The notes under the pieces: generated by a model
Database searches by the model: none
What the model was told of the DNA's origin: nothing
Seen by the model: the letters and a program-made list of their open reading frames with translations, nothing else
IMG/VR virus record: IMGVR_UViG_3300029309_000217
Location: 1 to 30,598 of that record
Reading direction: 5' to 3' (one strand)
Source of the DNA: a virus
DNA length: 30,598 bases
Shown: piece by piece, positions 1-30,598 of the stretch
Layout: every line of letters starts with the position of its first letter
Numbering within the stretch: the stretch's first letter is position 1
Made by a program: the position numbers and the translations under genes

Positions 1-1
1 T

Positions 2-265
2 AGTAAAGAGATTGCTAAAAAGTTTAAACAGATTTTCCACCGAGATATGACTCTTGGTGGATTACAAGATTTACAGGACGAACTTAATTTAATTAATCCT
101 GTAGATACTTATTTGCAAAAGCAAGTAAGTCATTTGGAGAAAAACAATGAACCCAAAACAAATGTTCAAGGTTCAAGAACAGCTAGACAAGAAAAAACAA
201 ATGGAGAAAGATTTGTTACAAAAGTTGTTAAAGAACAAAGAACAACAGAAGAATTTGGCTTTTAG
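2..265 (+). CDS. Partial hypothetical protein, 5' end outside window
   Basis: The frame is open from the first bases of the window, so this is the C-terminal part of a longer gene; an internal ATG lies at 47. The first ~48 visible codons look like ordinary protein (KEIAKKFKQIFHRD, then a Leu-rich helix). The last ~40 residues (Thr/Lys/Arg-rich, no hydrophobic pattern) look more like an out-of-frame reading. They overlap a better-looking coiled-coil ORF that starts at 147. I do not recognise the family. Either the two genes really overlap by 119 bases or one of them is wrongly framed. Confidence 0.45.
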   Translation, partial: SKEIAKKFKQIFHRDMTLGGLQDLQDELNLINPVDTYLQKQVSHLEKNNEPKTNVQGSRTARQEKTNGERFVTKVVKEQRTTEEFGF

Positions 266-302
266 ATTACATTTTCTAAAGTATCATCAGCCAATTTTAT
301 AG
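147..302 (+). CDS. Small Lys/Gln-rich coiled-coil protein (51 aa)
   Basis: The ATG is preceded by GGAG with normal spacing. The product begins MNPKQMFKVQEQLDKKK and has a heptad-like spread of Leu, Met and Phe with Lys/Gln/Glu between them, typical of a short amphipathic helix. It overlaps the end of the preceding frame by 119 bases, which is unusual in this genome where most overlaps are 1-30 bases. Function unknown. Confidence 0.5.
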   Translation: MNPKQMFKVQEQLDKKKQMEKDLLQKLLKNKEQQKNLAFRLHFLKYHQPIL

Positions 303-321
303 AGAGGAAAAAAAATAAGAT

Positions 322-597
322 ATGAAAACAATACTTTTACTCATGCTATCTATGACCCTATTACAAGCCTGTAGCTATAAACCTATTATAGATACTGCTG
401 GAAGATCAGGTACATTCGATAGTGATAGAGCAAATCTAATAACTGACGATCAATTACATTGTAAAACACTTGCTAAAGATAATACAAACTTTGTAAGTAA
501 TATTTTGTATTGGTCTTTAAGCCCAACTATGGACACAAAATATAGGTCTATAGTTAGGAAATGTTTAACAAAGAGAGGTCATAGTGTGCTTAACTAA
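322..597 (+). CDS. Small lipoprotein
   Basis: The 91-residue product has a hydrophobic signal (KTILLLMLSMTLLQAC) ending in a lipobox LLQAC. Cys17 is the probable lipidated residue after signal peptidase II cleavage, so the mature ~75-residue protein should sit in the periplasm or outer membrane. Further Cys residues and a C-terminal YRSIVRKCLTKRGHSVLN segment resemble the C-RGY-VL ending of small lipoproteins in marine phages and their hosts. It lies in the early operon, away from the late lysis genes, so a role in superinfection exclusion or envelope modification is more likely than Rz1-type lysis; this is inference. The RBS is the purine-rich stretch before 322. Confidence 0.7.
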   Translation: MKTILLLMLSMTLLQACSYKPIIDTAGRSGTFDSDRANLITDDQLHCKTLAKDNTNFVSNILYWSLSPTMDTKYRSIVRKCLTKRGHSVLN

Positions 598-814
598 AAA
601 ATATCAATACTTATACTTAAAAGAAAAAATTAATCATAAACATACTCAAGATGAATATGGATATTTACATACTGAATACTGGGATAATATGGGTACAGGA
701 TTAAGTGAAGAACATAGAACAGAAGCTGATGATAAAAGTTTAAAAGATCAACTTAGAACAAGATGTTTAAAAGAATGGTTAGAAAAAATTAACAAAAAAT
801 ATAATTACATATAG
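584..814 (+). CDS. Hypothetical protein, GTG start
   Basis: It starts at GTG 584 inside the end of the lipoprotein gene (14-base overlap); AGAGAGG lies about five bases upstream. The product (76 aa) is charged and rich in Tyr and Lys, has no signal or membrane segment, and ends in a basic helix (CLKEWLEKINKKYNYI). I do not recognise a family. The overlap implies translational coupling with the lipoprotein gene. Confidence 0.6.
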   Translation: MCLTKKYQYLYLKEKINHKHTQDEYGYLHTEYWDNMGTGLSEEHRTEADDKSLKDQLRTRCLKEWLEKINKKYNYI

Positions 815-822
815 GAGAAAAC

Positions 823-1197
823 ATGAACAAAAACAATACAGTAGAAGAAATAAATATCTCAATTAATAATCTATTAGAAGAATGGAATATTAGTAGAGAA
901 CATAATGATAAAATTGTTACCCAGATTATAGGGTTACAATTAAGAAAGATAAGATTGGTTAATAAGATGACCCAAACTAGAGTTGCTAAAGCAATTAGAG
1001 TTACATTCCAACAAATTCAAAAATACGAAAAAGGCCAGAATCTTTGTAATCCAATAAATCTATTAGCTTTGTCAGAATACTTTAATGTATCATTTGACTA
1101 TTTTATTAAACCAATCCATAATAAAGAACTTACATTATTAACCAAGAGGAGAGAGAATGTATATCCGTTTAGGCAAGACTACAACATGGCAAGATAA
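823..1197 (+). CDS. XRE-family helix-turn-helix regulator
   Basis: This 124-residue protein has a helix-turn-helix of the lambda Cro/CI (XRE) type at about residues 38-94. It contains LRKIRLVNKMTQTRVAKAI, then the recognition-helix region VTFQQIQKYEKGQN, and finally LLALSEYFNVSFDYF. The N-terminal ~35 residues are a separate acidic helical segment. TAGGAGAAAAC precedes the ATG. The last ~13 codons overlap the next small gene. It probably controls the early operon. No integrase or second repressor is visible, so lysogeny cannot be inferred from it. The family call is secure; the operator is not identified. Confidence 0.88.
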   Translation: MNKNNTVEEINISINNLLEEWNISREHNDKIVTQIIGLQLRKIRLVNKMTQTRVAKAIRVTFQQIQKYEKGQNLCNPINLLALSEYFNVSFDYFIKPIHNKELTLLTKRRENVYPFRQDYNMAR

Positions 1198-1336
1198 AAG
1201 AATCAACGCCATGAATAGAATAATAAGTAAAAATAAATTTAAAACAGAACACTTTATAGAAGAATATAATAGGGTGTGTGTTTCAAATGCTAAAAACAAA
1301 AAAGAATATAAAGGAGAGAATAATGGCAATTCATAA
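1157..1336 (+). CDS. Small hypothetical protein (59 aa)
   Basis: The ATG follows a strong purine-rich RBS (GAGGAGAGAGA). It overlaps the end of the XRE gene by 41 bases and the start of the nuclease gene by 14 bases. The product begins MYIRLGKTTTWQDKR and is basic and helical, with no membrane segment. The strong RBS and position between two coupled genes support translation; function unknown. Confidence 0.6.
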   Translation: MYIRLGKTTTWQDKRINAMNRIISKNKFKTEHFIEEYNRVCVSNAKNKKEYKGENNGNS

Positions 1337-2096
1337 AACAGAACATGGTCATACGATTGAGTTCAATGAAGAAAAGCACGTCTATATTCATAACAACGAA
1401 TATGTAGTTGGAATGAGTACACTACTTGGAAAATTAGCGAGTCCAATGTTAGAGAATTGGAAGATTAGCCAACAAGTAAATGCTATCAAAACTGAAATGG
1501 AAAGAGAGGGTATTCCAATCGACCAAATACAGAAGATAGTAACTAATGCTAAATCTAATGCAAAAAAGTCAGGAGATAATATTTTAAATATAGGCTCAAT
1601 GGTTCATAAGTTTTGCGAGATGTGGCTTAAAGGCGAAAAATTTACTGACCCAAGCGACCCTGTAATATTAGGTTGCTTTGAAAAGTTTAAAAGGTTTTGG
1701 ACAAAACATAAGCTAAAAGTTATTGAGTCTGAAAAGGTTTTATACTCTGAGAGAGGATTTTGTGGCACTTTAGATTTAATAGCTAAGGATTCACAGAATA
1801 ATCTATGGCTCATAGATATAAAAACTTCTAAAGGTTTGTTTTTAAATATGGTTCATCAACTACATGGATATAAGTTGGCCTATGAAGAACAAACAGGAAA
1901 GAAGATCAATAAGATGTATATAGTTCGATTGCCTAAAGATAGTGGCGAGTTTGAGGCTAGACATATCTTATATAAAAAGGAACACTTAAAAGCATTTTTA
2001 GGATTATTAAGTTGTCATAAATCCGAGTTATTATTTAATGAAAGTGTAAGAGTGTTTAATAAACTAAAAAAAGGAAAAAAAAATGTATCAAAATAA
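1323..2096 (+). CDS. PD-(D/E)XK exonuclease, RecB/Cas4-like
   Basis: The ATG at 1323 is chosen because AAAGGAGAGAATA precedes it; an in-frame ATG at 1278 lacks a site. The 257-residue product shows the RecB-family nuclease signature in order: GSMVHKFCE (His95), GTLDLI (Asp151), IDIKTSKG (Asp165, Lys167) and HQLHGYKLAY (Gln179, Tyr183). These are metal and catalytic residues of Cas4, lambda exonuclease-related and RecE-like enzymes. The next gene, overlapping by 14 bases, encodes an SSB-like protein, so the pair probably resects and protects DNA ends during phage recombination or replication. No annealase of the Red-beta or RecT type is recognisable nearby. Confidence 0.85.
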   Translation: MAIHKTEHGHTIEFNEEKHVYIHNNEYVVGMSTLLGKLASPMLENWKISQQVNAIKTEMEREGIPIDQIQKIVTNAKSNAKKSGDNILNIGSMVHKFCEMWLKGEKFTDPSDPVILGCFEKFKRFWTKHKLKVIESEKVLYSERGFCGTLDLIAKDSQNNLWLIDIKTSKGLFLNMVHQLHGYKLAYEEQTGKKINKMYIVRLPKDSGEFEARHILYKKEHLKAFLGLLSCHKSELLFNESVRVFNKLKKGKKNVSK

Positions 2097-2544
2097 TAAA
2101 TCCAATTACTCTAAAGGGTTTTGTGGCCTTAGCCTCAAACTTTACGAATCTGGTAAAAAAGCACCAAGCTATGAATATAGTGCTTCATCAACTAAATCTA
2201 AATTCATGTGTAGTTTAACAAAAAAACTATATGGATTAAGTCAAGTTATGGATTGGTATAATACTCCTGAGGTTCAAGCATATGCAAAAGACGGATATGT
2301 TTTAAAATGGGGTTCTAAAATACAAGATGCTAAAGAGAATAAATATTCTCAGACAGAGCAAGTAATATCAATCTATATGGTTAAACCTAGACCACAACAA
2401 CCTAATGTAGATGGATTTAAACCTATTGCACAAACTATGCCTAGATATACTGAGCAACCAATGACACAGGCTCAACCCTCTGCACCAGATCATGCTATGC
2501 CTGTTGAGAAAATGAGTGATATGGACGACGAGATTCCATTTTAA
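2083..2544 (+). CDS. SSB-like single-stranded DNA-binding protein
   Basis: This 153-residue protein ends in a Pro/Gln-rich linker (from about residue 105) followed by the acidic tip DMDDEIPF. That is the hallmark C-terminal tail of bacterial SSB (DDDIPF), which docks partner proteins. The N-terminal ~100 residues contain beta-strand-like stretches (KFMCSLTKKLYGL, YVLKWGSKI, QVISIYMVKP) compatible with an OB fold, but no classic SSB motif is obvious. It is shorter than E. coli SSB (178 aa). It overlaps the nuclease gene, consistent with a joint role in DNA end processing. It could instead be a functional analogue that acquired the tail convergently. Confidence 0.72.
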   Translation: MYQNNKSNYSKGFCGLSLKLYESGKKAPSYEYSASSTKSKFMCSLTKKLYGLSQVMDWYNTPEVQAYAKDGYVLKWGSKIQDAKENKYSQTEQVISIYMVKPRPQQPNVDGFKPIAQTMPRYTEQPMTQAQPSAPDHAMPVEKMSDMDDEIPF

Positions 2545-2546
2545 TT

Positions 2547-2744
2547 ATGACAAAAGAACTTATTAGCGAGATTGAAAAATTAAAACGTGATCTCGCTTTT
2601 AAGAGAGAAGAATTACAAGCTATGTATTTAGAAAATAAAGGATTAAACAAAACTATAGATTCTTTAGAAAAAGAAAATCATAGCTTGAAACAACAAATAA
2701 AACAGTTAGAACAAGAAGCACAAGAAATGCTTTTGTATCCCTAA
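2547..2744 (+). CDS. Coiled-coil protein (65 aa)
   Basis: Almost the whole product is a predicted coiled coil, with Leu/Ile at heptad positions and Glu/Lys between (LISEIEKLKRDLAFKREEL and LEKENHSLKQQIKQLEQEA). It starts two bases after the SSB-like stop. No catalytic or DNA-binding motif is visible. It may be a small multimerising accessory or anti-regulator; function unknown. Confidence 0.65.
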   Translation: MTKELISEIEKLKRDLAFKREELQAMYLENKGLNKTIDSLEKENHSLKQQIKQLEQEAQEMLLYP

Positions 2745-2755
2745 AGGAGATAATT

Positions 2756-2866
2756 ATGTTAATTTTTGGACGAACAAAATCAGATTGGAAACAAATGGAA
2801 CAAGATAATAGACCATTATGGATTTCCTTTTTAATAGGCTTTGTATTAGGAGTGATATTGATATGA
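2756..2866 (+). CDS. Small single-pass membrane protein (36 aa)
   Basis: The ATG follows AAAGGAGATAATT. The product has a polar N-terminus (MLIFGRTKSDWKQMEQ) and a C-terminal hydrophobic segment WISFLIGFVLGVILI that spans a membrane. Its TGA overlaps the next ATG (ATGA), implying coupling. Function unknown. Confidence 0.6.
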   Translation: MLIFGRTKSDWKQMEQDNRPLWISFLIGFVLGVILI

Positions 2867-3189
2867 GTCTAAGTTTTAAATCTTATGAAGAACTAGAAAG
2901 AGCATCAGAAAGATGGGCTGATTGGCATAAGAAAGTAATTGTATTAGATGAGGGTCGTAAAGCAACTTATTCTAAATTATTTCTTAAATACAAACTAGAT
3001 ACTAAAACTGTTATAGAGGCTGAACATAAGGCCAGAACAGATGCAGAGTATAAAGAAGTTGTAGAACAATATGCTAACGCAGAGGAAGAATTAATTAAAG
3101 CTAGATACCATTATAATAATTTAGATAAGTATGTTAGTTTAAAACAATCAGAGTTAAAAAGAGATTTAGCTTTGAGTAATAAAGTTTAA
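2863..3189 (+). CDS. Helical hypothetical protein (108 aa)
   Basis: The ATG at 2863 overlaps the preceding TGA and has TTAGGAG upstream; an in-frame ATG at 2818 has no site. The product begins MSLSFKSYEELERASERWADW and is strongly helical and charged throughout (EAEHKARTDAEYKEVVEQ), with no membrane segment. It is the last clear gene of the plus-strand operon. I do not recognise the family. Confidence 0.68.
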   Translation: MSLSFKSYEELERASERWADWHKKVIVLDEGRKATYSKLFLKYKLDTKTVIEAEHKARTDAEYKEVVEQYANAEEELIKARYHYNNLDKYVSLKQSELKRDLALSNKV

Positions 3190-3340
3190 ATGAATTCTAC
3201 TAACGATATAAAGATTTGCTCCCTATATATGGGTTTAGTAGATAGAGCCATCAGCGAGAGTTGGTGGCTTGTTAAAAGAATTTTGGGAAGAATGAAGATA
3301 GTTAAATAAACGGCTATCGCTTTGGATTGCCCCAAAATAG

Positions 3341-3376
3341 CTAGGGTGGATTTGATCTCTCTCTTTACCACCCTAG
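3341..3376. terminator. Bidirectional terminator between convergent operons
   Basis: CTAGGGTGG at 3341-3349 pairs perfectly with CCACCCTAG at 3368-3376 around an 18-base loop. In plus-strand reading it is followed by TTTATAG. In minus-strand reading it is followed by CTATTTTGGGG. It lies just beyond the plus operon and overlaps the stop of the last minus gene, the expected place for a shared terminator. The U-tracts are short, so efficiency is uncertain. Confidence 0.7.
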
Positions 3377-3618
3377 TTTATAGTTACATCAAAATATTTT
3401 AAATTGGTTTTGGAATTTACCTTTGTGTAAGTGTATTCGTAATTAATTAAATCAACATCACTTCGTTTTTCAAGTTCTGAAATCATTTCATTTACTTTAG
3501 TAAAGTGAGGGAATGTATCAATAAAACGAAAATTAACATAATTACCTGAATCAGAATTATGCATTTCAACTTGAATTTCTAAACTACATATAACAGCATC
3601 AATTTTTAATTTGTCCAT
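3373..3618 (-). CDS. Hypothetical protein, last gene of late operon
   Basis: The 81-residue product has alternating strand-like segments (KIDAVICSLEIQVEM, YVNFRFIDTFPHF, INYEYTYTKV, LKYFDVTIN), suggesting a small beta-rich or alpha/beta soluble protein. It has no signal peptide. There is no clear ribosome binding site; the ATG sits inside the inverted repeat GTCCA-TT-TGGAC (3613-3624). It lies 12 bases after the holin-like gene and ends in the terminator stem. Family not recognised. Confidence 0.62.
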   Translation of the reverse strand: MDKLKIDAVICSLEIQVEMHNSDSGNYVNFRFIDTFPHFTKVNEMISELEKRSDVDLINYEYTYTKVNSKTNLKYFDVTIN

Positions 3619-3624
3619 TTGGAC
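3613..3624 (-). repeat. Inverted repeat overlapping a start codon
   Basis: GTCCA (3613-3617) and TGGAC (3620-3624) are separated by two bases and contain the ATG of the 3373-3618 gene. In the minus-strand mRNA the start codon would lie in the loop and stem. No Shine-Dalgarno sequence is visible upstream. It may be a dyad binding site or chance. Confidence 0.35.
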
Positions 3625-3630
3625 ATGATA

Positions 3631-3993
3631 CTACTTTTTGTTTCTGTTTAAAACCTTATCTGTCATCTTGGTTGAGAATGTTGCAGTAAATACAATAATT
3701 ACTAAATACCAAACACTATCTGGTAAGTCATTTATAATTCTTACCCATTCTTCAAAGTTATCTCTAGTGCTATCGAACCAGCCTGTACTTAACATTCCAA
3801 CAAGCCAAAGCATTAATATTTCATCTTTCCAAGATTTATCTTGTGATTTAATTCTTTGAACATCAACTTCTTTACAAGCCTGTATCTCAGCTTCTCTAAT
3901 AGTTTTTACTTTTTCTGCTTTGTGTTTTAGATGATCAGTAACTTTACTAACTGCTAATTTTGTTAAAGGATTATTTAATAAGCTAAAAATCAT
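3631..3993 (-). CDS. Holin-like membrane protein (GTA holin 3TM-like)
   Basis: The 120-residue protein has a charged N-terminal helix and then SWKDE (54-58) leading into two hydrophobic segments, about 59-73 (LMLWLVGMLSTGWF) and 94-108 (VWYLVIIVFTATF). It has a basic C-terminus. The SWKDE-then-membrane arrangement resembles the 3TM holin family of gene transfer agents. It is coupled by ATGA to a 27-residue hydrophobic peptide just upstream. The M15 endolysin is in the same operon about 2 kb earlier. It probably forms the inner-membrane lesion that releases the endolysin. An alternative is an unrelated small membrane protein. Confidence 0.62.
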   Translation of the reverse strand: MIFSLLNNPLTKLAVSKVTDHLKHKAEKVKTIREAEIQACKEVDVQRIKSQDKSWKDEILMLWLVGMLSTGWFDSTRDNFEEWVRIINDLPDSVWYLVIIVFTATFSTKMTDKVLNRNKK

Positions 3994-4073
3994 AAATAAG
4001 TATTACTTGTTAAAAAAATTAATGTTGTCCAATATACCACAAGAATAGAATAAATAAAATAAGTGAAGTTCAT
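3990..4073 (-). CDS. Tiny hydrophobic peptide upstream of holin (27 aa)
   Basis: The minus-strand ATG at 4073 has a good RBS (TTAGGAGTTA). The product begins MNFTYFIYSILVVYW and continues TTLIFL, one membrane span over most of its length. Its TGA overlaps the ATG of the holin-like gene, so the two are probably co-translated. It could be a holin partner or antiholin, or act only as a leader for coupling. Confidence 0.5.
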   Translation of the reverse strand: MNFTYFIYSILVVYWTTLIFLTSNTYL

Positions 4074-4089
4074 TAACTCCTAATATTCC

Positions 4090-4332
4090 TTATTTTTTAT
4101 TTTTCAATAATTCTTTACCAAGTTCTGCATAATGAATTATCTTATTGTACTTTTGCTCTAAACTTTCGCCTTGTTTGTTCCTCACAGCATATTTCACTAT
4201 ATTTCCATCAACAAAGTTTAAATTATTGGCTAAGATAAATTTTAAAGGGCTTATAGGTAGTTTATAATGATCTCCACCTATTTGCTTGTCAGTAGCCCTC
4301 TCTGTGGCTCTGTGTGGCTTCTTGAGTATCAT
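4090..4332 (-). CDS. DUF3310 family protein
   Basis: The 80-residue product contains the DUF3310 signature in order: IGGDHYK (about 18-24), a Pro-Leu-Lys-Phe-Ile segment leading to LANNLNFVDGNIVKYAVRN, and a C-terminal IIHYAELGKELL helix. DUF3310 proteins are common in tailed phages, often near nucleotide-metabolism genes; their biochemical role is not firmly established. The start follows the phosphoesterase stop directly (TAAATG), so the two are probably translated together. Full length for the family. Confidence 0.85.
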   Translation of the reverse strand: MILKKPHRATERATDKQIGGDHYKLPISPLKFILANNLNFVDGNIVKYAVRNKQGESLEQKYNKIIHYAELGKELLKNKK

Positions 4333-5034
4333 TTAGAGTAATTTACCTATCCATTTGCCAGATTTGTCTTTTATAAAAGGTTCTATTATTGGTAGGCCAT
4401 TATGTATTACAGAACAACCTATAATTGGTCTAGCTTTTTGTAATTTATTATATCTAAAGGCTAAACTTTTGGAGTCTATCATGCAACCAACTTGTAAGCC
4501 AAAATATAACCCTAAACTGTTTCCATAATATCTTACACCCATTAAAGAATGATAATGACCTTGTACACAACTCATGCCCATACTTTGTGCTAATTTTAAA
4601 ACATCTGCTGTTTTGCCATGACAAAAATAAACTTTTCCAAGTGGTGTATCTATTGTTAGATCATCATGCCATTTCCAATCTTTATTTACTTCTAAAAAAT
4701 CATTATATTTTTTTATATATGCTTTTGGAATTCCATGTTTAAATGCTCGTCTAAAAACTAAGCTACCATGATTAGAGTCCAACAAATCCATCTTAGGAAA
4801 TAATTTCTCTAGTTCTTTTATTATTGGTAAAGACATTTTTAATTCATCTCCAGCACTAGGAAGATCAGGGTCGCTATCGTGAAATGACATAGCGTGTTTA
4901 TCTACTTCATCTCCAATGTGAATTATTTTGTCAGGATTATATTTTTTTTTTAATAATTTTAAATAAGGTAATAGTTCGTTAACATGATATGGTATGTGAG
5001 TATCAGAAATAATAAGAACACTTTTATAAATCAT
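4333..5034 (-). CDS. Calcineurin-like metallophosphoesterase
   Basis: The 233-residue product carries the metallophosphoesterase motif set: SDTH (Asp11, His13), GDEVD (Asp42, Asp45), SNHGS (Asn88, His89), CHGK (His139) and GHYH (His160, His162). These ligate the two metals of phosphodiesterases and phosphatases. Length and motif spacing are normal, so it should be active; the substrate (DNA, nucleotide or protein phosphate) cannot be read from sequence. The start has no Shine-Dalgarno sequence and lies at the base of a perfect 8-bp hairpin. It is followed by DUF3310 in the late operon, perhaps a small nucleotide-handling pair. Confidence 0.88.
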   Translation of the reverse strand: MIYKSVLIISDTHIPYHVNELLPYLKLLKKKYNPDKIIHIGDEVDKHAMSFHDSDPDLPSAGDELKMSLPIIKELEKLFPKMDLLDSNHGSLVFRRAFKHGIPKAYIKKYNDFLEVNKDWKWHDDLTIDTPLGKVYFCHGKTADVLKLAQSMGMSCVQGHYHSLMGVRYYGNSLGLYFGLQVGCMIDSKSLAFRYNKLQKARPIIGCSVIHNGLPIIEPFIKDKSGKWIGKLL

Positions 5035-5051
5035 ACAAGTTTTACTTGTAT
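5033..5051 (-). promoter_or_regulatory. Hairpin enclosing the phosphoesterase start
   Basis: ATACAAGT (5033-5040) and ACTTGTAT (5044-5051) form a perfect 8-bp stem with a three-base loop. The stem includes the first two bases of the phosphoesterase ATG and fills the 19-base gap after the previous stop. No Shine-Dalgarno sequence is visible there. It may hold translation down or be a dyad operator; the role is inferred only. Confidence 0.45.
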
Positions 5052-5053
5052 AA

Positions 5054-5284
5054 CTATTTAGTCAGAATGTAAAGTATCTGGGTCAAGAACACTAAAGCAA
5101 CTGTACCAACTCCACCAACAATCCAAAAAAGTAATTTATCAAATTTAGTATTTATTTTTTCTACATCTTCATGCAGATGTTTAATGTGATTTGATTTTAA
5201 ATTGTCTATTGATTTTTTCAATCCTGTAATATGGCCATATAAAGCTACAATATGTTCTCCTGTAGTTCTAGGCTTCTTAGTCAT
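5054..5284 (-). CDS. XhlA-like coiled-coil membrane protein (76 aa)
   Basis: The start at 5284 (MTKKPRTTGEHIVALYGH) is chosen over an in-frame ATG at 5359, which lies deep in the upstream gene. AAAGAAAAAGAA precedes the chosen ATG. The product has a soluble helical N-terminal half (ITGLKKSIDNLKSNHIKHL) and a C-terminal span LLFWIVGGVGTVALVFLTQI. This layout matches XhlA-type haemolysin/holin accessory proteins. A role in lysis is plausible because of the nearby endolysin. It overlaps the end of the preceding gene by four bases. Confidence 0.6.
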   Translation of the reverse strand: MTKKPRTTGEHIVALYGHITGLKKSIDNLKSNHIKHLHEDVEKINTKFDKLLFWIVGGVGTVALVFLTQILYILTK

Positions 5285-5523
5285 TTCTTTTTCTTTCTTA
5301 AATCTGTATCGTGTTTTCTTGAGCCACGAAGATAAGAATTTACTCTGGCCATAGCCCATCCCGACATTGGTATTTTAGGTCTTGAACCAGAAGATAACCA
5401 TGCACCTTGACCTCTACGATATACTTTTTTTAAAGTACCTAATGTAATATTTTTTCTGTTCTTAGCTTTTGCTCTAAGTGTAGAAATAACTCTAGCAGAT
5501 AAAGGTTTTCTTCTAACAGCCAT
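5281..5523 (-). CDS. Basic DUF5824-like phage protein
   Basis: The 80-residue product is strongly basic. It has a conserved core GTLKKVYRRGQGAWLSSGSR followed by MSGWAMARVNSYLRGSRKHD and a Lys run at the end. The RGxGAW and WAxARVNSxL elements recur in marine phage proteins, grouped as far as I recall under DUF5824. It starts in a TAATG junction with the upstream small gene. Function unknown; as one of five consecutive small basic genes it may bind nucleic acid or be packaged in the virion (inference). Confidence 0.68.
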   Translation of the reverse strand: MAVRRKPLSARVISTLRAKAKNRKNITLGTLKKVYRRGQGAWLSSGSRPKIPMSGWAMARVNSYLRGSRKHDTDLRKKKK

Positions 5524-5696
5524 TATTTTACTCTCGCTTTAAACATTGATCTTGGTATTCTAGCACCAGATTTATATGCTTTTGACATGTATTTAAGTAA
5601 TTCAACTCTAGCTGATCTTTTACCACCTTTAAGACCTGATAAATATTTTTTAGGTATTTTAGATTTTTTATCTTTAGGTACTTTTCGTCTTTTCAT
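5523..5696 (-). CDS. Small basic protein (57 aa)
   Basis: The product begins MKRRKVPKDKKSK and contains YLSGLKGGKRSARVELLKY, a pattern I have seen in small marine-phage ORFs. It is rich in Lys and Arg with no membrane segment. Its ATG overlaps the preceding TGA (ATGA) and its TAA overlaps the next ATG (TAATG), so it is translationally coupled on both sides. Function unknown. Confidence 0.65.
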   Translation of the reverse strand: MKRRKVPKDKKSKIPKKYLSGLKGGKRSARVELLKYMSKAYKSGARIPRSMFKARVK

Positions 5697-5875
5697 TTTC
5701 CAACACTCCTCATAGCTTTAGTATGTGCAGAAGAAAAAGTAGCACCTTTTTTCATGGCTCTAGCCATAGATCGCATATGCTTTAGACTATGATGTCTTGC
5801 GTGTGCTTTCATAGTCTTTTGTTGTCTAGGTTTAAGACCTTTTATGATTCCTGTGATTGATGCTACTTTTACCAT
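5693..5875 (-). CDS. Small His/Lys-rich basic protein (60 aa)
   Basis: The product has a central KPRQQKTMKAHARHHSLKHM segment and ends in KKGATFSSAHTKAMRSVGK. It is Lys, Arg, His and Met rich with no acidic patch, and resembles small conserved ORFs of marine siphophages. It starts directly after the previous TAA and ends in an ATGA overlap. The His cluster could bind metal or DNA, but nothing in the sequence proves a function. Confidence 0.65.
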   Translation of the reverse strand: MVKVASITGIIKGLKPRQQKTMKAHARHHSLKHMRSMARAMKKGATFSSAHTKAMRSVGK

Positions 5876-5959
5876 TTATTTCTTCTTCTTTTTTTTCTTT
5901 TTCTTTTTTTTCATTGGTCGTCCTCTTGATGACCCATAAGACCCTGTTCCGTATGGCAT
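5876..5959 (-). CDS. Tiny Lys-tailed peptide (27 aa)
   Basis: The product reads MPYGTGSYGSSRGRPM followed by eleven Lys. The Gly/Ser/Tyr head with GRP and a poly-Lys tail resembles tiny ORFs of marine phages. It is joined by TAATG to the gene before and TAAATG to the gene after, and GCGAGGAAATA gives a ribosome site. It explains the polypyrimidine tract seen on the plus strand here. Function unknown. Confidence 0.6.
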   Translation of the reverse strand: MPYGTGSYGSSRGRPMKKKKKKKKKKK

Positions 5960-6048
5960 TATTTCCTCGCTTTCTTTTTCTTTTTCTTTTTATTCATAAT
6001 AGCTTTTTGTAAAGCTGGTGGTAGTTTCTTTTGTTTTTTAGTAAGCAT
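5959..6048 (-). CDS. Tiny Lys-rich peptide (29 aa)
   Basis: The ATG at 6048 follows CTAGGAGAAGTT, a strong RBS. The product is MLTKKQKKLPPALQKAIMNK followed by a Lys/Arg run. Its TAA overlaps the next ATG. It is the first of five consecutive small basic genes placed between the endolysin and the small XhlA-like membrane gene. Function unknown. Confidence 0.58.
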   Translation of the reverse strand: MLTKKQKKLPPALQKAIMNKKKKKKKARK

Positions 6049-6056
6049 AACTTCTC

Positions 6057-6536
6057 CTAGTTTTGTAGTTTTCCACCAGACCATTTCGCATCTGGTAATC
6101 CATTAGTATAAGACGACCCATCATATGTCAAAACTTGTTTTCTATTTGAGCCATCTTTGTATGATACATGAATCCACCCACTATTAGGTTCGCCTGTATA
6201 ATACTCCAAGATCAGTTGGTCAAAGTCGCAGTTGTTTTCTATCCATAAAGCTACTTGAAGATTAGATACTCCAGCTATTTCAAAATCTGTTGCGTTTCCT
6301 GTGGTGTGTTGTGATGTTTTTTTACTGCCTATTGCTTCGCATAATTCTTCTGATCTATAACCAGATGTAATAGTAACAGGCTTATCAAATTTAATTCTTA
6401 CAGGCTCTAATACTTCATAACATAGATCGCCTAAGTTTTTAATCTCTCCAGCACCAGCTTTATTCTTAATACCTTTTCTTGTAGCAGTTTGGCTTTTTTC
6501 AAATTCTTCTAATGTAAAATGTTTTGATAACTGCAT
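6057..6536 (-). CDS. M15-family peptidase, endolysin
   Basis: The 159-residue protein has the Zn-peptidase M15 (DD-carboxypeptidase/VanY-like) signature: SGYRSEELCEAIGSKKTSQH with His77, GNATDFEI with Asp84, and GWIHVSY with His123, which should ligate zinc. The N-terminal FTLEEFEKSQTATRKGI is also typical. Such enzymes cleave peptidoglycan cross-links. There is no signal peptide, so export would need a holin; holin-like genes are downstream at 3631-3993 and 5054-5284. Length is normal for a single-domain phage enzyme, with no separate cell-wall-binding domain. Confidence 0.9.
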   Translation of the reverse strand: MQLSKHFTLEEFEKSQTATRKGIKNKAGAGEIKNLGDLCYEVLEPVRIKFDKPVTITSGYRSEELCEAIGSKKTSQHTTGNATDFEIAGVSNLQVALWIENNCDFDQLILEYYTGEPNSGWIHVSYKDGSNRKQVLTYDGSSYTNGLPDAKWSGGKLQN

Positions 6537-6545
6537 TTAAACTCC

Positions 6546-6881
6546 TTATGCTTTAGGTATATCCGATTTAACTTTAGCAATAGCATCTTCCCAGTTAGTA
6601 GTACCATTAACCTTATCCCAGTATTGCATATCTAACTGTTCTTGTATTGATGGATAAGCAGTTGCTCTTGCATTTTTAAATTCTTGTAATTCTTCTTCTG
6701 CTTGTGCTTCAGTTTCTAAAGCATCTAATTGTTCTTGAGTAGGTTTAGCAATATCTAAGTTCCATTCTCTGATGTATGGATTAGATACTCCATCTACCAT
6801 GTCGTCTTGTAAAATTACATCAGTTGTGAAATCTACTTCTGAACCTACATATAATTTTATTTTATTTAATAAACTAGCCAT
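6546..6881 (-). CDS. Probable tail-fibre assembly-like protein
   Basis: The 111-residue acidic protein has a strand-rich N-terminus (KIKLYVGSEVDFTTDVILQD) and a helical C-terminus (ARATAYPSIQEQLDMQYWDK, then NWEDAIAKVKSDIPKA). The RxxxYPSIxEQLDxxY motif is typical of small proteins beside tail-fibre genes in marine phages, often called tail-fibre assembly chaperones. It directly follows the C1q-like fibre gene. The chaperone role is inference. Confidence 0.6.
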   Translation of the reverse strand: MASLLNKIKLYVGSEVDFTTDVILQDDMVDGVSNPYIREWNLDIAKPTQEQLDALETEAQAEEELQEFKNARATAYPSIQEQLDMQYWDKVNGTTNWEDAIAKVKSDIPKA

Positions 6882-6883
6882 AA

Positions 6884-7351
6884 TTAATCTCCTATCCTGT
6901 ATGCACTAAAATATGTGCCTTTTTCTTCTGATGTAAAAATACCAGTTGCTGCAGTTACATTAACATAACCTAAAACTTCTAAATAATCTGAACTTCCATT
7001 CATATCTATTATAGCTGTTGTGTGTAATATTACTTGTCTTTCACCACCACCATTTCTAGGATTATCTCTAGCTCTTCTATATGCAGAACCATTTTTATAA
7101 ATTCTTATTATACCATCAATTAATGAATCATCTGCAACTTCTGTTTGAAGATGAGCTGTTACAAAATATTTACCAGCAACTTGTGGTGTAAATCTGTAAT
7201 TAGTAGAATTATCATAAGCATTATCAGTATCAAAAACTTCTGTGTCAAATTCTATTTTAGTATAAGTAGCATTTGAAGGAGTTTGATTTGCTGATAAATG
7301 AGCTTCAAAAGCTGGTGTAAGTTTAACTCCTGTTGCTTTAATTAATGCCAT
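6884..7351 (-). CDS. Tail-fibre tip protein with C1q/TNF-like fold
   Basis: The 155-residue product looks like a C1q-type jelly-roll. It has alternating strands with FEAHLSANQ near the start, KIEFDTEVFDTDNAYD, the hallmark FTPQVAGKYFVTAHLQ, a RIYKNGSAYRRA turn and a final TYFSAYRIG strand. Such trimeric domains often cap phage fibres and bind host surface sugars. It ends the fibre gene cluster, next to a small assembly-like gene. No N-terminal attachment region is present, so it probably joins another fibre subunit. Confidence 0.72.
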   Translation of the reverse strand: MALIKATGVKLTPAFEAHLSANQTPSNATYTKIEFDTEVFDTDNAYDNSTNYRFTPQVAGKYFVTAHLQTEVADDSLIDGIIRIYKNGSAYRRARDNPRNGGGERQVILHTTAIIDMNGSSDYLEVLGYVNVTAATGIFTSEEKGTYFSAYRIGD

Positions 7352-7424
7352 ATTGTTATACTCCTATTAATGCTATTGTTTGTTTCACAAACAACAGAAT
7401 TTCTTTGATTACTTTTATCCATTA

Positions 7425-7688
7425 TCATACTCCAATCAAAGCTTGGATTTCGTCATCATCTAATCCCAAGTCTTTTAGTTTTTGTTTGCCAGATGCTTTC
7501 TTAGTTTCTTTGTTTGCTTCAGCGTCTTTTAATTCTTGTTCAACAACTGGTATTTGTGCTTCTATATCTGCTTTAGATATTGGAGTTGTGCCATTTTCCC
7601 AAACAATAGAATTTATATCTTCATTACTTACAGATACTTCTGCTGTTGGATTAATTTTTTGAATTGCTTTTATAATTTTATTTTTCAT
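7425..7688 (-). CDS. XkdW-like small tail-associated protein
   Basis: The 87-residue product has INPTAEVSVSNEDINSIVW followed by PISKADIEAQIPVVEQELKD and a C-terminal KQKLKDLGLDDDEIQALIG. The pattern 'I-x-W-x-(D/N)G-x-x-P-(T/I)-x-(A/D)-E-I' is found in XkdW-type proteins encoded among tail-fibre genes. It is coupled to the fibre gene before it (stop and start meet at 7688). Role probably in fibre assembly or attachment (inference). Confidence 0.55.
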   Translation of the reverse strand: MKNKIIKAIQKINPTAEVSVSNEDINSIVWENGTTPISKADIEAQIPVVEQELKDAEANKETKKASGKQKLKDLGLDDDEIQALIGV

Positions 7689-8452
7689 TATGATCCTATC
7701 TCAAATGCTGTTATGCAACCTTTTGTATCATTTTCGTTTAACATTGCATTACCACCAGTTGCTCTAAAATATACTTGATATGTAATTGCTGATGTTGTTT
7801 GTGGATTGTCTAATATAGTCATACTTAAATTAACTCCATTGTCTGAATTTCCAGTATATAAATTTGTCAAACCTTTATTACTTGATGCTCCTAAATCAGT
7901 TGAATTTCTAAAAATTGTAGCGATTGCATATTTAAAAGATGTATCGTTATAAAGATTTCCACTTGCAGTTATAAATATTTTATTAGATGTAGAAGATGGA
8001 GTAATACTTACAGACATTGTATTTGAAGCAGTTACAAATGATGTTGAATTTGTAGTTCTTGTAGAAGTATCAGTAGCTGTTACAACTTGCAAAACTTTAC
8101 CTAAAGCAACTCCACTATCTAATTTAGCAGTAGTAACAGAACTATCTCCAAGTTTAGCAGTAGTCACAGAGCCATCACTAGGTACTGTCATAACTCCTGT
8201 TCCATAATGTAAAAAGAAATTGCAAGTAGATGTGCTTGGTACTGCAACTCCAAAGTCTATTGTAGAACTAGAAACTGTAAAGTTAGTAGCTTGAACCACA
8301 CCATCAATACTAATCAAACATGATTGAGCAGAGTTTGGTGTAAATGCTACTGAACCTTTTGTAATAGAATAAGAACTAGAACCATCAAAGGTAATATTAT
8401 CTAGTACCTCTATGTTTGATATTTTATCTAATCCTCTGCCAAGATAAGCCAT
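7688..8452 (-). CDS. Tail fibre protein
   Basis: The 254-residue protein is Ser/Thr/Asn rich with short beta strands. The N-terminal domain (NITFDGSSSYSITKGSVAFT, then ISIDGVVQ and FFLHYGTG) is common in marine-phage fibres. The tandem SVTTAKL unit at residues 93-112 is followed by a beta-rich C-terminal domain ending GCITAFEIGS, which may be C1q-like. The SVTTAKL unit also occurs near the start of the 8634-9803 fibre, suggesting a shared hinge or attachment element. Confidence 0.75.
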   Translation of the reverse strand: MAYLGRGLDKISNIEVLDNITFDGSSSYSITKGSVAFTPNSAQSCLISIDGVVQATNFTVSSSTIDFGVAVPSTSTCNFFLHYGTGVMTVPSDGSVTTAKLGDSSVTTAKLDSGVALGKVLQVVTATDTSTRTTNSTSFVTASNTMSVSITPSSTSNKIFITASGNLYNDTSFKYAIATIFRNSTDLGASSNKGLTNLYTGNSDNGVNLSMTILDNPQTTSAITYQVYFRATGGNAMLNENDTKGCITAFEIGS

Positions 8453-8631
8453 TATTCTCCACCCCCATTATCTATTACTGTTCCACCATCTGCTATCCAT
8501 TCCTGAATTTCTTGATAATCTGTGTTTGCTTCGTCTAGTGGTACTGATAATTCTATATTAGAATTTACATAAGTTACTTGGTAACTTACAAACTTTCCGC
8601 TAAAATAATTCTTTTTTATTGTTTCAATCAT
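8452..8631 (-). CDS. Small fibre-associated protein (59 aa)
   Basis: The product begins MIETIKKNYFSGKFVSYQV and contains LSVPLDEANTDYQEIQEWIA followed by DGG. The SVPxDxxNxDYxxIQEW-x-A-x-G pattern is widespread in small ORFs among tail-fibre genes of marine phages. It is joined by TAATG to the next fibre gene and starts just after the previous stop. Exact role unknown. Confidence 0.68.
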   Translation of the reverse strand: MIETIKKNYFSGKFVSYQVTYVNSNIELSVPLDEANTDYQEIQEWIADGGTVIDNGGGE

Positions 8632-8633
8632 AA

Positions 8634-9803
8634 TTATAATTCCGATGTAACAGCAACAAAACTTGTTGAGTTATTAGTTGTTATCATTCCAGCATCTCCA
8701 CTTGTTCCTGATACTTGCAATCCATTATGAATATTTACAATTTGTGAATTTGCAGTAAAATTTATAGCTAATGAATTAAATTCATCGGTAGAACCACTTC
8801 TATAAAACTTATAATAATTTGACCCAGTAACCTGAGAAATTGTTGGTACTGCTCTCATTTTTGTAGGAAGATATAGTATTCCAAAAAGTTCTGAAGCACC
8901 GTACATTGTACCAAGACTTATTGCTATACCACTTCCTGATGCTACTAAATAATAATACCTTTGACATCTCTGTAAATTCACATCAACAGGCAAGAACTCA
9001 AAATCAGATGCAGTTGTTCCAGCTTCCCATTGTACCCCAGTTATATAAAAATTATTTGATGTGCTATCTGCAATATTGGCTTGACCTACTGCTCTATTGG
9101 CATTCACAGTTGAACCCCATGATGTTTGTAAAGTTCCACTTGATAAATCTGTTCCTGCACCAAGCCACCATAAAAGTCTAAAACTATAACCATTATCATT
9201 ACCTAATGCACCTGTAGTATCTCCATCAAAAGTAATAGTTTTCTTTTCCCAAGTATCAGAAGATGAAATTGTATATGATTTATTTATATTCCTAGTGTTA
9301 TCATTATCATCTAATTCACAAATAAATGTTCCTGTTTTTGTTGATTTTACCCAAAAAGAAACAGTTGTACTTACAGCAGATGAAGTTCCTTTTTTTAAAT
9401 ACTGTAAATTTTGACCTTCAAATCTTTGTTCTATTATACCGATACTATTAGAAGATAAACTTCCATTAGCAGTAGTACAATCCATTTTTAAAGATTTTGC
9501 AAAACCTTGACCTGTAGGTACGTCTGTGTCTTGACTTGCTGTCCATGTTCCAAAACTTGTTAAAGTAATACGCCATCTATCACAAGTTCTATAACCAGAA
9601 TTTGTTAAACTAGATACAGAAGTTCCTCTTTGTGCTATGCTCATGTCACCATTGATGATGATGTTTCTGAATGGTGCGTCTTGATAAGAAGTTTTAGCAG
9701 TTGTTACAGAATTGTCAGCTAATTTAGAGGTAGTTATAACACCATCTGTAATATCATCAGTTTCTAAAACTGCATCTGCTGGTTTGCTTCCAATATAACT
9801 CAT
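8634..9803 (-). CDS. Tail fibre protein with carbohydrate-binding-like domain
   Basis: The 389-residue product begins MSYIGSKPADAVLETDDITD. Residues 20-37 contain ITTSKLADNSVTTAK, the same repeat type as in the 7688-8452 fibre. The bulk shows features of a carbohydrate-binding-module-like fibre family of marine phages: RNIIINGDMSIAQRGTS, a DRWRITL segment, SFWVKSTKTGTF, ITGVQWEAGT and LQRCQRYYYL. It probably forms a receptor-recognising side or tip fibre. It overlaps the next structural gene by one base. Confidence 0.8.
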   Translation of the reverse strand: MSYIGSKPADAVLETDDITDGVITTSKLADNSVTTAKTSYQDAPFRNIIINGDMSIAQRGTSVSSLTNSGYRTCDRWRITLTSFGTWTASQDTDVPTGQGFAKSLKMDCTTANGSLSSNSIGIIEQRFEGQNLQYLKKGTSSAVSTTVSFWVKSTKTGTFICELDDNDNTRNINKSYTISSSDTWEKKTITFDGDTTGALGNDNGYSFRLLWWLGAGTDLSSGTLQTSWGSTVNANRAVGQANIADSTSNNFYITGVQWEAGTTASDFEFLPVDVNLQRCQRYYYLVASGSGIAISLGTMYGASELFGILYLPTKMRAVPTISQVTGSNYYKFYRSGSTDEFNSLAINFTANSQIVNIHNGLQVSGTSGDAGMITTNNSTSFVAVTSEL

Positions 9804-10123
9804 TACGATACATCTGTTAAAAGTTGTAAGTGAACATCAGCATGGCCAGAAGCATTATCTGATTGTGCCTGAATTTTGTCAGAAGTTTGTAAAACTATTT
9901 TAGGAAGTTCAATAGATGAGCCTGTTGGTAAAGGTACATTTTCAAATATAAATCTAGAAGCGTTTGCAGAAGCATCATGTTTTTTTAAACTAACTAAAAT
10001 TGAAGTGGTTGTTGTGTTTGAAATAGTACCAGCAATAACTAAAGATTTATTACTAGCTGTAAAAATATCTGTTAAGTTTGCATTTGTTAAACTTGCTTGT
10101 GCGTCATTAAAATTATTAGCCAT
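9803..10123 (-). CDS. Small virion structural protein, fibre cluster
   Basis: The 106-residue product (MANNFNDAQASLTNANLTDI at the start, then beta-rich segments such as SILVSLKKHDASANASRFIF and SDKIQAQSDNA) matches a small beta-sandwich type commonly found beside tail fibres. AAAGGATAAAATA precedes the ATG. It is probably a baseplate or fibre-base subunit; no catalytic motif. Confidence 0.6.
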   Translation of the reverse strand: MANNFNDAQASLTNANLTDIFTASNKSLVIAGTISNTTTTSILVSLKKHDASANASRFIFENVPLPTGSSIELPKIVLQTSDKIQAQSDNASGHADVHLQLLTDVS

Positions 10124-10134
10124 ATTTTATCCTT

Positions 10135-10443
10135 TTATCCTAAAGCGATTGAAAATGGAATAGCACTTGGGTCAGTTTCTGTAATAGAAACACCACTAGG
10201 AAGTGTTATTGCGTTGGTTGATGTATTTACTGAAAATAATGTTAGATCATCTGTTCCATCAAATAGTTTCATAGCGATTGTGTTAGTTGCAGAATTATCT
10301 AACCAAATAGTTCCAGCTACAGCAGATGCTGGTCTTGAGCCACCTAAATGACCTGTATTAATTGCATTTAAACTACTGTTTAATGTTGTTCTAAAAGTTG
10401 CGAATGTTTGGTTATCTATCGCTATTTGTGATACTTGTGCCAT
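10135..10443 (-). CDS. Fibre-base-like structural protein
   Basis: The 102-residue protein contains FATFRTTLNSSLNAINTGHL followed by GGSRPASAVAGTIWLDNS. This is a segment often found near the N-terminus of marine-phage fibres ('G-xx-P...GTxWxDxS...'). Here it stands alone, ending after a short beta region. It is probably a virion-attachment subunit used by downstream fibres. It lies three bases after the J-like gene stop. Confidence 0.6.
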   Translation of the reverse strand: MAQVSQIAIDNQTFATFRTTLNSSLNAINTGHLGGSRPASAVAGTIWLDNSATNTIAMKLFDGTDDLTLFSVNTSTNAITLPSGVSITETDPSAIPFSIALG

Positions 10444-10446
10444 GTT

Positions 10447-13326
10447 TTATCCTGTTCCTTTCGCTTGGAAATCAAAAGTTCTGTTAATACTTGTACCAGA
10501 GGAATTAAAAAATTCAATAGTAAATGCTGTTGTGCTTTTATTTGTAATTGTAAAGAAATCTCCTGTTGCCATGTTTTGACCACTTATTATGATTGCTGGG
10601 TTTAATCTAAATGCACTAGAATATGTAATAGTTTTTCCACCTGTACCACTAACAACATCTGCACCTGATTCTAATTTTTCTTTAAGACTAGCTGTAACTG
10701 AAAGTGTATTTACTAGAGTTCTTGAATCTTGATCAGCAGAAGTGAACAATGCTTTAAATTTAAAATAACGACCAGAAAATTCTCCTGTTGTAAAGTTTTG
10801 AAAAGCACTAAAAGTAACATTATCATCACTTGTTGATATTTGTAATATTGTGTTACTATTCTGAACTGTTTTGCCATCAAAAGGGTCTGGTGTTCCACTA
10901 TCTATTAAAGTTGTACTATTTGGTCTTCCTGTGTCAATAAACTGTGCAACATCTTCTACAATTTGTGAGACATTAGATTCAAACTTAGCTTTAAATACTG
11001 CTGGTAATGTAATTGTATTTGAAAATTCATAAGTACCAGAACTCGGAACAGATGATGATGCTACTCCCAATGTTCCTGTTGCAGTTAAACCTAAATGATT
11101 AACTGAATTTTTTGAAATTACTTCTACATTTGTTTTACTGCCAGAAAATGATGTGTGTTCGTTAATAGTAGTTTCTAATGTATAATTAGTTGTTTCTATA
11201 CTTGAAACAATTAAAGTTTCTATAAGTGATTGGTTTCCTCTTTTATCTTCTGCTTTGATTAAATAAGTACCTTTAGAAAAAGGAACTGTAACAGAAGTTG
11301 CTGGTCTCCCAATTTTATCTATTATATTTTTAGAATTTATCCATGTAGCACCTGTTGTATTTGGATTATGTTTAATAACATAATAAGCTAAATCTAAATC
11401 TGTTACTGCGTTCCAACCTAGTATTGCTTGATCGCCTACTACATTAATTGAAAAGTTTTCAACATTACTAGGTGGTGCAGATTGACCAACTACTGTATGA
11501 GTAGTGGATATATAGTCTGATCTAACACCAGCTGTGTTAACATATCTAACTCTAACGAAATATTGAACGTCATCTTTAACATTTAAAACTTCAAATCTTG
11601 ATTGTTTGCCTGAACCTACTTCTGTAAATGTTTGATTGTCCTCAGATATTTCTACTTCAAAATAATCAAAAAATGCGTCTGGTGGTTCTGACTCTGCACC
11701 ATCTCCAGAAAATCCTTGAGGTTGATCTAAAGGAAAAACATTAATTATTAATTTAGTAATAATAACCCCATCATTATAAGCAACAATAGTATCTTCCACA
11801 AATAAAAAATTAATAACTTGAGATAAATCAATTGTTGTAAATGGGTCTGGTAATGTTGTTGTAGGTGTAGATGAAACTTGTCCTTTAGAAGTCCATGTGT
11901 AATGTGAGTTTTGATGTTCTACTAAATTTAAACTAATTGTATAATCTTCATTAAATGTAATTGATAAGACTCTAAAATTTTTAGCGGAAAAACCAAGTGA
12001 AATATGTGTTATTCCTACTATATCTCCTATTGCTAAATCGTATGCGTTAAAGTCTGCTGTGATTTGTAATACCAATGCTTCCCTTGATCTTCTTAAAATA
12101 ATTTCTGCCATTTCTTCTGCTTGATAAGTTGATGTCAATGTTGGAAACTCAAATCTTCCCTCTAACAACACTCCACCATCAGCCGTTTTCATTGTTGAGT
12201 GTTGATCTGCACTTGGCAAACTACTGTCATCAATAGGTGGAAACTGTGCTTCATCAACTTGGAAATTTCTATCTGGGTTAATATATGAGGCAATAACTCT
12301 ATTAAATTTAGAATTTTTATCTGGGCTTGATAAAACATAGCCACCAATGATATTATCTTCTGTTAAAGTAATAGAAGCAGAGCCTGTGGTTTCTATAATT
12401 AATTTATACTTACCTTGAGTATATGGTAAATATCCTCTACAACCTTTTATAAGTTCTCTTAAATTATCAATTACTTTTCTACCTGTATCAAGAACAAAAT
12501 TAGTATCAAATATATTAATATCACTACCACCAGAAAAAGGTGTAACTTGTGTCTCACAAACTTGTGAAGCATCATAAAAACTTTGTAAATCAATATCTGT
12601 TGTTGCTAAACCTTTTCCATATCTTTCGTTTCTTAAATAGTCTAAAATACAAAATGCTGGATTTGTAGAAAAAGTTTCTGATGATTCATTTAAGTTAGCA
12701 TCTAATGTAACAATTTTTTTACCTTTAATTTTTACTTTAACTTGTGGAATACTACTAAATTTATCTTGGCTCCATTCAAATCTAAAAGCTAAATAACAAA
12801 CACCTCTTAACCTATGATTAGAACCCCAACCAGAAAGAGGAGTTAAAAGACTACTTGCAACTTGATCATCTTTACCCATAAAACATTGAACTTTAATATT
12901 AGAACCATATTTACCACCACTTGAAGTTCTTGTTGTTCCATGTGTTAAACTTCCGTTAAAAGTAACAAGTTCGTCCTCAATGAAAATTTGTTCAATAGAA
13001 TTTATTTCTCCCTCTGCTAAAGCAAGAGCCATGTATAAATATTTATTTGAACTACCTGAGGTTTTTAAAAATACCCTTGTTCCACCTATAATTCTTTCTC
13101 CATAAACAACAGGAATAGATGAATCATTAGATTGTTTATTAATTATGATACCTTGTTCATAATTATCCATAGCTGATGAGCCAAAAGAACCTACACTACC
13201 AGAGCCACCAGCATCAAACGAGGGAAAAGATGGTGTAATCCATGAAACAGCTTTTTGAACTACGTTGACAGCAGTTTTAACAACTTTTTTAACAAATTTT
13301 TTTATAGTTCTAACTACTCTACCCAT
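10447..13326 (-). CDS. Tail tip attachment protein, lambda J-like
   Basis: This is the largest product (959 aa from ATG 13326; a TTG two codons upstream is less likely). A basic helical N-terminus is followed by a Gly/Ser stretch and SIPVVYGERIIGGTRVFLKT, then ALALAEGEINSIEQIFIEDE and a long phage-tail hub region (FCILDYLRNERYGKGL, LRELIKGCRGYLPYTQGKYKL). Fibronectin-type III-like segments lie near the middle and C-terminus (YFVRVRYVNTAGVRSDY; ENFSINVVGDQAILGWNAV). This order matches gpJ-type central fibre/tip proteins that contact the host receptor. It overlaps the acyltransferase gene by 13 bases. Confidence 0.9.
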   Translation of the reverse strand: MGRVVRTIKKFVKKVVKTAVNVVQKAVSWITPSFPSFDAGGSGSVGSFGSSAMDNYEQGIIINKQSNDSSIPVVYGERIIGGTRVFLKTSGSSNKYLYMALALAEGEINSIEQIFIEDELVTFNGSLTHGTTRTSSGGKYGSNIKVQCFMGKDDQVASSLLTPLSGWGSNHRLRGVCYLAFRFEWSQDKFSSIPQVKVKIKGKKIVTLDANLNESSETFSTNPAFCILDYLRNERYGKGLATTDIDLQSFYDASQVCETQVTPFSGGSDINIFDTNFVLDTGRKVIDNLRELIKGCRGYLPYTQGKYKLIIETTGSASITLTEDNIIGGYVLSSPDKNSKFNRVIASYINPDRNFQVDEAQFPPIDDSSLPSADQHSTMKTADGGVLLEGRFEFPTLTSTYQAEEMAEIILRRSREALVLQITADFNAYDLAIGDIVGITHISLGFSAKNFRVLSITFNEDYTISLNLVEHQNSHYTWTSKGQVSSTPTTTLPDPFTTIDLSQVINFLFVEDTIVAYNDGVIITKLIINVFPLDQPQGFSGDGAESEPPDAFFDYFEVEISEDNQTFTEVGSGKQSRFEVLNVKDDVQYFVRVRYVNTAGVRSDYISTTHTVVGQSAPPSNVENFSINVVGDQAILGWNAVTDLDLAYYVIKHNPNTTGATWINSKNIIDKIGRPATSVTVPFSKGTYLIKAEDKRGNQSLIETLIVSSIETTNYTLETTINEHTSFSGSKTNVEVISKNSVNHLGLTATGTLGVASSSVPSSGTYEFSNTITLPAVFKAKFESNVSQIVEDVAQFIDTGRPNSTTLIDSGTPDPFDGKTVQNSNTILQISTSDDNVTFSAFQNFTTGEFSGRYFKFKALFTSADQDSRTLVNTLSVTASLKEKLESGADVVSGTGGKTITYSSAFRLNPAIIISGQNMATGDFFTITNKSTTAFTIEFFNSSGTSINRTFDFQAKGTG

Positions 13327-13718
13327 AACCAACTATCCTTTGTTGTTTGCTTCATAATTTTTCTAACTTTATTATTATTACTTAGTCTTGCCCAATGTAT
13401 CACTTTATTTAAACCTAATGTGTTTGCTGAATTATTTTTTAACCAACTCATAATTTTTCTTACATTTTTTGTTGCTAAAAAATCTATATGCAACATAATA
13501 TCTCCACAATTAAAGTTATCTAAAATTCCTGTCTTTAAAAAATCATTTTCTGTTTTTTGATCTACATAAGCCCAATTAACAAAACCATAAATTGTTTCAT
13601 CTTTAAATATTTTATATTGATTTAGATTTATTGATTGCTCGATATGTTGTTGTAATTCTTCGTATGTATTATTTTTATATCTGTTAAATGATTTGTAAAA
13701 ATTAATTAGTTCTTCCAT
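13314..13718 (-). CDS. HlyC-like lysine acyltransferase domain protein
   Basis: The 134-residue product resembles toxin-activating acyltransferases (HlyC/RtxC, GNAT fold). It has His25 in an N-terminal helix, YKIFKDETIYGFVNWAYVD with the IxFxxWAxL-like strand, and GDIMLHIDFLA with Asp79 at the place of the catalytic Asp in the HlyC D-W-I-A-P segment. In HlyC the His and this Asp are essential; both have counterparts here. HlyC uses acyl-ACP to acylate lysines of RTX toxins. No RTX gene is present, so a tail protein such as the overlapping J-like product is the obvious candidate substrate. The assignment is by pattern only; a generic GNAT is possible. Confidence 0.65.
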   Translation of the reverse strand: MEELINFYKSFNRYKNNTYEELQQHIEQSINLNQYKIFKDETIYGFVNWAYVDQKTENDFLKTGILDNFNCGDIMLHIDFLATKNVRKIMSWLKNNSANTLGLNKVIHWARLSNNNKVRKIMKQTTKDSWLWVE

Positions 13719-14284
13719 TATTTTCTACCCCACCTAATATCTTGTACCATTTCTGAGGAATGGTCAAAACCTACATCAGAACTAAAAAATCTTTGTTGTG
13801 ATGTATTGTTAGTTTTACGACCTGACTTTTTATCAAAATCTGCCCAATGAGAAACTATTTTTAAATTTAATAAACTTTCTTTTTGATTTTCATTAATATC
13901 AAAACCATCTATTTTACCTTTATATAATAATAAAGGGTCTGCAATAAGAGTATTAGAACTATTTAATATTCCTCTAAAAATTGTAACACTATCATTGATT
14001 ACATTTTCATTTAAAACAACTGATATGAAAGTTGTATTTGCACCTGATAATGTGAGATTTAATGTACCTTTTGTAATATCAGTTTGTTCATTAAAGCTAG
14101 AAATATCTAATATAAAATCACTTGCAGAATATGTAGTAGATGAGCCAGATATTGAAGAAGTTAAAGGGAAAGAGCAATCAGTTATATTAACAGGAGTATT
14201 AAACCCAATACTAATAAGATGAACAGGATTAATATCATTTGTTGCTAATTGGTTCTTTACTGCTGTTGTCAGGCTTCTCGTCAT
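13718..14284 (-). CDS. Tail protein, DUF2163/GTA baseplate-like
   Basis: The 188-residue product begins MTRSLTTAVKNQLATNDINP and contains PVHLISIGFNTPVNITDCSF, SFNEQTDITKGTLNLTLSG, VTIFRGILN, and LLLYKGKIDGFDINE with a terminal W-x-DFDKKSGRKTN stretch. The 'beta-rich, Y-x-G-x-I-D-G...' pattern is typical of the conserved distal-tail protein next to J-like genes (DUF2163-type in gene transfer agents). It starts within the preceding gene, with ACGAGGAATATG as start context. Confidence 0.68.
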   Translation of the reverse strand: MTRSLTTAVKNQLATNDINPVHLISIGFNTPVNITDCSFPLTSSISGSSTTYSASDFILDISSFNEQTDITKGTLNLTLSGANTTFISVVLNENVINDSVTIFRGILNSSNTLIADPLLLYKGKIDGFDINENQKESLLNLKIVSHWADFDKKSGRKTNNTSQQRFFSSDVGFDHSSEMVQDIRWGRK

Positions 14285-14465
14285 ATTCCTCGTAATTAGT
14301 TTGGGTTACACTTTCTGTACCTTTTAACATAGTAAAATCAAATTTGCTATTAGGTTTCTTGTATTCTTTAAGATCGTTAATACTGCTATCTATTTCATCT
14401 TCATTAACAATAATTTCAGCAATAAAATCAGCAGTTATCTTATGGGTTATTTTATACTTTTTCAT
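14235..14465 (-). CDS. Small hypothetical tail-module protein (76 aa)
   Basis: The product has strand-like KYKITHKITADFIAEIIVNE and an acidic, polar C-terminus (YEEYDEKPDNSSKEP). It lies between two tail proteins and overlaps the next gene by 50 bases; the C-terminal residues in the overlap are low complexity. No family recognised. It may be a small assembly factor. Confidence 0.55.
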   Translation of the reverse strand: MKKYKITHKITADFIAEIIVNEDEIDSSINDLKEYKKPNSKFDFTMLKGTESVTQTNYEEYDEKPDNSSKEPISNK

Positions 14466-15085
14466 TAGAGTGCTTCTTCTACATCAATTTCAAATTGATA
14501 TAAAGCATCTCCATCTTTTGTTGCACCTACTACTCCAAACTCTTGAATATCATTTGTCATATAAACTGTAAAAGGAACATTATCATAAGTTACAACTTCG
14601 TCATCTGCTAAACTTGATACTAAAGGTGGTTCTATAGTTAAAGTTGATGCATTATTTGAGGGTTCTACATCTGCTACAATCATATAAATTTTTGTATGAT
14701 TAGCAAACTTAATAAAATCTCCACTTTTAAATGCGTTAGGATTATTATTGTGATGACCATTAACAGTTATAGTAGTATCTCCAGCAGTATGTGAACCATT
14801 AACTTGTATCGTTCCTGTTTCGTTGCCTCTAGCATTAGAAACTTCTGGTGGGATAATAGTAAAGTTTTCTTTGCCTGATCTTTGTTTAATTATAAAAGCC
14901 ATAAGTTTTCCATAAACATCATTTCTTTTTGCAGTTATAACTTGTGCAGTAAATCCAAATCTTTGACCATCAATTTGTCTTGATAATTTTTTACCACTAT
15001 CAGTTACTGAAATTATAGTGTTTTGTGTACTTTTAATTCCCATTGTAGAGAATTTTGCACTTGATATTGGAAACGCACCTGACAT
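14465..15085 (-). CDS. Distal tail/minor tail protein
   Basis: The 206-residue product starts MSGAFPISSAKFSTMGIKST. It has an RQIDGQRFGFTAQVITAKRN core, a beta-rich central region with a Thr/Asn/His loop (DTTITVNGHHNNNPNAFKSG), and a C-terminal YMTNDIQEFGVVG strand. A protein of this type sits immediately after the tape measure in many marine siphophages and is likely a distal tail ring component. It starts one base inside the tape measure stop region. Confidence 0.66.
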   Translation of the reverse strand: MSGAFPISSAKFSTMGIKSTQNTIISVTDSGKKLSRQIDGQRFGFTAQVITAKRNDVYGKLMAFIIKQRSGKENFTIIPPEVSNARGNETGTIQVNGSHTAGDTTITVNGHHNNNPNAFKSGDFIKFANHTKIYMIVADVEPSNNASTLTIEPPLVSSLADDEVVTYDNVPFTVYMTNDIQEFGVVGATKDGDALYQFEIDVEEAL

Positions 15086-16950
15086 TAAATTACAGCACCT
15101 CTACCTTGTTCATTTACAGCTGTATTAATTAAAGCTGATATAGTTCCTCTTGATCTTACAAGTAATTCTTCAAAGCCAGAAGCATCTACTGTATTAATAT
15201 TAAAATTAACTGTAGTAGCACCATTATTTCTTGTGCCTCTAGCATTTTGTGTAATTTGTCCTGTTTGGTTAGGAATAAATAATTCAGCACCACCCTCTCC
15301 AACTACGATTGGTTGGCCTTTTGAGACAGCACCACCTTTTTGAAATCCTTTAATTTTATTTACCATGCTCATTCCTGTCGCTATTACTCCACCAGCTACA
15401 GCAATATTAAATGGAAAAGGAACAGATGATAAGGCTTTTAAACCAGCTTTAAATACTGAAATTAATCCCTCTCTAATAGCTTCTAATTTAAATATTTCTG
15501 TTGCCTTTTTAATTGCAGATGTAACAACAGAACCTACTAATGCCTCAACTATTGATCTTATAATAGCTTCTTTTAATGTTTGAAAACTAATTTTACCTGT
15601 CATTACAAAATCACTTATTGAAGTTTTTAACGCTTTTAAAGAATCTTGACCAGCCTTTTGGAATCTTTCAAAAATACTAGTATCAAACTGTGATTTTAAA
15701 CCCTCTTTAAATCCACCAAAAGCATCTTCTTTAGCTTTTTCAAAAGCACTTGGTAATTTAATAGATAAATCGTGTATTATATCATGAATAGGTTGTTGTG
15801 TTTTAAAAAATTCTTCTGTTAATCTTTTTTCTTCTGCTGTTGCTTTTTTTATTGCAATAGCAGTATCACGAATTAATTTATTTCTTTCAGATATTTGGCT
15901 ATTCCCTGATAACTCATGTTCAAATGGTTCAATTTTTACTTTTATTCCTTTATCTCCAAATTTTTCTCCAAACTCATCTGCTTTTTCTATTAATTTTAAA
16001 ATTAAAGCTAAACCTAAAAATCCTTTTTTACCTAGCATTAAAGCACCAATAATACCAACCTGTTTCATAACAGCTGGTAAAGTGTCAAATGTTTCTTTTA
16101 AACCTACTAGTTGATCTTTAACTTTTGTTAAAAATGGAACTAAATCTTTTCCTAATTTAACAGCACCAACTATTGCGTTTGCTAAATTCTTTCCTATAGC
16201 TGTTGCAATTTGGTCTAATTGTTTTGCATTATTTTGTAAAAATGTATCTAAATCACCAAATTGATTTTTAAGTTCTTCAAAAAATCCAGCTTCTAATAAT
16301 ACTTTCTTAAAATTAAAAACTTTATCTCCAATCATTGATAAAGTTCCCTCAAAAGTATTTGCTAATTCATCTGTAGCTTTTCCAAACCTACCCTCTTTAC
16401 CAAACACTCTCTCAAACGCTTCCACAGTTTCTTCAATAGATACAGTTGCACCAGCTTTAAAGCCAAGCATATTTCTAACACCTTTTTCTCTAAATAAGTC
16501 TGCCGCACCTATACCAGCACTAAATGATCTTTGTATTTGTTCTCCAGCAGTTCTAAAATCTAATCCTGTTACAGCCGCAACATTACCTGTTATTTCTAAC
16601 ATTTTTTGTAAGTCATCTGCATTATCTGTTACTGTTGCAAGAATACCAGCACCAGATTGTATTTCTTCAAGTGAGAAAGGTACTTTAGATGCAAACTTAG
16701 TCATGTTCTCAAATGCCTTTGCACCCTCGTTTGTGTCTTTAAGTAAGAACTTTAATCTAGTTCTTAAATTCTCTAATTGTTTTCCTGTATTAACTAAATT
16801 TCTAACAACAAGCCCAGCACCTAAACCTAAAAAAGCATTTCTAAGATTGAATACAGAATCTTTTAATCTTCCTAAAGATTTTTGAACACCATTTAAAGCC
16901 TGTTTAGATTTATCTCGTGCTACTATGTCTATATTTAGTTTCTGTGTCAT
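15085..16950 (-). CDS. Tail tape measure protein
   Basis: The 621-residue product starts with a helical N-terminus (NIDIVARDKSKQALNGVQKS), typical of tape measures, and continues with long helices (SLEEIQSGAGILATVTDNAD, then FRTAGEQIQRSFSAGIGAAD). It has hydrophobic stretches near the middle and C-terminus and the conserved GQPIVVGEGGAELFIPNQTG element near residue 550. Its length suggests a tail of roughly 90 nm using 1.5 Å per residue. It follows the G/GT chaperone genes in the canonical order and starts in a TAATG junction with the frameshift extension. Confidence 0.9.
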   Translation of the reverse strand: MTQKLNIDIVARDKSKQALNGVQKSLGRLKDSVFNLRNAFLGLGAGLVVRNLVNTGKQLENLRTRLKFLLKDTNEGAKAFENMTKFASKVPFSLEEIQSGAGILATVTDNADDLQKMLEITGNVAAVTGLDFRTAGEQIQRSFSAGIGAADLFREKGVRNMLGFKAGATVSIEETVEAFERVFGKEGRFGKATDELANTFEGTLSMIGDKVFNFKKVLLEAGFFEELKNQFGDLDTFLQNNAKQLDQIATAIGKNLANAIVGAVKLGKDLVPFLTKVKDQLVGLKETFDTLPAVMKQVGIIGALMLGKKGFLGLALILKLIEKADEFGEKFGDKGIKVKIEPFEHELSGNSQISERNKLIRDTAIAIKKATAEEKRLTEEFFKTQQPIHDIIHDLSIKLPSAFEKAKEDAFGGFKEGLKSQFDTSIFERFQKAGQDSLKALKTSISDFVMTGKISFQTLKEAIIRSIVEALVGSVVTSAIKKATEIFKLEAIREGLISVFKAGLKALSSVPFPFNIAVAGGVIATGMSMVNKIKGFQKGGAVSKGQPIVVGEGGAELFIPNQTGQITQNARGTRNNGATTVNFNINTVDASGFEELLVRSRGTISALINTAVNEQGRGAVI

Positions 16951-17479
16951 TATTTAAACTTCTTTGCTTCTGCTAGTGATTGATTTGTTTTATACTGTTC
17001 TTGCTCTTTTTTCAAGTAAGCTAACCAAAGATTATAATGGCTAACAGGCATATCAAGAACTTGTTGGATTGTAAGATGTAATCGTTCTGCAATAACTAAT
17101 AGCGACCTAACATCTGGGTCGCTATCTACTTTTTTTCTGCGTCTTCGTAATTAGTATCTAAAAGTATTTGATTGGCAATAATAGATATAACATTTGAATC
17201 TGCTTTTTTCCTTAATGCAAATTTATCTTCTGGGCTAAATGCTTTAATCATTTCTCCTTTGTCATTTTTGACTTGGAGTTTCATTATAAGCAAATCAACA
17301 AGAATAGTTAAATCTTGAAAGTTGTTAGACTTCTTAAAGATAATGTTTTTTTCTTCAAGGGTTAATGGCTCTGAATAAAATATACTCGGATTACCATGCT
17401 CGTCTTTCCACTCGTTAACTTCAATAGTGATAGTTTTAAGAGTTTCAAAATGAGATTTAACTCTATCAATAACTGACAT
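16950..17479 (-). CDS. Tail assembly chaperone GT fusion by -1 frameshift
   Basis: The G-like protein ends with Glu-Lys-Lys-stop. The heptamer A AAA AAG (17129-17135, minus strand) lies in the correct phase just before the TAG. Slipping back one base continues with GTA GAT AGC and adds 59 residues (VDSDPDVRSLLVIAERLHL, then a TIQQVLDMPVSHYNLWLAYL segment) before a TAA at 16950-16952. The fusion is 176 aa. The extension has the helical, Trp/Tyr-containing character of lambda gpT-like regions and no start codon of its own. This is the same arrangement as lambda G/GT, where the two forms coat the tape measure during assembly. Confidence 0.85.
17099..17135 (-). promoter_or_regulatory. -1 frameshift signal: slippery site plus stem-loop
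   Basis: The slippery heptamer A AAA AAG is at 17135-17129 on the minus strand. Three bases downstream, ATAGCGACC (17125-17117) pairs perfectly with GGTCGCTAT (17107-17099) around a nine-base loop. A 9-bp stem close behind an A AAA AAG heptamer in correct phase is a classical -1 frameshift stimulator, similar to dnaX. The spacer is shorter than usual, so the lower pairs probably open in the ribosome. Confidence 0.85.
17126..17479 (-). CDS. Tail assembly chaperone, gpG-like
   Basis: The 117-residue zero-frame product begins MSVIDRVKSHFETLKTITIE. It has WKDEHGNPSIFYSEPLTLEE and VKNDKGEMIKAFSPEDKFAL, then a helical C-terminus ending TNYEDAEKK. It lies between the major tail protein and the tape measure, the standard position of lambda G and its analogues. 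It is the abundant short form; a fraction of ribosomes should slip at its last codons to make the fusion. Confidence 0.83.
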   Translation of the reverse strand: MSVIDRVKSHFETLKTITIEVNEWKDEHGNPSIFYSEPLTLEEKNIIFKKSNNFQDLTILVDLLIMKLQVKNDKGEMIKAFSPEDKFALRKKADSNVISIIANQILLDTNYEDAEKK

Positions 17480-17488
17480 AAATTAGGA

Positions 17489-17875
17489 TTATACAGTTCC
17501 TATAGTTAATGCACCAGTTCCTTGAAAAGTAACAGTTCTTGAAACAATTGCGTCCATTGAGTTATTAACTGACATTCCTGTAACAATTCCTGTACCAGTA
17601 AAACTTCTGTCGCCACTTGCATTACCCTCTGGGAGTAATATAAATGAGATTGAAGCACCAGCAATTAAAGTTGTTTGTGGGCTATCTGTTTCGTCAAAGT
17701 GCATTTCTAATGTTCCAGAGAATGAAGTTCGACCAGCAACAAATGATTTAGTAGCATCTGTTAAAGCTGTATCTTCTACAACATCTCCTGTAGTTTCAAG
17801 TGTGAATGATGTTAGTTCCCCAACAGCAGTTCCACCAGCAGTAACTACGCCCTCTTTTCCGTGATGTGTTGCCAT
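17489..17875 (-). CDS. Major tail tube protein
   Basis: The 128-residue product (MATHHGKEGVVTAGGTAVGE, then TSFTLETTGDVVEDTALTDA) has the beta-rich fold signature of GTA/HK97-type tail tube proteins. These include a FVAGRTSFSGTLEMHFDETD segment and a final VSRTVTFQGTGALTIGTV strand. It has a good RBS (GGATAAAAA). It precedes the tail chaperone gene, as in HK97-like tail modules. Multiple copies stack to form the tube. Confidence 0.85.
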   Translation of the reverse strand: MATHHGKEGVVTAGGTAVGELTSFTLETTGDVVEDTALTDATKSFVAGRTSFSGTLEMHFDETDSPQTTLIAGASISFILLPEGNASGDRSFTGTGIVTGMSVNNSMDAIVSRTVTFQGTGALTIGTV

Positions 17876-18009
17876 TTTTTATCCTTGTTTGATTTAGTTT
17901 GTTTAGTTTCTTTTTCTTGCTTATAGCCTAAAGTTAAAAAATGTTCAAGATTAGATTCATTAATAACAATCTCTGAATTACCTTTATATAATTTAATATC
18001 CTTAGCCAT
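17845..18009 (-). CDS. Small hypothetical protein overlapping tail tube gene (54 aa)
   Basis: The ATG at 18009 follows AAAGGACTT. The product begins MAKDIKLYKGNSEIVINESN and has LEHFLTLGYKQEKETKQ, then a Lys-rich end. It overlaps the start of the tail tube gene by 31 bases in another frame, so its last ~10 residues are constrained. The 'I-K-L-Y-K-G...LxxxLxxGY' pattern resembles small head-tail-region proteins in marine phages; function unknown. Confidence 0.58.
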   Translation of the reverse strand: MAKDIKLYKGNSEIVINESNLEHFLTLGYKQEKETKQTKSNKDKKWQHITEKRA

Positions 18010-18017
18010 AAGTCCTT

Positions 18018-18251
18018 TTACAGTTTATCATCTTCTTCGTCAATATCTTCTTCATCTTCCTCAAAATCTTCTTCAAAGTCATCTGATACATCTTCTTCTT
18101 CCCAAGAACCATCTTCGTCTTCTAAAGAGTTTTCTCTAATTTCTTCTACTAAGTCTTTTACTTCCTCACAAAGCATAGACTCTTTATCGTGTAACTTTTC
18201 GATCTGATCAATTTTTTTAGAAATTTTATCTAATAGTTTTTCGTTTTTCAT
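18018..18251 (-). CDS. Strongly acidic coiled-coil protein (77 aa)
   Basis: The N-terminal half is a coiled coil (LLDKISKKIDQIEKLHDKES). The C-terminal half is nearly all Asp/Glu (EDVSDDFEEDFEEDEEDIDE), giving a very negative charge. It has an AGGATAAAAT site before the ATG. Acidic tails of this kind occur in chaperones, DNA mimics and histone-binding-like proteins; which applies here cannot be read from sequence. It sits between the tail terminator-like gene and the tail tube gene. Confidence 0.65.
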   Translation of the reverse strand: MKNEKLLDKISKKIDQIEKLHDKESMLCEEVKDLVEEIRENSLEDEDGSWEEEDVSDDFEEDFEEDEEDIDEEDDKL

Positions 18252-18259
18252 ATTTTATC

Positions 18260-18697
18260 CTATGGTGTTCCAGCTTGATATTCGTACATACACCTAATTG
18301 TCATTCTTATTCCACCAACAGGAAATAAAGAACCCTCATCAGTTTCTACTTGTATAACTTCTGAATCAAGTGCATTACCATTTCGAGTAATATCAGTTTC
18401 TAATGCAGTTTCAATAGCTGTGATTAATTCATTTCTTTTTGTATCTATATTGGCCTCTGCACCTTTTACAAATCCAAGTATTACAAAGTCTATAGTGCCA
18501 TGCCTAGTTTTAGCACCACTTCCTAACTCAGAGTCATCTCTATTTTCTTCTGATGTTTGAACTATTACTGCTGGATATTGTTGCTCTGATAACTCATCTA
18601 ATAAAAAAGGTTGTCTTGTAGCTTTTCTAATATCTGGGCTAGATATAGCAGATATAACTGACAATAAATTACTCGCTATGTTTTCTCTTACACTCAT
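18260..18697 (-). CDS. Tail terminator/minor tail protein
   Basis: The 145-residue product begins MSVRENIASNLLSVISAISS. It contains YPAVIVQTSEENRDDSELGS, a FVILGFVKGAEAN strand, a helix KRNELITAIETALETDI and a terminal GGIRMTIRCMYEYQ strand. That alternation of helix and strand is typical of tail terminator proteins such as gpU or HK97 gp10-neighbour proteins. It follows the neck gene by a four-base overlap. Confidence 0.66.
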   Translation of the reverse strand: MSVRENIASNLLSVISAISSPDIRKATRQPFLLDELSEQQYPAVIVQTSEENRDDSELGSGAKTRHGTIDFVILGFVKGAEANIDTKRNELITAIETALETDITRNGNALDSEVIQVETDEGSLFPVGGIRMTIRCMYEYQAGTP

Positions 18698-19176
18698 ATT
18701 CTTGCTTTCCTAAATTCTTTTGCAACAAATCTATTAAATTGTTTTCTTATTATATTTGCTGTTCTATCATTAAATCCAAAAAATTCCCTCTTATTTTTTC
18801 CTAATACTTGGTTAAATACTGCTCTCTGCCTCATCTGTGAATTACTAAAATTAACACTAATTTTATTTACTCCTGTTTTTTTAATAGTTTTTCCAGATGG
18901 AGTTAATGCACCTAACATACGACCAGAATAAAATAAATCTACTTTTGTTGATCTACCCTCTCTTTGTAATTTTTTTAAATAACCAGAAGAATATGGAACA
19001 AAAGGTATATCTCTAAAATCAATTCCTTTTTGTGTCTTAATTCTAATAATATCTAGTAATTGAAACCCAGCTTGTAAAATACCTTTTTCTATTATGCTTT
19101 TAAATTTTCTTTGTATTCTTGCATATCTTTTTTGAACAAATTTAACATTAGTTTTAATCTTTAAATCTAAAGCCAT
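18694..19176 (-). CDS. Virion morphogenesis/tail completion protein, HK97 gp10-like
   Basis: The 160-residue basic protein begins MALDLKIKTNVKFVQKRYAR. It has a helical N-terminus and a DFRDIPFVPYSSGYLKKLQR segment, then LFYSGRMLGALTP. The 'PYSxxYxxxK...SGxM' arrangement resembles the tail completion/neck family (Mu gpG-like, HK97 gp10). Its ATG overlaps the upstream stop by one base. It likely links head connector and tail. Confidence 0.7.
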   Translation of the reverse strand: MALDLKIKTNVKFVQKRYARIQRKFKSIIEKGILQAGFQLLDIIRIKTQKGIDFRDIPFVPYSSGYLKKLQREGRSTKVDLFYSGRMLGALTPSGKTIKKTGVNKISVNFSNSQMRQRAVFNQVLGKNKREFFGFNDRTANIIRKQFNRFVAKEFRKARI

Positions 19177-19661
19177 TATCTAGTCAATCTTCTAAATCCA
19201 TGTAAAGGTTCTCTCTCGTTAGATACAATAGTTCCATCAGAATCTACATCATACTCTACACCATCTTCTAATATCATTCTCCATTCGATATTGTATTGGC
19301 TCATATAATATTCTGCCATTCTTTCAAATCTGTCTTTTTCTGTTTCTGGTCTAAACTTTGTTAATGCTGGTAAATAGAATCTTCCAAGAAATAGATAAAC
19401 ACCAGCCCGTTCAAACTGATCTAAATTAACTTTTGTATTAACCATCTCAGCAGTATTTAAAACTGTAATGTCTGTAAATATATTTGTTTTATATACAGGC
19501 CACCACTCTACTCTTAATGCTCTAAAAATATCGTTAGTAGTTTGTGCTAAAAAATTAGTTGTTTCTGTAGCTGTTGTAGATATACCAAATTCAAACGCAT
19601 CTGGTTGATATTTTAAAACATCTGATGTGGTAATAACATCTGCACCCGTATAATTAGCCAT
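19176..19661 (-). CDS. Head-tail connector protein
   Basis: The 161-residue acidic protein begins MANYTGADVITTSDVLKYQP, with helices around FLAQTTNDIFRALRVEWWPV and a RFERMAEYYMSQYNIEWRMI segment. It occupies the gp6-like head-completion position between capsid and tail-completion genes. Sequence similarity to known adaptors is not obvious by eye, so the name rests mostly on gene order. Confidence 0.58.
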   Translation of the reverse strand: MANYTGADVITTSDVLKYQPDAFEFGISTTATETTNFLAQTTNDIFRALRVEWWPVYKTNIFTDITVLNTAEMVNTKVNLDQFERAGVYLFLGRFYLPALTKFRPETEKDRFERMAEYYMSQYNIEWRMILEDGVEYDVDSDGTIVSNEREPLHGFRRLTR

Positions 19662-19664
19662 AAT

Positions 19665-19787
19665 TTATTTCCAAATTAAAAAAGCAATTATTAAAACTAT
19701 AGGAACAGAATACATTGGGTTATTGATGCTTTTTCTCCAAACCCATTTTGACCATCTTCTAGTTTGTTTCCAAATCCACTTGTTCAT
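19665..19787 (-). CDS. Small Trp-rich membrane peptide (40 aa)
   Basis: The ATG at 19787 follows AGGAAGAAAAAAG. The product starts MNKWIWKQTRRWSKWVWRKS and ends in a hydrophobic span PIVLIIAFLIWK. A Trp/Lys/Arg N-terminus before one membrane segment is unusual in a head module. It overlaps the preceding gene by 29 bases. Function unknown; possibly a small envelope-acting peptide. Confidence 0.58.
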   Translation of the reverse strand: MNKWIWKQTRRWSKWVWRKSINNPMYSVPIVLIIAFLIWK

Positions 19788-20001
19788 CTTTTTTCTTCCT
19801 TGTTTTTCTTTTCTTTTTTAAAGGCACTACATTTTCTGTAACAACCTCTTTAATTTCTTTTACAACATCTTGATCTAGTTTAAAACCTCTAAAATCATAC
19901 ATACCTTTATTAGTTTCGTAATCTAATTCAGTTCTAGTGATTGTTTTGTTACCTCTTTTTAAAGTAACCATCTTTTCATTTGATAATACTAATTTAACCA
20001 T
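19759..20001 (-). CDS. Hypothetical protein with poly-basic C-terminus (80 aa)
   Basis: The N-terminal half looks beta-rich (KLVLSNEKMVTLKRGNKTIT, then TELDYETNKGMYDFRG). The C-terminus is Lys/Arg rich (PLKKKRKTRKKKDEQ). It lies just downstream of the capsid gene and has an AGGAGAATA site. It could be a capsid-associated DNA-interacting or stabilising protein, but this is inferred from position and charge only. Confidence 0.6.
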   Translation of the reverse strand: MVKLVLSNEKMVTLKRGNKTITRTELDYETNKGMYDFRGFKLDQDVVKEIKEVVTENVVPLKKKRKTRKKKDEQVDLETN

Positions 20002-20019
20002 TTTATTCTCCTATGTTAG

Positions 20020-20047
20020 TTGCGAGGGCAGTTTCCCACCCTCACAA
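20020..20047 (-). terminator. Hairpin downstream of capsid gene
   Basis: On the minus-strand transcript UUGUGAGGG pairs with CCCUCGCAA around a ten-base loop, nine pairs including one U-G. No U-tract follows, so this may be a processing or stability hairpin, or a weak attenuator separating the highly expressed capsid gene from downstream genes, rather than a true intrinsic terminator. Confidence 0.5.
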
Positions 20048-20050
20048 AGT

Positions 20051-20068
20051 ATCCAATTATTATTGGAT
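20051..20068 (-). repeat. Hairpin over the capsid stop codon
   Basis: ATCCAAT (20051-20057) and ATTGGAT (20062-20068) form a perfect 7-bp stem with a four-base loop; the TAA of the capsid gene lies in the loop side. It stands four bases before the next hairpin (20020-20047), so two stems follow the capsid ORF in tandem. Confidence 0.5.
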
Positions 20069-20905
20069 TGATGAATCGAAGTGTAACTCAACACCATATG
20101 AATCATGGATTTCTCCAACACCATATACTGATGTAGCAACAATTTCGTCTGCTCTAAGAGAAGCATCTCTTTGAGTTTCGATTTTAACATCTTGCATCAT
20201 AGCGATTGCAAGTGCATCTCTGTGGAACGCACCACCTTTGTAATCTCCAGCATTACCAGTATTAGCAATGTTTGAAGTTTCAAAAACAGGCATACCAGCT
20301 AATCTACCTACAAAGCCTGATCTTAATGCTTCGTTTGATAAATCATTTGCATTTGCGTTTGCAAAAGTATTAGTCAAACCAGCTTTTAAATCAAAAGCAA
20401 TTTTAGGGTGTAGAACAACTGCACACTCGTCAATGTTAAGAGCATTTTCTCTTAAAGTTGAAAGTGCGTTAAAGATAGATGCTGATGCAATTGCACCTGT
20501 TCCATCTCCTACTGCACTTGAAAAGCCATCAAACAATGCAGTTAAATCTGCGTCTTGTTTTCTAGCAAGTGCTTCTCCAAACAATTTACCAATATCTCCA
20601 GCAACATTTCTTGGTGCTGAGTTTCTTGCTAAGTCAGTTAGAGTAGTCATAACACCAACCTCAGATGCAGTAATAGTTACTGAACTAGGGTTGATTGCTG
20701 TGTTAGATAAGTCAGTTGCTTCTGATACTGCCGCCGCACTTACTTGTGCATAAACAGGAACTTCAACTGCTTTTCCACCACCAGTGATCGCATAGTTTTT
20801 AACTAAGTTTCTCATGATGGATTTTTCAGAAGCTACGAATTGTGCTTCTGCAACTATCTCTGTGTATAGTTCCGATAGAGTAGAACTTGTACTTTCGTTT
20901 GCCAT
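20060..20905 (-). CDS. Major capsid protein, HK97 fold
   Basis: The 281-residue product begins MANESTSSTLSELYTEIVAE. It has the N-arm/E-loop pattern of HK97-like capsids: SIMRNLVKNYAITGGGKAVE, VPVYAQVSAAAVSEATDLSN, VGVMTTLTDLARNSAPRNVA, and a late GFVGRLAGMPVFETSNI strand and DEIVATSVYGVGEIHDSYGV. It directly follows a scaffold-like gene. There is no protease gene adjacent and the N-terminus is short, so processing is not expected. Two hairpins follow its stop. Confidence 0.9.
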   Translation of the reverse strand: MANESTSSTLSELYTEIVAEAQFVASEKSIMRNLVKNYAITGGGKAVEVPVYAQVSAAAVSEATDLSNTAINPSSVTITASEVGVMTTLTDLARNSAPRNVAGDIGKLFGEALARKQDADLTALFDGFSSAVGDGTGAIASASIFNALSTLRENALNIDECAVVLHPKIAFDLKAGLTNTFANANANDLSNEALRSGFVGRLAGMPVFETSNIANTGNAGDYKGGAFHRDALAIAMMQDVKIETQRDASLRADEIVATSVYGVGEIHDSYGVELHFDSSIQ

Positions 20906-20923
20906 TTTAATTACCTATTAAGT

Positions 20924-21625
20924 TTAATTGTTTAATTTAATCTCAACAGCACCTGAATCTCGTTTCTTCCTATATTCTGCATAAGCTTTACGATCTTCTG
21001 GCTTTGTTAAGTCTAAGTCCTGTAGGTTAAAAGGTTTAACAGTTTGACCACCAATAGCACTCTGGCTTCCTGAACCAGACAACGACCCTTGACGGAAATG
21101 TGGGTTGCTATCTAAGAACTCTTTTACTCGATCTTCAATTGTAAGTAGTTCTCCTTTTGCGTTATATCGTACATTAGAATTATTATCAACTACTTCTATT
21201 CTTCCATCATCTGTGTACTTAACTTCATCTTTTAGTAAAGATACGACTTGTTGTGCGTTGATAGACTTTTCTCTATTAGCAACAGATAGTATTGAATTAT
21301 CTACCTTTTCTTTTTTAATTTGGTTTTTCATCTTTAACAATTCTTGTTCTTTTTCAGATAATCTTTCTTGCATTATCTTTTCCAAGTCTTGTTTAGTCTT
21401 AGCTTCTTCTAATTGTTTTTGTTTTAAGATTTCAGCTTTTTGCTTTTCTTCTTCTTGAAGTTTTTTCTCAAACTTATTTTTTTCTGCTTCAAGTCTTGTT
21501 TTGATTATGTTGTCTAATTGTTCTTGAGTGAAAGTATTTTGTTTTGTTTCTTCTACTTTTACTTCTTCTTTTGGTGTTTCAGTTGCTTGTACTTCTGGTG
21601 CAACATTTGTTTGTTCTTCGGACAT
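20924..21625 (-). CDS. Scaffolding protein
   Basis: The 233-residue product is Glu/Lys/Gln rich and mostly coiled coil (TFTQEQLDNIIKTRLEAEKN, then KKLQEEEKQKAEILKQKQLE). A charged C-terminal part (RVKEFLDSNPHFRQGS, KPFNLQDLDLTKPEDRKAYA) ends near a basic tail. This matches the DUF4355-type scaffolds found just before the capsid gene in siphophages. It is expected to be lost from the mature head. Confidence 0.85.
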   Translation of the reverse strand: MSEEQTNVAPEVQATETPKEEVKVEETKQNTFTQEQLDNIIKTRLEAEKNKFEKKLQEEEKQKAEILKQKQLEEAKTKQDLEKIMQERLSEKEQELLKMKNQIKKEKVDNSILSVANREKSINAQQVVSLLKDEVKYTDDGRIEVVDNNSNVRYNAKGELLTIEDRVKEFLDSNPHFRQGSLSGSGSQSAIGGQTVKPFNLQDLDLTKPEDRKAYAEYRKKRDSGAVEIKLNN

Positions 21626-21639
21626 TGTTTCTCCTATAG

Positions 21640-22629
21640 TTATATTATTAGTTCGCCTTTACTGTCATACCAATCTGGATTGACATAAGACCATTGATGC
21701 CGACAATTATAACCACCACGAACAACTAAAGGATTTCCAGATTTTTTACCTTTCCAACTTCTACTTGTCCAAAGTGAATTGACTTCATCAATTGTGAAAA
21801 GTCCACTTTTCCTCTTATCATATACCCCATTAATTATATTTCTGCAATGATCTCTAGTGGTAGGAATTACATCTCCATAATATTTAACAAAAGTTAAACC
21901 AGCGTCTTTTGACTTATTAAAGTTTAGGGTTGCATCAAAATCTCTCAAAGAATCATTTAGTATTTGACCAGCATATCTTTTCATGTTTTCTCCAGCCCTA
22001 TCTCTTGCAAACTTAGATTGTAGAGTTTGTATAGACTTATCAACTAGTGCTTGTTTAGACTCATCAAACTTATTTTCATTTATATAATTAATTAATCTTT
22101 GTATCTCAGGGTCATCTGAACTAGCATAAATACCATTTATTGTTTGTCTAAGTTCTTTTTCTAATACTGCAAACTCGCTACCAACTAATGTATTTTGATA
22201 AACCTTTTCTGATAATCGCCTTGTGAATGTATTTGATACATCTTTGAATTGTGTAAAATATTGTTGCTTTAGATTTTGTACTAATGCTAGATCGCCTTTT
22301 GTAAGTTCTTGAAATTCTACAGGAATGTTACCAATTCTTTTAAATGCTTTTTCTATTCGTTTAGCTTGTTTATTAAAACCCTCTCTAACAACTGTATCTG
22401 ACCATTTAAGATATTCTTTTTCTAAGATAGCTTTTATCTTTGGCCTCATTGCTATAGCTGATTGTAGTTCAATTAACTTACCATCTGTTAAAGGTAATCT
22501 TGAGGCAGTAGCAACTACTTCTCTTTCTATTCTGTCTAATGTTTTAATTAGTGATTTGTAATATTCAGCTTCTGCAAGTTCTATTTGCTTGATTCGGTAT
22601 AAAGTTGTTTTTTGGATTATATCTGCCAT
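21640..22629 (-). CDS. MuF-like head morphogenesis protein
   Basis: The 329-residue product has a long helical N-terminus. A C-terminal module shows KYYGDVIPTTRDHCRNIING and PLVVRGGYNCRHQWSYVNP; the paired Cys (DHCRN, NCRHQW) and terminal aromatic residues are characteristic of the Phage_Mu_F/SPP1 gp7 family of minor head proteins. These proteins stay in the procapsid and assist DNA entry. No toxin domain is fused. The RBS is weak (TAAGAGCAATTAA). The gene lies after the plus-strand moron. Confidence 0.82.
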   Translation of the reverse strand: MADIIQKTTLYRIKQIELAEAEYYKSLIKTLDRIEREVVATASRLPLTDGKLIELQSAIAMRPKIKAILEKEYLKWSDTVVREGFNKQAKRIEKAFKRIGNIPVEFQELTKGDLALVQNLKQQYFTQFKDVSNTFTRRLSEKVYQNTLVGSEFAVLEKELRQTINGIYASSDDPEIQRLINYINENKFDESKQALVDKSIQTLQSKFARDRAGENMKRYAGQILNDSLRDFDATLNFNKSKDAGLTFVKYYGDVIPTTRDHCRNIINGVYDKRKSGLFTIDEVNSLWTSRSWKGKKSGNPLVVRGGYNCRHQWSYVNPDWYDSKGELII

Positions 22630-22763
22630 TTAATTGCTCTTATCAAAAATTCTTTAAAAACGCAAAAAGTGTTTTAGTGTCGCATCAATTATGAAACACC
22701 CTAAACCATCAATCGTCTATTATTCAATAAAATGTTTATAACTTAAAAAAATAGAAAAGTGAA

Positions 22764-22780
22764 TATGCTATACTGTGTAA
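22764..22780 (+). promoter_or_regulatory. Extended -10 promoter of the plus-strand gene
   Basis: TATACT at 22769-22774 is preceded by TG at 22766-22767 (TGCTATACT), an extended -10 element. A clear -35 is not visible, as is usual for such promoters. Transcription would start near 22781, giving a short leader with AAAGGAGAG before the ATG at 22803. It is the only internal plus-strand promoter I can support. Confidence 0.65.
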
Positions 22781-22802
22781 ATAAATAAAAAAAGGAGAGT
22801 AA

Positions 22803-23096
22803 ATGAAAAATAATAAAAAAACAAAAAAACAATACTTAGCAATAATCTATGTTGGCATGGGGGGTTGTACATGGTTAATAGGAGATGATATTGGAGAGGT
22901 GGCTGTTGAAGTTGCAAAGATGTGTAAACAAGATTGGAAACATCTTTTTAAATTTAAAAAGAAACATGTACACCCTGTAAACATTTTTGATTATACTGAC
23001 TCTGAGGGTTGGTATTCAAGATTAGATATGGTTGTAAAAGATAGAGATACTAATAAACCATTGAAACATCTTAAAACTGTTTACGCAGTAAGTTAA
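22803..23096 (+). CDS. Lone plus-strand gene (moron), unknown function
   Basis: The 97-residue product starts with a basic tract (MKNNKKTKKQ) and continues YLAIIYVGMGGCTWLIGDDI, VAKMCKQDWKHLFKFKKKHV and DSEGWYSRLDMVVKDRDTN, ending in a YAVS strand. It has one likely globular alpha/beta domain. It interrupts the minus-strand head module between portal and MuF. It has its own extended -10 promoter, a good RBS (AAAGGAGAG) and a terminator. Such layout is that of a moron that can be expressed independently of the late operon. Function not recognised. Confidence 0.78.
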   Translation: MKNNKKTKKQYLAIIYVGMGGCTWLIGDDIGEVAVEVAKMCKQDWKHLFKFKKKHVHPVNIFDYTDSEGWYSRLDMVVKDRDTNKPLKHLKTVYAVS

Positions 23097-23113
23097 GTAT
23101 AAATATAACTAAA

Positions 23114-23138
23114 GGCGATCTATATGGTCGCCTTTTTT
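23114..23138 (+). terminator. Rho-independent terminator of the moron
   Basis: GGCGATC (23114-23120) pairs with GGTCGCC (23126-23132), seven pairs with one U-G, around a TATAT loop. It is followed by six T residues (23133-23138). It lies 17 bases after the moron stop. In the minus direction the same stem is followed by only TTTAGTTAT, so it would act poorly on portal transcripts. Confidence 0.85.
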
Positions 23139-24549
23139 ATATCTGCTCTTGCTCTACTTCTTGATCTTCTTGTGCTGGTTCGTCTTGCGTGAACTGACCT
23201 ACTTCTGATGCTTGGTCTATCTCATCAAAAATATCATTTAGTTTAGCATCATCATCAACAACTGCTCTAGCAATTTCTTTATCAACTTCTTTAGCAAAAG
23301 TTGGAGAACCAATGTTTAATGATTTAGCTTGTTGGAAGTACACTAGATCACTTGCGTAATCTCTAATGTTAAATGAATCTGGATAATTTATTTCTCCATC
23401 AAATGTAGCATCTTGGAACATAGCATATAATCTAAATAGTTGTTCTTCTGCTATTTGTAAGTTATCAGCTTTCTCTGATAGTCTAGCATTTAATAATTCA
23501 AATTCTGTTTGTAGTGCAACACCAGATGTTATTCCTGTCTTTTGAGTTCTAACAGCACCCGTGTGTGCAATTCTATTTATTGAATCTACTTTGTTATTTA
23601 TAGACTCCATAATAGCTTGTAAGTTTTGGCCAGATGGTTGAAGTAAATATGGTTTTAAGTTTGGCTCTAACTCATCAGGCATTTCTATAACTGCACCAGC
23701 ACCAGCACTTGCATTTACACTTGGAGTTTTAACTAGGCTTGGGTGGTTAGTTAATCTGATTAGTTGTTCCATTTCAGAGTATTCATTGTAAATAGCTTTT
23801 TGTAGATCAGCAATATCAGTTAAATCTGATTGACCAATTCCTCTTTTGTGAGATTTAGAATTGTATAAAATAACTGCTGGTATTTTGCCAATCATGTTTG
23901 GTACAGTATCTATCAATCTAGGCTCTGATCTTTCTTCCATGTAAATAGTATCTATTCGATCTGGATACCAAATTCTCATGTAAGTTCCCCCGTTCTTATC
24001 TACTTCTTCTCTAACTTTTAAATAGTTTAATTCATACTTACCATTAACTTGTCTTTGGAAATTCCAATCTAAAACATTCTCTGGGGTAACGATTGATAAG
24101 TATGGTCTAATATCTTGATCTAATTCTTCGGCTCTAGTGTTTGTAGTTACATTAGGTTTATCTAACATCATAAAACAATGACCATAAATAGAAGCATAGT
24201 TTTGTGCTTGTTTAATTACAGAGTTTAAATTGTTACCCTCAAGGTCAGCATCTTTTAAAAATGATTCTAAACTAGGTTCATCTTGCATAGAACCAAAATC
24301 TCTGCTTGGTCTAACTCTAAATAAGAATGAAGAATAAATTTGAATAATATTTTTACAATGGTTATCGCATGGAGTGTTAGCAAGTCTTTGATTAAACTCG
24401 TTGTCTAATTCTAAATTATATCTATTTAGGTATTGGCCAACCATATAGTCAAATCCACCATTATATGATCTGATGTAATACTCCCAATTATTAATTGTTT
24501 CTGAGTAGTCTTTGTGGGTGTCTATTGCTTGATCTCTAGTGTATGCCAT
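23137..24549 (-). CDS. Portal protein
   Basis: The 470-residue product begins MAYTRDQAIDTHKDYSETIN. It has a portal-like core with RLANTPCDNHCKNIIQIYSS, a LDKPNVTT segment and a long C-terminal helical region (QNLQAIMESINNKVDSINRI, TSGVALQTEFELLNARLSEK), ending in an acidic Gln/Glu tail. Gene order TerL-portal-MuF-scaffold-capsid is canonical. It forms the twelve-fold DNA channel. The short C-terminus with poly-acidic end is normal for the family. Confidence 0.88.
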   Translation of the reverse strand: MAYTRDQAIDTHKDYSETINNWEYYIRSYNGGFDYMVGQYLNRYNLELDNEFNQRLANTPCDNHCKNIIQIYSSFLFRVRPSRDFGSMQDEPSLESFLKDADLEGNNLNSVIKQAQNYASIYGHCFMMLDKPNVTTNTRAEELDQDIRPYLSIVTPENVLDWNFQRQVNGKYELNYLKVREEVDKNGGTYMRIWYPDRIDTIYMEERSEPRLIDTVPNMIGKIPAVILYNSKSHKRGIGQSDLTDIADLQKAIYNEYSEMEQLIRLTNHPSLVKTPSVNASAGAGAVIEMPDELEPNLKPYLLQPSGQNLQAIMESINNKVDSINRIAHTGAVRTQKTGITSGVALQTEFELLNARLSEKADNLQIAEEQLFRLYAMFQDATFDGEINYPDSFNIRDYASDLVYFQQAKSLNIGSPTFAKEVDKEIARAVVDDDAKLNDIFDEIDQASEVGQFTQDEPAQEDQEVEQEQI

Positions 24550-24552
24550 AAA

Positions 24553-25788
24553 TTACTTCATTGTCCATCTTGTAGGAGCATTAAATCTTGCCTGAGTAGT
24601 TAATGGTTTTAAATAATCAATCATATAACCAAGTGCGTCATTCATATGATCGAATCCATCTTCCTTGTCAGGAATATTTGTATTCTCCTTGTATATTTGT
24701 CTTTGTAACCCTTTTATCAATGTTTTGCAAGAATGTGAAACAAAAATATGTCTTTCGCCATTAGAATCTTTGAGCCTACTGTTCACAGCATTGACTCTAT
24801 CTCGTATAGCTGGGTGTTTATGTTTTACCTTAACTTTAAATCCAGCGTTTTGTAAAATAGATAAATCAGTTCTACCACCAGCAGAAGTCTTACGTTGTTT
24901 AGATGCTGGGTCAGGATATATAAATATTTGAATTTTAGTTCCATAACGATCTCTTAGTTCTTGCACCATTTCATCAGTATTACTTCCATAAATGATAACT
25001 TCATCTACAAAATAAACTTTATCTTTTTCTATCTGCCCAACACAGGCTGACATTGGGTCAACGTTAAAGTCCATTCCAATATGTAAAGGTTTTTCCCAAT
25101 CTATTTGACGTTTAACAACATTATCTACAGGGTGGAAGTTATAATAAACACTACCAGCATAGTTTTCAAATGTACCCTCAAACTCTTGTCTAAAGGTTCT
25201 AATATCTATATCCTGTTTAGCTTGTTCTATTTCCTCTGGTGTAACCATACCACCTTGAATAGTTGTATATTGAAAAGACTCCCAATCATTATCTTGCTTA
25301 CCTTTTAGATATAATTCATAAGACCAGTTACCATATCCCTTTGGCGTTCCACAAAATAGTACATGACCTAATCTATCAGATATACTTGCTCTCAAGACCT
25401 CGTACCAAGTTCGTTTATCAATATCTGCAAACTCATCTAAAATTAAAAAGTCTAATCCTGTTCCTCTAAGACTATCATAATTATCAGCACCCTTTAATGA
25501 TATTTGACTATTTGTTTTTCTAATAGTTATTGTCATTGTTGTTTCGTTTATATCCTCAATCCAATTAAACTGATTAAGCATTTCTTTAAGAGTTCCCCAT
25601 ACAATCTCTTTGGCCATTTTAAATGTTGGTGCTACATACCAGATTCTTCTATTTGGCTGACACGCATATTTCATCATTTCAGTTACAGCTAAGTAAGTTT
25701 TACCAAATCTACGACCTGATATTAAAACTCTGAACCTTGATTTACTTGATGATACTTTAAGCTGGGGTTTTGTGAGAGTGATCTTCAT
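24553..25788 (-). CDS. Terminase large subunit
   Basis: The 411-residue product has both terminase domains. ATPase: GRRFGKT (25-31, Walker A), LILDEF (115-120, Walker B Asp118/Glu119) and CGTPK (146-150, motif III). Nuclease: GMDFNVDP (Asp240), YPDPAS (Asp293) and HMNDALGY (Asp384). It cuts concatemers and drives packaging through the portal. It ends just before the portal gene and overlaps the small gene before it by 32 bases. Confidence 0.96.
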   Translation of the reverse strand: MKITLTKPQLKVSSSKSRFRVLISGRRFGKTYLAVTEMMKYACQPNRRIWYVAPTFKMAKEIVWGTLKEMLNQFNWIEDINETTMTITIRKTNSQISLKGADNYDSLRGTGLDFLILDEFADIDKRTWYEVLRASISDRLGHVLFCGTPKGYGNWSYELYLKGKQDNDWESFQYTTIQGGMVTPEEIEQAKQDIDIRTFRQEFEGTFENYAGSVYYNFHPVDNVVKRQIDWEKPLHIGMDFNVDPMSACVGQIEKDKVYFVDEVIIYGSNTDEMVQELRDRYGTKIQIFIYPDPASKQRKTSAGGRTDLSILQNAGFKVKVKHKHPAIRDRVNAVNSRLKDSNGERHIFVSHSCKTLIKGLQRQIYKENTNIPDKEDGFDHMNDALGYMIDYLKPLTTQARFNAPTRWTMK

Positions 25789-25981
25789 TACAGAAATAAG
25801 TAATATACAATTTATCCTTATTTACTTTTTCTTCCATTTTTTCTGCATAAGCAATAGTTAATTGACTACCACCTATAACACATTCTGACCAATTGTTAAA
25901 TTTTTTATCTATTGTCATTGTATTATCACAGTATCCACTAATTGCAGAACAGATTGAGAAAGCTAAAATAAATTTAGTCAT
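25757..25981 (-). CDS. Small secreted Cys-containing protein (74 aa)
   Basis: The N-terminus MTKFILAFSICSAISGYCDN is signal-peptide like. It is followed by NWSECVIGGSQLTIAYAEKM and YITYFCNEDH. The SEC-x-x-G...Y-x-x-x-C pattern is shared with the next gene upstream (25978-26196), suggesting a tandem pair. The mature product would be a small periplasmic protein with possible disulfides. It overlaps the terminase gene by 32 bases. Function unknown. Confidence 0.58.
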   Translation of the reverse strand: MTKFILAFSICSAISGYCDNTMTIDKKFNNWSECVIGGSQLTIAYAEKMEEKVNKDKLYITYFCNEDHSHKTPA

Positions 25982-26196
25982 TCTAGTATAAGTTTTTTAA
26001 TTGATTTTGATCCATCTATATTTAACTCTAACTCAGCCATAGTTTTTACACATTGGTAATTTATTTTGCTATCTGGTTTTAGTTGTCTTTTAGCAATACG
26101 CGACCCTTTTAAACATTCTGATAATGAATTTTGTATTCTTGCTTCCTTAATCTCTCCATTAATAATCATAAGTAAAGCTACAACTGTTTCAATCAT
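25978..26196 (-). CDS. Small Cys-containing exported-like protein (72 aa)
   Basis: The product has a hydrophobic N-terminus (MIETVVALLMIINGEIKEAR), then SLSECLKGSRIAKRQLKPDS and INYQCVKTMAELE. It shares the SEC-x-x-G and I-x-Y-x-C spacing with the 25757-25981 gene. Its ATG overlaps the preceding TAA and its TGA overlaps the next ATG, so all three are coupled. Function unknown. Confidence 0.58.
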   Translation of the reverse strand: MIETVVALLMIINGEIKEARIQNSLSECLKGSRIAKRQLKPDSKINYQCVKTMAELELNIDGSKSIKKLILE

Positions 26197-26561
26197 TAGT
26201 GGTTTCCATTTCTTAATTTATCTATAACTTTATTAATATTATCTACTTGTTCTTTTAAATGATCTATATTTACCTTGTTATATCTTGATGCTTCTATTTC
26301 TTTTTCAATAGATTCTATTTGTCCAGCAAGATGTTCTATCAACATATACATTTCTAAATTTTTGGGTTCTTGTTCAGCTTTCTTTAACAAATCAGCTTGG
26401 AACAAAGTATCTGCTGTTTCTAATGCACTTATTCTTCCTGTTAAATTTGCATAACCAAATACAGCACTTGAAACAATTACAATTATCCCAACTAAATTAG
26501 CGAGAGGGAGTTGTAATTTAGACTCTGAACTTACTCTGATTGTATCATTATCTTTTTTCAC
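26196..26561 (-). CDS. Membrane-anchored coiled-coil protein, holin-like
   Basis: The GTG at 26561 is preferred because GAGG stands five bases upstream and GTGA overlaps the stop of the preceding gene; a TTG start five codons earlier is possible. The product (121 aa) has one N-terminal span (NLVGIIVIVSSAVFGYA) and then a long helical region (IEHLAGQIESIEKEIEASRY; LKEQVDNINKVIDKLRNGN). A membrane anchor followed by a coiled coil is seen in phage spanins and XhlA-type proteins. It is far from the endolysin, so a lysis role is uncertain. Confidence 0.55.
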   Translation of the reverse strand: MKKDNDTIRVSSESKLQLPLANLVGIIVIVSSAVFGYANLTGRISALETADTLFQADLLKKAEQEPKNLEMYMLIEHLAGQIESIEKEIEASRYNKVNIDHLKEQVDNINKVIDKLRNGNH

Positions 26562-26629
26562 ATTGGCCTCACACAAAAGGCAAGAAATACAAAACCTAAA
26601 ATCAACATTCCTGTAAAGTAATAATTCAT
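26558..26629 (-). CDS. Tiny membrane peptide (23 aa)
   Basis: The product is MNYYFTGMLILGFVFLAFC plus a short basic tail. It is one hydrophobic span. AGGA lies close before the ATG; an in-frame ATG at 26641 would add four residues. Its TGA overlaps the GTG of the next gene. Its position before the coiled-coil membrane protein resembles the tiny peptide upstream of the holin-like gene at 3990-4073. Confidence 0.5.
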   Translation of the reverse strand: MNYYFTGMLILGFVFLAFCVRPM

Positions 26630-26642
26630 TGTCCTACCCATG

Positions 26643-26807
26643 TTATTTAGCAACCTTGCCTTTGTTAATTCCTTTTTTAATTACATATTGCAGAGTGCCA
26701 TTAGCACCATGTTCTACTTCTTGTTTTAAGTTCTTAAATATATTCATTTCCTTTAGCTTCTTCTCTGCGTGTTTTTTAAACGACTCTAAAACTTTTGTAT
26801 CTCTCAT
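26643..26807 (-). CDS. Small basic protein (54 aa)
   Basis: The product begins MRDTKVLESFKKHAEKKLKE and ends NGTLQYVIKKGINKGKVAK. It is helical and basic with no membrane segment. Its ATG overlaps the previous TGA (ATGA). It belongs to the small-gene cluster between TerS and TerL. Function unknown. Confidence 0.6.
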   Translation of the reverse strand: MRDTKVLESFKKHAEKKLKEMNIFKNLKQEVEHGANGTLQYVIKKGINKGKVAK

Positions 26808-27076
26808 ATTTTAAAACCTTTCTGCCATGCTCTGATACTCCAATATGCTGGAGATAGAGTCTTCTGGCCTCTTACCTTTTTAAGAACTCCACCCATACGA
26901 GCCATGAATGATCTTTTTCTTGCTGGAATATGTTTCTTAATAGACATTTCCTTAGAGCCAAAATTTACTTTTTTAACTCTGCCAGATGATCTATCTTTTA
27001 CAAATACTTTAAACTTCTTAACATCTCCACGCATGGGTTTGTTAAGTTTAACAGTTTTGTTTTTGTATTTAGCCAT
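26804..27076 (-). CDS. Conserved small basic phage protein (90 aa)
   Basis: The product contains FKVFVKDRSSGRVKKVNFGS, then SIKKHIPARKRSFMARMGG and LSPAYWSIRAWQKGF. This KVFVKD-G-VKKVNFG...R(K)SFxAR...YWSxRxW pattern is widespread in marine and T4-like cyanophage small proteins, usually of unknown function. In many members a Cys pair sits in the MARMGG region; here that pair is absent. Strongly basic, so nucleic-acid contact is plausible. Confidence 0.75.
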   Translation of the reverse strand: MAKYKNKTVKLNKPMRGDVKKFKVFVKDRSSGRVKKVNFGSKEMSIKKHIPARKRSFMARMGGVLKKVRGQKTLSPAYWSIRAWQKGFKI

Positions 27077-27114
27077 AAGGCATAAATATCATACAACAAT
27101 CTAAATTTGAAGTT

Positions 27115-27324
27115 TTATCTCTTGAAGTGTCTTTTTCTCCATTCTCCACAAACATAAGTATCTTTTACACCTTTAGCACCCCAGCGACCACAGAATGACC
27201 ACTTGTTAGAGTACAAACCACAATCTCCACAGCTATTACCTTTGAGTGCTTTGGTAAATGATTGAGGTAGAGAGTAATCTATTATCTCTCCTGTAGGATA
27301 AAAGTTTGATCTTTTTTCACTCAT
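27115..27324 (-). CDS. Four-Cys protein, HiPIP-like (69 aa)
   Basis: The product has Cys32, Cys35, Cys45 and Cys59 in CGDCGLYSNKWSFCGRWGAK, then TYVCGEW. The C-x2-C-x9-C-x13-C order and terminal aromatic after the last Cys recall high-potential iron-sulfur proteins (C-x2-C-x16-C-x13-C), with a shorter middle loop. A zinc ribbon is the main alternative. N-terminal IDYSLPQSFTKALKGN is typical of small marine-phage Cys proteins. It starts in an ATGA overlap. Cluster binding is inferred from spacing only. Confidence 0.62.
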   Translation of the reverse strand: MSEKRSNFYPTGEIIDYSLPQSFTKALKGNSCGDCGLYSNKWSFCGRWGAKGVKDTYVCGEWRKRHFKR

Positions 27325-27494
27325 GATTTGATTAAAGTATTTAGTGCCTTTACAATTTCTAATGCTTTGTTTAATTTTCTAAGTGCTATATCTCTTTGTA
27401 TCTTAGCTTGATCACATTCTGCTCTAGCTCGATCTCTTTGTTGTCTTAATTTTAAAAATGTATTTTCTCCAATTATATTACTTTCCTTGTCCAC
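27321..27494 (-). CDS. Small charged helical protein, GTG start (57 aa)
   Basis: The GTG at 27494 has AAAGGAAAAGATC upstream. The product is a charged helix (FLKLRQQRDRARAECDQAKI, then RDIALRKLNKALEIVKALNT) with one Cys. Its TGA overlaps the ATG of the four-Cys gene. Its start overlaps the preceding small basic gene by 17 bases. Function unknown. Confidence 0.55.
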   Translation of the reverse strand: MDKESNIIGENTFLKLRQQRDRARAECDQAKIQRDIALRKLNKALEIVKALNTLIKS

Positions 27495-27633
27495 GATCTT
27501 TTCCTTTCCCTCGTTGTCTTCGTTTGTTTTTATTCATTGTACTTGTTATTGGCTTTCTACCAATAGAAGTTCCTTTTACAGTTTTAGTGTATTCTACAGT
27601 TGCACCAAATAGATTACCTTTTTTTTTAGCCAT
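27478..27633 (-). CDS. Small basic protein (51 aa)
   Basis: The product reads MAKKKGNLFGATVEYTKTVK, then GTSIGRKPITSTMNKNKRRQ and a Gly/Arg/Lys end. The 'LFGAT-x-x-YTKTxxGxSIG-(N/R)-(R/K)-P-x-x-STMNK(H/N)K(K/R)R' pattern recurs in tiny marine-phage ORFs. It overlaps the end of the TerS gene by 8 bases. Very basic; function unknown. Confidence 0.65.
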   Translation of the reverse strand: MAKKKGNLFGATVEYTKTVKGTSIGRKPITSTMNKNKRRQRGKGKDRGQGK

Positions 27634-27997
27634 CTACATCTTCTGCTTTAGCGTCTATAACCAATGGTAAAGGCTCGTTAATGTTTTCGGTTTGGGTTCT
27701 ATCTTTCATTCCTAGATAGTTTTTACTTAACCAAATCTGCATATGGGTGTTATCTTTTTTAACTGCCTTATCCCACATTTTCTTTCTTAAACTAGCTTTA
27801 CCCTTTTCTTTAAACTGCTCTACAATATCTGCATAATTTCTTTTTAATGTTTTAGCTGATATATTTAAAACACTTGCTATTTCATAATCAGGACAGCCAA
27901 TAGAGGCTAAATTCTTTAGTATTTCTATATCGACCACTATCTTGGGTCTTCCAGCACCCTGTCTTTTTTCTGTCTTATTTGCCTTAATTTTGTCCAT
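27626..27997 (-). CDS. Terminase small subunit-like HTH protein
   Basis: The 123-residue protein begins with a Lys-rich tail and GAGRPKIVVDIEILKNLASI, then CPDYEIASVLNISAKTLKRN, a helix-turn-helix. A C-terminal helix SLRKKMWDKAVKKDNTHMQI leads to WLSKNYLGMKDR. This is the usual small-subunit layout of marine siphophages (HTH followed by a WLGKxxLGQKD-like motif). It recognises packaging sites for the large subunit. It follows the methyltransferase gene with a 14-base overlap. Confidence 0.82.
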   Translation of the reverse strand: MDKIKANKTEKRQGAGRPKIVVDIEILKNLASIGCPDYEIASVLNISAKTLKRNYADIVEQFKEKGKASLRKKMWDKAVKKDNTHMQIWLSKNYLGMKDRTQTENINEPLPLVIDAKAEDVDG

Positions 27998-29207
27998 TTT
28001 CTAACTCTGCCTTTTTCCCTGTAAAGTTCTCCCATCTTTTAATAATTACATCACAGTATTTAGGGTCTAATTCAATAATATAACATATCCTATTTAATTT
28101 TTCACAGGCAATTAATGTCGTTCCTGTGCCACCAAAACAATCTAAAATTAAAGAATTTATTGATGTAAAATTTTTTATAATATTTTCAGGTAAATAAACA
28201 GGAAAAGTTGCTTTATGTATTTTACTATATTGATTACCAGTTGCATTTTTTCCCTCAATAACATTATAATAAGAACCTTGTGTAAATTGATAATTTTTAA
28301 ATCTTCTTTTACCATCTCCAAATGTTAATATAAATTCTACCAAGTTATTAATTATTCCTTTTTGAATATGTGGAGCAACAGAGGATTTTTTCCAATAGAT
28401 TATATCTTTAAATTTATTTTTAAAATTATGTATTAAATCAAATATAGATTTTTTGTTGTTTTGCACTAAACCTATATTATAAAAAACTTCTTCTGAATAT
28501 TTTAATAAATAAGTTAAATTAATATTAATAAATTTATCATATTCGTCTAAACTCATATTATCTTCAAAATTATTATATTTTTTTTCTGTTCTGCTATTTC
28601 CATCAATATTTAATGACCCAGCATTATAAGGTGGAGAGGTAAATGTAATATTGCATATTTTATCATCTAATATTTTTTTATATGTATCTTCATTAATACT
28701 ATCCCCACACATAAGTCTATGATTACCAAGTTTCCAAATATCTCCTAATTTAGTTATAGGTTCTTCAGGTGCTTCAGGTACTTCATCTTCATCAGTTAAA
28801 CCTTGTTTCTCCTCAAATAACATATCGTTTAGTTGATCTTCATTAAAACCTAATAAGTCTAATTTAAAATCTTTAGCCTCTAAATCTTTTATTTCCATTT
28901 TAAGTAATTCACTATCCCACTCGGATTCTTCAGCAGTTCTATTATCAGCTATTCTATATGCGTTTATCTGTTCTGGTGTAAGATTGTCAGCAATAGTTAT
29001 CGGTACTTCTTTAAAACCTAATTTTTTAGATGCTCTATACCTAGTGTGGCCTACAACAATAATTCTATCTTTATCAACTACTATAGGCTGTCTAAAGCCA
29101 TATTCTTTTAAAGACATAGCAACCTTTTCTATAGCTGAGTCTTTTAATTTTCTAGGATTGTTCTCATAAGGTTTTATTGTATTTATATCTGCATTTTCTA
29201 TTTTCAT
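27984..29207 (-). CDS. ParB-like nuclease/DNA methyltransferase fusion
   Basis: The start at 29207 has GGAGAT upstream and overlaps the preceding TAA (TAATG). The N-terminal ~125 residues are a ParB/Srx-type domain (IKPYENNPRK 11-20, VVGHTRYRAS 51-60, QINAYRIADNRTAEESEWDS). The C-terminal part is a beta-class methyltransferase, with SPPYN (191-195, motif IV) before DCFGGTGTT (356-364, motif I). SPPY suggests N4-cytosine or N6-adenine methylation. No restriction gene is adjacent, so it is an orphan enzyme. The central ~130 residues are Asn/Lys/Ile rich and AT-richer than neighbours. It precedes TerS directly. Confidence 0.88.
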   Translation of the reverse strand: MKIENADINTIKPYENNPRKLKDSAIEKVAMSLKEYGFRQPIVVDKDRIIVVGHTRYRASKKLGFKEVPITIADNLTPEQINAYRIADNRTAEESEWDSELLKMEIKDLEAKDFKLDLLGFNEDQLNDMLFEEKQGLTDEDEVPEAPEEPITKLGDIWKLGNHRLMCGDSINEDTYKKILDDKICNITFTSPPYNAGSLNIDGNSRTEKKYNNFEDNMSLDEYDKFININLTYLLKYSEEVFYNIGLVQNNKKSIFDLIHNFKNKFKDIIYWKKSSVAPHIQKGIINNLVEFILTFGDGKRRFKNYQFTQGSYYNVIEGKNATGNQYSKIHKATFPVYLPENIIKNFTSINSLILDCFGGTGTTLIACEKLNRICYIIELDPKYCDVIIKRWENFTGKKAELENGQN

Positions 29208-29491
29208 TATATCTCCAATTTTTTCATTTCTTTTATGCAACCAATAGGAAAGACATTTACATCTCCAAATACTGCCTCTTTATCATCATGTGAAGCAAAA
29301 GTTTTTAAAAAGTTTTTATCTTTAGAAAATACATAGGCTTGAGTTACCATAACACTAGGCTCAAATTTTTTAATATCATCTACTGTGTGCCAACCAGAAT
29401 CTCCTGTAGGGTCTGAAAATTTAATACTGTAAAAGTAGTATTTCTTGTTCGATATTGAAATGTGTCTAAATTTTGACTTTTTTCTGACCAT
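29207..29491 (-). CDS. Conserved hypothetical protein (94 aa)
   Basis: The product has SNKKYYFYSIKFSDPTGDSG followed by WHTVDDIKKFEPSVMVTQAY, VFSKDKNFLKTFASHDD and VFGDVNVFPIGCIKEMKKL. The 'I-x-W/F-x-D-P-x-G-D-S-x-W...TxAYVFsKDkxxLxTFASxD...FGDxxVxPxGCI' pattern is recurrent in marine phages, function not established. Its TAA overlaps the methyltransferase ATG, so the two are coupled. Confidence 0.68.
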   Translation of the reverse strand: MVRKKSKFRHISISNKKYYFYSIKFSDPTGDSGWHTVDDIKKFEPSVMVTQAYVFSKDKNFLKTFASHDDKEAVFGDVNVFPIGCIKEMKKLEI

Positions 29492-29626
29492 TTAGTGCTT
29501 ATTATTATTTTCGCTTTCTACTATGGCTTTATAAAATTCAAGTTGCATCTTTAACCTTTTATTTTCAATAGACAGATTAATCAATCTTTTTCTGACATAC
29601 TTAAATATTCTTAGAATTGCACTCAT
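29492..29626 (-). CDS. Small basic helical protein (44 aa)
   Basis: The product begins MSAILRIFKYVRKRLINLSI and is a basic amphipathic helix with a polar C-terminus. Its ATG overlaps the TGA of the winged-helix gene (ATGA) and its TAA abuts the next ATG (TAAATG). The RBS is weak, so translation probably depends on coupling. Function unknown. Confidence 0.55.
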   Translation of the reverse strand: MSAILRIFKYVRKRLINLSIENKRLKMQLEFYKAIVESENNNKH

Positions 29627-30195
29627 TGGTATTCTTTCAGAGGCTCATCTTTCCATTTATGTTTTAGAAACTTTTTAGAGTCTTTCAAGATGATGTTATA
29701 TTCTCCCCAATCCCCAATTTTCTTATAATCTTCCTTGCTAGACTTCTTTTGTGATATATTAGATTCTAGTGTATTAGTATAGTTTATTAGATACGCGTGA
29801 TCGTTGGTGAGTCGTTGGTTATCCACAGGGTCAACATATTGGAACTTGTCGTAATTAACCACAGAAACTATAGTTATTTTGCTATACTTAAAATCATTCG
29901 TTGGTTTCAATGTGGTGAGTCGATGGTTTATCATGCCTCGTCTTTTCAACCTTAAAATGAAACTTCGCATAGCAGAATAAGGTAAATTCCAAATCTTAGC
30001 ATTTTTTCTCAAAGGAAATATTAACTCGCCTCGTTTTATAAATATTTCATTATCTAAATATCTAGCTGTCTTATCTCTATGACTTGCAGAACTAATCATA
30101 TATAGCCAGATAGCTGACTCTACTAAATTTTTAAATACAGGGTGTTTCCATACATCTCTATAAACTAGAAAATATCCTGACTTTCTACTTTCCAT
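29623..30195 (-). CDS. Winged-helix replication protein, lambda O-like
   Basis: The 190-residue product has an N-terminal winged-helix domain typical of phage replication initiators: KSGYFLVYRDVWKHPVFKNL, AIWLYMISSASHRDKTARYL, GELIFPLRKNAKIWNLPYSA, MRSFILRLKRRGMINHRLTT. A charged, Lys-rich C-terminal tail carries no helicase motif. Its gene contains direct repeats and a perfect DnaA box (29801-29928), recalling lambda O, whose origin lies inside the gene. It would bind the origin and recruit the host helicase. It is shorter than lambda O (299 aa). A transcriptional regulator is the alternative. Confidence 0.75.
   Translation of the reverse strand: MESRKSGYFLVYRDVWKHPVFKNLVESAIWLYMISSASHRDKTARYLDNEIFIKRGELIFPLRKNAKIWNLPYSAMRSFILRLKRRGMINHRLTTLKPTNDFKYSKITIVSVVNYDKFQYVDPVDNQRLTNDHAYLINYTNTLESNISQKKSSKEDYKKIGDWGEYNIILKDSKKFLKHKWKDEPLKEYQ
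29801..29928. other. Candidate replication origin: repeats plus DnaA box
   Basis: Plus-strand TCGTTGGT occurs at 29801-29808, 29812-29819 and 29898-29905, and TCGATGGT at 29920-29927. A 16-base unit, TGGTGAGTCG(T/A)TGGTT, is at 29805-29820 and 29913-29928 with one mismatch. TTATCCACA at 29819-29827 is a perfect DnaA box touching a repeat. TTAACCACA at 29855-29863 differs from it by one base. The adjacent 29756-29793 stretch is AT-rich and could melt. All lie within the initiator-like gene, as in lambda. Confidence 0.6.
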
Positions 30196-30349
30196 TCTTA
30201 CTCTCTTTCTCGATTAACTCGATTAACTTTTGTTTTGTGTATCTTTTTAATAAAGTTTTAATTATATTTGTGGTCTTTTTTTGTTTCTCATATTCTCTAG
30301 CACGATTGCTAGATACAACCTCAAAATGTTCATCTCTCATTTCAGCCAT
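30185..30349 (-). CDS. Small charged helical protein (54 aa)
   Basis: The ATG at 30349 has GGGAGAATATTA upstream. The product begins MAEMRDEHFEVVSSNRAREY and continues with a basic helix ending LIELIEKESKNGK. It overlaps the start of the winged-helix gene by 11 bases and the preceding gene by one base triplet overlap (TAATG). The tandem LIELIE arises from a short direct repeat. Function unknown. Confidence 0.58.
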   Translation of the reverse strand: MAEMRDEHFEVVSSNRAREYEKQKKTTNIIKTLLKRYTKQKLIELIEKESKNGK

Positions 30350-30498
30350 TAATATTCTCCCTGTTCTTTGCTATTTTCAAAAATAATATGAAAATATTTA
30401 CCATATTTTTTTTGTGCATTTTTGTAATTTTTATAAGCATCAAATTTACGCTTATTTTCTTTTTTTATTTGTTTTTTTGACTTTTCTATTATCTTCAT
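30349..30498 (-). CDS. Small Lys-rich helical protein (49 aa)
   Basis: The ATG at 30498 follows AAAGGAGAGAACC, a strong RBS. The product begins MKIIEKSKKQIKKENKRKFD and is rich in Lys, Tyr and Asn. Its ATG overlaps the upstream TGA (ATGA) and its TAA overlaps the next ATG (TAATG). Function unknown. Confidence 0.58.
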   Translation of the reverse strand: MKIIEKSKKQIKKENKRKFDAYKNYKNAQKKYGKYFHIIFENSKEQGEY

Positions 30499-30598
30499 TG
30501 GTTCTCTCCTTTGTTATAGTTAAAAAAATCATTTACTTCATTTAAGTTTTTAATTTCATTTAAAGTTCTTTGTAACATTTCGTGTTCTGTACCATAAC
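30495..30598 (-). CDS. Partial hypothetical protein, 5' end beyond window
   Basis: This open frame runs off the right edge. The visible 33 C-terminal residues (YGTEHEMLQRTLNEIKNLNE, then VNDFFNYNKGENQ) look helical. The TGA overlaps the next ATG, as at other junctions in this operon. The family cannot be judged. Confidence 0.5.
   Translation of the reverse strand, partial: YGTEHEMLQRTLNEIKNLNEVNDFFNYNKGENQ

Follow-up and report, generated by a model that had tools for sequence, protein, structure and literature searches.

A putative programmed −1 ribosomal frameshift producing a G/GT tail assembly chaperone in a pelagiphage, and the differing signals of its sister lineages

Frameshifting in the G/GT tail genes of phages has long been known; the case described here is an ordinary one, and its interesting part is the possible swapping of stimulators between related lineages. 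Frameshifts in HK97-like tail assembly chaperones were reportedly described by Xu, Hendrix and Duda in 2004. The slippery heptamer of lambda is G_GGA_AAG, whereas our locus carries A_AAA_AAG with the stop codon abutting it. In the lambda/HK97 systems, as given in the available part of PMC5009743, the gene order is tail tube, G, T, and tape measure; our locus has the same order and the HK97 chaperone fold, and would share with them a −1 slip, shortly before G ends, that yields a longer chaperone.

The window (the whole stretch of DNA that was analysed, 30,598 nucleotides) is an HTVC111P/HTVC112P-type pelagiphage, a type of virus whose hosts are SAR11 bacteria of the ocean. On its minus strand, gene G lies between the genes of the major tail (tube) protein (17489–17875; phrog_10528, 5.5e-9) and the tape measure protein (15085–16950, 621 aa; Pfam TMP_3, 1e-10, and Tape_meas_lam_C, 5.3e-8). 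G (17479–17126), assigned from its open reading frame and predicted fold as a tail assembly chaperone, has 117 codons and a zero-frame product of 117 aa. Its 3′ codons read GAA AAA AAG TAG, so that an in-phase slippery heptamer A_AAA_AAG (17135–17129) directly abuts the zero-frame stop UAG (17128–17126), exactly to the base as claimed in an earlier reading made from the sequence alone (hereafter, the sequence-only reading). The −1 frame runs from GTA (17129–17127) to TAA (16952–16950), i.e., 59 codons and UAA (the T domain, 17129–16950), giving 117 + 59 = 176 aa; it is open up to the tape measure ATG, as the same reading had it, and its stop overlaps this start in UAAUG (16952–16948). Among 77 open reading frames of at least 60 aa in the window, gene G is alone in carrying AAAAAA[G/C] in phase no more than five codons from the stop. 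The fold z-score of the frameshift stretch is −3.64, with 0/200 shuffles as good. No Rfam match at gathering thresholds and no ARAGORN tRNA was found in the window.

Gene order, fold, and a PHROG profile support the assignment of the pair to the lambda/HK97-type G/GT, which the sequence-only reading had proposed as a tail −1 frameshift. As modelled (pLDDT 79.5), G has the HK97 tail assembly chaperone fold: against the HK97 chaperone 2ob9, the Foldseek probability is 0.97, but E is 0.044, and the VIA Z-score is 9.1 (rmsd 3.3 over 101 aligned residues; the tool calls Z of 7–8 common). Among predicted viral structures, the model matches the RcRhea chaperone at 5.6e-5. The Foldseek search of the G model against the PDB gave nothing at E ≤ 0.001, and the G profile search against sequences of solved structures gave nothing credible (best E 0.2). 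G, T, and the fusion are all below the Pfam cut-off, a further difference from lambda/HK97. Against phrog_16513, the fused reading gives a match at 8.7e-8, with residues 3–158 aligned to 6–156 of 160 and both halves covered, while G alone shows no match to this profile and T alone reaches E 0.05. The annotated fusion of Rhodobacter phage RcCronus matches the same profile end to end (1–160).

Relatives were collected in scans that overlap by contig; each of the first five listed no more than its 80 best loci, with four of the queries matching 508, 427, 398, and 492 relatives. Since clade A, the clade of the window, is defined by its heptamer, the assumption-free counts are those of the window query, with the heptamer and adjacent stop in 80/80 best-listed contigs nearest to the window's G, and of the HTVC111P query, with the heptamer in 79/79 further listed loci. 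The heptamer is also present in 120/120 listed loci of two further lineages. After removal of L195 (cut before the stop) and L321 (a non-relative) from the 321 records listed, 319 relatives were judged: all 319 have an in-phase heptamer at most 12 nt from the stop, and the −1 frame is open for 45–60 codons in 317 of them and cut in 2. Relatives lacking heptamer and extension, named by the sequence-only reading as the contrary case, were sought, and none was seen among these 319 listed relatives recognisable by G. No heptamer was seen in gp10 of pelagiphage Kolga, the gene before its tape-measure-like gene. The stop of the A_AAA_AAG loci (n = 162) is TAG in 126 and TAA in 36. Tests on distinct sequences used 105 from the 161 clade A loci with full flanks (of 162) and 123 from 154 clade B loci (of 155).

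Among the 105 distinct clade A sequences, the codons of the heptamer and of the hairpin arms show no synonymous variation. With the two stop-overlapping codons removed from both groups, 7/7 degenerate heptamer/stem codons and 20/143 background codons lack it (hypergeometric 3e-6, relatedness ignored; significance values are inflated by the kinship of the sequences, and the tested codons were picked by function). The stem codons AGG and TCG are both invariant (105/105 each), although TCG is rare elsewhere, at 4/389 Ser codons in 16 window genes; at another Arg position of this extension, codon usage is split 64/38/3. The heptamer, the adjacent stop, and the hairpin are kept beyond coding need.

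The stem of the window, ATAGCGACC (17125–17117) with GGTCGCTAT (17107–17099), has a 9-nt loop and starts 3 nt 3′ of the heptamer. The perfect 9-bp stem three bases on, as described in the sequence-only reading, thus holds for the window itself, but what is conserved is a 7-bp core, AGCGACC (17123–17117)/GGTCGCT (17107–17101), with the same loop and a spacer of 5 nt, to which the 9-bp stem adds two outer pairs. Of these, the pair at offsets 5/29 is formed in 18/105 and that at offsets 4/30 in 102/105 distinct relatives, while the core is perfect in 95/105. The core lies where a conserved structure is expected, 5–9 nt 3′ of the heptamer, and the alignment of homologues suggested as a check gives conservation of both the heptamer and this core across the 105 distinct sequences. 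The paired fraction is 0.988, against a mean of 0.60 and a maximum of 0.661 for synonymous permutations, and the mean fold z-score of the region is −3.16 (40 of the 105 sampled). Because the core is nearly invariant in the window's clade, it offers no covariation there to prove pairing; covariation is seen only in long-range helices of relatives, and it is the synonymous constraint and the permutation that argue for the predicted pairing here. The clade A helix scan also shows a second, weaker 7-bp helix from the heptamer region to +303, invariant on both sides. The last viral scan (at least 120 stretches, 80 loci read) required the 3′ arm by design; AGCGACC is present in 76/80 of the loci read, and two loci have Arg8 replaced by Trp with the RNA arm kept, which proves little, as the scan demanded the 3′ arm.

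Codons 1–26 of the extension have diversities of 0.153/0.011/0.25 by codon position, indicating protein-level selection. The statement of the sequence-only reading that the −1 frame has no usable start holds as far as codon 27, an internal ATG. In 147/162 A_AAA_AAG loci, no ATG/GTG/TTG of the frame precedes this ATG, and the remaining 15/162 have TTG or GTG at codons 11–12. A −1 frame stop immediately 5′ of the heptamer is seen in 32/162 loci, where the frame must therefore be entered at the heptamer or later. UAAUG is found at the same offset in 156/161 A_AAA_AAG loci and in 142/156 other first-set loci (6 of these cut).

Taken together, these sequence features make it very probable that the window produces a 176-aa GT fusion by a programmed −1 ribosomal frameshift stimulated by the hairpin. 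The same protein might arise by transcriptional slippage, with RNA polymerase adding an A in the run and ordinary translation yielding the fusion. A homopolymer does exist at the site, and exactly A9 is found in sister clade B; according to the available part of PMC5009743, runs of 9 A or T make bacterial RNA polymerase slip efficiently, shorter context-dependent slippage runs are known, and a nascent RNA stem can boost polymerase slippage too, so that a hairpin alone is compatible with this mechanism. However, 162/162 A_AAA_AAG loci have a run of A7 before the G, short of about 9 A/T (that slippage on A7 would be too low is derived from the cited 9), and the conserved hairpin at a 5-nt spacer suits a ribosome. 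On the A7 run and the spaced hairpin, we reject transcriptional slippage for the window's own clade, where it seems very unlikely.

Even less probable is that T is an independent small gene, coupled to G and translated from its own start with no fusion made: the in-frame ATG at codon 27 could serve it, but codons 1–26 are protein-constrained and in 147/162 loci lack ATG/GTG/TTG, and the fused reading matches a profile containing an annotated fusion. That the open frame is due to chance or sequencing error, with G ending at UAG, is hardly credible. AAAAAAG is indeed common in the A-rich window (38 bare strings, with 30.7 expected); still, separate assemblies and two cultured isolates have the identical layout, and the synonymous and amino acid constraint and the conservation already contradict this explanation.

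With ribosomal frameshifting, most ribosomes would translate G and end at UAG. In a minority, the P and A sites would hold lysyl-tRNAs paired to AAA and AAG while the hairpin at the mRNA entrance stalls the ribosome; both tRNAs would re-pair one base back on AAA AAA, and translation would continue through the 59-codon T domain to give the 176-aa GT. Working as in lambda, G would cover the tape measure protein, and a few GT molecules would use their T domain to bring in subunits of the tail tube; we infer a fixed low G:GT ratio. As GT ends in UAAUG, it is the frameshifted ribosomes, rather than those terminated at UAG, that would reach the tape-measure start; coupling of tape-measure translation to frameshifting is a speculative extension.

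Sister lineages show other signals. Pelagiphage clade B (HTVC026P/HTVC202P) shares with the window homologous G and T, a nearby stop, and, mostly, the UAAUG overlap; it differs in an invariant A9C run at the G end and in the absence of both a conserved helix nearby and GAGGA. In clade B, no GAGGA Shine–Dalgarno-like motif was found, nor any helix of at least 7 bp and 85% pairing from −40..+40 out to +378. RNAalifold predicts a 6-bp hairpin near +29, weak at −1.6 kcal/mol, and the stretch +30..+90 has a fold z-score below −2 in 45% of 40 sampled sequences. Clade B is, therefore, without a conserved helix at the usual place, yet some structure is present; since this sister clade has no such hairpin, the hairpin is dispensable in some members. 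CRP- and DSL-type phages combine A_AAA_AAC with a covarying long-range helix closing a 62- or 81-nt loop; the CRP set comprises 45 sequences (43 of 80 CRP-query loci and two phage records), and the DSL set 31 of 40 DSL-query loci and DSL-LC06, both restricted to loci with the heptamer at the stop. One tentative interpretation, which we consider possible but rather doubtful, is that sister lineages run one homologous tail frameshift with entirely different control cassettes, one having been swapped for another: ribosomal slippage aided by a local hairpin and in most cases by a Shine–Dalgarno-like motif upstream in clade A; A_AAA_AAC with a long-range helix in CRP/DSL; and, in clade B, RNA polymerase slippage on A9C, either by itself or together with a tandem slippery site.

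The Shine–Dalgarno-like GAGGA 6 nt 5′ of the heptamer is found in 89/105 distinct clade A sequences; the window is among the 16/105 without it and has GAAGA there. A_AAA_AAG is said in the available part of PMC5009743 to be shifty in E. coli under a single tRNA-Lys with UUU and none with CUU. In two genomes from the family of the Candidatus Pelagibacter MAG behind locus L449, one tRNA-Lys, UUU, is present, and CUU is absent among the tRNAs read, the sets being incomplete: ARAGORN read 30/32 RF00005 match loci in one genome and 30/30 in the second, where tRNAs for Ala and Ile are missing from the set. The L449 MAG itself, with only 14 tRNA matches, was left out. Search with a tRNA-Lys motif in 31 genomes gave one match in one run and none in another.

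The expectation that automatic gene calling would overlook the extension agrees with the Pelagibacter phage records examined, where the GT fusion is unannotated in 4/4; two of these four have an antisense ORF over the extension, and this antisense gene is likely spurious. The direct gain is, hence, a corrected annotation of the fused chaperone in pelagiphage records. The finding also points to a long-tailed (tape-measure) virion for phages with names ending in P. More generally, these homologous tail frameshifts, of which there are hundreds, yield the same protein and have a stop on or close to the heptamer but differ in their stimulators; they form a natural comparison, which makes the minimal needs of a frameshift signal, and a possible hand-over to RNA polymerase, testable with reporters.

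Among known systems, RcCronus (Cronusvirus) has its chaperone already annotated as a joined CDS. It shares with the window a homologous GT, a heptamer abutting the stop, and phrog_16513 over both halves; its site, however, is G_GGA_AAC UGA, and the local structure differs. In E. coli dnaX, the Shine–Dalgarno-like motif lies about 10 nt from the heptamer, unlike the 6 nt of the window's relatives, most of which share such an upstream element. A further similarity to dnaX, from the available part of PMC5009743, is that A_AAA_AAG is followed there by a simple stem loop. The shift of dnaX yields a shorter product, and that of the window would yield a longer one. The RcCronus genome has 65.4% G+C according to the part of its paper available. 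If the cassette-swap interpretation is true, the contrast between clades A and B may be likened to that between E. coli and Thermus dnaX.

The G gene of the window (17479–17126, minus strand; 117 codons) ends in GAA AAA AAG UAG, with the slippery heptamer A_AAA_AAG (17135–17129, minus strand) abutting the stop at zero gap. The −1 frame extension T on the same strand is open for 59 codons, up to a UAA at 16952–16950; these coordinates bear out the sequence-only reading, which had placed the heptamer in phase before the zero-frame stop and a 59-codon −1 frame behind it. A 9-bp stem (17125–17117 paired with 17107–17099, minus strand) starts three bases past the heptamer, and the stretch around it folds unusually stably (z −3.64). 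The genome is AT-rich and the heptamer string alone is common in it (38 observed vs 30.7 expected); among 77 window ORFs of at least 60 aa, only G carries AAAAAA[G/C] in phase and no more than five codons from its stop. We read the site as a programmed −1 ribosomal frameshift of the usual sort that would yield a GT-type chaperone, novel solely as a further member, the mechanism being already familiar. The UAA of GT shares its final A with the tape-measure AUG; this UAAUG overlap (16948–16952), the same in 156/161 A_AAA_AAG loci, possibly couples translation of the tape measure to the frameshift.

We compared 321 records: five protein-guided scans of viral contigs (at most the best 80 loci per query, from larger sets of relatives), five phage records, and the window; one locus cut before the stop and one non-relative were left out. 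All 319 records judged have an in-phase heptamer at most 12 nt from the stop: A_AAA_AAG directly 5′ of it in 162 (UAG in 126, UAA in 36), A9C in 155 (at the stop in 146, 3 or 12 nt before it in 9), and A6C one codon ahead of it in the other two, one from a Sinorhizobium phage and one from a contig akin to it. Window G is 95.7% identical to that of Pelagibacter phage HTVC112P, 78.6% to HTVC111P, 54.7% to HTVC202P (residues 1–106), and 48.3% to HTVC026P. The heptamer type follows the query used: among the matches listed, A_AAA_AAG is seen in 80/80 loci retrieved with the window's G and 79/79 new ones with that of HTVC111P (clade A), A9C in 80/80 with HTVC026P and 73/74 new ones with HTVC202P (clade B), the remaining one being the locus cut before the stop.

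The 105 distinct A_AAA_AAG sequences show zero synonymous variation at the GAA AAA AAG, AGC GAC, AGG, and TCG codons; degenerate codons are invariant in 7/7 cases at the heptamer and hairpin arms vs 20/143 in the background. AGG and TCG are fixed in 105/105, although TCG accounts for 4 of the 389 Ser codons counted over 16 genes of the window and another Arg codon within this extension splits 64/38/3. In 95 of the 105 the hairpin core, AGCGACC/GGTCGCT, is perfect; of the two outer pairs of the window's stem, that at offsets 5/29 is formed in 18 and that at 4/30 in 102. The conserved structure is thus a core of 7 bp, spaced 5 nt from the heptamer, inside the 5–9 nt range that PMC5009743 ascribes to many studies; the 9-bp stem three bases after the heptamer, as first read, holds for the window, while most relatives lack one of its outer pairs. 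Synonymous permutation abolishes the clade A hairpin (0.988 paired observed vs mean 0.60). A Shine–Dalgarno-like GAGGA lies six nucleotides upstream of the heptamer in 89/105 sequences; the window reads GAAGA there. Diversity over extension codons 1–26, 5′ of the ATG at codon 27, is 0.153, 0.011, and 0.25 by codon position, which marks selection on the protein encoded by the −1 frame. A −1 frame stop stands directly 5′ of the heptamer in 32/162 loci.

The mechanism in clade B has greater novelty potential than the window's own frameshift. All 123 distinct sequences sampled have AAA AAA AAC, preceded by GTA (122) or GCA (1); L084, L085, and the clade B loci share an invariant A9C at or near the stop. 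The slip-site Val is GTA in 122/122, compared with 436/1023 Val codons in the rest of G; the slip-site Asn is AAC in 123/123, compared with 116/752 elsewhere. No conserved helix of at least 7 bp was found outward from the shift site, GAGGA precedes it in 0/123 sequences, and in 40 sequences the next 40 nt fold at chance level (mean z 0.29); a weak hairpin occurs near +29, and in 45% of the 40 the fold of +30 to +90 has a z below −2. Clade B may produce its fusion by RNA polymerase slippage, possibly by this alone, given the missing hairpin and GAGGA stimulators and a run of A9, a length at which the bacterial enzyme slips very efficiently (PMC5009743). The fixed C and intact heptamer, however, speak against a purely transcriptional mechanism. 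In the 115/123 sequences where UAA follows AAC, AAT would leave the protein unchanged in either frame, and the C must be kept for another reason. Ribosomes reading a tandem slippery site, A_AAA_AAA_AAC, would explain the fusion too. A Pelagibacter MAG contig from a genome collection (L449) encodes a clade B chaperone with A9C and is either a provirus or phage sequence binned into the host genome.

Two further lineages, retrieved with Roseobacter phage CRP-811 and lake phage DSL-LC06, have A_AAA_AAC in 120/120 loci (at the stop in 117, 3 nt before it in 3) and, in both, a long-range helix starting 6 nt past the heptamer. The DSL-type helix (L329–L368; alignment A3, columns 14–23/86–95) has 10 bp and a 62-nt loop, with 97.8% of cells paired in 32 sequences, 18 cells changed on both sides vs 5.6 in shuffles (0/500), and 0.79 paired after synonymous permutation vs 0.978 observed; this helix of the homologous chaperone gene, which shows compensatory changes, is a likely frameshift stimulator. 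The CRP-type helix (L369–L448; alignment A4, columns 14–24/106–116) has 11 bp and an 81-nt loop, with 97.6% paired in 45 sequences and 14 two-sided cells vs 5.1 (0/500). Its support is weaker, since pairs with two-sided change number 2 vs 1.0 (62/500) and permutation gives 0.931 vs 0.976. GAGGA is upstream of the heptamer in 58/62 CRP and 15/34 DSL sequences; in the latter GAG occupies this codon in 31/34 vs 32/234 Glu codons elsewhere. Among the open-access papers covered on pelagiphage, roseophage, and tail-chaperone frameshifting, no description of the window site or these helices was found; PMC8163748 speculates that the pelagiphage Kolga S21 gene might aid tail frameshifting.

The structure predicted for G from an alignment of 75 sequences, drawn from the window and the loci (pLDDT 79.5), best matches, among solved structures, HK97 tail assembly chaperone 2ob9 (Foldseek E 0.044, probability 0.97; VIA-align Z 9.1 over 101 residues) and YqbN, 3klu (E 0.037, 0.90; Z 6.9 over 100), with no Foldseek match to solved structures at E 0.001; among predicted viral structures it matches the Rhodobacter phage RcRhea tail assembly chaperone (5.6e-5). 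PHROG profile searches give no match for G alone at E up to 1, a weak one for T alone (E 0.05), and phrog_16513 for fused GT (8.7e-8, residues 3–158). The window, a virus record of 30,598 bases, encodes a tail module of the lambda type, made up of tail terminator, major tail protein, G, a tape measure of 621 aa, and distal tail protein. Within 14465–18697, the genes for the tape measure, the distal tail protein, the tail terminator, and the tail tube point to a long-tailed phage, despite the related isolates' names ending in P. PHROGs also place an exonuclease (1278–2096), a metallophosphoesterase (4333–5034), an endolysin (6057–6536), and a ParB/methyltransferase fusion (27984–29240). The expectation that automatic callers miss the extension proved right: 0/4 Pelagibacter phage records annotate T or a joined gene. 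Annotated antisense over T are HTVC112P gp41 (L082, 3406–3552) and HTVC111P gp45 (L083, 3406–3558), both probably spurious.

Two genomes of a Pelagibacter MAG's family show one tRNA-Lys, UUU, and no CUU among the tRNAs read, these sets being incomplete; this resembles E. coli, whose sole tRNA-Lys renders A_AAA_AAG shifty (PMC5009743), and such a host tRNA set would help slippage. In a midpoint-rooted tree of 79 sampled GT proteins, with bootstrap not settled, long branches joining at the base, and the few slip-site columns kept in, A, B, CRP, DSL, and Cronusvirus form one clade each; A and B are sister groups (97/89), DSL branches next outside this pair, and CRP lies outside DSL. The RcCronus fusion protein spans phrog_16513, the profile also matched by window GT, end to end; the Cronusvirus slip site is G_GGA_AAC UGA, whereas that of the window is A_AAA_AAG UAG.

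What the first reader, a model, noticed from the sequence alone, without database searches (positions are those of the whole stretch)
29756..29928. Candidate replication origin inside the initiator gene
Seen: three TCGTTGGT and one TCGATGGT, two near-identical 16-base units 108 bases apart, a perfect DnaA box TTATCCACA abutting a repeat, a one-mismatch second box, and adjacent AT-rich DNA. The starts are 11, 86 and 22 bases apart, close to whole helical turns. Known: lambda ori lies within O and uses iterons. Inference: the winged-helix protein binds these repeats. Because 108 is a multiple of three, the repeat must also satisfy the reading frame.
Basis: partly seen in the sequence, partly recalled or inferred. 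Interest (0 to 1): 0.75.

Follow-up and report, generated by a model that had tools for sequence, protein, structure and literature searches.

The report
Phage replication origin inside initiator gene
This marine phage related to SAR11-infecting viruses very probably starts copying its DNA from a site hidden inside the gene for its own starter protein, where evenly spaced binding repeats, a bacterial DnaA box and an easily opened stretch are kept in the DNA independently of the protein they spell.

Summary
The gene (29623-30195, minus) encodes a 190-aa winged-helix protein of the pelagiphage HTVC111P group. In 82 dereplicated relatives the array persists, but its sequence, and in some clades its register, changes while copies within one genome agree (lag-11 self-match 464, against 56 in synonymous-codon shuffles). 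Exact DnaA box TTATCCACA occurs 28 times in 46 kb of these genes and 0 times in 453 kb of flanks (codon control p=6e-32). The adjacent AT-rich segment is unstable and carries ACTAATA repeats (codon control p=8e-62). The proposed second box (TTAACCACA) is not supported; GC skew is inconclusive. Same-position 11-bp arrays occur in phage HK620 O (annotated rep_origin) and other distant winged-helix initiators; a published likely origin in phage L gene 18 uses TGTCCAACGGA. So this is a known kind of origin. New parts: an iteron cluster inside the wing-coding DNA, host DnaA boxes, traceable concerted iteron turnover. DnaA's role is inferred; nothing was tested at the bench.

The parts
29623..30195 (-). 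Initiator gene: 190-aa winged-helix protein (phrog_27581; phrog_2514 DnaD-like helicase loader); homologue of 'DnaD domain protein' of HTVC111P/026P/202P and distantly of HK620 O
29918..29928 (-). Iteron A1, AACCATCGACT (cluster 1, in wing-coding DNA)
29907..29917 (-).
29896..29906 (-). Iteron A3, AACCAACGAAT
29810..29820 (-). Iteron B1, AACCAACGACT (cluster 2, in linker-coding DNA)
29799..29809 (-). Iteron B2, CACCAACGATC
29819..29827 (+). DnaA box TTATCCACA next to iteron B1 (2-bp overlap); the only TTATYCACA in the record
29746..29798 (.). Easily melted AT-rich segment (candidate unwinding element); CTAATA on minus strand at 29785-29790, 29772-29777, 29757-29762

Best explanation
This is the phage's replication origin, placed inside the coding sequence of its initiator. 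The winged-helix protein (residues about 24-118) binds 11-bp direct iterons, one helical turn each, in two clusters: three in the DNA that encodes its own wing and two in the DNA that encodes the disordered linker. Bound to both clusters it would bend the DNA into a compact complex and, with host DnaA at the adjacent box, open the AT-rich ACTAATA segment just 3' of the second cluster, where host DnaB helicase is then loaded. Shown by sequence: array, periodicity, concerted change, box and AT-rich motif as DNA-level features. Inferred: protein-iteron binding, DnaA participation, melting, helicase loading.
For: (1) An unbiased scan of 75,466 window pairs in 45 genes puts iteron-iteron pairs (distances 11, 94, 105) on top, z up to 8.8. 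(2) Lag-11 self-match is 464 in 82 genes against 56 on average (maximum 79) in synonymous shuffles; lags 10 and 12 are within the null range. (3) In the 66 genes with Glu75 the fifth iteron base is C in all five copies in 38 and non-C in all five in 19, although the copies lie in different reading frames; on a tree built without the array, six supported independent contrasts agree almost without exception and practically none disagree. (4) Clades use shifted registers: CCA at or near gene 282/293/304|376/387, 270/281/292|378/389 (window) or 281/292/303|378/389, with 11-bp steps. (5) TTATCCACA 28 in genes and 0 in flanks, TTATTCACA 15 and 1; V[DN][NK] is coded GTG-RAT-AAN 43/58 in these genes against 1/165 in flanking ORFs, p=6e-32; the only TTATYCACA boxes in the window record, HTVC111P and HTVC202P lie in this gene. 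(6) The segment after the array is at the 95th percentile of instability in the family; T-N is coded ACT-AAT-A 93/104 there against 57/585 in flanks. (7) Annotated rep_origin and 3+3 iterons with 11-bp step in HK620 O at the position after YDDYQ; 11-bp arrays there in ST160 gp18, HK022, Chronis, HS2 and S. aureus phages. Published likely origin: phage L gene 18, 11-bp TGTCCAACGGA (PMC8022706). (8) AlphaFold model: winged helix, disordered linker, small C-terminal beta domain; 'Structure of initiator' and 'Rep-DNA complex' entries are among weak PDB matches.
Against: No binding or replication data. 44 of 82 genes lack an exact TTATYCACA box, so DnaA cannot be required in this form throughout the family. 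In P1 oriL, DnaA sites inside repL could be mutated without effect (PMC9948254). GC skew is inconclusive. No PDB match passes E 0.001. Iterons could also serve autoregulation.
Confidence: 0.9

Rival explanations
1. The repeats are an operator: the winged-helix protein binds them to repress or time its own early operon, and replication starts elsewhere.
For: Iteron-bound initiators often autoregulate (general knowledge); the array is transcribed with the gene.
Against: The array lies 268-397 bp inside the gene rather than at a promoter; a DnaA box and an unstable ACTAATA segment sit beside it, as expected for an origin; HK620's array is annotated rep_origin.
Confidence: 0.05
2. The repeats are by-products of a repetitive peptide (NxRLT...TND) and biased codons.
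For: Two copies 108 bp apart are in the same frame and encode NHRLT/NQRLT.
Against: Copies lie in three frames; synonymous shuffles remove the signal; copies change together across lineages in different codon positions; registers shift.
Confidence: 0.01
3. The origin is real, but the DnaA boxes serve host-growth sensing or titration rather than origin opening.
For: Boxes are absent from 44 of 82 genes; P1 repL DnaA sites are dispensable (PMC9948254).
Against: Boxes occur only immediately 5' of cluster 2 or 3' of the AT-rich segment, always on the same strand, as in plasmid origins with iterons and DnaA boxes (PMC5043065).
Confidence: 0.35

Closest known systems
Phage L gene 18 / ST160 gp18 and HK620 / HK022 O origins (11-bp direct iterons in the initiator gene)
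   Same: Winged-helix-type initiator; 11-bp direct iterons at 11-bp steps; two clusters; position right after the Y-x-x-[YF]-Q motif; ST160 iteron GTCCAACGGAT shares CCAACG with the window
   Different: There both clusters lie 3' of the motif and 66 bp apart (HK620); here cluster 1 lies in the wing codons. No TTATNCACA box was found in HK620 O or the S. aureus IME1361 gene. Protein identity only 25%; in the HK022, ST160 and Chronis records a DnaB-type helicase gene follows directly
Lambda ori within gene O
   Same: Iterons and an AT-rich element inside the initiator gene (PMC7466680)
   Different: Lambda iterons are about 19-bp near-perfect inverted repeats that bind O dimers (PMC5043065); here 11-bp direct units
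pSK41 RepA_N plasmid initiator
   Same: Winged-helix N-terminal domain binds repeats centrally within rep; the ori-encoded part is a linker; structural kin of DnaD (PMC5703833); initiator structures 4pt7/5kbj are among weak fold matches
   Different: Four Rep boxes centrally in rep; no DnaA boxes detected so far in staphylococcal plasmids
Iteron plasmid origins with DnaA boxes (P1 oriR, pSC101, R6K)
   Same: Direct, helically phased iterons with DnaA box(es) and an A+T-rich region (PMC5043065)
   Different: Those origins are not known to me to lie inside the initiator's coding sequence; their iterons are longer (general knowledge)

Membership tests
Phage origin embedded in a winged-helix O/gp18/DnaD-like initiator gene (11-bp iteron type) | Repeats inside the gene of a winged-helix initiator | tested here: met
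Phage origin embedded in a winged-helix O/gp18/DnaD-like initiator gene (11-bp iteron type) | 11-bp direct repeat period | tested here: met
Phage origin embedded in a winged-helix O/gp18/DnaD-like initiator gene (11-bp iteron type) | Selection on DNA independent of protein | tested here: met
Phage origin embedded in a winged-helix O/gp18/DnaD-like initiator gene (11-bp iteron type) | Adjacent easily melted A+T-rich segment | tested here: met
Phage origin embedded in a winged-helix O/gp18/DnaD-like initiator gene (11-bp iteron type) | Specific binding of the protein to the repeats | not testable with these tools
   needs footprinting or gel shift
Phage origin embedded in a winged-helix O/gp18/DnaD-like initiator gene (11-bp iteron type) | Replication starts there | tested here: inconclusive
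   GC skew
Lambda-type ori | About 19-bp inverted-repeat iterons | tested here: not met
   direct 11-bp units
DnaA-assisted iteron origin | Consensus DnaA box beside the iterons, beyond codon chance | tested here: met
DnaA-assisted iteron origin | DnaA required for initiation | not testable with these tools
   experiment needed

The most novel reading that the evidence does not exclude
A hybrid phage origin written wholly in coding sequence: the initiator reads iterons that lie in the codons of its own DNA-binding wing, host DnaA is recruited at boxes spelled by GTG-RAT-AAN codons, and an ACTAATA-repeat segment is the opening element. Iterons and initiator change together across SAR11-phage lineages, giving a natural record of how an origin's specificity evolves.
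Probability: 0.5. Interest if true: 0.68.

Novelty: new variant of a known kind. Interest (0 to 1): 0.55.

Why it matters
A literature search for pelagiphage replication origins returned four papers, none of which appears from title and abstract to describe one, although pelagiphages are among the most abundant ocean viruses (PMC10504331 abstract). If right, the phages' start site and host dependence (DnaA) can be predicted from sequence. The 82-gene set shows concerted turnover of an initiator's presumed binding sites in at least six supported independent contrasts, which makes the question of how an initiator and its origin switch specificity together directly testable. The same-position 11-bp arrays in lambdoid, P22-like, Pseudoalteromonas and staphylococcal phages suggest a general rule for finding origins from initiator genes.

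Tried and rejected
Pfam scan of the protein gave only a spurious sub-threshold match. PDB sequence search gave nothing significant. PDB fold search gave only weak generic winged-helix matches. GC skew was computed in the window, HTVC111P, HTVC202P and pooled flanks and judged inconclusive, because it is confounded by the gene-strand switch and the C-rich array. The second DnaA box (TTAACCACA) was rejected. A simple link between recognition-helix residue 75 and iteron type was considered (A75 with CCAACG, E75 with CCAC-type cores, S75 with others) but rests on too few independent changes to claim. A genome-contig scan found one relative only, in a metagenome-assembled genome of doubtful origin.

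Full report
OBSERVATION. Read on the gene strand they are 11-bp units, AACCA[T/A]CGACT-like, at 29918-29928, 29907-29917 (degenerate), 29896-29906, 29810-29820 and 29799-29809. TCGWTGGT is absent from the rest of the record. Synonymous-codon shuffling of the gene gives three exact copies of such an 8-mer in 3 of 2000 trials. With one mismatch allowed, TCGTTGGT gives 22 matches against 9.9 expected across the contig, so single loose copies elsewhere mean nothing; the cluster does.

THE GENE. The ORF encodes 190 aa, has no accepted Pfam match, and matches phrog_27581 and the phrog_2514 DnaD-like loader. The nearest named phages are Pelagibacter phages HTVC111P, HTVC026P and HTVC202P (50-53% identity), whose genes are called 'DnaD domain protein'. 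AlphaFold2 on 38 window and virus-contig sequences shows a winged helix (about 24-118, wing strands 89-95 and 106-112), a disordered linker (about 120-157) and a small C-terminal beta domain. Viral structure matches include 'replisome organizers' and O proteins. HK620 O aligns over residues 2-155 (25%).

COMPARATIVE TEST. Scans of viral contigs gave relatives that reduce to 82 genes below 95% DNA identity. Many carry visible repeats at the same place with a different sequence: ACCACCTA, CCACTTAC, ACAGCCCA, AGCCCAGC, TAATCAG/CCTAACCA. Three analyses show that this is a DNA-level array. First, asking which pairs of 9-bp windows are more alike within a genome than between genomes, over 75,466 pairs, the top of the list is iteron against iteron. 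Second, lag-11 self-matching is 464 against a synonymous-shuffle mean of 56; lags 10 and 12 are within the null range. Third, in the 66 Glu75 genes the fifth iteron base is C at all five copies in 38 and non-C at all five in 19. The copies fall at different codon positions, and on a tree built from the 5' part of the gene the six supported independent contrasts agree almost without exception (p=0.031, the floor for six pairs, for most site pairs). The clades also use three different registers, each with 11-bp steps.

DnaA BOX. TTATCCACA occurs 28 times in 46 kb of these genes and never in 453 kb of flanking DNA, where 5.6 were expected; TTATTCACA occurs 15 times and once. All 43 are on the strand opposite the gene, either just 5' of cluster 2 or 3' of the AT-rich segment. 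As they all spell V-[DN]-[NK], codon use was the control: 43 of 58 such peptides in these genes use GTG-RAT-AAN, against 1 of 165 in flanking ORFs (related sequences make the p-value of 6e-32 optimistic, but the two box states change at least 12 and 13 times on the tree). The window's 'second box' fails both conservation and enrichment. 44 of 82 genes have no exact box.

OPENING ELEMENT. The 45 bp after cluster 2 are at about the 95th percentile of duplex instability in relatives; 29750-29794 is at 98.7 in the window. ACTAATA is about 100-fold denser there than in flanks, and T-N is coded ACT-AAT-A 93/104 times there, 57/585 in flanking ORFs and 0/38 in the 5' part of the gene. The window itself has CTAATA three times. 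The function of this motif is unknown; strand opening is the natural inference.

SKEW. In HTVC111P and HTVC202P the detrended cumulative skew minimum (5730, 5452) lies within about 80 bp of the array (5653, 5391), but the raw minimum (4044, 3795) is at the gene-strand switch and the array itself is C-rich. I count this as compatible, not as support.

KNOWN KIND. The HK620 record annotates a rep_origin in O. That DNA is TACCAGCAGAT-TACCAGCAAAT-TACCAC twice, 11-bp steps, directly after YDDYQ; HK022, ST160 (GTCCAACGGAT), Klebsiella phage Chronis, Pseudoalteromonas phage HS2 and two S. aureus phages have 11-bp arrays at the same place, with Erwinia 59 weaker (HK620, HK022, ST160, HS2, Chronis and IME1361 exceed the maximum of their synonymous shuffles, StauST398-4 and Erwinia 59 do not). 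Phage L gene 18 has six 11-bp TGTCCAACGGA repeats proposed as its origin (PMC8022706). Lambda differs with 19-bp inverted iterons (PMC5043065), and pSK41 places its Rep boxes in the linker-coding part of rep (PMC5703833). The window therefore belongs with a known kind of origin. New here are the cluster inside the wing codons, DnaA boxes beyond codon chance, the ACTAATA element and the traceable concerted turnover.

MECHANISM. Most likely initiator copies bind both clusters, bend the interval between them and, with DnaA where a box exists, open the AT-rich segment for loading of host DnaB. Only the sequence features are shown; every protein step is inferred.

Noticed in passing
window 29746-29798; genes of 82 relatives: ACTAATA repeats in the AT-rich segment are held at DNA level (T-N coded ACT-AAT-A 93/104 vs 57/585 in flanking ORFs); function unknown, possibly a strand-opening or single-strand capture motif.
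   Followed up: partly
initiator genes of 82 relatives: TTATCCCCA, one mismatch from the DnaA box, occurs 5 times in the genes and 0 times in 453 kb of flanks.
   Followed up: no
flanking DNA of 82 loci (453 kb): Strong DnaA boxes seem avoided outside the initiator gene: 0 TTATCCACA against 5.6 expected.
   Followed up: partly
L195, L203, L088, L196, L197, L199, L200: 11-bp-period arrays directly after the [YW]xx[YF]Q motif in distant winged-helix initiators, a possible general rule for finding phage origins.
   Followed up: partly
window 27984-29240 (-): ParB-like N-terminal domain fused to an N6/N4 DNA methyltransferase, close downstream of the initiator gene.
   Followed up: no
initiator residue 75 (recognition helix) in 82 relatives: Residue 75 is A in the window clade, E in 66 genes and S/T/R in the rest, in step with iteron type and register, but with too few independent changes to test.
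   Followed up: partly
L172 (DIAL01000097.1): A 58% identical relative sits on a contig binned as a Flavobacteriaceae genome; probably a free phage contig misbinned.
   Followed up: no
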